Source: Pyrinomonadaceae bacterium (GTDB taxonomy: Bacteria > Acidobacteriota > Blastocatellia > Pyrinomonadales > Pyrinomonadaceae). Taken from it: DNA of 64,000 nucleotides. The stretch spans positions 620,001-684,000 of the forward strand of contig JAIBCB010000003.1 of the NCBI GenBank assembly GCA_019694355.1, read 5' to 3'. The translations under genes were made by a program, and so were the position numbers. Below are positions 1 to 64,000 of the stretch, piece by piece (position 1 is the stretch's first letter; each line of letters starts with the position of its first letter). The notes under the pieces are model-generated. The model did not search any database, had not been told where the DNA came from, and was given only the letters and a program-made list of their open reading frames with translations.

Positions 1-640
1 AATGATAAGCACGAGCCTTGGGCTCAAAGAGGAAAATGATCCCTTCCTTTCGGTATCGATCGAGCATGTTGAAATTCAGGAAATAGCTATGGAGCGGAGC
101 ACCAGATGCGTTCATTTCATCCCGCTTGAGGCGTGAATTCGCATCTTTTGTGAGCTTCAAGGCCGCTTCCTCGATCAGATCGCCGTAGAGAAGGAGTATT
201 CCGGGGCGAAGGTCGGATCTTGGATAAAGCGCGAGAAACTGTTTCGTGATCTCGATCTTTTCAAACCCGTTGGACGCAACGACGAGCTTCGCAAGCCTTG
301 CTTCGTCGTCCTCTCGGTACGCCCCAAAAACGGCATCTGCCTGCACCCAGCCATAATACTTTGGCGGGACGGTCACCTTGTAGAATGTAACGCCGTCAGC
401 CTCTTTTACGTCCTGTATGCGGACGGCACGGCCACGCTGGATGCGGTGAACAGATTCGGAAAAGAGGCTCGGATCCTTGCGAAGCACAGAAAGCCTTTCG
501 TCAATGACGACCGCGGTCTTTCCGATCTCAGAAGCACGCGTCGCCGTGCGCGGTTTCGACGAAGCCGTACGTCGTTTTTGTGCGTAGCTAGGAAGAAATA
601 GGAACAGCAGGAGAAGCGTGAGAGTGGTGGTTTTCCTCAT
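1..640 (-). CDS. secreted protein with SH3-like domain (3' end cut off)
   Basis: The gene starts at 640 and runs off the left edge of the window without a stop, so only about 213 residues are visible. It opens with a basic and hydrophobic signal peptide (MRKTTTLTLLLLFLFL, then SYAQ) and a short Lys/Arg/Ser-rich linker. A segment at about residues 45-105, ending in YYGWVQADAVFG, has the look of a bacterial SH3 domain. The rest is helical and unrecognised. Its ATG shares one base with the ruvC stop (TAATG), so translation is probably coupled to ruvC. Secretion is inferred from the signal peptide; the exact function is unknown. Confidence 0.75.
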   Translation of the reverse strand, partial: MRKTTTLTLLLLFLFLPSYAQKRRTASSKPRTATRASEIGKTAVVIDERLSVLRKDPSLFSESVHRIQRGRAVRIQDVKEADGVTFYKVTVPPKYYGWVQADAVFGAYREDDEARLAKLVVASNGFEKIEITKQFLALYPRSDLRPGILLLYGDLIEEAALKLTKDANSRLKRDEMNASGAPLHSYFLNFNMLDRYRKEGIIFLFEPKARAYH

Positions 641-1155
641 TATTTGATCTTGAGTTTCTGTTTGGCGGCCAGTACCTTTGCCGCCGTTCCCGCGTGATGA
701 AAATGGCAGATCGCGATAGCAAGTGCGTCTGCGGCATCGTGCGGCTTCGGTGTTTCTTTGAGTTTCAGAAGCACGCGAACCATCTCACCGACCTGAGCCT
801 TTTCGGCATTACCGTAACCGGCGACGGTCGATTTGACGAGTCTCGGTGCATACTCGGCGATCTCAAGCCCGTATTGTTCGGCAAGAAGGAGCGTCGTGCC
901 GCGGACTTGGCCGAGCTTTATCGCTACGCCGACATTCACGGCATAGAACGTGTCTTCGACGGCCATGACATCAGGCGAAAAACGCCCGACGATGTCCGCA
1001 ACACCGTTGTAGATGTTCAAGAGACGACGCGAAAATGCTTCTTTGCGATCCGAACGGACGGTCCCGAATTCAACCAAAGAATAGCGGGAGCCGGCGCCAT
1101 CGACGACGCCCCAGCCGAGCGTTTCGCTGCCGGGATCGATTCCTAAAACACGCAT
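640..1155 (-). CDS. ruvC: Holliday junction endonuclease RuvC
   Basis: RuvC is the resolvase that nicks four-way DNA junctions bound by RuvAB during recombinational repair. The product has 171 residues, a normal length. It begins with the RNase H-fold motif GIDPGS carrying catalytic Asp7. Glu67 lies in AVEDTFYA, and the acidic pair Asp140 and Asp143 in KPHDAADALA completes the active site. No ruvA or ruvB is adjacent. The stop overlaps the start of the SH3-type gene by one base. Upstream lies a repeat-rich spacer instead of a recognisable promoter. Identification is firm. Confidence 0.96.
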   Translation of the reverse strand: MRVLGIDPGSETLGWGVVDGAGSRYSLVEFGTVRSDRKEAFSRRLLNIYNGVADIVGRFSPDVMAVEDTFYAVNVGVAIKLGQVRGTTLLLAEQYGLEIAEYAPRLVKSTVAGYGNAEKAQVGEMVRVLLKLKETPKPHDAADALAIAICHFHHAGTAAKVLAAKQKLKIK

Positions 1156-1193
1156 TTGAGGCAGACGATATCGGAAGCGAGTTTAGCAAAAAA

Positions 1194-1391
1194 GTTACAA
1201 AGTTACGAAGTTGCGAAGTTGCGGAGTTACGAAGTTGCAGAGGAATGTCGCCTGCTTCGCAGGCTCCATTGTCAGTTATCCCGTTGGACGGTCGGGCAAG
1301 CCCGACCGCACTGCCAAAGGGCAAGCCCAACTCTGCAACTCTGCAACTCTGCAACTCTGTAACTTCGTAACTTCGTAACTTCGTAACTCTG
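1194..1391. repeat. large inverted repeat built from 8-bp tandem units, with nested palindromes
   Basis: The left arm (1194-1241) is six copies of an 8-bp unit of the form GTTRCGAA. The right arm (about 1330-1391) is seven copies of the complementary unit (TTCGTAAC / TCTGCAAC), so the two arms can pair. Between them lie two perfect hairpins: GCCTGC TTC GCAGGC at 1250-1264, and CGGTCGGGC AA GCCCGACCG at 1289-1308. The second palindrome recurs at 62568-62587. The 8-bp unit also occurs inside hisS (47494-47523). The element fills the spacer between divergent ruvC and the gene at 1424. Confidence 0.85.
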
Positions 1392-1423
1392 CCCCCTTCG
1401 TAATATCATCAATGGAGAGAGAG

Positions 1424-2362
1424 ATGCAGAATCCCCAAGGTGATATAAGAGCGAGTGATCAGGCCGTTACAAGGCCGCTTTCGAGCATCGGCGTCCTTAT
1501 GGCCGGAGCGATCGACTATGCCGGACTTTTTCCGCCTTCTGCCGTGTCGATGCAGGACGCGGTCGAGAATTATGCCGCGTACAAGCGCGGTGAATATTCG
1601 TGGATGCTCGGCCGGTTCGTCGTTACGGCAGGCCGCCTGAATGAGTTCGCGGCCGAGGCCGCAAAGGTCTTTAAGGCCGGTGAAGAACCCTGGCGTGTCG
1701 CGGTAGTCGCGGGCGAAGACATCGAGCTTTCGACGTATTCCGTGGTCGAGTTCAATTCGGTCGAACGCGGGCGCTTTGTCGCCGATGTGATGGAAATAAA
1801 GACCTCTTCGACCGAGGACATCGAGAACGCCTGCCGCATCGTGCCGAAGACGGTAACCGCGTATTACGAGATCCCGCTCGACCAACGCCTTCCGGAGCTT
1901 GTCGCAACGCTCGCCCTGCGGGGCCAGCGTGCAAAGATCCGCACGGGCGGCATAACGCCTGAGGCGTTCCCGAAAGCTCGCGACATCGTGCGGTTCGTGC
2001 GTGCATGCACGGCGGCCAATCTGCCGTTCAAAGCGACCGCAGGGCTGCATCATCCCATCCGATGTCAGCGTCCTCTGACCTACGAACCGAATGCGGTTCA
2101 AGGGAAAATGCACGGCTTTCTGAATCTGTTTCTGATGGCCGCGTTCGTCCGCGACGGCCGGCACAACGATATGCTCGAAGAGCTGATGATGACCGAGGAT
2201 GCGGGCGAATTCCGCTTCGATCAGACGGGCGTCCGATGGCGAAATGATAACGTCCTGACGCTGTTCCAGCTCGAACAAGCCAGATACAACGGCATACAGT
2301 CCTTCGGTTCCTGCTCGTTCATCGAACCGATAGCCGACCTGAAAGCGATGGGAATTCTCTAA
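1424..2362 (+). CDS. conserved protein of unknown function, beside fumarylacetoacetase
   Basis: This gene encodes about 312 residues. I prefer the ATG at 1424 because a purine-rich GGAGAGAG (1414-1421) sits just upstream of it; an ATG at 1412 is the alternative. There is no signal peptide or membrane segment. Alternating hydrophobic beta-strand and helix pattern, with motifs such as AGLFPPSAV, KIRTGGITPEAFP and FKATAGLHHPIR, suggests a cytoplasmic alpha/beta enzyme, perhaps a TIM-barrel type. That is inference. I do not recognise a named family. The next gene of normal type is fumarylacetoacetase, so a link to aromatic amino-acid degradation is possible. A RAYT element now separates the two. 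Confidence 0.8.
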   Translation: MQNPQGDIRASDQAVTRPLSSIGVLMAGAIDYAGLFPPSAVSMQDAVENYAAYKRGEYSWMLGRFVVTAGRLNEFAAEAAKVFKAGEEPWRVAVVAGEDIELSTYSVVEFNSVERGRFVADVMEIKTSSTEDIENACRIVPKTVTAYYEIPLDQRLPELVATLALRGQRAKIRTGGITPEAFPKARDIVRFVRACTAANLPFKATAGLHHPIRCQRPLTYEPNAVQGKMHGFLNLFLMAAFVRDGRHNDMLEELMMTEDAGEFRFDQTGVRWRNDNVLTLFQLEQARYNGIQSFGSCSFIEPIADLKAMGIL

Positions 2363-2700
2363 AGGCAGAAACCCGACCTGTTGGGAGGGTGCAGAGAGGC
2401 AGAAACCCGACCTGTTGGGAGGGTGCAAAAGAGGCAGAAACCCGACCTGTTGGGAGGGTGCAAAGAGGCAGAAAAACCCGACCTGTTGGGAGGGTGCAAA
2501 GAGGCAGAAACCCGACCTGTTGGGAGGGTGCAAAGAGGCAGAAAAACCCGACCTGTTGGGAGGGTGCAAAAGAGGCAGAAACCCGACCTGTTGGGAGGGT
2601 GCAAAAGAGGCAGAAACCCGACCTGTTGGGAGGGTGCAAAGAGGCAGAAACCCGACCTGTTGGGAGGGTGCAAAGGGTGCAAAGAGGCAGAAGGGTGCAA
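2363..2700 (+). repeat. tandem array of nine 34-37 bp hairpin repeats
   Basis: Nine copies of a unit containing CCCGACCTGTTGGGAGGG followed by TGCAAAG and AGGCAGAAA lie head to tail, with a degenerate tenth copy at 2685-2700. Length differences come from one or two extra A residues in the linkers. Each unit can fold into an imperfect stem: in the reverse strand ACCC-T-CC pairs with GG-TC-GGGT around a CAACA loop. The array starts at the stop of the gene at 1424 and ends a few bases before the transposase start. The units are almost identical, which points to recent expansion. Confidence 0.92.
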
Positions 2701-2705
2701 GAAAT

Positions 2706-3224
2706 ATGACCGACTTCGACTGGGACGACAACGATGGCCCGCTAGCCTACCTGATCACTTTTCGCACTTACGGCACGTGGCTGCATGGCGACGATCGCTA
2801 TTCAGTGGACAGGCATGGCAAGAACATTTACGGAACGTCCAGAGTCCTCCCGAGTAGAAACTTGAACGCAGCGATGCGGGAGAATCAAGCATCGGCCAGC
2901 TTTCTTCTTGACGGCCCATGCCGTGGCGTTGTCGAGCGGGCGATCCGCGAAGTTTGCAGTCTTCGTGGATACCCTCTGCATGCGATCAATATCCGCACGA
3001 ATCACGCACATTCGGTCGTAGCTTCAGCACGTAAGCCTGAGATAGTTATGAACGCGTTCAAATCGAATGCGACAAAAGAGTTGCGAAGAGCAGGCCTCGT
3101 TTCAGTTGAACAGCAGGTGTGGGCCCGCGGCGGCAGCACACGATACCTGTGGAAGCCAAACCACGTCGAGAGCGCGATCGAATACGTGCTTAATGGGCAA
3201 GGGGATGACCTGCCAAATTTTTAG
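2706..3224 (+). CDS. REP-associated tyrosine transposase (RAYT, Y1_Tnp family)
   Basis: The product has 172 residues and belongs to the IS200/Y1 (HUH) transposase superfamily, COG1943-like. It starts with LAYLITFRTYGTWLHGD, typical of this group. The metal-binding HUH motif is His100-Ala-His102 in RTNHAHS. The presumed nucleophile is Tyr160 in EYVLNGQG, preceded by the conserved GSTRYLWKP. Such enzymes cut single-stranded palindromic REP DNA. The start is the ATG at 2706, right after the repeat array; the open frame continues upstream through the array, but that part is only translated repeat. There is no clear Shine-Dalgarno sequence. The product is full length and looks intact. Confidence 0.9.
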   Translation: MTDFDWDDNDGPLAYLITFRTYGTWLHGDDRYSVDRHGKNIYGTSRVLPSRNLNAAMRENQASASFLLDGPCRGVVERAIREVCSLRGYPLHAINIRTNHAHSVVASARKPEIVMNAFKSNATKELRRAGLVSVEQQVWARGGSTRYLWKPNHVESAIEYVLNGQGDDLPNF

Positions 3225-3230
3225 AAGGGC

Positions 3231-3298
3231 GGAGGTCGGGTTTCTGCATGGGACGGCTAGCGCAGTGCACCCTCCCAACAGGTCGGGTTTCTGCCTAC
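3231..3298 (-). repeat. inverted copies of the RAYT-associated repeat
   Basis: A complete reverse-oriented unit lies at about 3267-3298 (GCACCCTCCCAACAGG then TCGGGTTTCTGCCT). A partial one (AGGTCGGGTTTCTGC) lies at about 3231-3245. They begin just after the transposase stop and end about 20 bp before fumarylacetoacetase. Confidence 0.88.
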
Positions 3299-3316
3299 AG
3301 CTGCTGACTTCAATAT

Positions 3317-4645
3317 ATGACCTACGAAATAAACGAAACTCACGACCCGAACTTAAAAAGCTGGGTCGAATCTGCGAACGATCCGAACTCGGATTTTCCG
3401 ATACAGAATCTGCCGTTCTGCATGTTCTGGTCCGATGATGACGAAGATCAGCCGCATTTGGCGGTCGCGATCGGCGATAAGCTCTTCGATCTCTATGGTG
3501 CGATCGGGGCGGGCGTTTTTGGTGAGCGGTTCGAAGATATCGACCTTGAAGACGGTGTTCTGGATCCGACATTTATCGCGAATTTCGTCGGTCCGACGGC
3601 CTTGTCCGAGCTTCGTATCGCGGCGATGGACGCCCTCTCTGATTCGGCCGATCAAAGACTCCAAAATGCGGCAGCGGAACATCTTGTCCCTGCGAGCGGG
3701 GCTGATCTCGAGATCCCATTCACGATCGGCGACTACACCGACTTCTACTGCTCGATCTATCACGCTACCAATGTCGGTTCGATGTTTCGCCCCGATAATC
3801 CGCTGATGCCGAACTACAAATACATACCGGTCGGATATCATGGCCGTGCGTCAAGCATCGTTTTGAGCGGAACGGACATCAAACGTCCTCATGGACAAAG
3901 TCGGAGTGGCTCCGAGGGGCCGCCGGCCTTCGGGCCTTCGAAGAATCTCGATTACGAGATGGAGCTGGGATTCTTTGTAGGAAAAGGCAATGATCTAAGC
4001 ACGCCGATCGGCATCGGCGACGCAGAAAAGCATATTTTTGGCGTCTGTCTCGTGAACGATTGGTCGGCACGTGATGTTCAGGGCTGGGAATATCAGCCGT
4101 TGGGCCCGTTCCTGGCAAAGAATTTCGCAACGAGCATTTCGCCGTTCGTCGTAACGATGGAGGCCTTGGCTCCGTTCAGGACGGCGGCATTTGAACGCGA
4201 TACAGGCGATCCGCAGCCGCTCGAGTATTTGAGCGATGAGCAGAATCGCAAATTCGGCGGGCTGGACATTAACCTTGAGGTTTACATTCAGACCGAGAAG
4301 ATGCGGTCGGAGAATATCGAGCCATTTCGCCTGAGCCGCTCGAACACAAAGGACCTTTATTGGACGATCGGGCAGATGCTGACGCACCACGCATCGAACG
4401 GCTGTAATTTACAGGTTGGCGATCTGCTTGCGACCGGTACGGTAAGCGGCAAGGAAAAAGACGAACGCGGCTGCCTTCTCGAATTGACATGGCGAGGCAA
4501 AGATCCGATCGATCTGCCGTCCGGCGAGCAGCGGCGATTTCTGGAAGATGGAGACGAGATCATTATGAAGGGCTTTTGCGAGCGGGAAGGTTTCCGACGC
4601 ATCGGGCTCGGCGAATGTCGCGGGCGCATCATACCCGCGAATTGA
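3317..4645 (+). CDS. fahA: fumarylacetoacetase
   Basis: This is the last step of tyrosine/phenylalanine catabolism, hydrolysing fumarylacetoacetate to fumarate and acetoacetate in the cytoplasm. The 442-residue length fits the family. The N-terminal SH3-like domain is followed by DYTDFY (139-144), the YHATNVG segment with the candidate catalytic His149, and GYHGRASS (173-180). The metal-binding acidic stretch YEMELGFFVGKGN comes next, then the C-terminal LLATGTVSGKE. The ATG at 3317 follows the repeat zone directly and lacks a strong ribosome site. Homogentisate dioxygenase is not in the window. Confidence 0.95.
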   Translation: MTYEINETHDPNLKSWVESANDPNSDFPIQNLPFCMFWSDDDEDQPHLAVAIGDKLFDLYGAIGAGVFGERFEDIDLEDGVLDPTFIANFVGPTALSELRIAAMDALSDSADQRLQNAAAEHLVPASGADLEIPFTIGDYTDFYCSIYHATNVGSMFRPDNPLMPNYKYIPVGYHGRASSIVLSGTDIKRPHGQSRSGSEGPPAFGPSKNLDYEMELGFFVGKGNDLSTPIGIGDAEKHIFGVCLVNDWSARDVQGWEYQPLGPFLAKNFATSISPFVVTMEALAPFRTAAFERDTGDPQPLEYLSDEQNRKFGGLDINLEVYIQTEKMRSENIEPFRLSRSNTKDLYWTIGQMLTHHASNGCNLQVGDLLATGTVSGKEKDERGCLLELTWRGKDPIDLPSGEQRRFLEDGDEIIMKGFCEREGFRRIGLGECRGRIIPAN

Positions 4646-4678
4646 CACTGACAGAGAAACAAAAAGGTGGAGAAATAT

Positions 4679-5284
4679 ATGTTCAAGAAAATATTCGCGA
4701 TCGGCATGGTCGCGGCTCTCTGGGTCGCGGCGTACGCGGCCGTTCCGATGACGACGGATTCGGCTCACTCGAACGTGAGCTTCAGCCTGCCGATCATGGG
4801 CGGCATGTCGAAAGTTACAGGCAAGTTCGGCAATTTTACGGCCGACATCAATTTTGACGAAAAGGACATCACGAGATCTTCGGTCGTTGCGAAGATCAAG
4901 ACCGACAGCATCAGCACGGGCATCGGCGCACGCGATAATCACCTGAAGACGGCGGATTTCTTTGATGCCGAAAAATATCCTGAGATCACGTTCACGAGCA
5001 AAAAGGTCGAGAAAAAGGGCGGAAAGTATATTCTGACGGGTGATTTTTCGATGCACGGCGTAACGAAAGAGATCTCCTTCCCGTTCACGATCCACGGCAA
5101 CTGTGCCGATAAAAAGGCTGCGTCGGTCGCACCGCCATGCGGTTTCAAGGCAAAGCTTCAGCTCAACCGAAAGGATTACGGCATCGCATACGAACGCAAG
5201 GATAACCTTGATTTTATGGGCGACGTCGTCGATGTCGATCTCGAGCTCCTGACCCGAACGCCGCCGGCTCCAAAGGCGAACTAG
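4679..5284 (+). CDS. YceI family periplasmic protein
   Basis: YceI proteins are secreted lipocalin-like barrels that bind isoprenoid or amphiphilic ligands. The product has 201 residues from the ATG at 4679, placed by the upstream AAAAAGGTGGAG ribosome site; an in-frame GTG at 4667 overlaps that site and is less likely. A signal peptide (about 1-21, ending AAYAA) precedes the family pattern: TDSAHSNVSFSLPIMGG, GKFGNFTADINFD, DNHLKTADFFDAEKYPEITF, and the final FMGDVVDVDLEL. It lies 33 bp after fumarylacetoacetase and may share its transcript. Ligand and role are not shown. Confidence 0.93.
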   Translation: MFKKIFAIGMVAALWVAAYAAVPMTTDSAHSNVSFSLPIMGGMSKVTGKFGNFTADINFDEKDITRSSVVAKIKTDSISTGIGARDNHLKTADFFDAEKYPEITFTSKKVEKKGGKYILTGDFSMHGVTKEISFPFTIHGNCADKKAASVAPPCGFKAKLQLNRKDYGIAYERKDNLDFMGDVVDVDLELLTRTPPAPKAN

Positions 5285-5292
5285 CTTGCGAC

Positions 5293-5895
5293 GTGGAGTT
5301 TGACGCATTCATCTTGATCGGCGGGCGGTCTTCCCGATTTGGTTCGGACAAGGCGCTCGCCGATCTCGGTTCGGTCACTCTGGCCGAAAATGCCGCCCGA
5401 TTGCTCGGCGATATTCCGGAATGCAAAGATATTACATTTGTGGCGGCGAATGAAACGCAGTTTGCAGGGGCAGAAATGCCCCAAAACGTCATCGCAGACA
5501 AAAATCCGGGCCGTGGCTCGTGGAGCGGCTTTCAAACGGCTCTATCGGCCTCTAAACGCGAAATGACGTTCGTCCTCGCCTGCGACCTGCCGCTTTTGAG
5601 CAAAAACCTTCTTGAAAGGCTCGTAAAAGCAGCCTCTGACGCAAATGCCATCGCGGCCGTGCCGCTCCAGCCTGATGGCCGTCTTCAGCCGCTCTGCGGC
5701 ATGTACCGAACAATTCCCGTGTTAAAAGCTGTCGAAGAGACCATTGGCACAGCAGAACATTTGCCTTCGCTGATCTCTTTTGTCCGCGAACTCGGATCAA
5801 CGATAGTAGGACCATCGGAAAATACCTCGCCGGACGAATTCCTCAATGTGAACACCCGCGAAGACCTCGAAAAAGCTAAGTTTCTCCGCTCGTAA
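5293..5895 (+). CDS. mobA: molybdenum cofactor guanylyltransferase (MobA-like)
   Basis: MobA attaches GMP to molybdopterin to make the dinucleotide cofactor. The 200-residue product begins at a GTG (5293), eight bases after yceI. It has the nucleotide-binding loop LIGGRSSRFGSDKAL (about 7-21), the metal-binding CDLPLL, PLCGMYR and the C-terminal FLNVNTREDLEKAK. The usual GPLAG segment reads NPGRGSWSG here, a mild departure. No other molybdopterin genes are nearby, so a related nucleotidyltransferase cannot be fully excluded. Confidence 0.85.
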   Translation: MEFDAFILIGGRSSRFGSDKALADLGSVTLAENAARLLGDIPECKDITFVAANETQFAGAEMPQNVIADKNPGRGSWSGFQTALSASKREMTFVLACDLPLLSKNLLERLVKAASDANAIAAVPLQPDGRLQPLCGMYRTIPVLKAVEETIGTAEHLPSLISFVRELGSTIVGPSENTSPDEFLNVNTREDLEKAKFLRS

Positions 5896-5929
5896 TTCCA
5901 CCCCGGCAAGTTGTAAAATAGAACTAACG

Positions 5930-7339
5930 GTGATCGAGGACCATTTCGACAAACTTCATGAAGAATGCGGCATCTTCGGCCTTTTTGGGCACGAAGAGGC
6001 GGCAACGCTGACGCAGCTCGGGCTCTTTGCCCTTCAGCATCGCGGGCAGGAGGCCTGCGGCATTGTCTCGACCGACGGAGAGGATTTCTTTGAACATCGG
6101 GCAAACGGCCTTGTGGCCGACGTGCTGATCGCTTCGGTCCTTGCGAAACTACATGGTTCGGCGGCCATCGGCCACACACGTTATTCCACAGCAGGAAAGA
6201 ACACGATCAAGGAAGTGCAGCCGTTCTCGGTCACGTGTCAGCACGGCAAGATCGCGGTCTGCCACAACGGAAATCTGCCATTTGCTGACGCACGCCGCCG
6301 CGAACTCGAACGCGACGGTGCGATATTCTCCTCAACGTCCGATACTGAAACGATCCTGCACGGAATTGCCCGGGCGTCCGGTTCGACCGCTCTTGATGCG
6401 ATACGTGAGGTCGTGCGCGTGACGGAAGGCGCGTTCTCGCTGCTGTTTCTCACGCCCGAAGCGCTGATAGCGGTTCGCGATCCGTATGGATTTCGGCCGC
6501 TGGTCCTCGGTAAATATAAGGACGCGTGGTGCGTTGCATCCGAAACCTGTGCATTCGACCTGATCGACGCCGAATACCTGCGCGAGATCGCTCCGGGTGA
6601 GATGCTCGTCGTTACAAAGGACGGCATCGATTCGAGCTTTCCCTTTGAGGAAAAGAAACACGCAGTTTGCACGTTCGAACACGTTTATTTCTCGCGACCT
6701 GATTCGATCATCTTCGGAAAGTCCGTTAACGAATCCCGCCATAAGATGGGCAAACAGCTTGCCCTCGAACACGCTGTCGAAGCCGACATCGTCGTGCCCG
6801 TGCCCGATTCGGGCGTTGCGGCAGCTATTGGATATTCGGCTCAGTCGGGGATAAATTATCGACAGGCGATCATCCGAAACCACTATGTCGGCCGCACGTT
6901 CATCGAGCCGTCGCAATCGATACGTTCATTCGGCGTGCGTCTAAAACTCAACCCGATCAAGGATCTCATCCAAGGGCGACGTGTCGTACTCGTTGATGAT
7001 TCGATCGTTCGCGGCACCACGTCGAAGAAGATCGTGCAGATGGTTCGCGATGCCGGAGCAAGCGAGGTTCATATGCGCATCTCGTGTCCGCCGACCGCTC
7101 ATTCCTGTTATTACGGCGTTGATACGCCGCATCGCAAAGACCTCATCGCCTCGCGTATGAGCATCGAAGAGACCTGCCGATATATCGGCGCCGATACGCT
7201 CGGCTATCTCTCGCTCGAAGGAATGCTCAAGGCCGTCGGCCTCGATGAAGACTCGTCCTGCACCGCCTGCTGGACAGGCAAATACCCAACCCTCATCGCC
7301 AACGGCGAAAAAAGGCTAAAGGCTAAAGGCTCCCCGTAA
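5930..7339 (+). CDS. purF: amidophosphoribosyltransferase
   Basis: PurF carries out the first committed step of purine synthesis (PRPP + glutamine to phosphoribosylamine). The 469-residue product starts at a GTG at 5930 with a short propeptide before the nucleophile Cys13 (HEECGIFG). The glutaminase domain has QHRGQEACGI and GHTRYST. The phosphoribosyltransferase motif VVLVDDSIVRGTT lies at about 345-358. Cysteines in VCTFEH, SCPPTAHSC and SSCTACW match the iron-sulfur-binding Bacillus-type enzyme. No Shine-Dalgarno site is evident. No other pur genes are adjacent. Confidence 0.97.
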   Translation: MIEDHFDKLHEECGIFGLFGHEEAATLTQLGLFALQHRGQEACGIVSTDGEDFFEHRANGLVADVLIASVLAKLHGSAAIGHTRYSTAGKNTIKEVQPFSVTCQHGKIAVCHNGNLPFADARRRELERDGAIFSSTSDTETILHGIARASGSTALDAIREVVRVTEGAFSLLFLTPEALIAVRDPYGFRPLVLGKYKDAWCVASETCAFDLIDAEYLREIAPGEMLVVTKDGIDSSFPFEEKKHAVCTFEHVYFSRPDSIIFGKSVNESRHKMGKQLALEHAVEADIVVPVPDSGVAAAIGYSAQSGINYRQAIIRNHYVGRTFIEPSQSIRSFGVRLKLNPIKDLIQGRRVVLVDDSIVRGTTSKKIVQMVRDAGASEVHMRISCPPTAHSCYYGVDTPHRKDLIASRMSIEETCRYIGADTLGYLSLEGMLKAVGLDEDSSCTACWTGKYPTLIANGEKRLKAKGSP

Positions 7340-7348
7340 AGAAAATCA

Positions 7349-7393
7349 TTGACATTTGATGAGAGTGTCTTACAATGTATACGAGGTAAGACA
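7349..7393 (+). promoter_or_regulatory. promoter and palindromic operator of the toxin-antitoxin operon
   Basis: A -35 box TTGACA (7349-7354) and a -10 box TACAAT (7371-7376) are separated by 16 bp. A perfect inverted repeat, TGTCTTAC (7366-7373) and GTAAGACA (7386-7393), with a small GTATAC palindrome between the arms, covers the -10 box and ends at the base before the antitoxin ATG. GAGG at 7383-7386 is the ribosome site. Antitoxins of this type usually repress their own operon, so I infer this is the autoregulatory site. Confidence 0.82.
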
Positions 7394-7636
7394 ATGGAAA
7401 CAACGCTTACAACAAAAGGTCAGGTCGTCATTCCAGCCGCCGTTAGACAGCGGCTTGGAATTAAGGCGGGCACAAGCTTGCATGTCGAGGTCGATGAGGC
7501 GGACTCGCGGATAATTCTCAGACCGGTCACACGCCGGTATATCCACAGTCTGAGCGGGCGATTCAAGGGCAAGGGCCTGCTTGAAGAGCTCGTGGCGGAG
7601 AGAAAAAAGGAAAAAGTGCGCGATGAAAGACGATAA
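7394..7636 (+). CDS. AbrB/MazE-type antitoxin
   Basis: The 80-residue protein starts with the SpoVT/AbrB swapped-hairpin signature METTLTTKGQVVIPAAVRQRLGI split over about residues 1-23, followed by GTSLHVEVD. The C-terminal part (RYIHSLSGRFKGKGLLEELVAERKK) is the region that would wrap the toxin. The ATG at 7394 is chosen because the operator ends directly before it and GAGG is correctly spaced. It overlaps the toxin gene by 14 bp. Expected role: neutralise the PIN toxin and repress the operon. Confidence 0.93.
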   Translation: METTLTTKGQVVIPAAVRQRLGIKAGTSLHVEVDEADSRIILRPVTRRYIHSLSGRFKGKGLLEELVAERKKEKVRDERR

Positions 7637-8033
7637 GCCGATCGTTCTGGACTCATGGGCAATCTTGGCTTATTTCAACGGTGAGGCGCCCGCCGCCGAC
7701 ATCGCCAACGTCATCTCTGACGCAAAGGAGAATGGAATTCCGCTGTTGATGTCAGTCGTCAACGTCGGGGAAGTGTGGTACATAATCGCTCGCCGGATAT
7801 CTCCCTCCGACGCTGACGAAGCCTTGGATCTGCTCGATGAGTTCGGGATCAGGTTCATCGAAGTCGACATAGACCTTGCTAGAGTCGCCGCTAGTTTCAA
7901 GGTAAGTGGCAATATCTCATACGCAGACTGCTTTGCAGCGGCACTTGCCGAGAAACGCAATGCCATTCTTATAACCGGCGATCGAGAATTTACGCAGTTT
8001 GAGGAGCGGATCAAGATCCATTTTATGGGCTGA
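7623..8033 (+). CDS. vapC: VapC-type PIN-domain toxin
   Basis: This 136-residue PIN-domain ribonuclease has all acidic active-site positions: Asp10 (VLDSWA), Glu50 (VVNVGEVWY), Asp102 (SYADCFAAALA) and Asp120 (LITGDREF). The ATG at 7623 lies inside the end of the antitoxin gene, the usual coupled arrangement. VapC toxins cleave tRNA or rRNA when free of antitoxin. The target of this one cannot be read from sequence. It looks intact. Confidence 0.94.
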   Translation: MKDDKPIVLDSWAILAYFNGEAPAADIANVISDAKENGIPLLMSVVNVGEVWYIIARRISPSDADEALDLLDEFGIRFIEVDIDLARVAASFKVSGNISYADCFAAALAEKRNAILITGDREFTQFEERIKIHFMG

Positions 8034-8043
8034 CTACCGTCCG

Positions 8044-8057
8044 CCCACGCGCGTGGG
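8044..8057. terminator. 14-bp perfect palindrome between convergent genes
   Basis: CCCACGCGCGTGGG lies between the end of vapC (8033) and the end of the minus-strand gene (8063). It can form a GC-rich hairpin on both strands but has no T-run, so a role as a bidirectional transcription stop is only a guess. Confidence 0.35.
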
Positions 8058-8062
8058 TCGAA

Positions 8063-8806
8063 CTAGTTCACGCGGATCGTAGTCGTGATACCAGAGGAAC
8101 GCGTATCGATCAGAGGAGGCGGTTCGATGATCACGACCCCTATAAAGGCCCCGATCTCAAGAGTCACCTTGTATTCTATCCGTTCCCGTGCGAATATCTC
8201 GAACTGATCGCCGAACGTTTGAAAGCCTTCCTGTTCGATCTTGATCGAGTTCCTGCCGATGAGCCGCGAGTCAAGAAATTGAAATCGGCCATATTTGTCG
8301 GTGGTCTTGACGATCTTTTTGCCGGTCGATGTCTTTATCGTCACTTTCGCGTTCGGGATGACGGCTCCAGTTTGATCGATCACGCGGCCTTCGACGAGCG
8401 GAACACTCAGGAATGTCGCGCTTCGTTGACCGCGCCCGAGTTCGGCTGGGGATGCCGTCTGCGAATACGAGATCGAGAAGAGTCCGAGTATGGCGGCGAA
8501 TGCGGCGCCCGCAATGCGTGCGATGCGTGCTCTGTAGGCGGCGAGACCTTTCGGGCAATCGCGCGTGATGACGGTGCCGTCGGCTCGCTTAAAGAGGCGG
8601 ATGCAGAGACGCTTTCCTTCGTGTGATGCAATGAGGTCGCGAGTTTGCTTCGGCGTAAGGGCCGCGATGTTGTAAACACTTAGGCCGCAATCGGCACAAT
8701 GCCGTGCGCGTTCGTCGCCCGTCATCTCATTCCAATTCGCTGAACAAGGCTTTGCGACCGAGAGGCGATCGAGGTCAAGTTCCGGGTTCCGTTCTTGCAG
8801 CTTCAT
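8063..8806 (-). CDS. membrane protein with Cys-rich N-terminus and carboxypeptidase-regulatory-like domain
   Basis: The 247-residue protein (ATG at 8806) has three parts. Residues about 15-75 hold a Cys-rich segment (CSANWNEM, RHCADCGLSVYNI) followed by DCPKGL, resembling a small zinc-binding domain. A single membrane helix lies at about 90-112. The rest is a beta-sandwich of the carboxypeptidase-regulatory-like type (VEGRVIDQTGAVIPNAKVTI, KTTDKYGRFQFLDS). The helix would anchor the Cys-rich part inside and the beta domain outside the cytoplasmic membrane. Function unknown. The frame stays open upstream to 8866, but the start at 8806 fits the domain better. Confidence 0.8.
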   Translation of the reverse strand: MKLQERNPELDLDRLSVAKPCSANWNEMTGDERARHCADCGLSVYNIAALTPKQTRDLIASHEGKRLCIRLFKRADGTVITRDCPKGLAAYRARIARIAGAAFAAILGLFSISYSQTASPAELGRGQRSATFLSVPLVEGRVIDQTGAVIPNAKVTIKTSTGKKIVKTTDKYGRFQFLDSRLIGRNSIKIEQEGFQTFGDQFEIFARERIEYKVTLEIGAFIGVVIIEPPPLIDTRSSGITTTIRVN

Positions 8807-8930
8807 CTCCCATATTGATGCTACGGAAGGGCAAATTCGTTGCTTCGTGCACATGGCAAGCGACAAGTCTCCGGCAACAGATCGCTTCCAATTTTCATCT
8901 AAATCTCGTAAACTGGGCTTCCTCGGTTTG

Positions 8931-8961
8931 GCCGCCCGCTCACGCAGGCGGTACTGACAAG
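8931..8961 (+). repeat. single 31-bp REP-like palindrome
   Basis: Arms CCGCCCGC and GCAGGCGG flank a short loop and are followed by TACTGACAAG. This is the same unit as in the array at 63260-63539. It ends four bases before the mature tmRNA 5' end, so it may lie in the transcribed precursor leader. Confidence 0.85.
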
Positions 8962-8964
8962 AAT

Positions 8965-9337
8965 GGGGGCGACAGGCTTCGACAGGGGCTTGTATAGATC
9001 TTTGAGTGCACGTCGGGCTTGCGTGGTTAGCTCGTTAAAACAACTACTGCAAACACAAATGCTAATCAAGAATTAGCTCTCGCTGCCTAATTAAATTTAG
9101 CTACAGCGATGTCTTACCGGAAGTTCGCCTGATGCGACCGGATAAGGCATAACTCAGTTCGGGCTCGCGTCTTACCACCACCTGCGGTACGAAGTTAAAG
9201 TTAGTCGGGTTAGCCTTTGACGAGGTCTTGTCCATTCATCTGCTCGTCTTTGGTGAAATTCAAGTGAATGGACTAAACGTGTAGATCTCACTGGTCGCAA
9301 CCTTTGGATGCGGGTTCGATTCCCGCCGCCTCCACCA
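8965..9337 (+). ncRNA. ssrA: transfer-messenger RNA (tmRNA)
   Basis: tmRNA rescues stalled ribosomes by trans-translation. The 5' end GGGGGCGACAGGCTTCGAC and the 3' end GGTTCGATTCCCGCCGCC-TCCACCA form the tRNA-like domain, with the T-loop and an encoded CCA (9335-9337). The tag reading frame begins with the resume codon GCA at 9049 and ends at TAA (9088-9090), giving the peptide ANTNANQELALAA, whose -LAA end is the usual protease signal. The gene is one piece, not a permuted two-part form. Confidence 0.97.
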
Positions 9338-9375
9338 ATCATAAATGTGGCCTTTTTGCCCGGGGCTGTTACACT

Positions 9376-9561
9376 ATGAACGAAATGTCTGAAAAGATCC
9401 AAAAGCCTAAACGACCCGCAGAAAAAAAAGCTGTTGGTCGGCAGAACGTTATAGCTACAGGCCGATCAACAAAAGGTGAAACGCCTGCGAAGGCAGAGGC
9501 TGCAACGCTGAAAGCGTGGGAGTTGACCTACGCAAGCCGGGAAAAATTTATCAAAGGTTAA
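9376..9561 (+). CDS. small basic protein, unknown
   Basis: This open frame of 61 residues directly follows tmRNA. The product is rich in Lys, Ala and Thr (EKIQKPKRPAEKKAVGRQ, AKAEAATLKAWELTYASRE), with no membrane segment or cysteine, and is probably disordered at the N-terminus. No clear ribosome site is seen at 9376; a second Met (MSEKIQ) lies three codons in. It may be a real small gene or chance coding. I do not recognise it. Confidence 0.4.
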   Translation: MNEMSEKIQKPKRPAEKKAVGRQNVIATGRSTKGETPAKAEAATLKAWELTYASREKFIKG

Positions 9562-9571
9562 ATGGCGATAG

Positions 9572-10471
9572 TTAGCGTTTGCTGCGCGGGACCTTAGAAT
9601 CCGTTAGGATCACGAAGTCGCCTGTCTTTTCGTATTTTGTTTTGTCGAAATGCTGAAAGTCGTCCTCGTAACGCATTGTTACGACGATGACCTTTGCCTT
9701 TGGGCGATAACGCAGCAGATGCTCGACGGTGCCGAGGCGATTCTCGCTGTGAAATGCTCCGTTTAGCTGGACGATCAAGGCATTCTTGTTGCGCTTTAGG
9801 TATTTCGCCATCGAATCGGCCATCGTCGCGTCCCACAAAGATTGGGACGCAAGGATGTTGTCGATGCCCATCGAGGCTTCACCGCTTCCGCCCATCAAGG
9901 CCTTGAACTTCTTCGTGTAGGCTTCCGAAGCCTGGCCGTAAGGCAGCGGAGCGAGCCACTTTTTCGCTTCTTTTGAAAGCTGATCGACCGAGCTGCGGCC
10001 GTTTCTTGAAACCATATTCACATAACGGCGGGGTGCGTTCGCGGCGATCACATCGAGTTTGTTTGCCTTCGCGAACTCAACGAGCGGCCGATAGTCGGTC
10101 TTATAGTTTCCCCACGGGCGGCTGTCGTCGAGGAATTTCTTTTCGGTGATCAGGCCTTTCAGGTATTCGTCAACAACGATCTGTTCGTCGCGTTCGAACA
10201 TCTCGAGCGACAAAGCGACCTTTCGCTCCTTGCCATATTTATTAAAGACCCGCTGGAAGATCTCGTTCTCGAGATAATGCCCGACCGCGTCGTCGTGCTG
10301 TTCGCCGAGAAAAACAACGTCAACCTGCCCGGCCGCCTCGATGATCTTTTCGAGGCTCGAAGGTTCTCCATTCGAATCGAATACGCGAAAGTTGGCGTCC
10401 GTGATATTTGTTTGCGAGAAAGCAAGCGTAGCTAAAAAGAGTGCTGAGATAAGAGCGAGAATTGGTTTCAT
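9572..10471 (-). CDS. ChaN-family (haem-binding-uptake-like) exported protein
   Basis: The 299-residue product has a signal peptide (1-19, ending LAFSQ). It carries the ChaN/EreA-Tiki pattern: VFLGEQHDDAVGH (about 53-65), LSLEMFERDEQIVVDEYLKG, NAPRRYVN and LIVQLNGAFHSENRLGTVEHL. Relatives bind haem or act as metal-dependent hydrolases at the outer membrane. There is no lipobox cysteine at the signal end, so it is probably periplasmic. The role here is not shown by its neighbours. Confidence 0.88.
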   Translation of the reverse strand: MKPILALISALFLATLAFSQTNITDANFRVFDSNGEPSSLEKIIEAAGQVDVVFLGEQHDDAVGHYLENEIFQRVFNKYGKERKVALSLEMFERDEQIVVDEYLKGLITEKKFLDDSRPWGNYKTDYRPLVEFAKANKLDVIAANAPRRYVNMVSRNGRSSVDQLSKEAKKWLAPLPYGQASEAYTKKFKALMGGSGEASMGIDNILASQSLWDATMADSMAKYLKRNKNALIVQLNGAFHSENRLGTVEHLLRYRPKAKVIVVTMRYEDDFQHFDKTKYEKTGDFVILTDSKVPRSKR

Positions 10472-10507
10472 GATCTTGATCGATATCCTAAAGAATTATT
10501 GCCGTGT

Positions 10508-11164
10508 TCACTGATCGCTAGAGGTGCGGTGTGCCGAGTCCTCGTCCGGTCTTGCGCGTTCCTGAAGGTGTCGCGTCGTTTCGTCCGTTACGCTGAACGG
10601 CGTAGCGGGAAAGCGTGTCGTGTCCGCCGGGGCTAAGTAGCCAGGCCCGTTGGCAGGCAGTTCGCCGGTCTTCACCGATACGCTCGCACCTTCGATCTGT
10701 TCTGCGGACCTTGTGTCCTTTTCACCAAACAACTTCGACACGAAGAGGCCGTTGATCATCAACGCTCCGCCAATGAGGATCGGAATAATGCCGACCACCC
10801 AGAGGCGGCTGATGATCTCGGATTCCGGCGGCGGGACATTGCCGCTGAGGATCAGGCCCTGCATAAAGACATAAAGAAAGACCATCAGGCCGATGCCGAT
10901 GCTGCCGGTGATCGTTCCCGCTTTGATCTCGTTGCGGCGTTTTGAGTCCGGTGTAATGCCTTTGATGCGGTCGAGTTCTGCCTTACGTTTTACGGCCCGC
11001 TCGCTCGACATCAGCATATCGGCGACCCAAGTATTCTTCCATTCAAATCCGTCGGGGCGATCGGGCGTTACAAGAGCCTGTTTGACGGCCGCAAGGTGCG
11101 CGCCGCACGCCTTACAAAATTTCAGTGCGTCATCCTGAGTTGAACCGCATTTCGGACAGAACAT
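10508..11164 (-). CDS. zinc-ribbon protein with two membrane helices
   Basis: The 218-residue product (ATG at 11164) starts with a zinc ribbon: Cys3 and Cys6 (MFCPKCGS), then CKACGAHL. A basic linker (RAVKRKAELDRIKGI) follows, then two membrane helices at about 85-107 (ITGSIGIGLMVFLYVFM) and 120-142 (IPILIGGALMINGLF). The tail is long, polar and Thr/Pro/Glu-rich. Such zinc-ribbon membrane proteins are common and uncharacterised. The frame extends upstream into repeat element A, which is not plausible coding. The upstream spacer is that repeat. Confidence 0.82.
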   Translation of the reverse strand: MFCPKCGSTQDDALKFCKACGAHLAAVKQALVTPDRPDGFEWKNTWVADMLMSSERAVKRKAELDRIKGITPDSKRRNEIKAGTITGSIGIGLMVFLYVFMQGLILSGNVPPPESEIISRLWVVGIIPILIGGALMINGLFVSKLFGEKDTRSAEQIEGASVSVKTGELPANGPGYLAPADTTRFPATPFSVTDETTRHLQERARPDEDSAHRTSSDQ

Positions 11165-11286
11165 AGAGGTATTATTGCGCTTCCAAGGAGAAAAATACGA
11201 AGAATCTCGAAAATTTGTTCGCTTTGCAGCCCTCCTCCCGCAATTCCTTCGTCCACGGAGCCCACTGACGCAGCGAAAGACGGGCA

Positions 11287-11590
11287 AAATACCCATTGAC
11301 ACGTGTGATATACTCATACTGCTGGTGTAAACATATGTTGTACACCCTGATCTTTGACAAAAGTGACAGAAATTGTAACCGCAGGTCGCCAGAACGCCGA
11401 TTTTTGTCCCATTTTGTCCCACTTGTCCATTAACGGTGAGACGGGACAAACATCGGGGAATTGGGAATGGTTCATTGTTAATTGTTCATTGTGAATTGTG
11501 AATTGTTAATTGTTAATTGGGAATGGAAGCCGAACTTGTCGGGTTTTCAACTGTTGAATGAATGATGATACGTGCCCTTACTAGCGTGCG
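11287..11590. repeat. composite dispersed element, copy A
   Basis: It shares an ordered set of blocks with copy B at 62962-63255. These are: ACCCATTGACAC and a TATACT-like stretch; an imperfect palindrome GTGTAAAC...GTTGTACAC; CTGATCTTTGACAA; a 14-bp inverted repeat CCGATTTTTGTCCC (11397-11410) with GGGACAAACATCGG (11443-11456); a tract of 8-10 bp tandem ATTGTTAATTG-like units; and GGGAATGGAAGCCG. The arms of the 14-bp repeat are identical in both copies while the loop differs. It lies in the spacer between the zinc-ribbon gene and murI. The remainder of the spacer (11591-11672) is a tract of CCATTCT-type 7-8 bp repeats. Confidence 0.85.
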
Positions 11591-11672
11591 GGCTTCTTCA
11601 ACGGATCATCCGTTCTCCGTTCTCCATTCTCCATTCTCAATTCTCATTTTCGCTGTGCGGGCTTCCGCAACG

Positions 11673-11703
11673 CCCCGTCCGCTCACGCAGACGGTACTGA
11701 CAC
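11673..11703 (+). repeat. single 31-bp REP-like palindrome
   Basis: A variant of the REP unit (CCGTCCGCTCACGCAGACGG then TACTGACAC) in which both arms carry matching changes, so pairing is kept. It lies about 70 bp before murI. Confidence 0.8.
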
Positions 11704-11774
11704 GGGCGGTTCGGGCGGCGTACGGCTTCGTGAACCTTGCGACTATACGCTATATTCTTTCTTTGCTCTTTAGG

Positions 11775-12641
11775 ATGAACGAATTACCGATCGGCATTTT
11801 TGATTCCGGAGTTGGCGGCCTGACGGTCTATCGTGCGCTTCACGACCGCTTGCCGAACGAGCGGTTCATTTATCTCGGCGACACTGCGCGTGTTCCGTAC
11901 GGGACGAAATCGCTCGCGACGGTCGAACGTTACGCGCTCGAGAACTCGTCGTTTCTTGCGTCGTTGGGCATAAAATTACTTGTCGTTGCGTGCAACACGG
12001 CTTCGGCGTTAGCATTGCCGGCGATACGCGAAAAGGTTGGGATCGAGGTCGTTGGCGTGATCGGTCCCGGAGGCCGAAAGGCGGTCGAGATAGTGCGTGA
12101 ATTCGGCACTGATGCCCGCATCGGCGTCATCGCGACCGAAGCGACGGTCGCAAGCAACGCGTACATCGACGCGATCCGCAGGGCTTCGGTCGAGCCGAAG
12201 GTCCTGCAGGCGGCGTGTCCACTTTTTGTGCCGCTCGCTGAAGAGAATTGGATCGACCAGCCGGAGACGGCGAGTATCGCGGAAAAATACCTTGCCGAGG
12301 TAAAAGCGTTCACACCGCAGGCGTTGGTGCTCGGATGCACGCATTATCCGATCCTTCGCACGGTCATTCAGCGTACCGTAGGCCTCGATGTTAAACTAAT
12401 AGATTCGGGCGAAGCCACGGCAGACGAGGTCGCGATCATTCTTGCAAAGAACGGGCTTGAGAATGCCGCCGCTCCGGGTAAGGCTCGCGAATTGTGCGAT
12501 GACCTCGATCATTTTTACGTAACGGATGCTGCGGAAAGATTCGGGCGCGTTGCGGAAAGATTCTTGGGCGCAAGGCCGCAAAGGCTCGAAGCCATCGAGG
12601 TTTATGGTGTCGATGAATTGGAGCAAAGGCCCGCTCGCTGA
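11775..12641 (+). CDS. murI: glutamate racemase
   Basis: MurI makes D-glutamate for peptidoglycan. The 288-residue product has the family start PIGIFDSGVGGLTV (5-18), the first catalytic cysteine Cys73 in VACNTAS, and the second, Cys188, in LGCTHYPIL. The ATG at 11775 has an AGG just upstream. The open frame extends further upstream only through repeat DNA. It is followed closely by rph (9 bp) and fabG (4 bp), so the three are probably one operon. Confidence 0.97.
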   Translation: MNELPIGIFDSGVGGLTVYRALHDRLPNERFIYLGDTARVPYGTKSLATVERYALENSSFLASLGIKLLVVACNTASALALPAIREKVGIEVVGVIGPGGRKAVEIVREFGTDARIGVIATEATVASNAYIDAIRRASVEPKVLQAACPLFVPLAEENWIDQPETASIAEKYLAEVKAFTPQALVLGCTHYPILRTVIQRTVGLDVKLIDSGEATADEVAIILAKNGLENAAAPGKARELCDDLDHFYVTDAAERFGRVAERFLGARPQRLEAIEVYGVDELEQRPAR

Positions 12642-12650
12642 AGTTGTTTT

Positions 12651-13370
12651 ATGAGTTTTACACGACAAGATGAACGCAAGGTGGACGAACTGCGTTCGGT
12701 TCGGATCACACCGAATATTTCGCCCTATGCGGAAGGCTCGGCGCTGATCGAGGTCGGCCGGACAAAGGTGATCTGCACCGCGTCGGTCGAAGATCGCGTT
12801 CCGCCATTTTTGCGAAATAAGGGCACGGGCTGGGTTACGGCCGAATACGCGATGCTTCCGCGTGCGACGAATACGCGAACACAGCGTGAGACGATGCGTC
12901 CGACGGGCCGCACACAGGAGATCCAGCGTCTGATCGGCCGTTCGCTTCGCGCGGTCGTCGATATGAAATTGCTCGGCGAACGCCAGATCTTCCTTGATTG
13001 CGACGTCATTCAGGCCGACGGCGGTACACGCTGCGCATCGATCACAGGAGCTTATGTCGCACTCGCACTTGCGTGTCGGAGGCTCGTGCAGACCGGCGTT
13101 GTCCGCACGAATCCGATCTTGAGTGAGGTCGCTGCAGTCAGCGTCGGTATTTGCGAAGAGACGACCATCCTCGATCTAGCTTACACGGAAGATTCGTCCG
13201 CAGAGGTCGATATGAACATCGTCTGCACCGGCGAAGGGAAATTTATCGAGATCCAAGGTACGGCCGAACGCGAACCATTCTCCCGAGAACAGATGAACGA
13301 GATGCTCGCTCTCGCAGAAAAGGGTATCAAGGAGCTTTTCGAACAGCAGCGAAAAGCGCTTGCCGGTTGA
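12651..13370 (+). CDS. rph: ribonuclease PH
   Basis: RNase PH is a phosphate-dependent 3'-5' exonuclease that trims tRNA 3' ends. The 239-residue length is normal. Motifs include the Arg-rich TNTRTQRE and [18 protein letters not shown], the [19 protein letters not shown] segment (phosphate and metal site), and the C-terminal [15 protein letters not shown]. It lies 9 bp after murI and just before fabG, likely co-transcribed. Confidence 0.97.
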
Positions 13371-13374
13371 TTTT

Positions 13375-14133
13375 ATGATGACAACGAAGATCTTTGAAGG
13401 AAAAACTGCGATCGTAACGGGCGGAACACGTGGCATCGGCCGTGAGATAGTTCGCGAACTCGCTAAGGGCGGCGCCAACGTTGCCTTTAATTACTCAAAG
13501 AGTGCGGCCGAGGCCGACGCTCTCAAGGCTGAGCTCGAAGCTGCCGGCACACGCGTTTTTGCGGCTCAATGCGACGTTGCGAATACTGAAGCGGCGGCAA
13601 ATTTTGTCAGCGAAGTAAAGGAAGCGTTCGGCACGGTGGACTATCTCGTCAACAACGCAGGAATCACACGCGACCAACTCATTCTTCGAATGAAAGAAGA
13701 AGATTGGGACGCCGTCATCGACACGAACTTGAAAGGAGCGTGGAATTTTTCAAAGGCCGCAATTCGCCCGATGATGCGTAACGAAGATGGCGGATCGATC
13801 CTGAATATTTCGTCGATCTCGGGCGTCGTCGGCATGCTCGGGCAATCGAACTACTCCGCTTCGAAGGCCGGTATGATCGGCCTGACAAAATCACTCGCAA
13901 AAGAGATCGCAAGCAAAAAGGTGACCGTCAACGCACTTGCCCTCGGCCTGATCGAAACCGATATGGCGGGCGAAATGAACGCCGATTATCGCGAAAAGAT
14001 CCTCTCGATGATACCGCTCGGACGCCTCGGCCGCGTCGATGAGGCCGCACAGATCGCGTGCTTCCTGCTTTCGCCCGCCGCAGCTTACATCACCGGCCAG
14101 GTCATCCAGGCCGACGGCGGCCTCGCAATGTAG
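13375..14133 (+). CDS. fabG: 3-oxoacyl-ACP reductase (SDR family)
   Basis: FabG reduces 3-oxoacyl-ACP with NADPH in fatty acid synthesis. The 252-residue SDR protein has the cofactor loop TGGTRGIG (15-22), NNAG, the catalytic Ser in ISSISG, Tyr/Lys in NYSASKAG, and the C-terminal GQVIQADGGLAM. The ATG at 13375 is four bases after the rph stop. Neighbours are not other fab genes, so another SDR substrate is possible, but sequence pattern favours FabG. Confidence 0.9.
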   Translation: MMTTKIFEGKTAIVTGGTRGIGREIVRELAKGGANVAFNYSKSAAEADALKAELEAAGTRVFAAQCDVANTEAAANFVSEVKEAFGTVDYLVNNAGITRDQLILRMKEEDWDAVIDTNLKGAWNFSKAAIRPMMRNEDGGSILNISSISGVVGMLGQSNYSASKAGMIGLTKSLAKEIASKKVTVNALALGLIETDMAGEMNADYREKILSMIPLGRLGRVDEAAQIACFLLSPAAAYITGQVIQADGGLAM

Positions 14134-14145
14134 CTCCTATTTCAA

Positions 14146-14898
14146 ATGTCGCTTGATTACAGGGACGAGGAGGTTCGTCCGGAAGACCCACAGCAATTCG
14201 AGCAGCCGCAGCCGCGAGAGATCGCGTTCCGTCCGGGGCCGCCGATCTACGCGATCATCATCATTGCACTCTATAGTTGCGTCTTTCTTGCTGAATTGTC
14301 TCGCGGCGAAACACCTTCGATCTTGGCCGCGGGATTTGATAAGCAGGCGTATTTGCAGAATGGCGAACATTGGAGGCTCTTGACGGGCACGGCGCTTCAT
14401 GCCGGATGGCTTCACATCGGGCTTAATAGTCTCGCGTTCTACAGCTTCGCACGGCCGTTTGAGGCACTTGCGAACCGGGCACATCTTGCGATCGTCTTCC
14501 TCCTATCGGCGGTCGGCGGCAGCGTGTTAACCCTTCTATTGAATCCTGTCGGCATCTCGGTCGGTGCGTCTGGCGGTATCGTCGGCATCATCGGATTTCT
14601 TGCCGTCTATTCATTTAAGCGGCGTCAGTTCATCGCACCTGAATTCCGCAGGAATCTGATCATCAACATCGGATTCATTTTGTTCTACGGTCTTATCCTG
14701 AGCGGAATGGTCGATAACTACGCACATATCGGAGGGCTGATCACCGGTGCGGCTTACGCTCTGCTTGCCGTTCCCGGCGATCCGTACAAAGACCCACGCG
14801 AAGCCTTGCCGCCGATAAAGGCCGCGGGATTGCTTTCGCTCGCTGCGTATGCCGCGGTATGCGGCCTCGCGATTCTTACCATCCTAGGAATCGTCTAA
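14146..14898 (+). CDS. rhomboid-family intramembrane serine protease
   Basis: The 250-residue product has a charged cytoplasmic head (1-30) and six or seven membrane helices. It keeps the rhomboid pattern: HIGLNSLAFY (the HxxxN motif), the nucleophile Ser in VGASGGIVGIIG (GxSG), and the partner His in NYAHIGGLITG. Rhomboids cut substrates within the membrane. It lies 12 bp after fabG and 7 bp before trmB, suggesting one transcript. The substrate is unknown. Confidence 0.92.
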   Translation: MSLDYRDEEVRPEDPQQFEQPQPREIAFRPGPPIYAIIIIALYSCVFLAELSRGETPSILAAGFDKQAYLQNGEHWRLLTGTALHAGWLHIGLNSLAFYSFARPFEALANRAHLAIVFLLSAVGGSVLTLLLNPVGISVGASGGIVGIIGFLAVYSFKRRQFIAPEFRRNLIINIGFILFYGLILSGMVDNYAHIGGLITGAAYALLAVPGDPYKDPREALPPIKAAGLLSLAAYAAVCGLAILTILGIV

Positions 14899-14905
14899 AT
14901 CTATA

Positions 14906-15529
14906 ATGGCACGCGTTCGAGTTCACCAACACGTCAATCCCTTAGCGCCATTCTACCGGCAGACACCGCTGCCGCTTGAGATCGAGAAAGTGTTTGCTGA
15001 CCCAACGCGTCCGCTCTTTATGGACATCGGGTGCGCGCGCGGGCGATTTCTTTTGAAGATGGCGGGCGAAATGCCGGAATATAACTACCTCGGTATCGAG
15101 ATACGCGAACCGCTAGTCGCGGAAGCCAATCGGCTCGCTGCCGAGGCGGGCCTCACGAATCTGCATTATTCGTTCTGCAACGCGATGCTCTGGCTCGACC
15201 GCCTGATCGAGAAGATTCCCGACGGCCTGCTTCAAACTGTCACGATCCAATTCCCCGATCCGTGGTTCAAGAAAAAGCACGAGAAGCGCCGTATGGTGAA
15301 CCGCGAAATGGCCGACGCGATCGCTGCGAAACTTGCGCCGGAGGGCAGAGTGCTCATTCAAACCGATATCGACTTCCTCGCCGACGAGATGTTCTCGATC
15401 TTCCGCGAACACGAACGCTTTCGCGAGGAAAAGATCGACGCAAACCCTTTCCCCGTAAAGACCGAACGCGAGCTCGCCGTCGAAAGTAAATCCCTGCCAG
15501 TTTATAGAAGGGGCTTTGCACGACGCTGA
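14906..15529 (+). CDS. trmB: tRNA (guanine-N7-)-methyltransferase
   Basis: TrmB methylates G46 of tRNA using SAM. The 207-residue product has the SAM site FMDIGCARGRFLL (about 38-50), YLGIEIREPL, and the family hallmark IQFPDPWFKKKHEKRRMVN (about 114-132), which binds tRNA. The length is typical. The gene converges on def with only 5 bp between the two stops. Confidence 0.95.
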   Translation: MARVRVHQHVNPLAPFYRQTPLPLEIEKVFADPTRPLFMDIGCARGRFLLKMAGEMPEYNYLGIEIREPLVAEANRLAAEAGLTNLHYSFCNAMLWLDRLIEKIPDGLLQTVTIQFPDPWFKKKHEKRRMVNREMADAIAAKLAPEGRVLIQTDIDFLADEMFSIFREHERFREEKIDANPFPVKTERELAVESKSLPVYRRGFARR

Positions 15530-15534
15530 AAAAT

Positions 15535-16026
15535 CTATTTCCAGTTCTTTTCTTTTTTGAAGCGTTTTAGGACCATTTCGCGGCGGAGTTTTGGGAGGTG
15601 GTCGATGAAGAGTTTGCCGTCGCAGTGGTCGGTCTCGTGCTGGAATGCGCGTGCGGCGTAGCCGGAGGCTTCGCGTTCGAACCACTCGCCCTTTTCGTTC
15701 TGAGCACGAAGTTTTGCGGTCTCGGCGCGTACGAGGACGGCCGGGACCTTGCCGACCGAAAGGCAGCCTTCGTGGCCGGATTGTTCGCCGCTGCGTTCGA
15801 TGACCTCAGGGTTTGCGGCGATGAGTTTGACGCCGTCGCAATCCATCACAAAAAGCCGAAGGTTGAGCCCTATCTGCGGAGCCGCAAGCCCTACGCCCTC
15901 GGCATCGTACATCGTCTCGAACATCTCTTCGCAAAGGGCAGCGAGATCGTCGTCGAACTCGGTAACGGGTTTGCCGACCTGGCCAAGAACCTCGGCAGGA
16001 AATTCAGTTATCTTTCGGACTGTCAT
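15535..16026 (-). CDS. def: peptide deformylase
   Basis: Def removes the formyl group from nascent proteins. The 163-residue product has all three motifs: GVGLAAPQIG (44-53), EGCLS with metal ligand Cys88, and HETDH with His130, Glu131 and His134. The ATG shares one base with the stop of the zinc-ribbon gene (TGATG), so it is read as the last gene of the long glycan operon. No fmt gene follows, which is an unusual setting. Confidence 0.97.
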   Translation of the reverse strand: MTVRKITEFPAEVLGQVGKPVTEFDDDLAALCEEMFETMYDAEGVGLAAPQIGLNLRLFVMDCDGVKLIAANPEVIERSGEQSGHEGCLSVGKVPAVLVRAETAKLRAQNEKGEWFEREASGYAARAFQHETDHCDGKLFIDHLPKLRREMVLKRFKKEKNWK

Positions 16027-16235
16027 CAGCGGGGAATCACTCCCGTGCGGGCGAGGCGTGAATAGCCGCGGCGGGCGAAGAAGTTCTTTTCTTCGCGGGC
16101 GAGGCATTGCCAGCAGATATTTCGCGGCTGGTCCGTCGGCGAGTAGAACGTGTTGTAGTGATCCATCTCGCGGTCGCAACTTGCACAGCGCGCGACCGGT
16201 TTATCGGTTATTTTGGGGTCAAGGGTTTCGATCAT
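16026..16235 (-). CDS. zinc-ribbon microprotein
   Basis: The protein has 69 residues with two CxxC knuckles: Cys17/Cys20 (RCASCDRE) and Cys41/Cys44 (ICWQCLAREE). The C-terminus is basic (FFARRGYSRLARTG). It overlaps the upstream glycosyltransferase by four bases (ATGA) and def by one base, so it is clearly part of the operon. It probably binds zinc; any link to translation or the glycan genes is unknown. Confidence 0.8.
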   Translation of the reverse strand: MIETLDPKITDKPVARCASCDREMDHYNTFYSPTDQPRNICWQCLAREEKNFFARRGYSRLARTGVIPR

Positions 16236-17761
16236 TTGTCGATCTTCCTCAGTAATCGTACTTTCTCGAGATAAAAATCCTGCTCGGTAACTATAGTGTA
16301 ATTGGCTTTTACGTAACTTTCCAGAGGAGCACACGCAAGCGTCTCCGAACAGATCGAACCCGTAACGAGCCATATTTCCTTTGCGTTCGGGTCGATCTGC
16401 GAAATAAGGAAACTTATCTCGTCTTTTCGGCTCGCAGCAGAACCTTGCGGAGCGTTCAGCGAAAAGCGGAAATAGCCGGATTCCGGCGCAATATGAACCT
16501 TGTCGTAGTACGTTTGCTTGAGGGCGAGCGTGTCGTAAACGGGAAAAACGTAGATCTGCCGAATCTCCGGGCTTGATTCGAGATAATCTGCAACTCGGTC
16601 CCAATCGCCGCGTTTTGTCATCGTCGGGTAAAGACAGACGATCGAAGCCTGAAAGAAGGTCGTAAAGATCAGGCCGCCCACGGCGACGGCCGCGAGCCTT
16701 AATTTATTTGAAGCGACGGCGGCCGAAAGATCGAAGCCGAGCGAGACCGCGGCGAGCAGAACGGGCACGAATGCGACGCTCGCATGCCTAAGTTCGACAA
16801 GATCGCTCCCGACCGCGAAATATGCGATGAGCAGACAGCCAAACGTCGTTGCGGCAAGTGCGAGAAGCCGCCATGAGCGGTTCGAGATATGCCGTAAATT
16901 CATTGCCGTGAAGACCCCGACGATGACGCACACGATCCTTACGATCCATAGCCTTGCGAAGGCAATGGTGCTGGGTTCACCGGTCGGAAATAATCCGGCC
17001 GGCAGCAGGATCGTTACGAAATGCTGCCAAACGAGACGCAGGCCCTCGATGAGCGAACGCGGTTCGGAAAAGCCCTGCGTGTTGACCGCGAATTGATCTC
17101 TCACAAGCAACGCCTGCGGCAGAAAGACGATCGCGACAGGTATCATCGAGAGTAGAAAATTCAAGATATTCTTCGCGCGTCCCGAAACGACATTTGCGAC
17201 GAGGCAGCCCGCAAGAACAAAGCCGAGATAATAATTCGAATAGAGAGCAACCGTTGCAACGACGATGAAAGCGATGCGAGGCCGCGTTCGAGCAATCGCT
17301 CCCTGAGCGATAAGAGCTTCGTTGAGGTGGACGAGCAGGGCGGCGAGGACAAAACCGAGAGCGTAACCGCGGATCTCAAGTGCGGCCCAGATCGCTAGCG
17401 GATGAAGGCCGAAGAGAAATGCGGCGATCGCCGCCGCACGGTTCGACAAAAAACATCGAGCGAATTTCCATACCAGGAAAATACCGACCGTTGTGCAGAT
17501 GATCGAGAAAAGACGCGCGAAGAAGACCGAGTTCCCCAACATTCGCCACAGCGACATTATCCAGAAATAGAGCGGAGCTTGTTTTTCGTCGATCCATGCA
17601 AATTGAAATGCGTGGAGAAACCCGCTCTGCGTCGTGTAAAGCGTTGATGCCTCATCGACCCAAATGTTCAGCCAATAGGCAAGCGGCAGCACGATCGCGA
17701 GATGCACCGCGACCACCGCAAGCAAAGTAGATCGTGCAAATTTCTCTTGATTTTCCTGCAT
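16232..17761 (-). CDS. GT-C membrane glycosyltransferase (GT39-like)
   Basis: The 509-residue protein has about ten to twelve membrane helices and a C-terminal soluble domain of about 110 residues. After helix 1 it carries the acidic loop NIWVDEASTLYTTQ, the Asp/Glu catalytic motif of GT39/ArnT-type enzymes, which move a sugar from a polyprenyl-phosphate donor on the outer face of the cytoplasmic membrane. The start shares one base with the preceding GT-C gene stop (TAATG). Acceptor and sugar are not shown. Confidence 0.87.
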   Translation of the reverse strand: MQENQEKFARSTLLAVVAVHLAIVLPLAYWLNIWVDEASTLYTTQSGFLHAFQFAWIDEKQAPLYFWIMSLWRMLGNSVFFARLFSIICTTVGIFLVWKFARCFLSNRAAAIAAFLFGLHPLAIWAALEIRGYALGFVLAALLVHLNEALIAQGAIARTRPRIAFIVVATVALYSNYYLGFVLAGCLVANVVSGRAKNILNFLLSMIPVAIVFLPQALLVRDQFAVNTQGFSEPRSLIEGLRLVWQHFVTILLPAGLFPTGEPSTIAFARLWIVRIVCVIVGVFTAMNLRHISNRSWRLLALAATTFGCLLIAYFAVGSDLVELRHASVAFVPVLLAAVSLGFDLSAAVASNKLRLAAVAVGGLIFTTFFQASIVCLYPTMTKRGDWDRVADYLESSPEIRQIYVFPVYDTLALKQTYYDKVHIAPESGYFRFSLNAPQGSAASRKDEISFLISQIDPNAKEIWLVTGSICSETLACAPLESYVKANYTIVTEQDFYLEKVRLLRKIDK

Positions 17762-19254
17762 TAGGGTCGCAGATCGAAGACGATGAACTCGTCCGTCTCG
17801 GTCACGGTCGGGAATTGCCGGTCGAGAGAAGCCTCAAATCCGGCAGCCTTTGCAAGGTCGCTTTTTTGAGCAACGAAATATTGAGCACCGAGATCTCGAA
17901 ATCCCTCGACCGCGGGAAGCGTTTGTCGGTCACTGCAGATATTAAAGCCTTTTCGGTCGAGCCAGTAAAACATATACGACGCATTGTAAGCGAGTTCGTA
18001 GCCGTCCGCATCGACGCAGGCTCCGCCCGAAACAAGTATAAGCCCGCTGCGGCGAAGATGCGGCTCGATCTGATTTGCCTCGGCAAAGGCAGGTTCGAGT
18101 TTGCGGTGCTCAAGAAAGAGCTGTCGGATCGATCGAAGGTCAAATACAAATGCAGCGAGCGAGGCGATGACGATCAACGCGGCGAGGATGGCGTGCCTCG
18201 ACAGCTTCTTGTCGTGATCTCGGAGTAATGAAATGCCTTTGCCTGCACCGAGGCCGATCAGCAAACTCGCCGGAGCGACGGCGAAAACGTGGTAGTAATT
18301 TGCCCATTCATCGGCGGTTGTTCGAGCGGCGATGATAAGGAACACGAAAACCGATGCAAGCCAGATAAGCGAGAAAGATGCTGCTCTTTCACGTCTCGCA
18401 AGGGCGATGCCAACGGCGGCAACTACCAAGCCGATGCCGCCCCAAACCCATACGGCCTCATTCTGCAGGATGCCGAGAATGAAGTACGGATTAGTGAAAA
18501 AATCAAGGCCGATCCAATGGTATTCATTCGAGATGCCGAGCGAATTGCCGTAAGTGAGCCAGAGAAGTTTTGCGTGCGTGTACCATAGAACGCCGGGAAC
18601 AAGAGCGATCGCGGCAAACGCGTAGGCCCGCCACGTTCTTAAAGCTCGAAAGCCCTCTTTCTTGAGCCAGAGTATCGCAAAGAGCAGGCCGATGTGCACC
18701 GATGTTGCTTTTGCGAGGATCGCGAGCGACGTAGATACGGCACTCGCGTAGAGATCGGACGTCTTGTTCGTATTTGTCCAGCGTGAAAAGAAGTAAGCCG
18801 CCGCGATGTACGCGAGCATCGTCAAACCTTCGGGCTGCACAGCAGTCGAAACTTCAAATATCAGAGGGTTGAAGGCGAAGAATGCAAAGGCCGCGACGGC
18901 AGATTCGGGAGCGAGAATGTCGCGTGCAAGGAACCAAAAGAACGCGAGCACACCGAGCGAAAGCAGCATCGAGATGATGCGTCCCGTTTCATCATGTACA
19001 CCGAAAACCTCATAAACCAAGGCGATCGTCCACGGGTAGATCGGCATTTCCATCTCGGCAAACCCCGGACCGGTTCCACGCCAGTCGATCCGCGGATAGA
19101 GCGGGTTCATTCCCTCGCGTGTGAAGTTCCGTGAGATGGCCCCGAGATCGCTTTCGCGCCAAGATGCGCGATCGAGTGGCCGGAATGTATCGGCGACCCT
19201 CAGTAGAATGGCGGCCGCGAACAACGCAATGAATACTGCTCGCTGTGCCTTCAT
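17761..19254 (-). CDS. GT-C membrane glycosyltransferase (GT39-like), second copy
   Basis: The 497-residue product starts at ATG 19254, overlapping the UbiA gene by four bases (ATGA). The first helix (about 5-22) is followed by DRASWRESDLGAISRNF, with the acidic pair expected for polyprenyl-phosphate-sugar transferases, and MPIYPWTIALVYEVFG. About ten more helices follow, then a C-terminal soluble domain with three cysteines. It is distinct from the neighbour at 16232 in sequence but similar in layout. It probably uses the lipid-linked sugar made by the adjacent UbiA enzyme (inference). Confidence 0.86.
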   Translation of the reverse strand: MKAQRAVFIALFAAAILLRVADTFRPLDRASWRESDLGAISRNFTREGMNPLYPRIDWRGTGPGFAEMEMPIYPWTIALVYEVFGVHDETGRIISMLLSLGVLAFFWFLARDILAPESAVAAFAFFAFNPLIFEVSTAVQPEGLTMLAYIAAAYFFSRWTNTNKTSDLYASAVSTSLAILAKATSVHIGLLFAILWLKKEGFRALRTWRAYAFAAIALVPGVLWYTHAKLLWLTYGNSLGISNEYHWIGLDFFTNPYFILGILQNEAVWVWGGIGLVVAAVGIALARRERAASFSLIWLASVFVFLIIAARTTADEWANYYHVFAVAPASLLIGLGAGKGISLLRDHDKKLSRHAILAALIVIASLAAFVFDLRSIRQLFLEHRKLEPAFAEANQIEPHLRRSGLILVSGGACVDADGYELAYNASYMFYWLDRKGFNICSDRQTLPAVEGFRDLGAQYFVAQKSDLAKAAGFEASLDRQFPTVTETDEFIVFDLRP

Positions 19255-20201
19255 CCGTGCTTCAGAATGCTTGGAAGATATACGACGAGTGCGGCGGCGA
19301 TAAGCCACAGCAAAAGGTTTAGAACCATCGGGCGGTCGTGGAAGAGTATCTTGACGGGATCACCGCCCGCATCACGCTGGTGGATCAGAAAGAGATAACG
19401 AAAGACGCCGTAAACAACGAACGGGATCGTGATCAGCATCCATTGCGAACCGACGCGTGCGACCGTCTCATCGGCCCGCGTGTATAGTGCGTAGGTGATC
19501 AAGGCGGCACCGGCGCAGATCGCCATTATCGAATCAAGAAAATGAATCGAGTATTCGCCGAGATTCTTTCGATGCGTGCTCGCGGCGGATTCGAGCAGCG
19601 TCAATTCGTGTCGCCGTTTTCCAAACCCGACGAGCAGAGCGACCATCGAAGTGCAGATGATCAGCCACTCCGAGATCGTTACGTCGATCAGTACCGCACC
19701 TGATATCGCCCGCAAGACAAATCCGCTCGCGATCAGGATCACGTCGAGGATGACGATGTTCTTGAGCTGGAGCGAGTAGGCAAGGCAGATCGAAAGATAG
19801 AGGACGATGATCAGAGCAAAGCTAAAACTTAAGGCGAGCGAACCCAAAGCAGCGATGGCGAACAGCAGGATCATCGCGATGCGGGCGAGATTGGTATTCA
19901 GGTCGCCCGCGGCAAGCGGCCGCTTGGACTTGATCGGATGTTGTCGGTCGGCCTCGACATCGCAGAGATCGTTGAAGATATAAATGCCGCTGCTGGCTGC
20001 GCAAAAAAGAAGAAAGCCGGCGGTGCTCGTCCAAAGATCGTGGAGGTCGAAGAGCGAACGCGAAAAGATCACGCCCGTAAATACGAGAAGATTCTTTGTC
20101 CATTCCTGCGGACGCATCTCGACAAGCAGGCCGCGAAGATTTCCCCGCAGCGTGCCTCGCAAGGTCAAGGCAGGCGGCCGTTCGATGTCGAGCGGTTTCA
20201 C
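19251..20201 (-). CDS. UbiA-family prenyltransferase, decaprenyl-phosphate phosphoribosyltransferase type
   Basis: The 316-residue integral membrane protein has eight or nine helices. The start of the mature enzyme reads RPQEWTKNLLVF, and the first Asp motif is FNDLCDVEADRQHP followed by KSKRPLAAG. These fit the branch that moves phosphoribose from PRPP to polyprenyl phosphate, giving the precursor of lipid-linked ribose or arabinose. It overlaps both neighbours by four bases (ATGA). Specificity is inferred from the family pattern; another phospho-sugar donor is possible. Confidence 0.85.
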   Translation of the reverse strand: MKPLDIERPPALTLRGTLRGNLRGLLVEMRPQEWTKNLLVFTGVIFSRSLFDLHDLWTSTAGFLLFCAASSGIYIFNDLCDVEADRQHPIKSKRPLAAGDLNTNLARIAMILLFAIAALGSLALSFSFALIIVLYLSICLAYSLQLKNIVILDVILIASGFVLRAISGAVLIDVTISEWLIICTSMVALLVGFGKRRHELTLLESAASTHRKNLGEYSIHFLDSIMAICAGAALITYALYTRADETVARVGSQWMLITIPFVVYGVFRYLFLIHQRDAGGDPVKILFHDRPMVLNLLLWLIAAALVVYLPSILKHG

Positions 20202-21169
20202 GATAGTGCCGGTTCCGCCTCATTCGCGGAGCTGACACGCTCTCTCAGATCGGCCGCGTGGCCGCCGACGGTCGTAACGTCAAATGATTCTTTGAAGGTC
20301 GAGATCATCCAATCCAGGATGTCGGCCTTTGCCTGCGGGGCAAGCGACATTCCGGGGAAGAATTTCAGCTCCGATACCTCTTCACCGGTCAGGAAGTCGA
20401 GCGGATGAAGCAGAAGCGACGGCTGTACATTCGCGATCCGGCAGGCCGCAAGTGCCGAACGCCAATACAGCTTCGCAGCGAGCCGCGAGAATGTCGAAAG
20501 GTAGATCACGTAGCTTGCATGGATCGGTGTCTTAGCGCCCGGAAACGTGGTGACGGGTATCTCCGAGATCGTCCCTTTTGGGGTCGTGATCGAGTATGGG
20601 TTGAGCGGCTTGAAACCGTCCGAGAATCTGCCGAAGAGCTGCTTTCGTTTTGCGCGTTCTTCGTCCGACATCTTAGGAGCGGTGAAGAAATAGTACGCAC
20701 GCGCAAGCGGTGCGATGTAGGTCGGGAAGGTCGAACAGTCAAAATCGTAACCGCGTTCGGCAAGCGTTTCGAGCACCGTTTCGCTCAAGCTAAATCCCGG
20801 CCCGCGAAATCCCTTTGGGCGACGCCCGGTTGCGTTCTCGATCGCTTCTTCCGAACGCTCAAATTCCTCGATCAGCTCTTCTTTCGAATATAGATGCAGC
20901 CACGGTTCGTGATGAAAGCTGTGATTGCCGATCTCGTGCCCGGCGTCGGCTATGGACCGAAGGGCCGCGTGATTCTTCTCAAGTGCGGCATCCTGGCCGA
21001 CGATAAAGAAAGTGATCTTTTGATCGTACTTTTCAAGAAACGAAAGGGCGCGCGGCACGACGCGGTCTAGGTATGACGGGAATGTTTCCCAGCCCGAGTC
21101 GCCGTGCGTTTTCATATACGACCACTGATTGTCGAGGTCGAGCGAAAGACTCGCGATACGCTTTTTCAC
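20198..21169 (-). CDS. NodB-type polysaccharide deacetylase
   Basis: The 323-residue protein has the NodB metal site intact: SLDLDNQW (Asp11, Asp13), NHSFHHEPW (His83, His86/87) and FRGPGFS (Arg122, Pro124). It has no signal peptide, so it would act in the cytoplasm, perhaps on a lipid-linked or nucleotide sugar before export. It overlaps the FAD gene and the UbiA gene by four bases each. Removal of an N-acetyl or formyl group is the expected reaction; the substrate is unknown. Confidence 0.88.
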   Translation of the reverse strand: MKKRIASLSLDLDNQWSYMKTHGDSGWETFPSYLDRVVPRALSFLEKYDQKITFFIVGQDAALEKNHAALRSIADAGHEIGNHSFHHEPWLHLYSKEELIEEFERSEEAIENATGRRPKGFRGPGFSLSETVLETLAERGYDFDCSTFPTYIAPLARAYYFFTAPKMSDEERAKRKQLFGRFSDGFKPLNPYSITTPKGTISEIPVTTFPGAKTPIHASYVIYLSTFSRLAAKLYWRSALAACRIANVQPSLLLHPLDFLTGEEVSELKFFPGMSLAPQAKADILDWMISTFKESFDVTTVGGHAADLRERVSSANEAEPALS

Positions 21170-22662
21170 GCCAACGCCTCCTTGGCTGAAAGTTCTTCGA
21201 GCAGCTCAGACGCAAATCTCTTTGCGAGAGCAACGGTCTCGTTGACGTTCAGCGTACCGTTGACGATGTGCGTCGAATTTACCACGTAGAGGCCGTCCAC
21301 GGACGTGCGCATCGGCGGAAGGTCTTCTGAATAGTTCACGACAGGCAAGGGGAAAACCCTTCTCACCCGCGAAACTTTGAACGCGAGCACATCACGACGT
21401 TTGAAGCGCGGATACATTCTTTCGAGCTCGGCAAGAAAGCTCTCGCGTATCTGATCGTCGCTTGCTTCAAAAAGCCTGTCGTCGGGATCGACATATTTCG
21501 GCAGGTAGATCAACGAGCTTCCGCCGAATTCCGTCTTGTTCACGAGCGTCGTCATCTCGATGACTCCAGTAAAAGGCGAATCGTCGATGATGTTCGTTAC
21601 ATAGAACTTCGATAGGGACGATCGCAGCAAAACCGACGCACAGATGATGCCCTGATATCGGATATTCGCAAGATCGAGGTGCTCGCGGCCTTTGAGCTGC
21701 GGCGCGATCTCGGCAGCCTTTGGCGAAGGACAGGTCAGGATCACGCGGTCGAATGTTTCGGGCAGAGGAACGGGAATGCGATCGGCGCGTCGTCGTCGCG
21801 GAGTCGGGTCAGGTTCGGTGATGAAAGCTCCTGAAAAGCCCGCAGCGACGCCAACCGCGGAATTGAACGCCGCATATTTAGTTCTATGCGCGAGCGATCG
21901 TGCGGCGAGGTCTGTCTTTCGCCGTGCGTCAACGACCTTGACGGTGAATGCTCCGCTTGAAAGCTTTTCAACGCGATCAACGGGCGAATTCAGCCGCACT
22001 TCGATGCCTTTCTCCGCAAGAACCTCGGCAAAGCGTTCGAGCACGCGGGCGTAGCCGCCGCGAACGTATCCGAACATCTCTTTCTTCAGGCCGGAACGCC
22101 TCGCTGCGTACATTCGCTGGATCGTCGCCCAGATGAATGCCGCCGAAGTGTCCTTATACGATTCGCCGAGTTTCGCGAGCAAAAGCGGGCGCCAGATCTT
22201 GTCGAACGTTTTCTTGCCCGAGAGTTTCGTTAGCCACTCTTCGACGGTGATCTTTTCGAGCTCTTTCCAATCGGTGATGCGCGATGCCTTGAAGATCGTG
22301 TAGCCGAGACGCATTTTCGAAAAGAGGCCGAGTGGCGGAAACTTCAGGAACTCGATCGCGTTCGACATCGAATGAAGCTCGCCGTCCGAGAAGAATCCGG
22401 TCTTGGTTTCGACCCAGCGGAATTGGTCTGCGAGGCCGAGCTCTTCGATTAGTCCGCGTGTGTGCACATCTGAAAGAAGCGTGACGTGATAATGCTTGTC
22501 CCACGTGTAGTCGCCGATGTTCCACGCCGACGCAAGGCCGCCGATCGCAGCCCCTGATTCAAAGATCGTGACGCGATGACCGGCTTCCGCAAGACGTAAC
22601 GCGGCCGTCATGCCGAGAAAACCCGACCCAACGATCGCGATATTTTGGGAGTTCGTGTTCAA
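21166..22662 (-). CDS. FAD-dependent oxidoreductase or mutase-like protein
   Basis: The 498-residue protein begins with a Rossmann motif (IAIVGSGFLGMTAALRLAEAG, about 8-28, split here) and IFESGAAIGGLASAW. It keeps the DKHYH segment and a C-terminal VNSTHIVNGTLNVNETV that closes the FAD site. This architecture is shared by protoporphyrinogen-oxidase-like and UDP-galactopyranose-mutase-like enzymes; I cannot decide between them. Its place between the acyltransferase and deacetylase/UbiA genes suggests a sugar or lipid-sugar substrate. It starts 33 bp after the acyltransferase stop. Confidence 0.82.
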   Translation of the reverse strand: MNTNSQNIAIVGSGFLGMTAALRLAEAGHRVTIFESGAAIGGLASAWNIGDYTWDKHYHVTLLSDVHTRGLIEELGLADQFRWVETKTGFFSDGELHSMSNAIEFLKFPPLGLFSKMRLGYTIFKASRITDWKELEKITVEEWLTKLSGKKTFDKIWRPLLLAKLGESYKDTSAAFIWATIQRMYAARRSGLKKEMFGYVRGGYARVLERFAEVLAEKGIEVRLNSPVDRVEKLSSGAFTVKVVDARRKTDLAARSLAHRTKYAAFNSAVGVAAGFSGAFITEPDPTPRRRRADRIPVPLPETFDRVILTCPSPKAAEIAPQLKGREHLDLANIRYQGIICASVLLRSSLSKFYVTNIIDDSPFTGVIEMTTLVNKTEFGGSSLIYLPKYVDPDDRLFEASDDQIRESFLAELERMYPRFKRRDVLAFKVSRVRRVFPLPVVNYSEDLPPMRTSVDGLYVVNSTHIVNGTLNVNETVALAKRFASELLEELSAKEALA

Positions 22663-22695
22663 TTGTTTCCCTACCTTTATCCGAGCAAAAACTGA

Positions 22696-23316
22696 CTAAA
22701 CTGATGCGGCGGCCGCATCGATCTCTGTCACGGTGCCGCTGCTGATCTCATAGCGAAAACCACATTCGCAGGCGACGTTCGCCGTGTCGCCATCCGCAAA
22801 CTTATGTATAAGACTTCCGCATTTGCAGACGACGCCGATCGAGCGTGCGGGCGATCCGAGAGCAAGATGAAAATCGGGGATCGACCTTGTTACCACTGAA
22901 CCCATTCCGATCATTGCCCAACGGCCGATCTCAAGATCGTTGCCGATGACACAGCCCGCCCCGATCGTTGCACCTTCGCGTACCAAGGTCGGGCGCGTGT
23001 GTTCGTCCGGTTCGCTTGGGCGAAGCGTCTTTAGATCGGGCATCGTTGCCCGCGGAAAGCGATCGTTCGTGAACGTCGTCGAGGCCGAGATCATCACGCC
23101 GTCTTCGATCGTGACCGCTGCGCAGATATAGACCATCGCGTTGATCTTTACGCGCTCGCCGATCTTTACGTCGTAAGCGATGTAGGTCTTTTCGCCGACG
23201 ATACATTCCTCGCCGAGCGTCGCTCCGTGCCTAATGTGCACGTTGTCCCAAATGCTCGTGCCTTCCCCGAGCGTTACGTTCTCTTCGATGATCGCTGTCG
23301 GATGTATGCGAGCCAT
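22696..23316 (-). CDS. left-handed beta-helix N-acyltransferase with C-terminal zinc ribbon
   Basis: The 206-residue product (ATG 23316) is a hexapeptide-repeat protein: HPTAIIEENVTLGEGTSIWD, HIRHGATLGEECIVG, AYDVKIGERVKINAMVYI. It has the ASTTFTNDRFPRA loop seen in WbpD/WlbB-type acetyltransferases that acetylate amino groups on UDP-sugars. After the helix there is a zinc knuckle pair (CKCG and CECG, about 160-190). The role fits the aminotransferase and Gfo/Idh genes upstream: an oxidised then aminated sugar would be acetylated here (inference). Confidence 0.88.
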   Translation of the reverse strand: MARIHPTAIIEENVTLGEGTSIWDNVHIRHGATLGEECIVGEKTYIAYDVKIGERVKINAMVYICAAVTIEDGVMISASTTFTNDRFPRATMPDLKTLRPSEPDEHTRPTLVREGATIGAGCVIGNDLEIGRWAMIGMGSVVTRSIPDFHLALGSPARSIGVVCKCGSLIHKFADGDTANVACECGFRYEISSGTVTEIDAAAASV

Positions 23317-23334
23317 AATATTCGTCCGTTTCAC

Positions 23335-23405
23335 CACAGAGGGGCCAGAGAGCACGGAGGTGCTAGAAACTACGGTTTCTATTTCTCTCTGGCCTCGCCT
23401 CTGTG
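23335..23405. repeat. 71-nt cruciform-like inverted repeat
   Basis: CACAGAGG (23335-23342) pairs with CCTCTGTG (23398-23405), CCAGAGAG (23345-23352) with CTCTCTGG (23385-23392), and an inner AGAAAC (23365-23370) with GTTTCT (23375-23380). It fills the only sizeable gap between the Gfo/Idh and acyltransferase genes and could modulate or attenuate downstream transcription. CTCTGTG-type fragments also occur before miaA (about 37900-37920). Confidence 0.8.
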
Positions 23406-23409
23406 ATCT

Positions 23410-24423
23410 TTAACCTGCCGCGAGAGCCTTCTCAACGACGGGCTGCCAAAGTTTCTCGCTCATCGAACGATAAGCAGCTTCGATCACTTGAACCGACGCC
23501 ATCGCATCCGCAGGCGTTATCAGAAGATCTTCTTTGCCCCGAAGTGCGTTGCCGAAATTCTCGATCTTGCCTTTGAATGACGCGACCTTGTCGTAACCCG
23601 TTCCGAAGACGGTCCAGTCGGGGTTCGACGTTGTGCGATATTTTGATTCACGCCAGCCGACGTGGAGCGTTCCGTTCGATCCGTAGATGCTTAGGAAAAA
23701 GGGAAGTTCCTTGTTGATCCCCCAGGTCAGATCGACGCTCGCCGTCACGCCGTCAACGGTCTTTGCAAGAAGTTTCACGTTCTCATCGACGGCAAGGCCC
23801 TGCGTTCCGCCGGCATCGACCGCAAGAACCGAGTCGATCGAACCGAGCAGATAGCGGATGATATCGACAGAATGCGTGCCGTTGTCGATCAGCACACCTC
23901 CGCCCGAGAGCGTTTCGTCCGAATTCCAACGCTTCGACATATCGACCTTCGCCGTGAAAGCATTCTCGAACTGCAGGATCTCGCCAAGTGCGCCAGAGGC
24001 GATGATGCTCTTTGCCTTGACAACGTCATCGCAATAGCGAAATTTCGACGCCATCGTGAAAAGCGTGTTGGAGCGTGCCGCCGCGGAGATCATCCGTTCA
24101 GCATCGGCGCTCGTTGTGCAGAGCGGTTTCTCGCAAAGCACGGGGATCGAACGATCGAGAAAGAAGCAGGCGATGTCAGCGTGCGTTGCGGGCGGCGTGG
24201 CGATGATCACCGCGTCGAGGTCTAGTCCCGCAAGCTCGCTGTGGGTCGCGAAGCTCTTGCCGCCTACCATTTCAGCAAGAGCTGCGGCCGCATCCGAACG
24301 TACGTCCGTCACGGCTACAAGATCACAGCACGCGCTTTGATTAAAAGCTTGCGCATAGGCTTGGGCGATGCCGCCGGCACCGACCAGACCAAACTTCAAT
24401 TTCTTATCCATATCAAGATTCAT
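23410..24423 (-). CDS. Gfo/Idh/MocA-family NAD(P)-dependent sugar oxidoreductase
   Basis: The 337-residue protein has the N-terminal cofactor site KFGLVGAGGIAQAYAQAF (about 10-27), IIATPPATHADIA, and the family hallmark PVLCEKPLCTT with the catalytic Lys. DNGTHSVDIIRYLLG, in the C-terminal domain, supplies the His/Asp pair. In WbpB-like pathways this enzyme oxidises a sugar C3; in others it acts on inositols. It follows the aminotransferase gene by 14 bp. Confidence 0.9.
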   Translation of the reverse strand: MNLDMDKKLKFGLVGAGGIAQAYAQAFNQSACCDLVAVTDVRSDAAAALAEMVGGKSFATHSELAGLDLDAVIIATPPATHADIACFFLDRSIPVLCEKPLCTTSADAERMISAAARSNTLFTMASKFRYCDDVVKAKSIIASGALGEILQFENAFTAKVDMSKRWNSDETLSGGGVLIDNGTHSVDIIRYLLGSIDSVLAVDAGGTQGLAVDENVKLLAKTVDGVTASVDLTWGINKELPFFLSIYGSNGTLHVGWRESKYRTTSNPDWTVFGTGYDKVASFKGKIENFGNALRGKEDLLITPADAMASVQVIEAAYRSMSEKLWQPVVEKALAAG

Positions 24424-24437
24424 TACGTCTCCCCGGC

Positions 24438-25667
24438 CTACTTTCTTAGTCTGCTTGCCGCGATACGAACATTGTCGGCGATATAGCGGACGTGTTCTTC
24501 GGTGTACTTTTCATTCCAGGGAAGTACGAGCACGTCGTGCAATGCTTTTGCAGTGAGCGGATAGTTCTCCATTTCGTAATCGACAGCGCCTTCGCGTGCG
24601 AGATTGAACGGGAATTGGCTCGTGCCGAGCGTGTTCTTTTCCTGGAAAACCTGACACATAAATGCAGGCTTGACGATGTAACGCGGTGCCGAGAAGATGT
24701 TCTTCTCTTTGAGGAGATTCGCCATTCCGACCGATCCGCCTTCGATCTTCGTGTCATCGACGGTCAGGCAGTATTTCCAGTAAGTGTGCGTCGCGTCGTC
24801 TGCAATGACGGGAGTTTCGATGCCGTCAATGCCTTGGAGAAGTTCGGTCAGAAGGGCCGCAGCCTTCTGGCGATTTTCGACGCAGGTTTCGAGTTTTTCG
24901 AGCTGGCCGAGTGCGACCGCAGCCTGAAGCTCGCCCATGCGATAGTTCAGCGCCATGAAGTAGTGGTCTGGATTCGCATCGCCGTAGCCCCAAGCCTTGT
25001 TGATATAGAGGAACATCTTGCGGGCAAGTTTCTCGTCGTTGGTCACGACCATTCCGCCTTCGCCGGTCGTCATATGCTTGCCTTGCTGGAGTGAAAAACA
25101 TCCGATATCGCCGATCGTCCCGGCAAAGACTTCGCCCTTGCGCGCAAGAAATGTCTGAGCTGAATCTTCAATAACGGGAATGCCTTTTTCCTTTGCGAGC
25201 TCCATGATCGGGCCCATTTCGCATGGGTTTCCAAAGAGGTGCGTGACGATGATGCCTTTCGTGCGTTCGCTGATCTTATTTGAGATCGTTTCGGCGGTCA
25301 CGTTGAGTGTCTTCGGATCGACCTCGGCAAAGACAGGAACGACGCCGCGATACATCAAGGGCGTCAAGGCGCCCATATCGGTGATCGAGGTCGTGATGAT
25401 CTCGTCGCCGGGTTCGGGGTTGATCGCGGCGACCGCGATGTGGATCGCGGCAGAGCCTGATGTACAGGCGTAGGCGAATTTCGCACCGAGCTTCTCGGCG
25501 AATTTCTGTTCGAGCATCTTGCCGAATTTTCCTTTCGTCGTCGTCAGGGTTCCGCTCCGGAGAGCTTCGGTAACGTAAGCGATCTCGGTTTCGTCAAAGG
25601 TCCGGCCGCTCGAATCCTGATCGGACGGGAGCGACATCAATAGTTCGGGTTTAGCAACGGGTGTCAT
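24438..25667 (-). CDS. DegT/DnrJ/EryC1/StrS-type sugar aminotransferase
   Basis: The 409-residue PLP enzyme has ACTSGSAAIHIAV (about 68-80), IEDSAQTFLA, and the Schiff-base Lys197 in FSLQQGKHMTTGEGG. These enzymes put an amino group on a keto-sugar, usually from glutamate. The SLQQGK form of the lysine motif differs from the PSKNLG form I associate with WbpE and is closer to some keto-cyclitol aminotransferases, so the substrate is open. The gene sits 14 bp upstream of the Gfo/Idh gene. Confidence 0.92.
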   Translation of the reverse strand: MTPVAKPELLMSLPSDQDSSGRTFDETEIAYVTEALRSGTLTTTKGKFGKMLEQKFAEKLGAKFAYACTSGSAAIHIAVAAINPEPGDEIITTSITDMGALTPLMYRGVVPVFAEVDPKTLNVTAETISNKISERTKGIIVTHLFGNPCEMGPIMELAKEKGIPVIEDSAQTFLARKGEVFAGTIGDIGCFSLQQGKHMTTGEGGMVVTNDEKLARKMFLYINKAWGYGDANPDHYFMALNYRMGELQAAVALGQLEKLETCVENRQKAAALLTELLQGIDGIETPVIADDATHTYWKYCLTVDDTKIEGGSVGMANLLKEKNIFSAPRYIVKPAFMCQVFQEKNTLGTSQFPFNLAREGAVDYEMENYPLTAKALHDVLVLPWNEKYTEEHVRYIADNVRIAASRLRK

Positions 25668-25737
25668 AATTAGGACGTATATTTACTGGTCAAAAATGGG
25701 GAATGCGGGGGACGTAAAACAACACATCCGACGCTTG

Positions 25738-27429
25738 CTATCGAGTTTCTTCCTCAAGTGCAATAGAAGGTCTAATCGCCTCGGAATTCCGAAAGAAACG
25801 TAATTTCGCCAGCCTGGAGAGCAATTTCAGGTGGCCGACGATCGTCGCCGCAGTCTTCATCTTCGAGAAACCGAAGAGCCGAACTTCCAGAACCGCAGGA
25901 AATTCGACGATCTTGCCGCCTTTGAGGTCGATACGCCCGAGCATCTCCGCGACGCCGAGAAAGCCTGATTCATCCAGTTCGAGGTCTGCGACCGCACTCC
26001 TTCGATAAACGCGGAAACAGCTCGTATAGGTCGCGAGCTTTTGCTTCAAGACAGCGCGATAGAGTGCAGACGCTCCTTTTGAGAGGAAAAGTCTCCAGCC
26101 CGGCACGTTTCGCACGGCGCCTTGCCGGTGATAGGGCGATGCAGTGACCATCGCCGTGTCCTTTTCAAGAAGCGGCAGCATACGAGCCAATTCGTGCGGG
26201 TCGTAGGTGCAGTCGCAATCCATCGAAGCGACGATCTCGGTTCGGGCAGCTTTGATCGCGGTCATTATCGCCGCGGCCACGCCTCGATTCTGCTCGTGGC
26301 TGATGATCTCGGTGTTCGGGAGCTCATCGAAGAGTTCGTGGAGCAGTTCGAGCGTATTGTCCTTGCTGCTATCGTTCACGAACACGAAATTCGGCGAGTA
26401 TCCTGCTTCCGTCAGCGTCTTTCCGACGCTCCGAAGCGTGTTCGCGAGATACGGCAACGCCTCGGCTTCGTTGTAGCAGGGAATTCCGATCGTGATCGGC
26501 GTAAGATCACGGGGTTTCAAAACCTCGATCTTCGATGATATGACGGGTGCGCTTTCAGGCTCTGTCGGCACGACGCTCGTGCTGACACCAAGATGATCTG
26601 CGATACTTACACAATCGTAGGCCGCGAGATTCTCCCGGAGGATCCACTCCATCTTGTCGAGCTTCCGATAATGGCGGATCCGATTGTATTTCGAGGCGGC
26701 CGAGATGCGCGGCTGTTCGGGATCGAGCTCCCAAACGTGGAAGTAACTTATGAATGGTTCATCCGTCGATTCGCTCCAGCCGCTGACCGCATGCCGCATC
26801 AGCGTATAAGGGATCTGACGAAAATAGTTCCCGCCCGATATCGGCAAAAGCCCGACACCCAAATTCTTCGTCGAATACGGAAACTCCCATATTCGGCCAT
26901 TCTCGGTATCGATCTTGTGGGCAAACCGCTTTTTGCTCTCAATACCTCGAGTCGGCAAGAACGACGAATCGTAGGCAAAACCCGCTTCGGTGAGAACCTC
27001 CAGAACCCAACCGTCTCGCGTATAGTTCAATTTTTCGGCGGAACGATAGCCGACGATCTGTTGGCCGGCCGCCTCCGAGAGTACATTCGCGGCCCGCTTT
27101 ACGTCTTCACGAAATTCATCGGGTGAAAGCTGACGCACAGATCGGTGGTAATAACCGCGGCTTGCGATCTCGTGTCCGCGGGATGCGATCTCACGAACAA
27201 GATCCGGGTTGTTCTTTGCGATCCAACCGAGGACAAAGAACGTCGCCTTTGTGTCGAACTCGTCCAAAAGATCGAGGGCCTTTAGGGTGTTCTGCTCGTA
27301 TCGCGGTTCGAAGTGTTCCCAGTTTCGCTGCTGTATCAGTGTCTCGAATGCGCCGACGTGAAAATAGTCCTCGACGAGCACCGTCAGAAGGTGCTTCGGT
27401 TTCTGGAGGTTGTTTTCGACGTTCTTCAC
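25738..27429 (-). CDS. fusion: degenerate NodB-like (DUF3473) domain plus GT2 glycosyltransferase
   Basis: The start is a GTG at 27429, overlapping the epimerase stop (GTGA); the frame is open upstream but only inside the epimerase gene. The 563-residue protein has a DUF3473-type deacetylase domain (about 14-300) joined to a DPM1-like GT2 domain (about 311-540; ITIGIPCYNEAEAL, FVNDSSKDNT, SMDCDCTYD). The NodB metal site looks broken: Leu18 replaces the usual first Asp before VEDYF, Arg91 replaces a metal His (ASRGYYH), and GYRSAE replaces RAP. The GT2 half looks active and probably transfers a sugar to polyprenyl phosphate. Confidence 0.88.
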   Translation of the reverse strand: MKNVENNLQKPKHLLTVLVEDYFHVGAFETLIQQRNWEHFEPRYEQNTLKALDLLDEFDTKATFFVLGWIAKNNPDLVREIASRGHEIASRGYYHRSVRQLSPDEFREDVKRAANVLSEAAGQQIVGYRSAEKLNYTRDGWVLEVLTEAGFAYDSSFLPTRGIESKKRFAHKIDTENGRIWEFPYSTKNLGVGLLPISGGNYFRQIPYTLMRHAVSGWSESTDEPFISYFHVWELDPEQPRISAASKYNRIRHYRKLDKMEWILRENLAAYDCVSIADHLGVSTSVVPTEPESAPVISSKIEVLKPRDLTPITIGIPCYNEAEALPYLANTLRSVGKTLTEAGYSPNFVFVNDSSKDNTLELLHELFDELPNTEIISHEQNRGVAAAIMTAIKAARTEIVASMDCDCTYDPHELARMLPLLEKDTAMVTASPYHRQGAVRNVPGWRLFLSKGASALYRAVLKQKLATYTSCFRVYRRSAVADLELDESGFLGVAEMLGRIDLKGGKIVEFPAVLEVRLFGFSKMKTAATIVGHLKLLSRLAKLRFFRNSEAIRPSIALEEETR

Positions 27430-28634
27430 AGTGATACGGTTCTGGCCAATTCTGGTGTCTCGATCTTTGCAAAATGTGTCAGGAGCGCCGCGACGATCTG
27501 CCTCGAGGCCGTCCCGTCGCCAAATGGATTCGGCATCTCCTTTACCGAATCTATCCATTCGGAATCGGCATAATTCTCTTCAAGAAGCTCCCGCAGCCTT
27601 GCAGGATCGCTGCCGACGAGTTTCGAAACTCCGGCCGCGATGCCTTCAGGACGCTCGGTATTCTCACGCAGAACGAGGAGCGACTTGCCGAGGCTCGGTG
27701 CCTCTTCCTGTACGCCGCCCGAATCCGACACGATGAGCCAGGACGCTTTCATAAGGGCCAAAAAGTCGGAATGGTCGAGCGGATCGAGCAAATGGATGCG
27801 TTCGCGGCCCGAAAGCACGGCTTCTGTCGCCTCCCGAACGTTCGGGTTCGGGTGAACGGGAAAAATGAGCGATGCATCGCTGTGCTGCTCTATAAAACGG
27901 GCGAGAACCTGCAGATTCCCGGTCATCGCATGGCCGAAGCTTTCGCGGCGATGGGTCGTAAGCAGAATTCGCTTCTGCCCGGTCGTCTCTGCTAGAAGGT
28001 TCGTGATCTTGTCGCTCACTCGCAGGCTTCGGAGCATTGACTGCAGCGAATCGACAACGGTGTTGCCGGTTACGAAGATACGCGACGCCGAAACGCCGTC
28101 GGCGAGCAGATTCTGCCGATTTTGCTCGGTCGCGGCAAAATGAAATGCGGCGATCTGCGAGATCAGCCGGCGATTGGCTTCTTCGGGGAAAGGGCTTGAA
28201 ATATTGCCTGAGCGAAGCCCCGCTTCGACGTGGCCGACCGGGATCTTTCTATTGAATGCCGCGAGTGCTCCTGCGAGCGTCGTCGTCGTATCTCCTTGCA
28301 CGAGAACGATATCCGGCCTTTCGTCGATAAGTATTTGGTCGATTCCTGAGATCACGCCCGCGAGCACGTCGTTCGGCGATTGATCGCGTTTCATTACGCC
28401 CAGATCGACATCGACCTCGACGTTCAGCGAGCGTAAAAAAGGTGCGAGCAGGTCGGTGTGCTGGCTCGACGACACAACGAACGTGCGGCAGCACCGAGCT
28501 TTTAGCTCTGCAATGACGGGAGCGAGCTTTATGATCTCCGGCCTCGTTCCGAACAGAACCAGGGCCTTGAGCGGGTTTCTGTTATTCGGCCGCGATGAGC
28601 CTTTGGCAAGCAATGTGTCGAGAGTATCCATCAT
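27426..28634 (-). CDS. wecB: non-hydrolysing UDP-N-acetylglucosamine 2-epimerase (WecB/WbpI type)
   Basis: The 402-residue enzyme inverts C2 of a UDP-2-acetamido sugar. It shows LVLFGTRPEIIKLAPVI (about 24-40), VQGDTTTTLAGALA, GHVEAGLRSG, FPEEANRRLI, TTHRRESFG and SDSGGVQEEAPSLGK. The family includes WecB (makes UDP-ManNAc) and WbpI (acts on diacetamido-uronic sugars); sequence alone does not separate them. The ATG at 28634 is chosen over 28691, which would add an atypical tail. This is the first gene of the glycan operon, and the divergent gene starts at 28799. Confidence 0.93.
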   Translation of the reverse strand: MMDTLDTLLAKGSSRPNNRNPLKALVLFGTRPEIIKLAPVIAELKARCCRTFVVSSSQHTDLLAPFLRSLNVEVDVDLGVMKRDQSPNDVLAGVISGIDQILIDERPDIVLVQGDTTTTLAGALAAFNRKIPVGHVEAGLRSGNISSPFPEEANRRLISQIAAFHFAATEQNRQNLLADGVSASRIFVTGNTVVDSLQSMLRSLRVSDKITNLLAETTGQKRILLTTHRRESFGHAMTGNLQVLARFIEQHSDASLIFPVHPNPNVREATEAVLSGRERIHLLDPLDHSDFLALMKASWLIVSDSGGVQEEAPSLGKSLLVLRENTERPEGIAAGVSKLVGSDPARLRELLEENYADSEWIDSVKEMPNPFGDGTASRQIVAALLTHFAKIETPELARTVSL

Positions 28635-28798
28635 TTTATCGTGCTTGGGCGGTATGAAACGCGAATTCCACCCGCTCGATAAAAGGCTCAATCACCGCAA
28701 CTTTCCTAACTTTTCAGTGGTTTTTGTCGCCTTTGGACGCTGTCGCTGCAAACCTCTGTGTGCGAAAATGCATCTATATTCGAAGCAGGAAGCAAATT

Positions 28799-29608
28799 AT
28801 GAGAATTGCGAAGGTTGCGGGAACGATACTTCTGGCGCTCGTTATTTCGGCGGTTGGCTTTGCCCAAGAGTCGGCCGTGGTACCGACCGACCTAAGCCAG
28901 CAGAAGATCGACGAGATCGTAAAGAAGTTCACCGAGAATGAAGAGATATTCCGCTCGGCGTTGACCGATTACGTGTTCAATCGAAAGGCGATAGTGCAGA
29001 TCATCGGACTTGGCGGCCAGGTTACGGGCACATATCGGCGCGATTCTTTTATGACATTTGCCGAAGATGGCGGCCGTTTTGAGAAAGTGCTTTACGCTCC
29101 GATCGCGACGACTCCGCCAGGCTTTGTCACTCCAGAAGATCTTGAAGATCTCGGCGGCGTAAATCCTTTTGCCCTCGAACCTCGGTCGATCTCGCAATAT
29201 AATTTTCGCTTTGCCGGCACCGAGCATGTTGACGAACTCGATCTTTACGTCTTTGACGTGCTTCCCAAGCAGATACCCGACCCGAAGAAATCAAAGCTAA
29301 GGCTGTTTACAGGCCGTATTTGGGTAGATAAGACAGATCTAATGATCGTCCGCTCGAAAGGAAAGGCCGTGCCTGAGACCAAAGAGAACAAATTTCCCAT
29401 CGTGCTCACCACACGCTCGCAGATCGATGGCAAATACTGGTTTCCCGTTGATGCACGGGCCGACGACGAACTTGTTTTTGATAACGGAAATGTGATCAAG
29501 ATAAGGATGCGGGTAACGTACAGCGACTATAAGCAAGGGCGTACGGACGTCGTTATCAAAGACGAACCGGAGCCGACACCGGAACCGCCGAAGAAGCAGC
29601 AGAATTAA
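28799..29608 (+). CDS. periplasmic outer-membrane-lipoprotein-sorting-like protein
   Basis: The 269-residue product starts at ATG 28799 behind AGGAAG. A signal peptide (1-22, ending VGFAQ) is followed by a long beta-rich domain with GTYRRDSFMTF, LYVFDVLPKQ, FTGRIWVDKTDLMIVRSKGKA, DGKYWFPVDARAD and KIRMRVTYSDYKQ. This resembles the LolA/LolB-like half-barrel used to carry lipids or lipoproteins. The tail is Pro/Glu-rich. It converges on plsC with a four-base overlap. The function is inferred only from fold pattern. Confidence 0.75.
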   Translation: MRIAKVAGTILLALVISAVGFAQESAVVPTDLSQQKIDEIVKKFTENEEIFRSALTDYVFNRKAIVQIIGLGGQVTGTYRRDSFMTFAEDGGRFEKVLYAPIATTPPGFVTPEDLEDLGGVNPFALEPRSISQYNFRFAGTEHVDELDLYVFDVLPKQIPDPKKSKLRLFTGRIWVDKTDLMIVRSKGKAVPETKENKFPIVLTTRSQIDGKYWFPVDARADDELVFDNGNVIKIRMRVTYSDYKQGRTDVVIKDEPEPTPEPPKKQQN

Positions 29609-30381
29609 CTTTTCGACAATTCTTTTGCGATCGCCTCACGCGTTTCAAGCAGCAGCTCAAGCGGAGTTACGGCTCCGCTTCTTTCTTTCACCGGGATGGG
29701 CGGCAGCAGAACCATCTCGATCACGCCCGAATAGGCGACTCCCGTCCGCTTGCCCATCATCACGTCCGTATTCTTGATGGCGACGGGAATGATATCCGCA
29801 TTTGTTTGAATGGCGAGGTGGAAAGCGCCTTTCTTGAACGGCAAAAGTTCGCCAGGCATTGCACGCGTTCCTTCGATAAAGACACCGAACGAATAACCGT
29901 CATCCAACACGCTTCGAGCCTTGTCCATCGATTCACGGGCCTTTTCGGGGTTGCTGCGGTCGATCGCGATGATGTTCACGAACGACATCCCTTGTCCCAT
30001 TACCGGAACCTTAAGAAGCTCCTTTTTTGCGACAAGCCCCATTCGTTTTCCCGCAAAGGCGAAGAGCGTTGCGGTGTCGAGATAAGAACGATGATTCGCG
30101 GCAAAGATGTAAGACCTTTCGGGGTCGAGATTCTCTAGCCCGGCGACGCGAACTTCCGCCCCGCAGGCCTTGAGCCAAGTCCTGGCCCCGAATTGCGCGA
30201 CGGGATAGAGCCATCGTCGGCGGTTGATAAGCGCCAGGAAAAGCAGCGTCGGGATGCCGATCACCAGGAGCATGGAGCCGGCGGCGATCCAGCACCACCA
30301 GTATCGGAGTTTGCCCAAGATTCGCGATCTGTGAGACTCTGGCAAAGGAAACTTCACCAATTTATTTTCGAGGGTCGGCAT
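29605..30381 (-). CDS. plsC: 1-acyl-sn-glycerol-3-phosphate acyltransferase
   Basis: PlsC adds the second acyl chain to make phosphatidic acid. The 258-residue membrane-bound protein has an N-terminal helix (about 28-52), the catalytic NHRSYLD (His/Asp, HX4D), GLVAKKELLKVP, FIEGTRAMPG and a C-terminal basic helix. It diverges from the M14 peptidase gene with 15 bp between starts. Confidence 0.92.
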   Translation of the reverse strand: MPTLENKLVKFPLPESHRSRILGKLRYWWCWIAAGSMLLVIGIPTLLFLALINRRRWLYPVAQFGARTWLKACGAEVRVAGLENLDPERSYIFAANHRSYLDTATLFAFAGKRMGLVAKKELLKVPVMGQGMSFVNIIAIDRSNPEKARESMDKARSVLDDGYSFGVFIEGTRAMPGELLPFKKGAFHLAIQTNADIIPVAIKNTDVMMGKRTGVAYSGVIEMVLLPPIPVKERSGAVTPLELLLETREAIAKELSKS

Positions 30382-30396
30382 CGACCTACAAGTCTA

Positions 30397-32850
30397 ATGG
30401 CTAAGAGACAAAGTCCAAAGTCCATCGTTCTGTGCTTTGTGATGTTCGCCGCTTGCGCAGCGGCAGCATTTGCACAGGTTCCTTCGCCGAATTCTGTTCT
30501 TGGCTTTACGCCGGCAGATGACCGCAAGGTCGCCGATTGGCGTCAGATCGTCGATTATTTCCAGAAGCTTGATGCGGCGAGTTCGCGTGTAAAGGTCGAG
30601 GAGATCGGACGCTCGACGAACGGCAACCCTCTGATCGTGGCGTTCATTTCTGATCCGGGGAACATAAAGCGGCTCGAAAAATATCGCCAGATCAATGCCC
30701 GTCTTGCCGACCCACGAACAATATCAGGCAAAGAAGAACTGAGCAAACTCGTCAAAGAAGGCAAGACGATCGTCGCGATCTCGTGCTCGATCCATTCGAC
30801 GGAGATCGTCGCCTCGCAAATGTCGATGAATCTCGCCTACGAGCTTGCGACGGCAAAAGACCCCGAGACCGAGCAGATCCTCGACAATACGATCCTGCTG
30901 CTGATCCCAAGTCCAAATCCCGACGGCATTCAGATCGTTGCCGATTGGTATAAAAAGACGCTTGGCACAAAGAGCGAAGGCACCTCGCCGCCCGAACTTT
31001 ATCATCATTACGCGGGCCACGATGACAATCGCGATTGGTTCATGATGAACCTCGTCGAGACGCGTGCCGTTACGAAACTCTTCTGGCAGCAATGGTTTCC
31101 GGAGATGGTCTATGACGTCCATCAACAAGGGCAGAATTCATCGCGTTTTATCATCCCGCCGTTCTACGACCCGATAAATCCGCGGATCGCACCGACGCTT
31201 CTGCGTGAGGTCGGGCTTGTTGGCTACAAGATGGCGGCCGATCTGGAAGCTCGCGGAATAAAAGGCGTTGCAACAAATTCTACATACGACACCTGGTGGC
31301 ACGGCGGTTTTCGCTCGGCGCCGTATTATCACAATTCGATCGGCATCCTGAGCGAAGCGGCGAGCGTTCAGCTGATGACGCCCGTTACCGTCAAGCTCGA
31401 AGATCTAAAGCGAAGCCGCGGTGTCCGCGGGCTTGCCGATCTTACGGCGCCGATGACGAATTATCCCGACCCGTGGCTTGGCGGCGAATGGCACGCAAGC
31501 GACATCAACCGCATCGAGATGATCGCATCGCGTGGCTTGCTTTCGCTTGCCGCGAAATACCGCGAACGCTATCTGCGTAATTTCTACGACCTCGGCAAGG
31601 CGAACCTTTCGCCTAATGCGAATGATCCGCCGGCGTTCTATATCTCGGCTAAGCAAGATCATCCCGAAGCTGCGAGCCGTTTGATCGAGATCTTGCGTTG
31701 GCAGGGCATCGAGGTTCGAAAACCCGGCAGCGACACACCCGCAATACTCAAGCTGCGAGGATTGGACCCGATCTCAGTCGACCTGCCAAAGACGGGCTGG
31801 GTCGTTTTTGTCGATCAGCCGCAGCGAGACAATGTGCTGAGCCTTTTCGAGCGGCAGGAATATCCGCATCGTTTGCTGCCGAACGGCGAGGCCGAAGTGC
31901 CGTATGATGTCGCAGGTTGGACGCTGCCGCTCCAAATGGGTGTAAAGTATGCACCGCTTTGGGAGTTGAAATCTCGCGATAGGCTGAGTTCTGATTCAAA
32001 AGAAAGGGAACGCTTCGAGGTTGTGGATCTCGAAAAGCTTCGACGCGAATCAAAGCTCGTCGAGCATTTCAACGACGTCCGCGACGACCTAGGCCTGCCG
32101 AAGGCCAAAGAGCCATTTGCGAACATAAAAGATCCGCTAAAGACAAACCCTCGCATCGGTCTCTATCGCGGTTTCACGGGTTCGATGGACGAGGGCTGGA
32201 CGCGGTTCGTTCTCGACACGTTCAGCATTCCGTCGTATCGAATTTCAAATGACCAGATGCGAAGCGGAAAATTCGATTGCGGCGGCTCTCCGTGCGACTC
32301 GATCATACTGCCGTCTGACAGCACGAACGCTGTCGTCAACGGCCTTAGTTCAAAACGTTATCCCGACGAATTCGCAGGCGGGATCGGTGACGATGGCGTC
32401 GAGAACTTAAAGAAATTCGTCGAGGACGGCGGCCGCATCGTTTGCTTCGACCGCGGCTGCGATCTCCCGATCGATAAGTTCGGCCTGCCCGTTAAAGATG
32501 CCCTCGCCGGCCTGAAACGGAGCGAATTCTACAATCCCGGCTCGATCGTGAAGATCGAGCTCTACAACGGCACAGCTTTCCCTGACGAATTGCCCGCGTA
32601 CTTCGCATCGAGCTCCGCCTACGACGTTCCGCTGGATGCGGAACATATCAGCGTGATCGCGCGCTACGCAGAAGGCGACACACTATTGTCAGGCTGGATG
32701 CTTGGGAAAAAATTCCTAAGCGGAAAAGCGGCGGTCGTTAAGGTGAAATTCGGCAAAGGCTCGATCGTACTCTTCGGTTTTCGCCCGCAGCACCGCGGAC
32801 AATCCTGGGCGACCTTCCCGCTCATCTTCAACGCATTGGAGAAACAATAG
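30397..32850 (+). CDS. exported M14-family zinc carboxypeptidase
   Basis: The 817-residue protein starts at ATG 30397 with a signal peptide (1-26, ending AFAQ). The M14 catalytic domain has zinc ligands His133 and Glu136 (SIHSTE) and His242 (VYDVHQQG), plus PSPNPDGIQIVADW. The C-terminal 350 residues include a segment resembling a class I glutamine amidotransferase-like fold (DSIILPSDSTNAV, GGRIVCFDRGC, GKGSIVLFGFRPQHRGQ). This large architecture is usual for the secreted M14 group in this phylum. The substrate is unknown. Confidence 0.9.
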   Translation: MAKRQSPKSIVLCFVMFAACAAAAFAQVPSPNSVLGFTPADDRKVADWRQIVDYFQKLDAASSRVKVEEIGRSTNGNPLIVAFISDPGNIKRLEKYRQINARLADPRTISGKEELSKLVKEGKTIVAISCSIHSTEIVASQMSMNLAYELATAKDPETEQILDNTILLLIPSPNPDGIQIVADWYKKTLGTKSEGTSPPELYHHYAGHDDNRDWFMMNLVETRAVTKLFWQQWFPEMVYDVHQQGQNSSRFIIPPFYDPINPRIAPTLLREVGLVGYKMAADLEARGIKGVATNSTYDTWWHGGFRSAPYYHNSIGILSEAASVQLMTPVTVKLEDLKRSRGVRGLADLTAPMTNYPDPWLGGEWHASDINRIEMIASRGLLSLAAKYRERYLRNFYDLGKANLSPNANDPPAFYISAKQDHPEAASRLIEILRWQGIEVRKPGSDTPAILKLRGLDPISVDLPKTGWVVFVDQPQRDNVLSLFERQEYPHRLLPNGEAEVPYDVAGWTLPLQMGVKYAPLWELKSRDRLSSDSKERERFEVVDLEKLRRESKLVEHFNDVRDDLGLPKAKEPFANIKDPLKTNPRIGLYRGFTGSMDEGWTRFVLDTFSIPSYRISNDQMRSGKFDCGGSPCDSIILPSDSTNAVVNGLSSKRYPDEFAGGIGDDGVENLKKFVEDGGRIVCFDRGCDLPIDKFGLPVKDALAGLKRSEFYNPGSIVKIELYNGTAFPDELPAYFASSSAYDVPLDAEHISVIARYAEGDTLLSGWMLGKKFLSGKAAVVKVKFGKGSIVLFGFRPQHRGQSWATFPLIFNALEKQ

Positions 32851-32894
32851 AATTCGAGATTTGAAAGAGCCGTATCTTATTACTAGCGCTGACT

Positions 32895-32920
32895 GCTGAT
32901 AGCTGATAGCTGATAGCTAT
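32895..32920. repeat. short tandem heptamer repeat
   Basis: GCTGATA occurs three times in a row, followed by GCTATA, in the 190-bp spacer 32851-33040 between convergent genes. Related AGCTATCAGC units occur at 46172-46203. Otherwise the spacer shows no gene. Confidence 0.75.
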
Positions 32921-33040
32921 AAATAACTCTATTGCGGCCTTTGTCTTCATCAAATAGGACACGGTCGCCAAGAATGCTGAGAAGACGCAGAGCACGCGAA
33001 GAGTCGACATCCGCGCTACCGTTAGCCGAAACTATTGAGG

Positions 33041-34321
33041 CTACTTTTGAATCTTTAGACGGATGTATACCACATTGTTCGGCACAAGCGTGCCGGTCAG
33101 CGCAATGCTCCCGTTTGCCTCAATAAAGGTCGGTCCTAGATAGATATTTTGATGGTTGATATTCACTAAGGTGGCACCGCTTCGGCCGAATCTCAAGTCG
33201 CGTTGTCCGTTGGCCCAGAAGCGAAATATTTCCCCCGGATTCCAATTCCCTTCAGGGACGATCTTAAAGCCGCTCACATAAAATTTGCCGGATGGCTGGA
33301 TCGAAATGAAATTCGGACGGCTGTTCTGCGGGAAAGAAACAACTCCTGCGGTTCCGAATGCAGTGTCGAGTTGTCCGTCGGTTCCAAACTTTTGGAGATT
33401 GCCTTGTAGGAGTGCCATTGTCCCGTCATCGGATGTCGCTGCAATGTCGTAGATGATATTGTTGTCAAACGTTCTTGTGCCGAAGCTAGTGTCGCCTTGT
33501 CCATCTCCCAAATACTTCGTAAGCACCGCCTTTTGAATAAACGAGGTTGGCTCGTTCGGGTTCCTTACCACCGCGCTAAATGCTACGGCGATACGACCGT
33601 TACTAAAAGTCGCAATGTTTGCAAATGACTGAGCATTCTGCGTGGGCTCATCGCCCATGATCGTTCGCACGAAGCCTCCCGAGCCAAAAGACGAATCCAA
33701 ACTTCCATCGGGGAGGAATTTGATGATTAGACCGTTGCTTTGCTTGTTGATGTGATCGGTGCTCACGCTTGTCATACCCGCTGCTATGATCGATCCGTTC
33801 GGCAAAAGAGCGATCTCGCCAATGTGCTCATCCGAAAATTGCCCTGATCCGACTGGAAGGTCGTGCTGAACGAAACCATTCGTTCCGAACGTGGTGTCGA
33901 GTGAGCCGTTCGCATTGAGCCTGGCAAGCAGCAGATCGCTTGGCTGCTGCGGCTGCATAAAATTCGTCTCTCCTGCAAGCAGAAGCTTTGCGTCCGGAAG
34001 CTCGACAAGATCTTTCATCAAGCAGGGAGAACAAGGTATAGTCGAAAAGCCCCCCGATCCAAATGCGGTATCGGGAGTGCCATCCGGCCTGATCTTGACG
34101 ACTTGAATATTGTTACCGCTCTGCCCGATCACGATGATCGAGCGATCAGCGAGCTGTTTGACCCGAGTTGGGTAGGTTGTTCCGCCGCTGATTCCCACGT
34201 ATCCAATCCCGTTGAGCGTCGTATCGAGCGAACCGACTCGGTTGTATAACAACTGAGCATCGATCGATTGAAAGAGGCCGAGAGAAAGGAAAATCGCAAG
34301 GAAGAGGAATCTTGATCGCAT
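33041..34321 (-). CDS. secreted delta-60 repeat protein
   Basis: The 426-residue protein (ATG 34321, MRSRFLFLAIFLSLG) has a signal peptide and then at least six delta-60 repeats. Each is recognisable by a DGSLDTTFGTNGF-like motif (for example PDGTPDTAFGSGGF, ANGSLDTTFGTNGF, PDGSLDSSFGSGGF, TDGQLDTAFGTAGV) and an intervening LLLAG/IIAAG strand, as in a beta-propeller. Such proteins are cell-surface or secreted. There is no C-terminal sorting domain. Function unknown. Confidence 0.9.
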   Translation of the reverse strand: MRSRFLFLAIFLSLGLFQSIDAQLLYNRVGSLDTTLNGIGYVGISGGTTYPTRVKQLADRSIIVIGQSGNNIQVVKIRPDGTPDTAFGSGGFSTIPCSPCLMKDLVELPDAKLLLAGETNFMQPQQPSDLLLARLNANGSLDTTFGTNGFVQHDLPVGSGQFSDEHIGEIALLPNGSIIAAGMTSVSTDHINKQSNGLIIKFLPDGSLDSSFGSGGFVRTIMGDEPTQNAQSFANIATFSNGRIAVAFSAVVRNPNEPTSFIQKAVLTKYLGDGQGDTSFGTRTFDNNIIYDIAATSDDGTMALLQGNLQKFGTDGQLDTAFGTAGVVSFPQNSRPNFISIQPSGKFYVSGFKIVPEGNWNPGEIFRFWANGQRDLRFGRSGATLVNINHQNIYLGPTFIEANGSIALTGTLVPNNVVYIRLKIQK

Positions 34322-34495
34322 GGCAGGTAAGCGCGCGTGAGTCGCACACATAATAGTATAAAACGCCTAATAGCCGCATGTCTCTCATTTTTTCCAGAAA
34401 GTGGCCGTTCTCTCGACCACGAGAACTCCTTACTTCGAGCGGTTATTTACAAGAGTACGGCCTTTTTCAGGCCAAATGGGCTATTATTGAAGTTG

Positions 34496-36820
34496 ATGTT
34501 CTTTAGATCTCTCTGCGTTCTAGCCGTTACAACTCTATTTTTTGCGGGCACAGCTTCGGCAAAGTCGGAGTATTTTCGCCTGCCTTCCGAACCGCTCATC
34601 CGCATCGGGCTTGCGACCAACGCGTCAAGCGTTTCGATCACGACGAGCGACAGTTCGCTTGTCGCCTTCAGCCCGGACGAGGCGAGTCGCCTACTCGCGT
34701 CTAATCGCGTTTCGATCTCGGCGAGGGCATATAGTCCGCCGGAGATCGAGCAATATCGCATTGAGTTCCAGAATTTGCCGTCCCAAATGGACGCGAACTC
34801 GCTTGCCGACGACATTCGCGAGGCTACGGGCGAGTCCGCTATTGCGAGCATCGATGTCGAAAAGAACACATGGCGTGTCTGGGTCGGCGGCATACAGGCG
34901 ACCGAAGAGGACGCGCTTGCTCTCAAGCAGAAGCTCGCCGACAAAGATTTTGATGACGGCGTGGTCGTCGTCGAAAAGAAAGAGGTGATCTCGCCCGAAG
35001 CCGTCGCTCTTTCACGGCAGGTTCGTGATGCGAAGAAAAGCGAGGTCCGCAGCCTCGTTCGTTCGACGGGTTCCGCAAAGCTCGCTCCGGGCGAAACGGT
35101 CGATCCGAACCTTCGCGAAGTGATCGTCAGCGGCGCGTCCGAAGAATCTAAATTCTCATCGCTAAAGAGCGTTGCCTTCGGTTCGCTCAACGAACGCACG
35201 ACGCCTGTGCGGCTCAACGGCAAGGCATATCGCGGAAAGATCGAGGTCTTTGTGAACGCATCGGGCAGGCTCTCTGTCGTCAACGTCGTGCCGCTCGAAG
35301 ATTACCTTCTCGGCGTCGTCCCGAGCGAACTCAGTTTGCCGCAGCTCGAAGCGCAAAAAGCACAGGCCGTCGCGGCCCGCACATATGCGATCGCAAATAT
35401 CGGCGGTTACGGCACGAAAGGCTTCGATATGGTGCCGACCGTCTATTCGCAGGTTTACAAAGGCGTCTCGATCGAGACGGCAATGGGCACGCGAGCCGTT
35501 CGAGAAACTCGCGGCATCGTCGCAACCTATGACGGAAAGCCAATAATGGCGTACTTCACATCGACTTGCGGCGGACGCACCGAGGACGGCAAGAATATTT
35601 TCGACAAGGACGAGCCTTATCTAAAGGGCGTCGAATGTTCGCTCGAAGGCCGCCGGCAGTTCGACCCTTTCACGATCCGCACTTCGCGAAAACCGGCAAA
35701 ATTGCGAGATGCCGGCCATCTTGAACTCGCGCGCTTTATGTCGCGGCTCGCATCGAACGGATTCTATCTCTCGACCGCCGAAATGACGGACGATTGGTTC
35801 GACGCCGTGCCGAACGAGAACGAGATGTCGAACTGGTTGAATCAGATAGCGACGCGTCTCGGCAAGCCATTCCCGAACGTAACGCGAGAGACCGCAAGGC
35901 CGCTCGAACTTTCAACGGCACTCGCAAAACTTTTTTACGAACCGCGTACGAACGACACGCTGCTATCGGATTCGGACGTTTTCTATCAGCTCGGATTCGA
36001 TGATGCCGCCGAGGTGCCAAAAGAAAAGCGTGCCGACCTCGCCGCTTTGCTCCGCGATGGTTATTTTCGACTGCACCCGGACTTGACGCTAAAGCCTGCA
36101 AAGCCTTTCACACGTACCGACTTTCTCGAGCTGATCCGCCAGATCTATACGAAGAAAAACTGGATGCCCGGCCTGCAAAAGGGGACTGCGAAACCGACGA
36201 CGGACGGCAAACTCGTCATCGGTTCAGGGCGAAGTGCGAAGACGCTCGCCGTACGGCCCGATGTGTTCCTTTTCCGCCAGTTCGGCGACACGATGTATCC
36301 CGTGCGTGAGGCCGCTCTTGTCGGCGGCGAGGACGTCGCATTTCAGACCGACGCAGCAGGCGATGTTGTCTATCTCGAAGTTCAGCCGACATCATCGCCG
36401 ACCGCGGCAGAGAATATGTCTCCTTTCACGAATTGGAATAAGACGGTTTCGGCCTCTGCCCTCAACGCACGGCTCTCGCGATACGTTCGCAACATCGGCA
36501 CACTTCTGGACGTTAACATCAAAAAGGTCGGGTATTCGCGTCGCCCGATCGAGATCGAGATCGTCGGTTCGAACGGCATCAAGACGCTTTCAGGCGGCAA
36601 GATTCGCTCCGCTCTTCGCCTGCCCGAACAGCTTTTTGTGATGAATAAACGCTACGGCAGCGGCGTCGCCGTCGCAAGCTACACATTCACCGGCCGCGGC
36701 TGGGGCCACGGCGTCGGAATGTGCCAATACGGCGCCTACGGAATGGCAAAAATGGGCGTCAAATACGACGAGATCATCAAACACTACTACACCGGCGTTG
36801 CCCTGACCGAGGCGTACTGA
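34496..36820 (+). CDS. SpoIID/LytB-domain peptidoglycan-associated protein
   Basis: The 774-residue protein starts at ATG 34496 (signal peptide MFFRSLCVLAVTTLFF..AGTASA). An N-terminal SPOR-like or beta region (about 25-200) leads to the SpoIID domain (about 235-380): RGKIEVFVNASGRLSVVN, VPLEDYLLGVVPSELS, AQAVAARTYAIAN, AYFTSTCGGRTEDG. It ends with the paired motif GRGWGHGVGMCQYGAYGMA (about 739-757). SpoIID proteins are lytic transglycosylases or amidase partners acting on denuded glycan. A long spacer separates the two SpoIID motifs. It appears to head an operon running to 41315. Confidence 0.92.
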   Translation: MFFRSLCVLAVTTLFFAGTASAKSEYFRLPSEPLIRIGLATNASSVSITTSDSSLVAFSPDEASRLLASNRVSISARAYSPPEIEQYRIEFQNLPSQMDANSLADDIREATGESAIASIDVEKNTWRVWVGGIQATEEDALALKQKLADKDFDDGVVVVEKKEVISPEAVALSRQVRDAKKSEVRSLVRSTGSAKLAPGETVDPNLREVIVSGASEESKFSSLKSVAFGSLNERTTPVRLNGKAYRGKIEVFVNASGRLSVVNVVPLEDYLLGVVPSELSLPQLEAQKAQAVAARTYAIANIGGYGTKGFDMVPTVYSQVYKGVSIETAMGTRAVRETRGIVATYDGKPIMAYFTSTCGGRTEDGKNIFDKDEPYLKGVECSLEGRRQFDPFTIRTSRKPAKLRDAGHLELARFMSRLASNGFYLSTAEMTDDWFDAVPNENEMSNWLNQIATRLGKPFPNVTRETARPLELSTALAKLFYEPRTNDTLLSDSDVFYQLGFDDAAEVPKEKRADLAALLRDGYFRLHPDLTLKPAKPFTRTDFLELIRQIYTKKNWMPGLQKGTAKPTTDGKLVIGSGRSAKTLAVRPDVFLFRQFGDTMYPVREAALVGGEDVAFQTDAAGDVVYLEVQPTSSPTAAENMSPFTNWNKTVSASALNARLSRYVRNIGTLLDVNIKKVGYSRRPIEIEIVGSNGIKTLSGGKIRSALRLPEQLFVMNKRYGSGVAVASYTFTGRGWGHGVGMCQYGAYGMAKMGVKYDEIIKHYYTGVALTEAY

Positions 36821-36833
36821 TCTGCCGCTTGCT

Positions 36834-37796
36834 ATGTACAAATTGCTCCCAAGACTTTTCCTATCTGCAGCAATAGTTCTGCTTGCTGCTTCGGTCAGCT
36901 TTGCTCAATCCACCGCTGCGGCGAAGGTCGGGTCGGAGACGGCGAAGGGCGGTTTTCGCAACGAAGATGTCATTCGCGATAAGTTCAACGCGTGGAAGAC
37001 GGACGTGGATGCGCAGGCGTGGCTTCGCGAGATGGGTTATGATCCCGCGAAGGTCGCCTCGCTCGTTGCGAGTAAACCGCACGGCGAGAAGGCCGATGTC
37101 GAAGTTCGGATCTCGCTGCTCCAGTCAGAACCGCCTGCGTTAGCGGGCGGTCAGTCTTGCAATTCAAAAGCGATCCCGCAGAGCCGCAAAGACGCGGAGG
37201 AAGAGGCTCGCCCGCAGAGCCGCACGTCAGAAGCACCAGCGTTAGCCGGCGGTCAGAGTGGCGAGTCCGAGGTCGAGTGCCGCGAGGGCATCTCGATCAA
37301 GTTGGTCTCGAGCAATCAGGGCTTCAACCAGATCGATAAACGCTGGCTCGCGCATTACGCCAGGATGTGGAAGATGCCTGCGGATGTCGTCGAGGCGCTG
37401 AAGCTTTTTGTGGGCGAGACTCCGCCGACAAAGCCCGGCCGTTCGAAAGATCGTATGTTCCTCGACGAGATCGATCCGAAGCTGAAAGATGCCGTCATTA
37501 AGTTCTTTACCGACAACAAAGCGACGATCATCTCCGACCTTTTTGCGGGCGACGGCGAACATAGTGCGGGTTGGGTGATGGTCGCGTTCAAACCGTCGGA
37601 AAAGACCGAGTGGGTGATCCGTTCATCGAAACGAACGGTCGAGTTTTACAGCGAAGGCGAAGTTGGCCTAACACGCGGCGGCAACCTGAAGATCGGCCGC
37701 ATCACGATGCAGCGAAAGGGCGGCGACGCTGGCCGCGAGACGGCAAAAATGCTGCAGTTCAAGATCAATCCCGTCGAACTTTTTAACGCAAAATGA
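36834..37796 (+). CDS. secreted protein carrying in-frame REP insertions
   Basis: The 320-residue product has a signal peptide (1-24, ending SFAQ), an N-terminal helical domain with DAQAWLREMGYDPAKV, and a C-terminal domain with RKTVEFYSEGEVGL-like strands. Residues about 97-141 hold two copies of an 11-residue peptide (SEPPALAGGQS and SEAPALAGGQS) 34 residues apart. These are translations of the 31-bp REP unit (see 37124-37256). The rest shows no named family. It starts 13 bp after the SpoIID gene. Confidence 0.85.
   Translation: MYKLLPRLFLSAAIVLLAASVSFAQSTAAAKVGSETAKGGFRNEDVIRDKFNAWKTDVDAQAWLREMGYDPAKVASLVASKPHGEKADVEVRISLLQSEPPALAGGQSCNSKAIPQSRKDAEEEARPQSRTSEAPALAGGQSGESEVECREGISIKLVSSNQGFNQIDKRWLAHYARMWKMPADVVEALKLFVGETPPTKPGRSKDRMFLDEIDPKLKDAVIKFFTDNKATIISDLFAGDGEHSAGWVMVAFKPSEKTEWVIRSSKRTVEFYSEGEVGLTRGGNLKIGRITMQRKGGDAGRETAKMLQFKINPVELFNAK
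37124..37256 (-). repeat. two REP palindromes embedded in coding sequence
   Basis: On the minus strand, 37124-37154 reads CTGACCGCCCGCTA then ACGCAGGCGGTTCTGAC. That is one mismatch from the first unit of the 63260 array over 31 bp. A more diverged copy lies at 37226-37256. Between them is a CGCAGAG/CGCAAAG stretch like the CTTTGCG hairpin family at 62150-62460. The reading frame is kept across the whole block. The distance between the copies is 102 bp, a multiple of three. Confidence 0.9.
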
Positions 37797-37876
37797 GATT
37801 CTCTCCACGCCAGATCGTTGGGGCATTGGTCGTCCTCGTCCTGATCGTCGCACTTACGCTCTTACGCTTGTATTAG
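37793..37876 (+). CDS. 27-residue single-helix membrane microprotein
   Basis: The frame starts at ATG 37793, overlapping the previous stop in an ATGA, and ends at TAG 37874-37876. It encodes MRFSPRQIVG then ALVVLVLIVALTLLRLY: a short basic N-terminus and one hydrophobic helix. The ATGA overlap and perfect transmembrane pattern favour a real gene, though chance is possible. It lies between the REP-containing gene and miaA. Confidence 0.6.
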   Translation: MRFSPRQIVGALVVLVLIVALTLLRLY

Positions 37877-37937
37877 GCCGCAGATCAGAATGTTTTCGTG
37901 TTACTCTGTGTGCTCTGTGTCTGAATTCTCTACAACA

Positions 37938-38861
37938 ATGCCGATCATCGCCGTTGCCGGCCCGACCGCATCGGGCAAGACCGCCCTTTCGGTCTCGCTT
38001 GCCGAAAGGTTCGCAGCCGAAATCGTGAATTTTGACTCGGTTCAAATTTATCGCGGTATCGAGATCGCGACGGCAAAACCCACGCAGGAAGAGAGACGAG
38101 GCATTCCGCATCATCTGATCGACTATGTCGATCCGAATATCGACTACACCGCGGCCGATTGGGCAAAGGATGCTGAGACCGCAATACGAGACATCGAATC
38201 TCGCGGCAAACGCGTAATACTTGTCGGCGGGACGGGTTTCTACCTACGTACGCTTTGCCGGCCGCTTTTTGAGAGTCCGAAAACAGACCCTGCCCTTCGC
38301 GAAAAATTCCGCCGACTTCACGCCGAACACGGCCCCGAATTTCTTCACGCGATGCTCACTCAGCTCGATCCGGAAGCGGCCGAGAATCTGCCCGTCCGCG
38401 ACCACGTACGTGTGATCAGAGCCCTTGAGGTCATCGAGCAGACCGGAAAGAAGATATCTGAGCTTCAGCCTGAACGCCCCGAACCGCCGGAACTTGCCGC
38501 CCGCATCTCGCTCATAGTTCTTTCGCCGCCGCGTGAGATTCTTTACGAAAAGATCAACACCCGAACGCTCGCTCACTTCGACGCGGGCCTCGTCGATGAG
38601 GTGAAGCATCTGCTCGCCGCAGGCGTCCGCGAAAATGGCAACGCCCTCGGCGCCCACGCATATCGCCGCCTCTGCGAATATCTTCGCGGAGAGCGGACGA
38701 TCGAGTCTGCGATCGAGCGGTCGCAGCAGGATGTGCGAAATTATGCGAAACGTCAGCTCACTTGGTTTCGTAAAGAACAAGGAGCCAAGTGGTTCGACGG
38801 CTTCGGAGATGATCCGGCGATCGTCGCCGAGGTGCTCGAATATGCGGAAGGGCTGTATTAG
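37938..38861 (+). CDS. miaA: tRNA dimethylallyltransferase
   Basis: MiaA prenylates A37 of tRNAs that read UNN codons. The 307-residue product has the P-loop GPTASGKTALS (8-18), NFDSVQIYRGIEIATAKPT, HHLIDYVDP, LVGGTGFYLR and the C-terminal QLTWFRKE. The ATG at 37938 is placed by the family start MPIIAVAGPTASGKT. It is followed by hfq, the classical miaA-hfq pairing. Confidence 0.97.
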   Translation: MPIIAVAGPTASGKTALSVSLAERFAAEIVNFDSVQIYRGIEIATAKPTQEERRGIPHHLIDYVDPNIDYTAADWAKDAETAIRDIESRGKRVILVGGTGFYLRTLCRPLFESPKTDPALREKFRRLHAEHGPEFLHAMLTQLDPEAAENLPVRDHVRVIRALEVIEQTGKKISELQPERPEPPELAARISLIVLSPPREILYEKINTRTLAHFDAGLVDEVKHLLAAGVRENGNALGAHAYRRLCEYLRGERTIESAIERSQQDVRNYAKRQLTWFRKEQGAKWFDGFGDDPAIVAEVLEYAEGLY

Positions 38862-38870
38862 CGGGTTTGA

Positions 38871-38899
38871 TTCGTATATAACCGGAATTTTGGTATAAT
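38871..38899 (+). promoter_or_regulatory. probable extended -10 promoter of hfq
   Basis: TATAAT at 38894-38899 is preceded by TGG, giving an extended -10 (TGnTATAAT). A weak -35-like TTCGTA lies 17 bp upstream (38871-38876). It sits between the miaA stop and hfq, which starts 53 bp later, so hfq-tmk-holB could also be read independently of miaA. Confidence 0.6.
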
Positions 38900-38952
38900 C
38901 CCGCCATTACGTTCCCAAGCTGTTACATTTCGTTGGTCAGAGAGGAGAAAAG

Positions 38953-39207
38953 ATGGAGAAGCAGGCTGCTCAGAACATTCAGGATGCGTTCCTAAATTCA
39001 GCCAGGCGTGAGAGGCTGAACGTCGTTGTACATTTGCTCCAAGGAGCAACATTAACCGGCCGGATAAAAAGCTTTGATAAATTCTCCCTTCTCCTTGATG
39101 TCGGCGGCCCCGACGTGCTGATCTTCAAACACGCCATTTCGTCGATAACGCAGGAGCGCCGACCGGTCTCGAGCAATCCGGCAGGGGGAGAATCAGATCA
39201 GGCTTGA
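38953..39207 (+). CDS. hfq: RNA chaperone Hfq
   Basis: Hfq is a hexameric Sm-like protein that pairs small RNAs with mRNAs. The 84-residue product has the Sm1 pattern (QDAFLNSARRERLNVVVHLL, GATLTGRIKSFDKFSLLL) and an Sm2 motif LIFKHAISSI, slightly off the KHAIST norm. The C-tail is short and acidic. A strong AGAGGAG lies just before the ATG at 38953. The stop overlaps the TTG start of tmk. Confidence 0.96.
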   Translation: MEKQAAQNIQDAFLNSARRERLNVVVHLLQGATLTGRIKSFDKFSLLLDVGGPDVLIFKHAISSITQERRPVSSNPAGGESDQA

Positions 39208-39833
39208 AGGGTAGTTTTATAACCTTTGAGGGGATAGACGGCAGCGGCAAGACGACTCAACTCAATAAGCTTGCCGAAAGTTTGCGGAACTCCGGCCGCG
39301 ACGTTCTTGTTACGTGCGAACCCGGCGGCACGCCGCTTGGGAAAGAGATTCGCAAAGCATTCCTTGAGACAAAACAAGACGTCGAACCGCTTGCGGAGTT
39401 GCTGCTTTTTGCGGCGGATCGAGCACAGCACGTTCAGCATCTCATCCGGCCTGCACTTGCGGCAGGCCGCATCGTTATCTCCGATCGTTACGCCGACGCG
39501 ACCGTCGCATACCAGGGAGCAGGACGCGGATTCGATCTCGAATTGGTCGAACGCGTCATCGCCATCGCGACCAACGGCCTCAAGCCCGATCTGACGCTAT
39601 TCTTTGATATAGATCCGCACCAGGCGGTCGATCGCATGGCGTTTCGCGGCGAGCACAAGATGAATCGGATGGATCTTGAATCTTTGGAATTTTACACGCG
39701 TGTGCGTGAAGGTTACTTGAAGATAGCCGCTGCCGAACCCAAGCGATTCCGTGTGATCGATGCCGGCCGAAGCGTTGATGAGATCGCCGAGGAAACTCTT
39801 GAAATAGTTAAGGAGAACTTGGCCCGTGTTTAG
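39204..39833 (+). CDS. tmk: thymidylate kinase
   Basis: Tmk phosphorylates dTMP to dTDP. The 209-residue product starts at a TTG (39204) overlapping the hfq stop as TTGA. It has the P-loop FEGIDGSGKTTQL, the EPGGTPLG loop (family DRX-type EPGG), SDRYADATVAYQGAGRG and FFDIDPHQA. It overlaps holB by eight bases. The pairing with holB is common. Confidence 0.96.
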   Translation: MKGSFITFEGIDGSGKTTQLNKLAESLRNSGRDVLVTCEPGGTPLGKEIRKAFLETKQDVEPLAELLLFAADRAQHVQHLIRPALAAGRIVISDRYADATVAYQGAGRGFDLELVERVIAIATNGLKPDLTLFFDIDPHQAVDRMAFRGEHKMNRMDLESLEFYTRVREGYLKIAAAEPKRFRVIDAGRSVDEIAEETLEIVKENLARV

Positions 39834-40869
39834 CAGGCTCATCGGAAACGATGTAACAAAATTGACGCTTCGCCGCCTTATTCATCAGGATCGGCTTCCG
39901 AATTCGCTGCTGTTCATCGGCCCCGATGGTGTCGGCAAAAAGCAGTTCGCGATCGAGACGGCCCGAACCCTTTTTTGCAGACAACGCGTTGGCGACGAGG
40001 CATGCGGCGTATGCTCATCGTGTGTGCGTACAGGCACATTCTCGCCGCCGACGAGCGAGAAAAAAGATGACTATAAGCGGATTCATTTTAGCGAGAACCC
40101 CGACCTCGGCTTCGTTGTGCCATTTAAGAGGAACATTCTGGTCGATGCCATTCGCGTCCTTGAGCTCGAGGCGAATTTTAATCCATACGAAGCTCCGGCA
40201 CGCGTCTTTATTGTCGATGATGCCGATCTGATGAACGATGCTGCGGCCAATGCTCTCCTAAAAACGCTCGAAGAGCCGCCCGTGACGACGCACATCATTC
40301 TCGTCACCTCTCGGCCGGACGTTCTACTGCCGACGATCCATTCGCGATGCCAAAAGATCCATTTCGCTCCAGTTGAGCGGAAGGCGATCGAGAAATACTT
40401 GATCGAAGAGCGTGCCTTTTCGCATGACGAGGCCCGGCTTGCCGCGGGCGTCGCACACGGGAGCATCGGGCGTGCGGTCGAGATAGATGTTGGCGAATAT
40501 CGTGGGATGCGCGAGCGTGCTGTCCGCGTGCTTCGGTCGGCTTTGATCGATGGCGACCGTGCGGCTCTGCTGAAAATTTCCGAAGAGCTGAACGATGCCA
40601 AAAATGCGGATAATTTTGAGGCGAATCTCGGTGTCCTCGAAAGCGTCGTCCGTGATGTTTGGCGGCTCGCCTGCGGTGTTGAAACTGCGAAATTGCTCGA
40701 CCCCGAAATGGCCGACACCTATTTGCGTTTTGCAGAGCAGGCCGCAGCCGCGAGATTTGCGGAATGGCTCGGCGAGATCGAAGATCTCCGAAAAGCCCTC
40801 AGTGTCAATATCAATAAGAAGGTCGCGACGGACTCGTTGTTTTTGACAATGGCGGCAGGAAAGCGGTAA
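39826..40869 (+). CDS. holB: DNA polymerase III delta' subunit
   Basis: The delta' subunit is part of the sliding-clamp loader. The 347-residue product starts at GTG 39826, inside the end of tmk. It has the AAA+ fold with RLPNSLLFIGPDGVGKKQ (P-loop-like), a zinc module of cysteines (CRQR, ACGVCSSC), FIVDDADLMN (Walker B-like), ANALLKTLEEPP and the SRC motif (IHSRCQKI). Confidence 0.92.
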   Translation: MFSRLIGNDVTKLTLRRLIHQDRLPNSLLFIGPDGVGKKQFAIETARTLFCRQRVGDEACGVCSSCVRTGTFSPPTSEKKDDYKRIHFSENPDLGFVVPFKRNILVDAIRVLELEANFNPYEAPARVFIVDDADLMNDAAANALLKTLEEPPVTTHIILVTSRPDVLLPTIHSRCQKIHFAPVERKAIEKYLIEERAFSHDEARLAAGVAHGSIGRAVEIDVGEYRGMRERAVRVLRSALIDGDRAALLKISEELNDAKNADNFEANLGVLESVVRDVWRLACGVETAKLLDPEMADTYLRFAEQAAAARFAEWLGEIEDLRKALSVNINKKVATDSLFLTMAAGKR

Positions 40870-40886
40870 CTAGTTGTAAGAGGGAA

Positions 40887-41315
40887 ATGAACGTACTCGC
40901 GTTGGAAAATCCATCTGCCATTACGAGGATATCGGCCCTTGCGGGTGCCTTCGCACTTGCCGCGGGCTCGATAATGGTTGCTGCATTTGACCCTTCAAAA
41001 GCACACTTCTTCCCTGTCTGTCCGCTTTTTGCGTTGACCGGAATCGCTTGTCCGGGCTGCGGATTGACACGTGCCTTTCACGCACTTTTTCACGGCGACA
41101 TTATCACGGCGTTGGATTTTAATCTGCTCGTCCCGGTCTGGGCCGTCGCGTTCGCATGGATCTTCATCTCGCTTCTTATGATCGGCATACGAAAAAAAGG
41201 TTTGCCGATGTGGCCGACGAACCCAAAATTCATTTACGGATTTTTTGCGGTGCTGTTTGTTTTTGGCGTGCTTAGAAATATACCGGCGTGGCCGCTGACG
41301 ATCCTCTATCCTTAA
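40887..41315 (+). CDS. DUF2752 family membrane protein
   Basis: The 142-residue protein has four predicted membrane helices. The DUF2752 signature FALTGIACPGCGLTRAFHALFHGD occurs at about 49-72 (shown here as two parts: ACPGCGLTRAF and HALFHGD). The family function is not established. It is 17 bp after holB and overlaps the convergent ispG end by four bases. Confidence 0.9.
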   Translation: MNVLALENPSAITRISALAGAFALAAGSIMVAAFDPSKAHFFPVCPLFALTGIACPGCGLTRAFHALFHGDIITALDFNLLVPVWAVAFAWIFISLLMIGIRKKGLPMWPTNPKFIYGFFAVLFVFGVLRNIPAWPLTILYP

Positions 41316-42421
41316 CCTAGCTGCACGAGTTTTTTCGCGGCCTCAAGCGGCGAAACATTCGGGCCTTCGGTACGAAGAAGCTCAACTTCTTTTACGAATT
41401 CATCAACGATATTCTCGCCCGCGACGCGCCTTAAGGGCACGCCGTTCTTGAAGATCATTCCGACATTTCGTCCGAACGTGATGCCGAGCTGCGAATCGTG
41501 GGCTTCGCCCGGGCCGTTCACGGCACAGCCCATTATCGAGAGATGGAGCGGCTCTTCGACGTGAGCAAGACGACGTTCGACCTCGGTCACGATCTCGACG
41601 AAATTATCAATGTCGAGCCGTCCGCACGTCGGGCAGGCAACGACCGTAACGCCGCGTTTTCGAAGTTCAAGAGACTTTAGGATCTCCCAAGCGACGCGAA
41701 CTTCTTCGTGAGGTTCGGCGGCAAGCGAAACGCGGATCGTGTCGCCGATGCCTTCATTCAACAGGATGCCGAGGCCGATCGCTGATTTTATCGTCCCGCC
41801 GAACGGCGTTCCCGCTTCGGTAACGCCAAGGTGGAGCGGATAATCGACCTTTTCGGCCATCAGGCGATACGCCGCGACCATTCGATTTACGTCCGAGGCC
41901 TTGAGCGAAATTATCGTGTCCGAGAAGCCGAGGTCTTCGAGAATGCGTACGTGCCGCATACCGCTCTCGACCATAGCTTCAGGCGTCGCGGTGCCGTATT
42001 TCTTGAGCAGATCTTTTTCCAGCGAACCGCCGTTCACGCCGATGCGGATCGGAACCTTTTGAGCTTCCGCGGCACGCACGACCTCGCGGACACGTTCGAT
42101 CTTTCCGATATTGCCGGGATTGATACGCAGCTTGTCGATGCCCGCATCGAGAGCTTTCAGGGCCAGCTTGTAATGAAAATGAATGTCGGCAACAAGCGGA
42201 ACATCCGTCCGTTTACGTATATCTTTGAGGGCATCGGCGGCCGCATCATCGGGAACCGCGATACGCACTATCTCGCAACCGGCGGCGACCATCTCATCGA
42301 TCTGCTTCAACGTGCCATCGACATCGGTCGTGTCCGTCTTGGTCATCGACTGGACGACGACCGGAGCACCGCCACCGATCTGAATATCACGAACCTTTAC
42401 GGTTCTAGTAACTCTCGCCAT
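41312..42421 (-). CDS. ispG: 4-hydroxy-3-methylbut-2-enyl-diphosphate synthase
   Basis: IspG is a [4Fe-4S] enzyme of the MEP isoprenoid pathway. The 369-residue product shows QIGGGAPVVVQSMTKTDT, RINPGNIG, RIGVNGGSLEKDLL, and the cluster cysteines in ACPTCGRLD and MGCAVNGPGEA. It is the third gene of a dxr-rseP-ispG set, with a 100-bp gap before it. Length fits the short bacterial form. Confidence 0.97.
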   Translation of the reverse strand: MARVTRTVKVRDIQIGGGAPVVVQSMTKTDTTDVDGTLKQIDEMVAAGCEIVRIAVPDDAAADALKDIRKRTDVPLVADIHFHYKLALKALDAGIDKLRINPGNIGKIERVREVVRAAEAQKVPIRIGVNGGSLEKDLLKKYGTATPEAMVESGMRHVRILEDLGFSDTIISLKASDVNRMVAAYRLMAEKVDYPLHLGVTEAGTPFGGTIKSAIGLGILLNEGIGDTIRVSLAAEPHEEVRVAWEILKSLELRKRGVTVVACPTCGRLDIDNFVEIVTEVERRLAHVEEPLHLSIMGCAVNGPGEAHDSQLGITFGRNVGMIFKNGVPLRRVAGENIVDEFVKEVELLRTEGPNVSPLEAAKKLVQLG

Positions 42422-42480
42422 TAAACTTACTACCTAAGATTGACTACCGAAAGCGATCAAACGATCCCGTCTCAAACTCG

Positions 42481-42518
42481 CACCATTCACCATTCACCAT
42501 TAACAATTCACCACTAAC
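42481..42518. repeat. short tandem repeat CACCATT
   Basis: Three CACCATT-type units and degenerate copies (TAACAATT, CACCACTAA) fill part of the spacer 42422-42521 between rseP and ispG. Similar GGTGAGTGGTGA units occur at 62114-62141. Confidence 0.7.
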
Positions 42519-42521
42519 TTC

Positions 42522-43940
42522 CTACTTTCCGAACAGCCGCGATACGTCAAAGAAGACGGTCGTTACCATCAAAAGCAGCACGATCGCGAGGCCTGTAAGC
42601 TGGATGCGTTCGCGGGCGACGAGCGAGAGCGTCTTGCCGAACCAGGAGAGCACTTTCTCGATGCCGAGCACCATTATCTGGCCGCCGTCGAGCATCGGGA
42701 TCGGGAGCAGATTCATAACGCCGAGCGTCAGGCTGATGGCCATCAAGAGCGGCAGAAGGCCGAAAAATCCTGCGGCGAAGACCGTGTTGACGATCGCCTG
42801 GCCGATGCCTATCGGGCCCGACAGAGTGTCGCGTGCGGAGCGCTCGCCGGTGCCGACCTGTCCCAATGCGGTACCTGTAAGCCGAAGGATCCGCATATTC
42901 TGATCGACAGCGAACGCGGCCGCACCGCCCAGCCCGACCTTGTCGCGCTTTGCAAGCAGGCTCGGGTCGAAGCCGATACCGATGAGCCAACGATCGTCCT
43001 TTTGTTCGGCGTGTGTGGTGATGGTGAGCTTCTCGCCTTTGCGGTCGATCGAGAGAGTCAGCGGCTGCCCCTTTGATTCGGTAACAACCGACTGCATTCG
43101 GCGGATATTCGTGATATTAACGCCGTTGACGGCCTTGATCCAGTCGCCGATCTGAAGTCCGTCCTTTGCCGCCGGAAGCGATGTGTCCAGGCTGCTTACG
43201 ACCACCGGTTCGGTGCCCGTGTCAGGATCCATATCAAGCACACCTGCCGATTGTCCGGCCTGCGTCAGCTTGGTCGGGGCGATCGTAAGATCAAGTCGCT
43301 GTCCATCACGTTCGACGGCGATCGGAACCGGTTTTTCCGGGATCAGGAGTGCGCTGTCCTCGATCCGCGACCACGAAGGGTCGGTCTCGCCCTGAAACTC
43401 TACGATGCGGTCGCCTGCCTTGATACCGGCCTGGGCGGCAGCTCCATCCGGCTTTACGAAGCCGACGATCGGAGCGGGATTTGCCGGCACGCCGAGCCAA
43501 AGTGCGATACCGAGCGGAATGGCAAGCGCGAGCACGAAATTCATAAAAGGCCCGCCGAGCATTACGAAAAATTTCTGCCAACGCGGCCGAAGTTCGTAAA
43601 GTTCGCTATCGGGAACGACAAGAGCAGCGTGTTTCTTCTCGTCAATTTCGCCGATGTTTCGCTCCTCCATAAAAGCTTCGACCTTGTCGCTGCCTTCAAG
43701 GGCAGCGTTGGAGTCATCGCCGTAGAGCTTCACATAGGCGCCGAGCGGTATCGCGGAAACGCGATAGTCCGTGTGGCCGATCTTCACGCCAAAAAGCCTC
43801 GGCCCAAGGCCGAAGAACGAATAGGCTTCGACACGCATTCCGAAGATCTTCGCGACGATAAAATGCCCAAATTCGTGGATATTTATCGCGACACCGAGGA
43901 CAAAAAGGATCGCTAAAATTGCAATTACTACGTTCAACAT
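42522..43940 (-). CDS. rseP: RseP-type site-2 zinc metalloprotease
   Basis: RseP cleaves anti-sigma factors and signal-peptide remnants in the membrane. The 472-residue product has the zinc motif HEFGH (His22, Glu23, His26) in helix 1. Two PDZ domains follow (about 160-225 and 245-320; GDRIVEFQG, GDWIKAVNGVN), and the C-terminal LPIPMLDGGQ carries the third ligand. It sits 12 bp after dxr, as in many envelope/isoprenoid clusters. Confidence 0.95.
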   Translation of the reverse strand: MLNVVIAILAILFVLGVAINIHEFGHFIVAKIFGMRVEAYSFFGLGPRLFGVKIGHTDYRVSAIPLGAYVKLYGDDSNAALEGSDKVEAFMEERNIGEIDEKKHAALVVPDSELYELRPRWQKFFVMLGGPFMNFVLALAIPLGIALWLGVPANPAPIVGFVKPDGAAAQAGIKAGDRIVEFQGETDPSWSRIEDSALLIPEKPVPIAVERDGQRLDLTIAPTKLTQAGQSAGVLDMDPDTGTEPVVVSSLDTSLPAAKDGLQIGDWIKAVNGVNITNIRRMQSVVTESKGQPLTLSIDRKGEKLTITTHAEQKDDRWLIGIGFDPSLLAKRDKVGLGGAAAFAVDQNMRILRLTGTALGQVGTGERSARDTLSGPIGIGQAIVNTVFAAGFFGLLPLLMAISLTLGVMNLLPIPMLDGGQIMVLGIEKVLSWFGKTLSLVARERIQLTGLAIVLLLMVTTVFFDVSRLFGK

Positions 43941-43952
43941 CAGTAAATCCCG

Positions 43953-45131
43953 CTAATATGTGGCCGCGGCCGGACTAATTGCCATTATAGCGCGTCGGCG
44001 TGCCCAAGAGTCTGCTTCAAGGACGGCGTCAAGCGTGTCCGCCGCACCAGGTCTATGTTCGCGCATCACGCCGGCATTCGTTTCTGCGATCTCTCCGAAC
44101 GAGATCTTGCCATCCAAAAACGCTCGTACGCTTACCTCATTTGCCGCGTTCAAGACCGCAGGCATCGTGCCGCCGGCCCTCAATGCCTCGAACGCGAGCG
44201 ATAGGCAGGGGAAACGCTCAAGATCGGGATCTTCAAATTCGAGCTTACCGACCAGTGCGAGATCGAGCCTTTCGCACGAGGCCGTTTTCCTCTCCGGATA
44301 CGTCAGAGCGTACTGTATGGCATGCTTCATATCCGGAACGCCCATCTGAGCCATGACAGAACCGTCGATCATCTCGACCATCGAATGAACGACCGACTGC
44401 GGATGCACGATCACCGAGATCTCGTCCGCGTCAAAACCAAAGAGCCAGCGTGCCTCGATCACCTCAAGCCCTTTGTTCATAAGGGTTGCGGAATCGATCG
44501 TGATCTTCTCGCCCATCTTCCAATTCGGGTGATCGAGAGCCTGTTCGCGTGTGGCAGATAGGATCTTCTCTCTTTCCCACGTGCGAAACGGGCCGCCCGA
44601 AGCCGTTAAGATAAGACGCCGAACTTCCGAAGTTCGTTCGCCGCGAAGACATTGGTGAATGGCGTTGTGCTCGCTGTCAACGGGCACGATCTCGGCACCC
44701 GAACGCCTTGCGGCAGCGGTCATCAATTCGCCCGCCATCACAAGTGTTTCCTTGTTCGCAAGAGCAATACGCTTACCCGCCTCGATCGCTCGCAAGGTCG
44801 GGATAAACCCTACAGCACCAACAGTTGCGGAGACGACAGTGTCAGCCTCGGCGTGCGTTGCGACTGCGATAAGGCCCGCCTCGCCGCATTCGATGCGCGG
44901 GCGTTTATCGAGCTTGGCGGTCTCTCTTTCGAGCAATTCCGCACACGCTTCATCGCCGCAGGCAACAAGTTCCGGCGAGAAACGCTTGATCTGTTCGACG
45001 AATTTTTCAGTATTCCGCCCGGCAGCCATCGCAACGACACGAATGTCCCCGAGATGCTCGACGACCTTCAGCGTGTTGCAGCCTATCGATCCCGTCGAAC
45101 CGAGGACGGAGATGGCTTTCGCTCTTTTCAT
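43953..45131 (-). CDS. dxr: 1-deoxy-D-xylulose-5-phosphate reductoisomerase
   Basis: Dxr makes MEP from DXP with NADPH. The 392-residue product has the NADPH site SVLGSTGSIGCNTL (8-21), LANKETLVMAG, PVDSEHNAIHQCL, ILTASGGPFR and the metal/substrate region MGEKITIDSATLMNKGLE (split in two sections of the same helix). It probably starts the dxr-rseP-ispG transcript. Confidence 0.97.
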   Translation of the reverse strand: MKRAKAISVLGSTGSIGCNTLKVVEHLGDIRVVAMAAGRNTEKFVEQIKRFSPELVACGDEACAELLERETAKLDKRPRIECGEAGLIAVATHAEADTVVSATVGAVGFIPTLRAIEAGKRIALANKETLVMAGELMTAAARRSGAEIVPVDSEHNAIHQCLRGERTSEVRRLILTASGGPFRTWEREKILSATREQALDHPNWKMGEKITIDSATLMNKGLEVIEARWLFGFDADEISVIVHPQSVVHSMVEMIDGSVMAQMGVPDMKHAIQYALTYPERKTASCERLDLALVGKLEFEDPDLERFPCLSLAFEALRAGGTMPAVLNAANEVSVRAFLDGKISFGEIAETNAGVMREHRPGAADTLDAVLEADSWARRRAIMAISPAAATY

Positions 45132-45203
45132 AGGAAACCTAGGCAGGCGTCTGACTCGTCAAAAATACGCAAAAGACAGATTAGCATAGCCGCTCCTTTT
45201 GGG

Positions 45204-45803
45204 CTAATTTTCAGACGTTTCGTTGGCGAACTCCGAAACGTCGAAACGGTCGGTCTTTGCCTCGCCCGCAGCCTGCTTTTCGGCCAAAAAGCGGTTGAAA
45301 TCAGCCGAACGGTTCTTTGGAACGCTCAAGGTCTTCCATTCGGCGGAGCGAAAATGCTTGGCAAGAAAAACGATCTGGCCGACGTGATACGAATAGTGGG
45401 TAAGTTGGCGATTGATCGCCTCGACGACAGTGTGCGGTTCGCCGCGGATCGTGATCGTCTTCGAAAAGTCTTTTTCCGTCAGCGGTTCGATATTCTCGAA
45501 TAATGTTCGCCAGCCCGTTTCCCAGAACTTTTCAAGCGATTCGCGCGTGTCTTCGATAATTTCAAATTCCGTATCGCGGTTCCTGTCCGGTTTTTCTCCA
45601 TCGGTCGTCAAAAACAAGCGCCAACGCGAATGCAGGTTTCCCGCGATGTGTTTGACGATGATCGCGATCGAATTCGATTCCGCGTCGATCACGGCAAAGA
45701 ACTCTTCATCAGAAACTTGCTCGATCGCGCGGTCCGCAAGCTTCTTGTAACTGCGGAATGAACGAACCGCATCCGTGAGATAGTTGCTCCAAAACTCTTC
45801 CAT
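45204..45803 (-). CDS. DinB-like (DUF1572) protein
   Basis: The 199-residue product is predicted to be a four-helix DinB-fold protein. It has IIVKHIAGNLHSRWRLFLTTDGEKP and NRQLTHYSYHVGQIVFLAKH, whose histidines would bind a metal as in DUF1572 members. The ATG at 45803 has GAGG seven bases upstream; a GTG at 45815 overlapping the previous stop is possible. Members are thiol-dependent transferases or unknown. Confidence 0.85.
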   Translation of the reverse strand: MEEFWSNYLTDAVRSFRSYKKLADRAIEQVSDEEFFAVIDAESNSIAIIVKHIAGNLHSRWRLFLTTDGEKPDRNRDTEFEIIEDTRESLEKFWETGWRTLFENIEPLTEKDFSKTITIRGEPHTVVEAINRQLTHYSYHVGQIVFLAKHFRSAEWKTLSVPKNRSADFNRFLAEKQAAGEAKTDRFDVSEFANETSEN

Positions 45804-45811
45804 CGATGACC

Positions 45812-46162
45812 TCACACAAGCATCTTCTTAAACCCGCCGAGCATCTTTTTTATCTCGATGATATGCCCCGAAAGCAGGTCGTATGGCGTCTGTTCTACTA
45901 ATTCGAGATCGTGAGCGACGAGAGCAAAATATTCCAACCTCATAGCGAGCGAAAGCGAAAGATTTATTGATGCCGCAAACTCCGCATCACTGGACTTTCC
46001 CGCACCTTCTGCGATGTAGGCCGGAATATCGACCGCCGTTTTTCGGATCGAGTGCCGAAGCCCAAAAACTTCTTCACGCGGAAATTCCGCAGTCACCTTA
46101 TACGCCAAAAGAGCAAGCTCGTGTGCTTTCTGCCAAACTTTGAGATTTCGAAAATCCTGCAT
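45812..46162 (-). CDS. four-helix-bundle protein (23S rRNA intervening-sequence type)
   Basis: The 116-residue protein has the family features FRNLKVWQKAHELALLAY, FGLRHSIRKTAVDIPAYIAEGAG and a C-terminal IIEIKKMLGGFKKML. The family (TIGR02436) was first found in rRNA intervening sequences but is common as a free gene. The function is unknown. The gene follows hisS by about 35 bp of AGCTATCAGC-type repeat (46172-46203). Confidence 0.93.
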   Translation of the reverse strand: MQDFRNLKVWQKAHELALLAYKVTAEFPREEVFGLRHSIRKTAVDIPAYIAEGAGKSSDAEFAASINLSLSLAMRLEYFALVAHDLELVEQTPYDLLSGHIIEIKKMLGGFKKMLV

Positions 46163-46197
46163 TTTAAGTGTAGCTGTCAGCTATCAGCTAAAAGCTA

Positions 46198-47745
46198 TCA
46201 GCCAACGGATATTATTTCTCGAACCTTATTTCGGTCACAGGTCTGCTGTTCACCGGTTCGCATGTTTTTGAGGGTTACGGTGCCGTCGGCCAATTCGCTT
46301 TCGCCGAGGACGCAGACGAACGGGACGCGGATGGAATCGGCATATTTTATTTGCTTGCCGAGTTTGTCCGCTTCGGGATAGACGGTTACGCGAAGGCCTT
46401 GGCTGCGTAGTTCCGCAGCGAGCAGGAGCGATTCGGGTGCGGTTTCCTCGCTCCAGATCGTTATCATCACGTCGGCCGGTGTGGAATCGGCGATCTCGGG
46501 CGGGAACATTCCCCTCTCGTCCATTACGACGAGTATACGTTCGAGGCCGAGCGAAATACCGCATGCGGGAATTTGCTCTTTACCGAACATCCCGATCAGC
46601 CCGTCATAACGCCCGCCGCCGCCCAAACTTCCTGCAAGGTCAGGGACGTTTATCTCCATGATCGTCCCTGTATAGTACGAAAGGCCGCGTGCAAGAGTTG
46701 GATCGACCAGCACGCGAACTGAGGCCTCAGTGTCCGCATACAGAGTTCCAACTATCGAGGCAAGCTCTTTGGCTCCTTCAAAACCAGCCGGGTCTCCGTC
46801 TAGTTCTTTGTAGAGGTTCAAGAAAAAAGCTTGGTTTCGAACAGCGGCCTTCGCAACTTTTTCAAGATCAGCGTCGTGCTCCCGCGGGGGGGCAATTACT
46901 GTCATACTCTTGTTGCCCCAAGTTCTCTCAAAACCCGACTCAAACTTTTCCAAAAGCTTTAAGACGTTGGTTGCCGCAAGTTTCTCTTTGCCAGTTAGAG
47001 AGGATGAATCTGATTTCACGAGATGCTCAAGGGCATCTAATAATCTACGTGAAACATCAGTGGAAATGCCTTGGCCCGACAGTTCTTTCTCAACACCAGT
47101 CCGATGAATCTTGTCGATCTTATCTAAGATGACAATCGTATCAAGAACTTTCTCGTCCGGAATCCCGTATTTTCTCAGCAGGCCAAAAAGGGTGTTTCGA
47201 TGATTTACGCGAACGACAAAATCATCAAAGCCCAAACGAAGAAGTATCTTCGAAACTGCCGAGATCAGCTCAGCTTCGACAACGATCGAGGTGGAGCCAA
47301 TGCAGTCCACGTCGCATTGATAAAATTCGCGGTAGCGGCCTTTTGCCGGACGATCGGCACGCCAGACGGGTTGTATTTGATAGCGTTTGAAGAATTTCGG
47401 CAGCTCGTTCTTGTTGTTTGCGACGACGCGGGCGAGCGGCACTGTAAGATCGTAACGCAAAGCCAAGTCAGCGAGTTTCGAAGTTTCTTCATTTACTTCG
47501 TAACTTCGCAACTTCGTAACTTCGGCCAACTTCTCGCCGCGTTTGAGGATCTTGAACATCAATTGCCCGCCCTCTTCGCCGTATTTTCCGGTGAGGGTTT
47601 CGAGGTTCTCAAAGGCAGGCGTTTCGAGCGGTTCAAAGCCGTAACTCTCGTACACCTCTTTGATGATGCCGATCACGTACTCGCGTTTTCTTACATCGGC
47701 GGGCAGGAAATCGCGTGTCCCGCGTGCCGGATTCGTTGAGGCCAT
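46198..47745 (-). CDS. hisS: histidine-tRNA ligase, long form
   Basis: HisRS charges tRNA-His. The 515-residue protein is longer than the typical 420-residue bacterial form. It has motif 1 ARGTRDFLPAD, LRYDLTVPLAR, motif 2 FKRYQIQPVWRADRPAKGRYREFYQCDVD, the histidine A region ARGLSYYTGTIMEI, and motif 3 GISLGLERIL. Residues 75-84 (EVTKLRSYEV) are the translation of an 8-bp repeat that also lies at 1194-1391. The core at about 46690-47230 is 42-45 % GC in 60-bp blocks, against about 60 % in a sampled block of the flank, so it may have a separate origin. Enzyme motifs remain intact. Confidence 0.94.
   Translation of the reverse strand: MASTNPARGTRDFLPADVRKREYVIGIIKEVYESYGFEPLETPAFENLETLTGKYGEEGGQLMFKILKRGEKLAEVTKLRSYEVNEETSKLADLALRYDLTVPLARVVANNKNELPKFFKRYQIQPVWRADRPAKGRYREFYQCDVDCIGSTSIVVEAELISAVSKILLRLGFDDFVVRVNHRNTLFGLLRKYGIPDEKVLDTIVILDKIDKIHRTGVEKELSGQGISTDVSRRLLDALEHLVKSDSSSLTGKEKLAATNVLKLLEKFESGFERTWGNKSMTVIAPPREHDADLEKVAKAAVRNQAFFLNLYKELDGDPAGFEGAKELASIVGTLYADTEASVRVLVDPTLARGLSYYTGTIMEINVPDLAGSLGGGGRYDGLIGMFGKEQIPACGISLGLERILVVMDERGMFPPEIADSTPADVMITIWSEETAPESLLLAAELRSQGLRVTVYPEADKLGKQIKYADSIRVPFVCVLGESELADGTVTLKNMRTGEQQTCDRNKVREIISVG
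47494..47523 (-). repeat. 8-bp tandem repeat inside hisS
   Basis: Minus-strand GAAGTTACGAAGTTGC then GAAGTTACGAAGT gives three and a half copies of GTTRCGAA, in frame. The location is a loop that is variable in length in this HisRS branch, just before ALRYDLTVP. Confidence 0.85.
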
Positions 47746-47864
47746 AAGCGAACTATTTTACCGCAAGCCGCCAGAAGCCACGAATGCGCGAATCGAGCAG
47801 CCATACCTCAAGACCATCCTTTCCTATTTATTCGTGTCCTTTCGCGTGATTAGCGGGCAAAGTT

Positions 47865-48539
47865 CTACTTGTTGAAGAATGAGAAGCCGACGTAGAAGAC
47901 GTTCGCGTTGTAGCCCGGATTTATCTTGCCGATATTCATATTCGAGACGTGAAAATACCGATAGCCGAAGTTGACCGTCTTGTGTTTTGAAAGGCTGTAC
48001 ATCACGCCGCCGCCGAAATCGCCGATGAAATCGTAGCTGAGGCTGCCGGGGATCGGGATCGGCTTCTTTGCGAATAGGAAGCCCGCACCGGTTTGCAGGA
48101 AAGGCTTTAGACGCTTCTTCGGGCGGAAGATGAATCGAAAGCCTATCGGCTCGAATGCAAATGCGTATGTCGCTTCGCGTTTTGTTCGCGGCGGCGTTGC
48201 GGCGGGAGCCGACGTGTCGATCACTTCGTTCTTGAACGCGAGGGCGACGGGCATCACCTCGACAAGATATTCGTATGTAACTGGGCCTTTTGTTCCGATC
48301 ACGCGGCCATAACGCAGACTGAGCATCCCGAATTTCCGCCCCTTAGTGTCGTATTCTTTACGGCCGCTGAAAAAGATCGGCTGCGTCGGGGCAAATCCTG
48401 CCTCGATCTCGAACGAGAGCGCACCGCGGGTCAATTTCCAATCCTCCGAAGCAGACTCCGGCTTGTCCTGAGCACGCAGCGTCGAGGAAAAGAACACAAT
48501 AGCAGTGAATGTGAGGATCAGATGTCGGGGAAAATTCAA
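47865..48539 (-). CDS. PagL-like lipid A deacylase (acyloxyacyl hydrolase family)
   Basis: The 224-residue protein has a signal peptide (1-23, ending LRAQ) and beta strands typical of an eight-stranded outer-membrane barrel, ending in FYVGFSFFNK. The PagL site is visible near the C-terminus: His197 and Ser199 in YRYFHVSNMNIG, then INPGYN. PagL removes the 3-O acyl chain of lipid A. The catalytic acidic residue is not certain. The upstream gene is the gamma-carbonic-anhydrase-like one, not a lipid A gene. Confidence 0.75.
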   Translation of the reverse strand: MNFPRHLILTFTAIVFFSSTLRAQDKPESASEDWKLTRGALSFEIEAGFAPTQPIFFSGRKEYDTKGRKFGMLSLRYGRVIGTKGPVTYEYLVEVMPVALAFKNEVIDTSAPAATPPRTKREATYAFAFEPIGFRFIFRPKKRLKPFLQTGAGFLFAKKPIPIPGSLSYDFIGDFGGGVMYSLSKHKTVNFGYRYFHVSNMNIGKINPGYNANVFYVGFSFFNK

Positions 48540-48659
48540 ATATACCTCCGGAACAGAGCAACGCCGCCCTTTTTCGCTGGGGCAGATCGTGGGGCAATGA
48601 TACAGGCTGGCCGCCAGAGGTTCCGTAAGGTCGAATACGCACGGCGATCTCCCATTCTC

Positions 48660-49160
48660 CTAATACCGCAGCTTCAGCTCGGTGTAATTTCGCCAGGAGC
48701 GGTCAAGGAAAGCGATCTCCTCCGCGGTCAGTTCGCGTTTTACGCGGGCAGGCGAACCGATCACGAGCGAACGGGGCGGCACGATCGTGCCCGGCGTTAG
48801 AAGAGAACCGGCACCGACGAGACATTCTTCGCCGACGTGAACGCCGTCCATCAGTATCGCACCCATTCCGATCAAACAGCGGTCATCGACCGTGCATCCG
48901 TGGAGCAGAACGCGATGCCCGGCCGTTATTTCATTACCGAGCACGGTCGGGTGCGTTTCGCTCGAAACGTGTATCACCGAATTGTCCTGAATGTTCGTGC
49001 GTGAGCCGATGCGTATGAAATTTACGTCGCCGCGGACGACCGAACCGAACCAGATGCTCGAATCTTCGCCGATCTCGACATCGCCGATCACGGTCGCGTT
49101 ATCAGCGACGAATGCTGTCGGATGAACGATGGGAAATTTATCTTCGAACTTTGAGATCAT
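48660..49160 (-). CDS. gamma-carbonic-anhydrase-like hexapeptide protein
   Basis: The 166-residue left-handed beta-helix protein has the family features VIGDVEIGEDSSIWFGSVVRGDVN, TNIQDNSVIHV and EITAGHRVLLHGCTVDD, with histidines positioned for zinc. Members are called carbonic anhydrase-like, and most have no shown activity. The ATG overlaps the murJ stop (ATGA), so it is co-transcribed with murJ. Confidence 0.9.
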   Translation of the reverse strand: MISKFEDKFPIVHPTAFVADNATVIGDVEIGEDSSIWFGSVVRGDVNFIRIGSRTNIQDNSVIHVSSETHPTVLGNEITAGHRVLLHGCTVDDRCLIGMGAILMDGVHVGEECLVGAGSLLTPGTIVPPRSLVIGSPARVKRELTAEEIAFLDRSWRNYTELKLRY

Positions 49161-50881
49161 GCCGCACTCCTGCGAAAACGCTTCGAGATCATTCCGTAAA
49201 GCTGATGAAGTTCGTGCACGCGAAGCAGCATCGCACAAACGACGAAAGACGCTCCGCCAAGGGCGATCGGCACGAACGCTTCGACGAGATGGAGCTTAAA
49301 CCCTTGCGAGCCATAGCGTGCCACAAGGAAATGATAGCTTGCGTAGCAGACGAGCGAAAGCACCGCAGATGACAACGCGATCTTAAGAAATGCCGTCGCG
49401 ATGCTGCGGCCGTTCAGGCGTTTTATTTTTCGACGCAGTAGGAAGGCGAGCGCCGTAAAATTGAACAGGGCAACAAGCGATGTCGCCAATGAAACGCCGA
49501 GATGGCCGTAGCCGGCCGGAGTTTCGGGCGTTACGCCGTATTGCGAAAGAAGTTCGCGAAGGAAGTAGCAGCCGACGAAGTTTACGATGATCGAAACGAG
49601 GGCGATGATCATCGGTGTTTTCGCGTCGTCCAGAGCGTAAAAAGCAGGCGAAAGGATCTTTATCGCTGCGTAGCCCGTCAAGCCGATCGAGTATCCGACG
49701 AGGGCCATCGCCGTCATCTGCGTCGCGAGCGCGTCAAAACGTCCGCGTTCGTAGATGAGGCGTATGATCGGTTCACCAAGTACGATCAGGCCGCACGCGC
49801 TCGGCAGCGTCATCAGAAAAACGAGATTCATCGACGACGAGATCGTGTCGCGGAACTCGCCCTTTTTGCCTTCTGCAGCGAGTCTCGAAAGCACCGGTAT
49901 CGCCGCCGTTCCGACCGCAACGCCAAAAAGCCCGATCGGAAACTGCATCAAACGGAATGCGTAATTCAGCCAGCCTTGTGCACCGTCGATCGAGGAAACG
50001 AAATACGTGTTGACGAGAACGTTGATCTGGACTGCCGACGTGCCGAGGATCGCGGGCGTCATCAGCGCGACGACCTTCTTGACGCCTTCGTCCGCGAGCG
50101 AGAGCACCGGCGAAAAACGGAATCCGACGCGCCACAAGGACGGCAGCTGCATCGCAAGGCCCGCCGCGCCGCCGATCAATGTGCCGATCGACATTCCGAT
50201 GATCGCCCATTGAGCGGCGCCGTCGGGGATCAGATTCTTGTCCTTCGGTGTGGTCCATCCGCCGCCGCTCAGCCAATAGGCGAGCGAGAGGCCGACCGTT
50301 ATCGAGACGATGTTAAAGACGGTCGAAGCCGAAGCGGGAATGCCGAAAATGTTCTTTGTGTTGAGCACGCCCATCGCGACCGCCGCAAGCGAGACGAGGA
50401 GGATGTACGGGAACATTATCTGCGTGAGCGTGGTCGCAAGAGCCGCCTTCTCGGGCGAAAAACCGTCGGCGACGAGCCCGACGAGATCTTTCGAAAAGAT
50501 GATCCCGACGATGCAAATAATGCTCATCACAACTGCGAGCAGATTGAAGATCAAACTTGCAAGACGCCAAGCGGCCTTCTCGCCGAGCTTGATCTGATAA
50601 TCGGTAAAGACCTTGACGAACGCGACCGATAGAGCGCCTTCGGCGAAAAGATCGCGTAGGACGTTCGGCAGGCGGAATGCGACGACATAAGCGTCGGTCA
50701 AAAATCCGGCGCCGAAATACCTCGCAAATATCACTTCGCGTGCGAGCCCGAAAAGCCGCGAGAACATCACGGCGATCGAAACGATCCCCGCTGAGCGAGC
50801 GACGCTGGTTGGACGCGGCGGCGGCGGTTCGGCAGCGGATTCGACGTTGTCTGGCGGCGTTGTATCTTCGATCGACGGCAT
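49157..50881 (-). CDS. murJ: lipid II flippase MurJ
   Basis: MurJ flips lipid II across the cytoplasmic membrane. The 574-residue product has 14 predicted helices. The start shows SAGIVSIAVMFSRLFGLAREVIFA, FRLPNVLRDLFAEGALSVAFV and GFSPEK, as in MurJ/MviN. An N-terminal Pro-rich tail of about 28 residues precedes helix 1. Upstream lies dacB at 75 bp. Confidence 0.94.
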   Translation of the reverse strand: MPSIEDTTPPDNVESAAEPPPPRPTSVARSAGIVSIAVMFSRLFGLAREVIFARYFGAGFLTDAYVVAFRLPNVLRDLFAEGALSVAFVKVFTDYQIKLGEKAAWRLASLIFNLLAVVMSIICIVGIIFSKDLVGLVADGFSPEKAALATTLTQIMFPYILLVSLAAVAMGVLNTKNIFGIPASASTVFNIVSITVGLSLAYWLSGGGWTTPKDKNLIPDGAAQWAIIGMSIGTLIGGAAGLAMQLPSLWRVGFRFSPVLSLADEGVKKVVALMTPAILGTSAVQINVLVNTYFVSSIDGAQGWLNYAFRLMQFPIGLFGVAVGTAAIPVLSRLAAEGKKGEFRDTISSSMNLVFLMTLPSACGLIVLGEPIIRLIYERGRFDALATQMTAMALVGYSIGLTGYAAIKILSPAFYALDDAKTPMIIALVSIIVNFVGCYFLRELLSQYGVTPETPAGYGHLGVSLATSLVALFNFTALAFLLRRKIKRLNGRSIATAFLKIALSSAVLSLVCYASYHFLVARYGSQGFKLHLVEAFVPIALGGASFVVCAMLLRVHELHQLYGMISKRFRRSAA

Positions 50882-50956
50882 CAGCAGTTAGAATCGAAGA
50901 TTATCGCACGCTTTCGGTCGGAATTGCTGAAGCAAGGGGAAAATTTTTTGTCGAAC

Positions 50957-52336
50957 TCAATGCGAGGCCGAGTTCGGATAAGAGATCCGCGAGGTCGCCA
51001 TTCGTTTGTCGAGCGAGACGGCCGTGTAGTTGAACGAGACCGGCCCGCCGAACTGTCCTTGTACGAGCGAGACATAAAGATTCTGGAACGAGCGGAATTG
51101 ATTGACGCTGCCGCGTTGGTTGAAGATCACAAAAAGGAGCTTGCCCTTTTGTGTGTTCACTTCGCCCGAAAGGGCACTTACGCCATTGTCCGTCTGCCGC
51201 AGGGTTCCGGTCTTGCCGACGACGCTGCCTGCGTAAAAATCGTTGTCAAAGCGATTCTCAAGCGTACCTTCATCGAGGCCCGCAACGGGCATGATGTCGG
51301 CGAAATTCATCCTATACCGCCCGAGTTCCGCCTGTAGGGAACGAAGCAGCCTCATCATAGCGTTCGGCGAAACACGATTGATTCCGAGGCCGCTCGTCGT
51401 CGAGAGCGAGAATTCCGCATCGGGCACATTCGCGTTCAGTTCGACGATCCGCGAAACGCCGAATGGTCCGCCGATCATATCGCCGAGACGTTCCGCGAGG
51501 AAATTGTTCGAATAGCAAAGCGTCGCCTTCAGGATCTCACGCATCCTGGCCGATTCGTGGGTAAAAAGCAGCGAAAGATCGCTCGGTATCGGCTGGACCG
51601 ACGCCGTTCCGGTCACCGAAACGCTCGGCAGGTTCTGGAACATTCCCGCACGGCCCGAATTGTTCAAATAATCGACCCAGGCCCTTGCCGCCGAGGGCGA
51701 ACGCTTCGCAAGATCGAGCGTTGCGAGCAGCGTATTTGCGGCGTATTGCGATGAACCTGAATAATTCATCACAAAATCGTTCGTTACAATGATGTCGCCC
51801 GTGATCGAGCGAATTCCGCGTCGGTTCAGCTCGTTCGCGATCAGAATGGCGTGCTCGTAGTTAAAGACAGGATCTTTTCCCGAAACATATAAGTTGCCGG
51901 TCAATGTCCCGGTCGTGCGGTCAAGGGTTCCGTTCGTATAAACGTTCGTCGCGAAACGGAAGTCCGGCCCGAAGGTCTTTAGAACGGCATAAGCGGTCGC
52001 GAGTTTTACGTTCGATGCCGGATTAAAGAGCGCCGAGGAGTTCGATTCGACGACCACGCCGCCATCCATCGTCTCGACGAGAATGCCCGAATATCCGGGG
52101 ATCGTCTGTTCCGCGAGAAGCGGAAACATTGTGCGGACAGCATTTACGGGAGTTGTCGCAATGGCGGCAGAGCTTCCGATCGGCTTAACGAGCGAGCCTT
52201 CGGAAGGCGTCGGCTCCGGCTTGTAGATCTTTATGTCCTGAAGCAGCGGCCGCGTCGTTTGCGCAGGAACGGCAATAGTTCCCAAAAGCAGGGACGCGAA
52301 AACAACGACAAACTTTATCGTGGACGTTTTGATCAT
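50957..52336 (-). CDS. dacB: D-alanyl-D-alanine carboxypeptidase/endopeptidase (PBP4, S13)
   Basis: The 459-residue product starts at ATG 52336 with a signal peptide (ending VPAQ). The three serine-penicillin-binding motifs are present: Ser108-Asn-Val-Lys111 (FNPASNVKLA), SNN in CYSNNFLAERLG, and KTG in VVGKTGTLRQTDNG. S13 enzymes trim or cut peptidoglycan cross-links. An upstream-extended frame to 52447 covers no signal. Confidence 0.93.
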   Translation of the reverse strand: MIKTSTIKFVVVFASLLLGTIAVPAQTTRPLLQDIKIYKPEPTPSEGSLVKPIGSSAAIATTPVNAVRTMFPLLAEQTIPGYSGILVETMDGGVVVESNSSALFNPASNVKLATAYAVLKTFGPDFRFATNVYTNGTLDRTTGTLTGNLYVSGKDPVFNYEHAILIANELNRRGIRSITGDIIVTNDFVMNYSGSSQYAANTLLATLDLAKRSPSAARAWVDYLNNSGRAGMFQNLPSVSVTGTASVQPIPSDLSLLFTHESARMREILKATLCYSNNFLAERLGDMIGGPFGVSRIVELNANVPDAEFSLSTTSGLGINRVSPNAMMRLLRSLQAELGRYRMNFADIMPVAGLDEGTLENRFDNDFYAGSVVGKTGTLRQTDNGVSALSGEVNTQKGKLLFVIFNQRGSVNQFRSFQNLYVSLVQGQFGGPVSFNYTAVSLDKRMATSRISYPNSASH

Positions 52337-52562
52337 TGCTAGGATCGAATTGCGAAAATGAAATGCCGCGGAGCCCGTGAAACCGGACAGGTCGTAATTA
52401 TACCACAGCTTTTGGCCATTCTGAAGATTTTTTACATTCGGGGACATTTTGCCTAAAATATCGACCTCGGCTCGTTAGATGATTTCGCCGCAAACGCGGA
52501 TGCCGAAGTAATGACGGGTCGCCGTGATCGAACTTGCAGAAGCTGATACGTGAGACAGACCA

Positions 52563-53237
52563 TTGACCACCGTGAAAAAAGACGATCTTCCGCCGATCAC
52601 GACTCGCAACATCAAGCTCGCCCACGCGGCATCTTCTGCAGCGATAAAGGCCCGTCTTGCCGAATTTTCCGATGTTTTGGCGAATGGCGACGATCTGCGG
52701 TTTTGGGAGGAGATGGTCTTTTGCTTCTTCACGGGCGGCTGTTCCGCAAAAATGGGGCTGCGTTCGATCGAAAAGGTGCGTCATTTGCTCGAAAAAGGCA
52801 CCCAAAAGCAGCTCCTGAACGCTCTTTCCGGCACGCATCGCTATCCGAAGGCACGGTCGCGTTATATAGTCGAATCACGCAAATTTCTGCTTGCGGACTG
52901 CGATCTGCGGCTCCGTGATAGACTCCTTGCATTCTCCGATCCGCACGAGCGACGCGATTGGCTCGTGCAGGAAAAGGGCATAAAAGGCCTTGGTTATAAG
53001 GAAGCGAGCCATTTCCTTCGAAATGTCGGCTTTCGCGGCTACGCGATCCTCGACAAGCACGTTCTGAATTGCCTTGCCGCCCTAAAAATAATTCCTGAGG
53101 CAAAGCCACCAAATACGCGTCTGCGGTATCTAACCATCGAGGAAAGCCTGAAAAGACTTGCGCGTCGGACGAAGATCGATTTTGATGAACTCGATCTCGT
53201 CCTTTGGTCGATGAAAACCGGCGAGATCCTCAAATAA
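52563..53237 (+). CDS. Ogg2-type N-glycosylase/DNA lyase
   Basis: This enzyme removes oxidised guanine (8-oxoG) and cuts the strand. The 224-residue protein has the helix-hairpin-helix signature GIKGLGYKEASHFLRNVG, with catalytic Lys146 and Asp164 (AILDKH), 18 residues apart as in archaeal Ogg2. The start is a TTG at 52563 or GTG at 52572; no strong ribosome site decides. It is divergent from dacB over 226 bp. Confidence 0.9.
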   Translation: MTTVKKDDLPPITTRNIKLAHAASSAAIKARLAEFSDVLANGDDLRFWEEMVFCFFTGGCSAKMGLRSIEKVRHLLEKGTQKQLLNALSGTHRYPKARSRYIVESRKFLLADCDLRLRDRLLAFSDPHERRDWLVQEKGIKGLGYKEASHFLRNVGFRGYAILDKHVLNCLAALKIIPEAKPPNTRLRYLTIEESLKRLARRTKIDFDELDLVLWSMKTGEILK

Positions 53238-53277
53238 CGGCCCATTTGGGCTCTGATCCAAAAATGGAGGCACCTTA

Positions 53278-54867
53278 ATGCAGCCTTCCCAGAACTTTTT
53301 CTCGAACAAATTCATTCGTGCCGTTGGGTGCGCCGTCGTTGTAAATTGCCTTGTGCTGGCCCTATCTTCCATCGTTTTTCCCCAGAAACGATCTGATCCC
53401 GGCCGCGCGAACCTCAAAGAGGCGATAGAACTTACGCGCGCCAACGATCTCAAAAAGAGCGAGGCGATCCTGCAAAAGCTTGTAGCGGATGACCCGACGA
53501 ATGCGAAAGCCCGCACCGAACTCGCCTTTAACCTCACGAAACAGCGGCGCTTCGTCGATGCCTATGAGAATGTGCTTTCAGTGCTTGATAAGAATAAGAG
53601 AGATCCGCGAGCCCTTTCGGTGCTTGGTGCTCTTTTGCTTGCAAGCGGGCGCATCCGCGAGGCGCGTGGCATCATCTACACCGCTCTCGACATTCGCCGC
53701 GGAGAGCATCTCGCGTGGGCGAGCCTCGGAATGCTCGATTATTACGACAACGATGTCGATCAGTCGATCAATAGCTTGAAGCAGGCGATATACCTCGCTC
53801 CGCGCGAGCCTGACTATTATTTCTCATTGGCTCAGGCCTCCGTAAAGGCCGATCGATACAAAGATGCGGCCGTAGCCTATGATCGATTCCTGGCGGTATC
53901 GGGCGAGATGGATGTTGACCGCCGCGAACGGATAAAGGGCCTGGTCAGCTTTCTTCGATACCTTGATGAGCGGCCTTCGCTTTACGACGCGAGCGGCGCC
54001 TCCGTTTCGAATGTCAAGTTCGACCTCGTGACCAATCGCCCGATCATCGAGGTGCGCCTGAACAACTATGAAAAGCCGCTCCATTTTGTGATCGACACCG
54101 GATCGGGAATGACCGTCATTTCCACAAAGACCGCCGAAAGGTTGGGCCTGAAGGAAGTTGCAAGAGGCGGCAATGCCCGAGGCATCGGCGGCGACGGCAA
54201 GTTTCCGATCATTTATGGGCTTGTCGATGAGATCAAGATGGGCGATGTTTCGGTCCACAATGTCCCGGTCTATATTCGCAATGTTGACGAGAAACGAAAG
54301 ATCGACGGGTATCTTGGCCTCTCGGTGATCTCAAAATTCTTCGCTACGATCGACTACGGGACGAAAATGCTCACGTTGTCCAAGGAAGATTCAGCAGATT
54401 TGTTCGCAAAAGAGCATGCTGACCACATCCTGCCGCTTCGCCTTACGCCGAGCGGTTTCCTGAGCGGCGAGGTCGGCGTCGCCGGCATCGAGACCAGCCT
54501 GAATTTCATCGTCGATACGGCGGCAAGCATCTCGGTGATATCTGACAATGTCGCCTCGGCCGAAGCGATCAAGAAGTACCTTAGCGATGATCGCTTCAGA
54601 GTTGTAGGGGCCGCCGGCGAGATTGTCGATGCACAGGCTTTTCTGCTGCCGCGTGTTACATTTGGTCAGAACGTACGAGCTCCGCTCGTTGCGGTCGCAC
54701 TTGATCTCGACGTCATAAATGAATCGACCGGCTTTGATCAGGCCGGCATTCTCGGCGGAAATTTCTTGAAGAATTACCGCGTCGCCTTCGACTTCAAACG
54801 GGCACGCATTCGACTTACGCCTATCGCGCCCGAAAACGGCGAGAATACCGCAAACCGCCCTAAATGA
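53278..54867 (+). CDS. TPR protein with two retropepsin-like domains
   Basis: The 529-residue product (ATG 53278 behind GGAGG) begins with a membrane anchor (about 12-34), then TPR repeats (about 42-230). Two aspartyl-protease folds follow, centred on Asp273 (FVIDTGSGMTVIS) and Asp413 (FIVDTAASISVIS). Pairing of the two active-site loops in one chain would make a pepsin-like monomer. The second triad has Ala instead of Gly, so activity of that half may be low. The stop overlaps the PIN gene. Confidence 0.9.
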   Translation: MQPSQNFFSNKFIRAVGCAVVVNCLVLALSSIVFPQKRSDPGRANLKEAIELTRANDLKKSEAILQKLVADDPTNAKARTELAFNLTKQRRFVDAYENVLSVLDKNKRDPRALSVLGALLLASGRIREARGIIYTALDIRRGEHLAWASLGMLDYYDNDVDQSINSLKQAIYLAPREPDYYFSLAQASVKADRYKDAAVAYDRFLAVSGEMDVDRRERIKGLVSFLRYLDERPSLYDASGASVSNVKFDLVTNRPIIEVRLNNYEKPLHFVIDTGSGMTVISTKTAERLGLKEVARGGNARGIGGDGKFPIIYGLVDEIKMGDVSVHNVPVYIRNVDEKRKIDGYLGLSVISKFFATIDYGTKMLTLSKEDSADLFAKEHADHILPLRLTPSGFLSGEVGVAGIETSLNFIVDTAASISVISDNVASAEAIKKYLSDDRFRVVGAAGEIVDAQAFLLPRVTFGQNVRAPLVAVALDLDVINESTGFDQAGILGGNFLKNYRVAFDFKRARIRLTPIAPENGENTANRPK

Positions 54868-55325
54868 AGATCAGCCTCTATCTTGAAACGTCCGTCCTCG
54901 GAGCCTATTTGGACAACGGCGACGCCTTTCGCCGCGACCTGACGATCCGCTGGTGGGAACACGAGATGCAGGATTACGACGCGTTCTCGTCATACCTCGT
55001 CCGCCGCGAACTCGAACATTTTCCCGAACCGCACCGCACCGGCTACCTCAATCTCGCAAAAGAGACGAACGAACTCGACATCCCGGAAGAGGCCGCCATC
55101 CTCGCCGAAGGCTATATCGAACGCGGCGTCATCCATCGCCGCTTTCTCTCGAACGCCGTGCACTACGCCGTCGCCTCCGTCTATAAACTCGACTACTTCG
55201 TCACATGGGATTTCGGCCACCTCGCCAACATCCGAAAACAAACGCGCCTCCGCCTCTTCAACACCGCCGCCGGCTTCGCCTCCCCAACCATCATCACCCC
55301 CGAATTCCTCGTCCACTCGATCTGA
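54864..55325 (+). CDS. PIN-domain protein, translationally coupled, no antitoxin
   Basis: The 153-residue protein has a PIN-like fold: KISLYLETSVLGAYLD (Glu in place of the first Asp, as in one subgroup), a middle Glu, and YKLDYFVTWDFGHLAN. It overlaps the TPR/retropepsin gene by four bases (ATGA). No antitoxin gene is next to it: a terminator follows, and the upstream gene is a protease-like protein. It may be an RNA-processing PIN protein or an orphan toxin. Confidence 0.85.
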   Translation: MKISLYLETSVLGAYLDNGDAFRRDLTIRWWEHEMQDYDAFSSYLVRRELEHFPEPHRTGYLNLAKETNELDIPEEAAILAEGYIERGVIHRRFLSNAVHYAVASVYKLDYFVTWDFGHLANIRKQTRLRLFNTAAGFASPTIITPEFLVHSI

Positions 55326-55341
55326 GCTTTAGCGAAAAAAG

Positions 55342-55374
55342 AAAAGGCTGGCCGAAGGTTTCGGTCAGCCTTTT
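55342..55374. terminator. strong bidirectional terminator
   Basis: AAAAGGCTGGCCGAA (55342-55356) pairs with TTCGGTCAGCCTTTT (55360-55374) over a three-base loop, with A-runs and T-runs on both sides. It ends both the PIN gene and the convergent gene at 55395. Confidence 0.9.
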
Positions 55375-55394
55375 GCGTTGTGTTTGAAAGAGAA

Positions 55395-56117
55395 CTACGG
55401 ACGGACGGTGGCTTCGTTAAATTTTGGCAGCGAGACCGATTGGTTCAGATACACGCCGAATTCCGTGCCGGATTTCACATCGACGTCCTCGCCCTTGGTC
55501 TGCGTCTCTGTGATGAGTCCTCCGACGCCGCCAATGATGCCGCCAATAAGAGCACCTTTTCCACCACCGATAGCCGCACCGATCAACGCACCGCCGGCGC
55601 CGCCGCCGCCGATGAAGATCAGCTTGCGATGCTTCATCTTATCGCCCGATGCCGTGCCTTCGTTATCGCTCTTTCCATCCTTTGTATCAAGGTCGGTGAG
55701 CGAACCGTTGATCGCACGCGTCGTTCCGTTCGGCAGGCGAACCGACGTGAAACTTACGTCGATCGTGCCCGGTTTCCCGCCCTTTCGAGCCTTCTGCACG
55801 CTGTCCACGCGGCCTGTCACGGTACTGCCGACGGGAATAACGACCACACCATTGTTCGAATAGACCGGCTCCGTGACGGTCGCCGTAAAGGTCGAGCCCT
55901 CGGTCGATGTCTTAGACGAGAGCTTTGAATTCAAACGCGTACGCATCACCGTGCCGCTCGGCACAGAGTAAACAGGCACGACGACCTTTTTCGTAACCGA
56001 GGTCCGCTTCTTGCGTATGACAGGTTTTCTCTTCTGAGCGAACGCGTCCGTCACACCCAAGCCGATGACAAGGGCGATCGCCGCGACCAGCATTCGTTTG
56101 TTAAATATTTGTTTCAT
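55395..56117 (-). CDS. secreted glycine-zipper protein
   Basis: The 240-residue product has a signal peptide (1-27, ending AFAQ) and a basic stretch (KRKPVIRKKRTSVTKK). A beta-rich domain follows, with PSGTVMRTRLNSKLSS, VVVIPVGSTVTGRVDSVQKA and FTSVRLPNGTTRAINGSL. A glycine-zipper helix (about 172-206, GGGGAGGALIGAAIGGGKG, IGGIIGGVGG) is followed by an acidic tail. The pattern recalls periplasmic SLT or conjugation-like proteins, but the function is unknown. GGATAAACCC before the start may serve as a ribosome site. Confidence 0.82.
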   Translation of the reverse strand: MKQIFNKRMLVAAIALVIGLGVTDAFAQKRKPVIRKKRTSVTKKVVVPVYSVPSGTVMRTRLNSKLSSKTSTEGSTFTATVTEPVYSNNGVVVIPVGSTVTGRVDSVQKARKGGKPGTIDVSFTSVRLPNGTTRAINGSLTDLDTKDGKSDNEGTASGDKMKHRKLIFIGGGGAGGALIGAAIGGGKGALIGGIIGGVGGLITETQTKGEDVDVKSGTEFGVYLNQSVSLPKFNEATVRP

Positions 56118-56396
56118 AAGGGTTTATCCTCCGCGAGCAAATCTCAATAGAAAGTCCAAAGCGGTCGGTGCAAAGTTTGCCGGCAGCCAACCGCAAAATT
56201 TCAGAATGCTTCGATTTTAGCACGAGAAAGGTGTAAGATAAAGAAAATCACATTTTTGTGGAAGATTCGTCTATTAGCTGTTTTGTTGGGCAAGTCAGTA
56301 AATCTACCGCGTTCGCTTTTTGTTGATCCGAGGCCTTGGATCTTTAGGCCGTCGTGTTTGACGCTGCTCGTTGAACGAGTTTTTACGGAGAGGAAT

Positions 56397-56783
56397 ATGC
56401 CGTTGACCAGGCCCGCGATCTTGCTTTTTGGACTCAACCTTCTTGACGCACTGCTCACCATCATTTGGGTCCGAAGCGGCGTTGCGACCGAAAGTAACCA
56501 GCTGATGGCAAGCCTTCTTGATATCGGTAACGCACCATTCCTGATCGTAAAGGTCGCTATAGGCGCTGTCGCGGCGATAGTCATTATGCGATGGGGGTCA
56601 AGGCCGATCGCTCGATACGGACTAGCGGTAGCTCTCGCGATCTATATCGGGCTGATGGGCATCCATCTGTTCACCGGTCTTGCTGCTGCCGGATATATCT
56701 CTGACAGCCTTGCCAAAGGCGTGAGCGATCCTGTGGTCGGCTTTTTTACTGCGTCCCTCTCAGCATTTCAGTCCATTTTCTGA
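56397..56783 (+). CDS. DUF5658-like small membrane protein
   Basis: The 128-residue protein starts at ATG 56397, behind GGAGAGG. It has four predicted helices, with a conserved-looking LFGLNLLDALLTIIWVRSG then ATESNQLMA at the first helix. This resembles the DUF5658 family of unknown function. An in-frame extension to 56256 lacks support. The spacer 56118-56396 shows no other gene. Confidence 0.75.
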   Translation: MPLTRPAILLFGLNLLDALLTIIWVRSGVATESNQLMASLLDIGNAPFLIVKVAIGAVAAIVIMRWGSRPIARYGLAVALAIYIGLMGIHLFTGLAAAGYISDSLAKGVSDPVVGFFTASLSAFQSIF

Positions 56784-56902
56784 TCTCTTTTAGGCTCCAA
56801 GAGTCTGAAACCTTTCCTCGAATTTGAATGTAATGCACAACGGGACGCGTTTCTTTGCGCATCTCAAGTGTTGTTATATTTTTGGGTAGAGGTTTTCATA
56901 AA

Positions 56903-58099
56903 ATGAGCAGAACTCCGGTTTATCAATTATCGGGCCGACAGATACTCGTTCTTTCTTTGGCGTCGGCTTTCATCGCGATCGGCCTAACGGCGGCCGCGGC
57001 ATTAATAATCACATCACGACATTCTGCAGATCCGTCCGCGATCATTAGGGCGGAATCAGGGCCCGTTAACGCAGGCATTTCGGACCCGTCAACGGTCTCT
57101 GACGAACAGAACAATATCGAAGTTTACAAGGCTCTTGCTCCGGGTGTCGCCTTCATCAACACGACATCGTATCAGCAGGATTTTTGGGGGAACGTACAGG
57201 AAGGCAAAGGCAATGGTTCGGGTTCGGTGATCGATCCGAATGGCGACATCCTGACGAATTATCACGTGATCGAAGGTGCACAGAAGCTCTCGGTCAGCTT
57301 TGGCGGCGACAAGACATACCCTGCGAAGGTGATCGGCGGTGACCCCGATACGGATCTTGCTGTCATCAGGATCGAGAATCCGCCCGCCGGCCTGACGGTC
57401 GTGCCGCTCGGCGATTCGGACAAACTTGTTGTCGGGCAGAAAGTGCTCGCGATCGGCAACCCGTTCGGGCTTGATCGAACGCTAACGACCGGCGTCATCT
57501 CAGGTCTGCAGCGACCGATACGTGCCGTTAACGGCCGGCCGATCGACGCCGCGATCCAAACAGATGCGTCGATCAACCCGGGGAATTCCGGCGGCCCGCT
57601 GCTTGATAAGTACGGCAAGATGATCGGCATCAACTCACAAATACTCTCGCCGCAGGGCGGCTCGGTCGGTGTTGGATTCGCCGTACCTGTAAATATCGCA
57701 AAACGCGTCGTACCGCAGCTAATACAGTTCGGCGAAGTACGTCGGCCGAAACTCGGTGCAAGCACGATGAGCGTTGCAAGTCTTCTGGATCAAGGGGCTC
57801 GTCTTCCGGTCGAAAGCGGCCTGTTGATCCGAAGCGTGACGCAAGGCTCACCCGCTGCGGCGTCCGGTCTGAAGGGCCTAAGTCAGGCTAACGACGGCAG
57901 CATTTTGCTCGGCGACATTATCGAGAGCATCGACGGTGAAAAGCTTACAACGAATGACGATCTTTATCGGCTGCTCGACAAGAAGCAGATCGGCGACACT
58001 ATTCAGATCGAGGTCTTTCGAGGCGGTAAGCGGGTAACGGTGCCGTTAAAACTTCAAGCTCCGACGAATCGGCGAACACAGCCGCCGCAGTATCAGTAG
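56903..58099 (+). CDS. HtrA/DegP-type periplasmic serine protease
   Basis: The 398-residue protein has one membrane anchor (about 15-36) and a trypsin-like domain with the complete triad His121 (TNYHVIEG), Asp151 (DTDLAVIRI) and Ser229 (NPGNSGGPLL). One C-terminal PDZ domain (about 290-385; GSILLGDIIESIDGE) follows. It would act in envelope protein quality control. The ATG at 56903 has TAGAGG upstream. Confidence 0.94.
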   Translation: MSRTPVYQLSGRQILVLSLASAFIAIGLTAAAALIITSRHSADPSAIIRAESGPVNAGISDPSTVSDEQNNIEVYKALAPGVAFINTTSYQQDFWGNVQEGKGNGSGSVIDPNGDILTNYHVIEGAQKLSVSFGGDKTYPAKVIGGDPDTDLAVIRIENPPAGLTVVPLGDSDKLVVGQKVLAIGNPFGLDRTLTTGVISGLQRPIRAVNGRPIDAAIQTDASINPGNSGGPLLDKYGKMIGINSQILSPQGGSVGVGFAVPVNIAKRVVPQLIQFGEVRRPKLGASTMSVASLLDQGARLPVESGLLIRSVTQGSPAAASGLKGLSQANDGSILLGDIIESIDGEKLTTNDDLYRLLDKKQIGDTIQIEVFRGGKRVTVPLKLQAPTNRRTQPPQYQ

Positions 58100-58178
58100 C
58101 TCGGCGATACGAACTAGATCTCGGCGATGCGGACAAGAAGAAAGCTATCCGCATCGCCGTATCTTCAAAACAATTTCG

Positions 58179-58418
58179 ATGCAGGAAATAGACCTTTTTT
58201 ACAACGATGGCACGGGCTGGATGTGCAAGCAATGCGAGAAAGAGATCGGCCTGCAGAAAGAACTCGAACACGCTCACGCCCGCTTCTTTCGCGAAGGCGA
58301 GGCCGAGAGTAAATTCCCCGCATTCTCCGATCAGGCTCGCGCAAAATGGCTCGATCGCATTGCAGAGATCCTAATCTGCCCACGCTGCGGCGTCACTGAG
58401 AAGGTAGATAAACGCTAG
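58179..58418 (+). CDS. small zinc-ribbon-like protein
   Basis: The 79-residue protein has two CxxC pairs far apart (MCKQCEKEI at about 15-23, and ICPRCGVTEK at about 66-75) with a helical charged middle. It looks like a discontinuous zinc-binding module. Function unknown; no homologue family is recognised by eye. Confidence 0.7.
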   Translation: MQEIDLFYNDGTGWMCKQCEKEIGLQKELEHAHARFFREGEAESKFPAFSDQARAKWLDRIAEILICPRCGVTEKVDKR

Positions 58419-58455
58419 GCTTCTAAAAATTGCGGACTCGTCTGCGAAACTTGCA

Positions 58456-59043
58456 TTATTTAGTTTTTTTCTGCGGCGTTTCTAGATCGAACTTTTGTAC
58501 GAGCCATTCCAGTACAGCTTCTTGGTCTTGGATCGTTGCGCGCCGAATCTGACTTAACAAATGGATGCGATCGGGCTTTGGAAGAGATGTATTTTGTAAG
58601 CCCTCGTTGCAGTTCGCACAAACAGCTCGTAGGTTTGAGGGTGAATCGTCGCCACCTTTTGATTTGTCTAAAATATGACCCATCGTCAATCGAACCGTGC
58701 GATTGCTATTAAAGATATCTGGATCACCTGCGGCAGCTCCACACATCTGGCAAGTAAATCCATTGCGCTCCAACACTCTGGCTCGTGTCTCCTTCGAGAT
58801 ATCGCGTGCAAAAGCCGGAAGTCTTTTGGTTGTTTCTAAGAGATATTGATTCGGCTTTAGAACGCTTCGATCTTTGAACGTAAGAATCTGATAGCCGTCC
58901 TCGTTTCTCAATTCGCGAACCCTTCTCGCCCATTCGGAGGCACCGCCACTAGCCTGTTGAATGTCCCTAGACTCAAGAACTTTGCCAATATTGGCGAGGA
59001 AGTATTCGAGGATAAGTTTTTTCGAGCCTTTTTTTGCAGCCAT
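58456..59043 (-). CDS. HNH endonuclease, probable type II restriction enzyme
   Basis: The 195-residue protein has an N-terminal helix-rich part (about 1-80) with SEWARRVRELRNEDGY, a pattern that could bind DNA. Its C-terminal HNH domain contains NGFTCQMCGAA, MGHILDKSKGGDDSPSNLRAVCANCN. It starts 11 bp after the methyltransferase stop. One 60-bp block here (58801-58860) is 42 % GC, below the surrounding genes. Pairing with a methyltransferase makes it the probable restriction partner. The recognition site is unknown. Confidence 0.87.
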   Translation of the reverse strand: MAAKKGSKKLILEYFLANIGKVLESRDIQQASGGASEWARRVRELRNEDGYQILTFKDRSVLKPNQYLLETTKRLPAFARDISKETRARVLERNGFTCQMCGAAAGDPDIFNSNRTVRLTMGHILDKSKGGDDSPSNLRAVCANCNEGLQNTSLPKPDRIHLLSQIRRATIQDQEAVLEWLVQKFDLETPQKKTK

Positions 59044-59054
59044 ATTGTCGAATT

Positions 59055-59894
59055 CTATCCGACCATCAGGTCCAGATACGGATGAACAGCCTCAGCTCTC
59101 GATGCGGCAAGTTCTGCATATTCGGGGTTGATTTCGATTAAAACTGCTTGACGCCTTAGTTCGCTCGCCGCGACGCCAGTAGTGCCGGAACCGCCAAAAG
59201 GGTCTAAGACCGTGTCACCCGGGCGAGAACCCAAGAGGATACAGCGTCTAGCAAGTTCTGTCGGAAAGGCCGCAGGATGACCGCTTCCATTTGGTTCAGG
59301 ACCGAGTATCCAATAGTTTCGCAAGTTCGCTCCACTCGGCTCTCGGAGGCCGTTGGAGTCGTAAAAGTATGAAGGCGACTTTGCGAATAAAAAAATCTCC
59401 TCGGTTGCATTTGTTGGACGATTCTTTACGCTCTCAGGCATCGCTGTCTTTTTTATCCACGTTATTCTGGACCTCAAGAGCCAGCCATCTTCTTGTAATC
59501 CAAATGCAACTCTCCAGGGCAGGCCCATCAGGTCGCGATCCTTTAATCCCCAAACTTCCGGAACTTTGCAGTTGCGCCTCTGAATCAACTTCTTCGTGTT
59601 GCCGACAATCGCGTTTGGTCCATGCTTGCCGGTTCCACCGTTGCGTGCGTATCCATCTCCTACATTAAGCCAAAGCGTGCCATCGTCTCGAAGAACCCGC
59701 CTAACCTCGCTGAAGAGCGATACTAATTGCTTTACGTAGTCTTCAGGCGAACTCTCGGCTCCGATCTGACCTGGGTGATCGTAATCTCGAAGGCCCCAAT
59801 ATGGCGGTGAGGTGATGCAACATTGAACAGACTTAGATTCAAGAGTCGGTAGCACGTCGAAGCTATCGCCGGCCAATGTTTTGATGTCAGACAT
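59055..59894 (-). CDS. DNA methyltransferase of the TSPPYW (probable m4C) type
   Basis: The 279-residue protein starts at ATG 59894. It carries TSPPYWGLRDYDHPGQ at about 28-43 (motif IV, TSPPYW), then the SAM motif DPFGGSGTTG at about 240 (motif I), the beta-class order. TSPPY-type enzymes often make N4-methylcytosine; adenine modification is possible. With the adjacent HNH gene it forms a probable type II restriction-modification pair. Its start is divergent from cysQ with 67 bp between them. Confidence 0.9.
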   Translation of the reverse strand: MSDIKTLAGDSFDVLPTLESKSVQCCITSPPYWGLRDYDHPGQIGAESSPEDYVKQLVSLFSEVRRVLRDDGTLWLNVGDGYARNGGTGKHGPNAIVGNTKKLIQRRNCKVPEVWGLKDRDLMGLPWRVAFGLQEDGWLLRSRITWIKKTAMPESVKNRPTNATEEIFLFAKSPSYFYDSNGLREPSGANLRNYWILGPEPNGSGHPAAFPTELARRCILLGSRPGDTVLDPFGGSGTTGVAASELRRQAVLIEINPEYAELAASRAEAVHPYLDLMVG

Positions 59895-59961
59895 ATCGGA
59901 ATTATCCGTTCGAATGCGAGAAACTGCAAATGGGCGGTCGGGCCTGTATAATTCCAACCAG

Positions 59962-60804
59962 ATGCTTGAGAGAGAACTTGAGACTGCGCGGAGTTTGGCG
60001 CTTGAGGCTTCGGAAATGATCCTTGGCCATTACGCCGACGAGATCGTCGCCGAAGAGAAACTTGGCGCCGACAATAAGTACGAGCCTGTAACCGCGGCGG
60101 ATCGAGAGGCGAGCCGGTTGATCGTGGACGGTCTCCGAAAGGCGTTTCCAAATGACGCAATATTGTCCGAAGAAGAGATCGGCACCGGCCTCGAATGGAC
60201 GCGGGCTCAGCGGACATGGATCATTGATCCGATCGACGGAACCGCAGGTTTTATCAAACACGAGGATGATTTTGCGATCCAGATCGGCCTTGCCGAGCAA
60301 GGTAAGCCGATGGTCGGCATCGTACATTTACCGGCCTTCGGCGTGACTTACGAAGCAGCCGCGGGGCAGGGTGCATTCGCGGTGAACGACGGCGTCCGCA
60401 CGCGATTGGCGGTTCGAAAGGTCAGTGAACCGCGTCAGATGCGCATCGCTCTTTCGCGTAATCATTTCAAGCCGCGAATGAACGTTCTGCTTGACCATTT
60501 TCATTTCGCGTCGCACGTTTATCGCGGCTCTGTCGGCTTGAAAATGGGATTGATCGCTGCGGGCGAGTGCGATGTTTACATACACCTTAGCGATCGAACA
60601 AAGCTTTGGGACACCTGCGCACCGCAGATCATTTTAGAAGAAGCGGGCGGTGTTCTTACCGATATTTTTGGCGATGCGTTAGTTTATGACACACCGGAAC
60701 TGAGCAACTTGAACGGCATAGTCGCTTGCGGTTCCGAAGGCCACTCCGGGATCATCGAAGGCTTGCAGCCGTTTCTTGAATCTCACGGCAGAACGCGAAA
60801 ATAG
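59962..60804 (+). CDS. cysQ: CysQ/inositol-monophosphatase-family phosphatase
   Basis: The 280-residue magnesium-dependent, lithium-sensitive phosphatase shows EEKLGADNKYEPVTAADREA, SEEE, WIIDPIDGTAGFI and the C-terminal LWDTCAPQIILEEAGG. Members split 3'-phosphoadenosine 5'-phosphate or inositol phosphate; the pattern slightly favours CysQ. The start at 59962 is placed near LERELETA. It overlaps nothing and is 4 bp before the SbcD-like gene. Confidence 0.85.
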   Translation: MLERELETARSLALEASEMILGHYADEIVAEEKLGADNKYEPVTAADREASRLIVDGLRKAFPNDAILSEEEIGTGLEWTRAQRTWIIDPIDGTAGFIKHEDDFAIQIGLAEQGKPMVGIVHLPAFGVTYEAAAGQGAFAVNDGVRTRLAVRKVSEPRQMRIALSRNHFKPRMNVLLDHFHFASHVYRGSVGLKMGLIAAGECDVYIHLSDRTKLWDTCAPQIILEEAGGVLTDIFGDALVYDTPELSNLNGIVACGSEGHSGIIEGLQPFLESHGRTRK

Positions 60805-60808
60805 AGCT

Positions 60809-62086
60809 ATGAAGTTTCTCCACATCGCGGACGTTCATCTCGGGTGCACGCGTTACCAACTCCCCGAAAGCCCGCGTGATTTTTTCGATGCGTGGATCGA
60901 TGTTCTGCGACGTTATGCGATCGGCGAGGGCGTGGATTTCGTCGTAATGGCGGGCGATTTTTTTCACAAGCGCGTTGTGCCTCCCGAGACGATGAATTAC
61001 GCGGTCGAAGGCCTTGCAGAACTCCGCGATGTGGGCATTCCGGTCATAACGATCGAGGGCAATCACGACCAAAAATACACCGACAGCGAATATAGCTGGC
61101 TCCGTTCCTTGTCGAGTTGGGGCTTTGTAAAGCTTCTGGAGCCAACGTTTACGGATGGTGTGCCCGCGTATGAAGCTTGGGATGAGAACGCTCGGCGAGG
61201 CGGCTTTATCGACGTCGGCCGCGCGAGGATCTTCGGTTCACAATGGTTCGGTGCACAGGGGAATCAAATGATCCCGCTGCTCACGGATGCTATCTCGCAG
61301 AACCGCCGTGACGGCGCGTTTCACATCCTTCTGCTTCATACAGACGTCGAAGGCCATCAGGTTCATCCGATCCCGGCGTTGTCGGTCGAAGAGCTTATGC
61401 GACTGCGTTCGGTGGTCGATTATGTCGGCCTTGGACATACGCATATGCGTTATGAGATCGACAATTGGGCGTTCAACCCGGGCTCGATCGAGGTGACGAA
61501 TATAGCGGAATATCGCGAAGACCGCGGCGTGTTCATCGTCGATGTTGATGACGCCAACAACGTGTCGGCAAGGCACACAGATGAATACAAATTCAGGCCG
61601 TTCCAACAGCTTGGGCTTTATGTCGATGGCATCGATAAGCCCGAAGAATTGACTGAAAATGTGTTGGAAATGGTGCGTCTTGAAGCTCGGGTCGCCGAAG
61701 AAGGCAAACCGCGGCCGATCATCGAGATCGCCTTGCGCGGAAGGCTTGGATTTCCGAATTCACAGATCGAAATGCGAAAGATCCGCGATACTGTCCTTGA
61801 GATCACCGGTGCACTGCACGTACGCATAAAGAACCACACCGTTCCGGTCGAATACCTTGAGACCGAGCCTGCCCAAACGGATGAAGGCCGCCATCGCATC
61901 GAACGGCGTGTTGTCGAGAGCTTAGTTCTTCGCGATGCGAGATATAAGAACCGAGCCGAAGCGATCGCTGAGGCTGTGATCGGAGCAAAGAGAATGGCAC
62001 TCGGGGACGAGTCACCGGAAAGCATCGCGGATTTCATCGCCGAGAAAGACGCAGATGTGAAGGTGTCGGAGAAGAGTGCGGGCTAA
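60809..62086 (+). CDS. SbcD/Mre11-like DNA repair exonuclease
   Basis: The 425-residue protein has the metallophosphoesterase motifs: IADVHLG (Asp8, His10), VMAGDFFHK, ITIEGNHDQ, LLLHTDVEGHQVH and GLGHTHMRY. This is the Mre11/SbcD pattern; these nucleases act with an SbcC/Rad50 ATPase. No sbcC is next to it, so an independent or distant partner is implied. The last gene before the 1.5-kb repeat zone. Confidence 0.9.
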   Translation: MKFLHIADVHLGCTRYQLPESPRDFFDAWIDVLRRYAIGEGVDFVVMAGDFFHKRVVPPETMNYAVEGLAELRDVGIPVITIEGNHDQKYTDSEYSWLRSLSSWGFVKLLEPTFTDGVPAYEAWDENARRGGFIDVGRARIFGSQWFGAQGNQMIPLLTDAISQNRRDGAFHILLLHTDVEGHQVHPIPALSVEELMRLRSVVDYVGLGHTHMRYEIDNWAFNPGSIEVTNIAEYREDRGVFIVDVDDANNVSARHTDEYKFRPFQQLGLYVDGIDKPEELTENVLEMVRLEARVAEEGKPRPIIEIALRGRLGFPNSQIEMRKIRDTVLEITGALHVRIKNHTVPVEYLETEPAQTDEGRHRIERRVVESLVLRDARYKNRAEAIAEAVIGAKRMALGDESPESIADFIAEKDADVKVSEKSAG

Positions 62087-62113
62087 GCCTCCGTAACGCG
62101 AACGGCCGAACAC

Positions 62114-62141
62114 TGAGTGGTGAATGGTGAGTGGTGAGTGG
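62114..62141. repeat. short tandem repeat TGAGTGG
   Basis: Four TGAGTGG / TGAATGG units in a row lie directly after the SbcD-like gene, at the start of the repeat zone 62087-63632. Confidence 0.75.
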
Positions 62142-62151
62142 CCTTCTTCCT

Positions 62152-62461
62152 TCGCGTTCTTTGCGCTGCCTTTGCGTTCTTTGCGTTTACGATCTTTTTT
62201 GAAACGCAAAGGCCGCAAAGCAAAACCCGCAAAGTCGCAGAGCTACGGGATTCTGAATCCCGGATTCGAACTTTGAAATGTAAGATTTGAAATTTCAGAC
62301 CTCGCTCGATCATGACTGTATCTCAAGTTGTGAAATATGATTCGTGAATTCGTGGCTGCTTTCCTCCTTTGCGAACTTTGCGGAGCCTTAGCGTTCTTTG
62401 CGTTTACGATCTTGTTTGAAACGCAAAGCTCGCCAAGCGAAACCTCGCAAAGGCCGCAGAA
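62152..62461. repeat. two copies of a CTTTGCG hairpin element
   Basis: Copy one (62152-62241) and copy two (62361-62461) share a core with perfect ten-base arms CTTTGCGTTT and AAACGCAAAG (62179-62188 with 62202-62211; 62396-62405 with 62419-62428) and the same loop ACGATCTTnTTTG. Outer CTTTGCG and CGCAAAG repeats extend each stem. Each is followed by an AT-rich AATTTCAAATTTCAG-like stretch. No coding is seen. Confidence 0.85.
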
Positions 62462-62567
62462 GTTTACATCTCGAATTTCAAATTTCAGATCTGAGATTTG
62501 CGATTGTTCAGGCTTTCATATTCGTGCATTAGTGGCGACCATCTGGCGGCTCCGCCGCATTGCAGTG

Positions 62568-62845
62568 CGGTCGGGCTCGCCCGACCGTCACTCGCCTTAG
62601 GAATATATCGGAGCGTGCGAAGCACGCGACAAGAAGAAGTCGGCGGCTAAAGCCGCCTCCGGGAGTCTGAGTTAGCTGGGGACGGTCGGGCACGGTTGCG
62701 TTTTTGCAACACGTGGGGATCTCTGACCCACGAACCCCGACCGCACTGCGAGAGGGCATAGCCCCGAAAATGTTCTCAGTCTTGTCGACGGCAAGCCGCC
62801 TCCGAGGATAATTTTCTGCCCTGATCCACGGCTTGAAAGCCGTGG
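62568..62845. repeat. cluster of perfect small palindromes
   Basis: Four hairpins: CGGTCGGGC TC GCCCGACCG (62568-62587, same as at 1289-1308), GCGTGC GAA GCACGC (62613-62627), GGCGGCT AA AGCCGCC (62642-62657), and CCACGGCTT GA AAGCCGTGG (62826-62845). The stretch from 62846 to 62961 shows no clear feature. Confidence 0.85.
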
Positions 62846-62961
62846 CAATTCAAAGCCATCCGCCTTATCTGCATGATCCGCATTCTCAATGGATACGGCC
62901 ACTTTGAACGTGGATAGGGCGGATGAAGCGTCTTTCAGATTCTCGCACGCCGCGGAAACGG

Positions 62962-63255
62962 AAATTACCCGTTGACACGCATGATATAATCATAATGACC
63001 GTGTAAACGGACGTTGTACACGCTGATCTTTGACAATAGTGACACAATTTGTAACACGAGCCTCAAAAAACGCCGATTTTTGTCCCACTTTGTCCCACTT
63101 GCCCCATTCGCGGCGGGACGGGACAAACATCGGGAAATTGGGAATTGTTCATTGTTAATTGTTCATTGTTAATTGGGAATGGAAGCCGGGCATGAGTGGT
63201 TTTCAACCGTTGAATCGATAATGACGAGTGCCCATACTAACGCGCGGGCCTCTGC
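62962..63255. repeat. composite dispersed element, copy B
   Basis: Same blocks and order as copy A (11287-11590): TTGACAC, GTGTAAAC...GTTGTACAC, CTGATCTTTGACAA, 14-bp arms CCGATTTTTGTCCC (63073-63086) and GGGACAAACATCGG (63120-63133), the ATTGTTAATTG tandem tract, GGGAATGGAAGCCG. It then runs directly into the REP array. Confidence 0.85.
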
Positions 63256-63259
63256 AATG

Positions 63260-63539
63260 CTGACCGCCCGCTCACGCAGGCGGTTCTGACAAGACCACCC
63301 GCTACCGCAGGTGGTACTGACAAGGCCGCCCGCTACCGCAGGTGGTACTGACTGCCCACTGCCCACTACCCGCTGGCTGCTCACGCAGGCGGTTCTGACA
63401 AGACCACTCGCTACCGCAGGTGGTACTGACAAGACCGCCCGGTCACGCAGGTGGTACTGACTGCCCACTGCTGACGGCTCACTGCTGACTGCTCACTGCC
63501 CATTGCCCGCTGGCCGCTGACGCAGGCGGTTCGGACAAG
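63260..63539 (+). repeat. tandem array of seven 31-bp REP-like palindromes
   Basis: Seven units with arms of the form CCGCCCGC and GCAGGYGG, each followed by TACTGACAAG or TTCTGACAAG, begin at about 63260, 63294, 63324, 63371, 63403, 63433 and 63508. Two blocks of ACTGCCC heptamers separate them. Single units occur at 8931, 11673, 37124 and 37226. Spacers are not unique, so this is not a CRISPR. Confidence 0.9.
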
Positions 63540-63632
63540 CAGCGAGTTTGTGTTAAAAATGTAAGTTACGTAAAAAGGAATTCCGCCCTCGCCGAGGAAC
63601 GGCCAATGAGGGCGGCGGCAGTATTCGAATAA

Positions 63633-64000
63633 ATGAAAAAGTTCTTTGTTTTATTTTCCGTCGCGGCGGTCGCCGCTTTTGCGATCTGGGGTTTTAGCGA
63701 TCGGGTCGAGGCCGATGTTGAAAAGGCCGCGACAGCTTCGCCGCATCTTGTGATCAGCCAATTCCAGGCGGGCGGCACTTCGAACGCGAATGACGAGTTC
63801 ATCGAGATCCATAACACGAGTTCGGCGCCGGTCGATCTGAACGGATATCGAGTCGTGTATCGCTCGGCGAACGGTTCGAACGATGTCGGGCCGATGGCCG
63901 TTTGGAACACGACGACGATCCTGCAGCCGGGGCAATTCTATTTGATCGCCGCAACGTCTTACACCGGTTCGGTAACGCCGGATCTGACGTACAATCCGAC
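63633..64000 (+). CDS. secreted lamin-tail-domain protein (5' part)
   Basis: The gene starts at ATG 63633 and runs off the right edge; 122 codons are visible. A signal peptide (MKKFFVLFSVAAVAAFAIWG) and short linker precede a lamin-tail domain: HLVISQFQAGG, NANDEFIEIHNTS, VDLNGYRVVYRS, LQPGQFYLIAA. Lamin-tail proteins in bacteria are secreted or surface-attached and often carry further nuclease or adhesin domains, which lie outside the window. Confidence 0.88.
   Translation, partial: MKKFFVLFSVAAVAAFAIWGFSDRVEADVEKAATASPHLVISQFQAGGTSNANDEFIEIHNTSSAPVDLNGYRVVYRSANGSNDVGPMAVWNTTTILQPGQFYLIAATSYTGSVTPDLTYNP

Follow-up and report, generated by a model that had tools for sequence, protein, structure and literature searches.

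Short palindromic repeats that are dispersed over the genome and sit in frame in unrelated protein genes, at sites where they are tolerated, are known from Rickettsia (RPE) and Wolbachia (WPE) (PMC10969869; PMC3767692). Such palindromes within protein genes have been described as peculiar to the Rickettsiales; Rickettsia orthologues carry the insert at the same locus, which could result either from inheritance or from a hot spot, a question not decided in that work (PMC3767692). Inverted repeats within functional protein genes have also been described for nematomorph mitochondria (PMC6649704). REP elements and REPINs, which together with RAYT form a further related system, are short palindromes, sometimes paired, that occur in genomes with many Y1 transposases and are typically extragenic. 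The short tandemly repeated repetitive (STRR) sequences of cyanobacteria are dispersed 7-bp tandem units that have also entered functional genes (RNase P RNA, tRNA-Leu intron). A literature search for tandem repeats in the Pyrinomonadaceae found no paper.

The locus described here lies in a window of 64,000 nt from a Pyrinomonadaceae bacterium, the genome of which is referred to as G000. On the minus strand of this window, ORF 46198-47745 encodes a histidyl-tRNA synthetase of 515 aa (hisS; Pfam tRNA-synt_His, E 9.6e-39, and HGTP_anticodon; PDB 6nhi, E 9e-107). The original prediction of tandem GTTRCGAA units inside this gene was confirmed by TRF, which reported a period of 8 with 3.8 copies at 47495-47524 (minus strand, 3.75 copies of the unit), as well as by a pattern search, which located two overlapping exact 16-mers (GTTRCGAAGTTRCGAA) at 47497-47520 of the minus strand. 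None of 100 dinucleotide shuffles matched these 16-mers, and the best lag-8 match in the hisS coding sequence reached 20 of 22 positions compared to a maximum of 15 in 300 codon shuffles. The array is real and far above chance, it leaves the hisS reading frame intact, and its codons had been read correctly as EVTKLRSYEV. Overlooked, on the other hand, was a right arm (GAAACTTCGAAACTC, 47473-47487, minus strand), in which the variant unit GTTTCGAA is present in inverted copies and which was recognized from the sequence and by DNA folding. Both arms combined make up a 19-residue loop of HisRS (residues 74-92, AEVTKLRSYEVNEETSKLA; 47470-47526, minus strand), delimited by comparison with the loops of related genomes, and its entire 57 nt fold as a hairpin (DNA folding, z = -4.0). 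The element is a hairpin rather than the plain tandem block that had been described.

The 24 bp originally assigned to a block of three units correspond neither to the array, which spans about 30 bp, nor to the net change relative to the plain loop of the genus, which amounts to +21 nt. A difference of 24 nt was found when hisS was aligned with that of the nearest relative, G003. The loop of G003 (AEVTKLRSPEVGEETLELRNIETSQLS) starts with the same codons as that of G000, encodes EVTKLRS by them, and has a longer right arm that makes it exactly 24 nt (8 codons, three units' worth) longer. The argument that three 8-bp units are needed to keep the frame survives solely for this difference, and the stretch is not encoded by unrelated codons in the relative, which would have spoken against the prediction. 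From comparison of the two copies, the in-frame change by three units probably represents shrinkage or growth of the hairpin and not its original insertion. GTTRCGAA in hisS is common only to G000 and G003 and may go back to one old inherited event. A plain 24-bp tandem insertion was ruled out by the inverted arm and by the net change of +21 or -24 nt, depending on the reference.

A genome search of G000 with a relaxed GTTRCGAA pattern yielded 57 two-unit matches at approximately 13 loci. The family is dispersed, as had been expected, and hisS is its sole genuine coding site in this genome; the remaining loci are intergenic, some of them in regions that look like the groES and rpsJ-rplC neighbourhoods, or adjoin a Y1 transposase remnant. 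The original idea that such repeats can seed in coding DNA is thus upheld for an RPE-like phenomenon that includes a hot spot (see below), and is not borne out by GTTRCGAA in G000 beyond this one gene. A large intergenic member lies downstream of ruvC (1192-1391; TRF; fold -60.7 kcal/mol), with tandem arms around a core of about 90 bp; its unit is identical to that in hisS, as predicted for the hairpin at 1194-1391. This core shares 85 of 90 positions with the syntenic element of G003 (L176, C3:750500-752500) in reverse orientation between collinear flanks, and was evidently inverted by way of the inverted arms.

HisRS loops, bounded by KRGEKL and DLALRYDLTVPLAR, were compared among 38 genomes, G000 and 37 further genomes of the same genus, which were examined by searches and in selected stretches. 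A plain 12-residue loop was present in 14 genomes, while 24, including G000, had an altered loop of 14-41 residues. The altered loops comprised at least nine different repeat types, as assigned by eye in draft genomes, a genus-wide pattern of many unrelated families that had not been seen in the original prediction. Besides GTTRCGAA in G000 and G003, these included GAGACRG heptads (G001, G011, G012, G016 and G034), AATCCGM heptads (G013, G020 and G061), GGATCGC (G024), GAGAGTC, GAGTCTN and related arrays (G036, G060, G014 and G063), AGTCTNGGA (G031 and G019), and REPhp, a 54-nt palindrome (GTTCAGAGTGCG...CGCACTCTGAAC) found in G009, G010, G018, G021 and G035. Altered loops without a clear repeat were present in G007 and G026, and the loop of a further genome, G023, was different again. 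Most inserts of at least 21 codons were hairpins in DNA folding (z about -3.6 to -6), with the exception of the diverged REPhp copy of G009 (z -2.0) and the insert of G007 (z -0.8); no hairpin was detected in the DNA of plain loops. The HisRS loop is a hot spot for such repeats. In named Acidobacteria related to the genus the loop is often shorter, e.g. GEHEKTGEADLAL, and the plain loop may itself be an old decayed insert, which would blur the distinction between insertion and replacement.

Occurrence in proteins other than HisRS was observed for REPhp, which at all coding sites found is in frame and always read as VQSA...RDESRTLN. These sites include IleRS (G015), Tgt and NadE (G009), M1 aminopeptidase (G009 and G010), SPP1-type portal proteins (G018 and two sites in G035), and two further ORFs (G010); NadE and the two G010 ORFs were recognized from sequence and not by family search. 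In alignments with solved structures, REPhp in Tgt and IleRS appeared as an extra loop that is absent from these structures. Palindromic, hairpin-forming elements in multiple dispersed copies are present in the genus, and for REPhp they lie in several unrelated proteins in one preferred frame, which GTTRCGAA in G000 alone does not. Two separate observations concern other genes of the window. The G003 orthologue (L185, ~7829-7897) of the gene at 5852-7336, presumably PurF from its sequence, has a 23-residue in-frame hairpin-repeat insert (CCCCTACTTACGAAGGAGGGGTGCCGCTTCAGCGGCGGGG) that is absent from the window copy. The gene at 36807-37793 contains a repeat-derived stretch absent from G003 and encodes PALAGGQS stretches similar to the translation of 31-bp repeats (CCGCTACCGCAGGTGGTACTGAC) located at 63262-63499; this may be a further repeat family with copies in coding DNA.

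We consider it likely that in-frame hairpin repeats have repeatedly landed in one loop of HisRS, in a manner resembling RPE and with a hot spot. Short palindromic repeats would be scattered over these genomes, and the window array would be the left arm of a hairpin element, dispersed in the genome and decayed in this copy, with direct units on one side and inverted units on the other. This element would have entered HisRS in frame, in a length-tolerant loop. Coding copies would survive where the frame stays open and the protein tolerates a longer loop; different lineages would independently have received different repeat families at the genus-wide hot spot, and the inserts would then shrink or grow by whole in-frame steps or be replaced. 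Like the Rickettsia palindromic elements, the elements would be selfish and non-autonomous, and selection would retain those copies that keep the frame open and lie in tolerant loops.

The distribution of loop types was analyzed on a HisRS tree from which the loop was left out. On this single-gene tree, in which 15 of 35 branches were well supported, the 12 loop labels required 23 changes compared to a mean of 22.9 for shuffled labels; well-supported branches alone forced five changes for REPhp, five for GAGACRG and three for AATCCGM. A scatter equal to that of shuffled labels would also be expected if loop alleles had been shuffled between species by short-tract homologous recombination, with few insertions. 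Moreover, a linker (CGTCRGAACG or close) is common to the REPhp copies in hisS and missing from most of the others, and the G009 hisS copy is nearer to the hisS copy of G010 than to the nadE copy of G009, so that the hisS copies may have a common source or have been exchanged laterally. However, REPhp occupies the same codon of hisS in five species, and its third codon positions were 0.88 identical within the element, dropping to 0.58 and 0.49 in the 60-codon flanks. In the ten codons directly outside, third-position identity between carriers was 0.51 and 0.43 compared to 0.47 and 0.40 for pairs of carriers and non-carriers. Identity is therefore at background within ten codons on either side, which leaves hardly any homologous flank, and no recombination tract around REPhp in hisS was found from the third-position identity of the flanks. 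Vertical inheritance of REPhp would require synonymous sites that are frozen exactly up to the element ends. In addition, the hisS copy of G018 is identical at 53 of 54 positions to the portal-gene copy of the same genome. Lateral exchange of loop alleles is consequently judged unlikely, and we infer independent insertion rather than exchange of very short tracts.

Repeat load bears on the same question. With the hisS copy excluded, the number of copies elsewhere in the genome predicted the type found in hisS for GTTRCGAA (P = 0.013), REPhp (P = 0.0006) and AATCCGM (P = 0.0003), while GAGACRG load was not significantly related to hisS type (P = 0.29); taken over all four families, the observed value was not attained in any of 20,000 simulations. 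REPhp alone accounted for up to 46 matches in one genome, using a search pattern derived from the hisS copy that gives no coding fraction among all copies. In three of these four cases hisS carries a repeat family with many copies in the rest of that genome. That the loop type follows the genome's own repeat load argues against lateral exchange. It also bears on a local origin, in which slippage and hairpin template switching would generate repeats de novo in a fast-evolving loop and family likeness would be incidental. Template switching has been proposed as a source of coding palindromes (PMC6649704), the short tandem units and complementary hairpin arms would fit, and the smallest altered loops (14-15 aa) could have formed in this way. 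Nevertheless, the units correspond to families that are dispersed over other parts of these genomes, and a near-identical 54-nt element is present in five hisS genes as well as in other proteins, making a purely local origin highly improbable.

A HisRS that accepts loops of different lengths is part of this reading. In an AlphaFold model of the window HisRS, which was confident overall (mean pLDDT 80.6), residues 62-100, including the loop, scored below 50, so that the loop was not placed. A second fast-evolving part of the protein comprises residues about 236-322 (46780-47040), with two 28-residue indels relative to G003 and a lack of alignment in most congeners. The loop appears to tolerate extra residues. 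On the other hand, the extreme turnover of this single loop in a housekeeping enzyme could mean that the loop contacts a toxin, a phage factor or a regulator, so that unusual sequences are favoured and repeats are just handy variation. This adaptive explanation is very unlikely in our assessment: plain loops are common (14 of 38), it is without a known partner, and the presence of REPhp in unrelated proteins is a better fit to tolerance.

As for the movement of the elements, we hypothesize that Y1/RAYT-type single-strand transposases are responsible. Y1 transposase genes are present in every genome of the genus. Three of the 14 Y1 hits in G000 are no more than 1.6 kb away from GTTRCGAA arrays (P = 0.001), among them a truncated Y1 gene 56 bp from one array, and in G017 and G021 a Y1 gene is located directly downstream of hisS. 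Across the genus, no significant correlation between Y1 count and repeat load was observed (rho 0.24, P = 0.13), and no cleavage site or target rule for element movement was found. A possible mobiliser type is represented in the window by a Y1 (IS200/RAYT-like) transposase-related gene at 2700-3224 (plus strand), whose PF01797 match is just under the cut-off (21.5 bits). It is preceded by nine 34-bp tandem repeats (array 2363-2675; whole region 2363-3224), and an inverted form of the repeat follows the gene near 3370. Directly downstream of the window hisS, beyond an AGCTATC array (46172-46202), lies a 23S rRNA intervening-sequence-type four-helix gene (PF05635; 45812-46162), in the place taken by the Y1 gene in G017 and G021. 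As an alternative to landing everywhere with subsequent selection, hairpins of unrelated sequence might be directed to the hisS loop by a single-strand mechanism that recognizes structure (Y1/HuH transposase or fold-back repair), which we regard as doubtful.

Compared to the described systems, the elements of the genus resemble RPE and WPE in being short, dispersed and palindromic and in occupying tolerated positions of unrelated protein genes without a shift of frame. They differ in size (54-84 nt, or hairpins with 7-9-bp tandem arms, versus 100-150 bp), in their host, which its nearest named relatives place in the Acidobacteriota, and in the recurrence of several unrelated families within a single loop of a single gene. 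RPE and WPE proper are defined by consensus homology and a Rickettsiales host, and membership is not claimed for the elements of the genus; their behaviour is RPE-like, but sequences, host and hot-spot turnover differ, and we do not class them as RPE. The STRR likewise are dispersed tandem units that enter functional genes, but the unit here is 8 bp with inverted arms and lies in a protein gene; the hisS array does not consist of heptameric direct tandem repeats, and heptamers occur in the loops of relatives and elsewhere in the genome. With REP and REPIN the elements share short, sometimes paired palindromes and genomes rich in Y1 transposases, but a GTAG/CGTC tag and cognate pairing have not been demonstrated for them. 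The coding palindromes of nematomorphs reach conserved regions and are kept perfect, whereas the elements of the genus lie in a length-variable loop and decay.

For this genus, which lies outside the Rickettsiales, 38 hisS alleles are available that include plain ones as well as at least nine types of insert, and in-frame copies are found in other proteins too. This set allows direct tests of rates, targeting, decay and protein tolerance, and it shows a route from non-coding repeats to new protein sequence.
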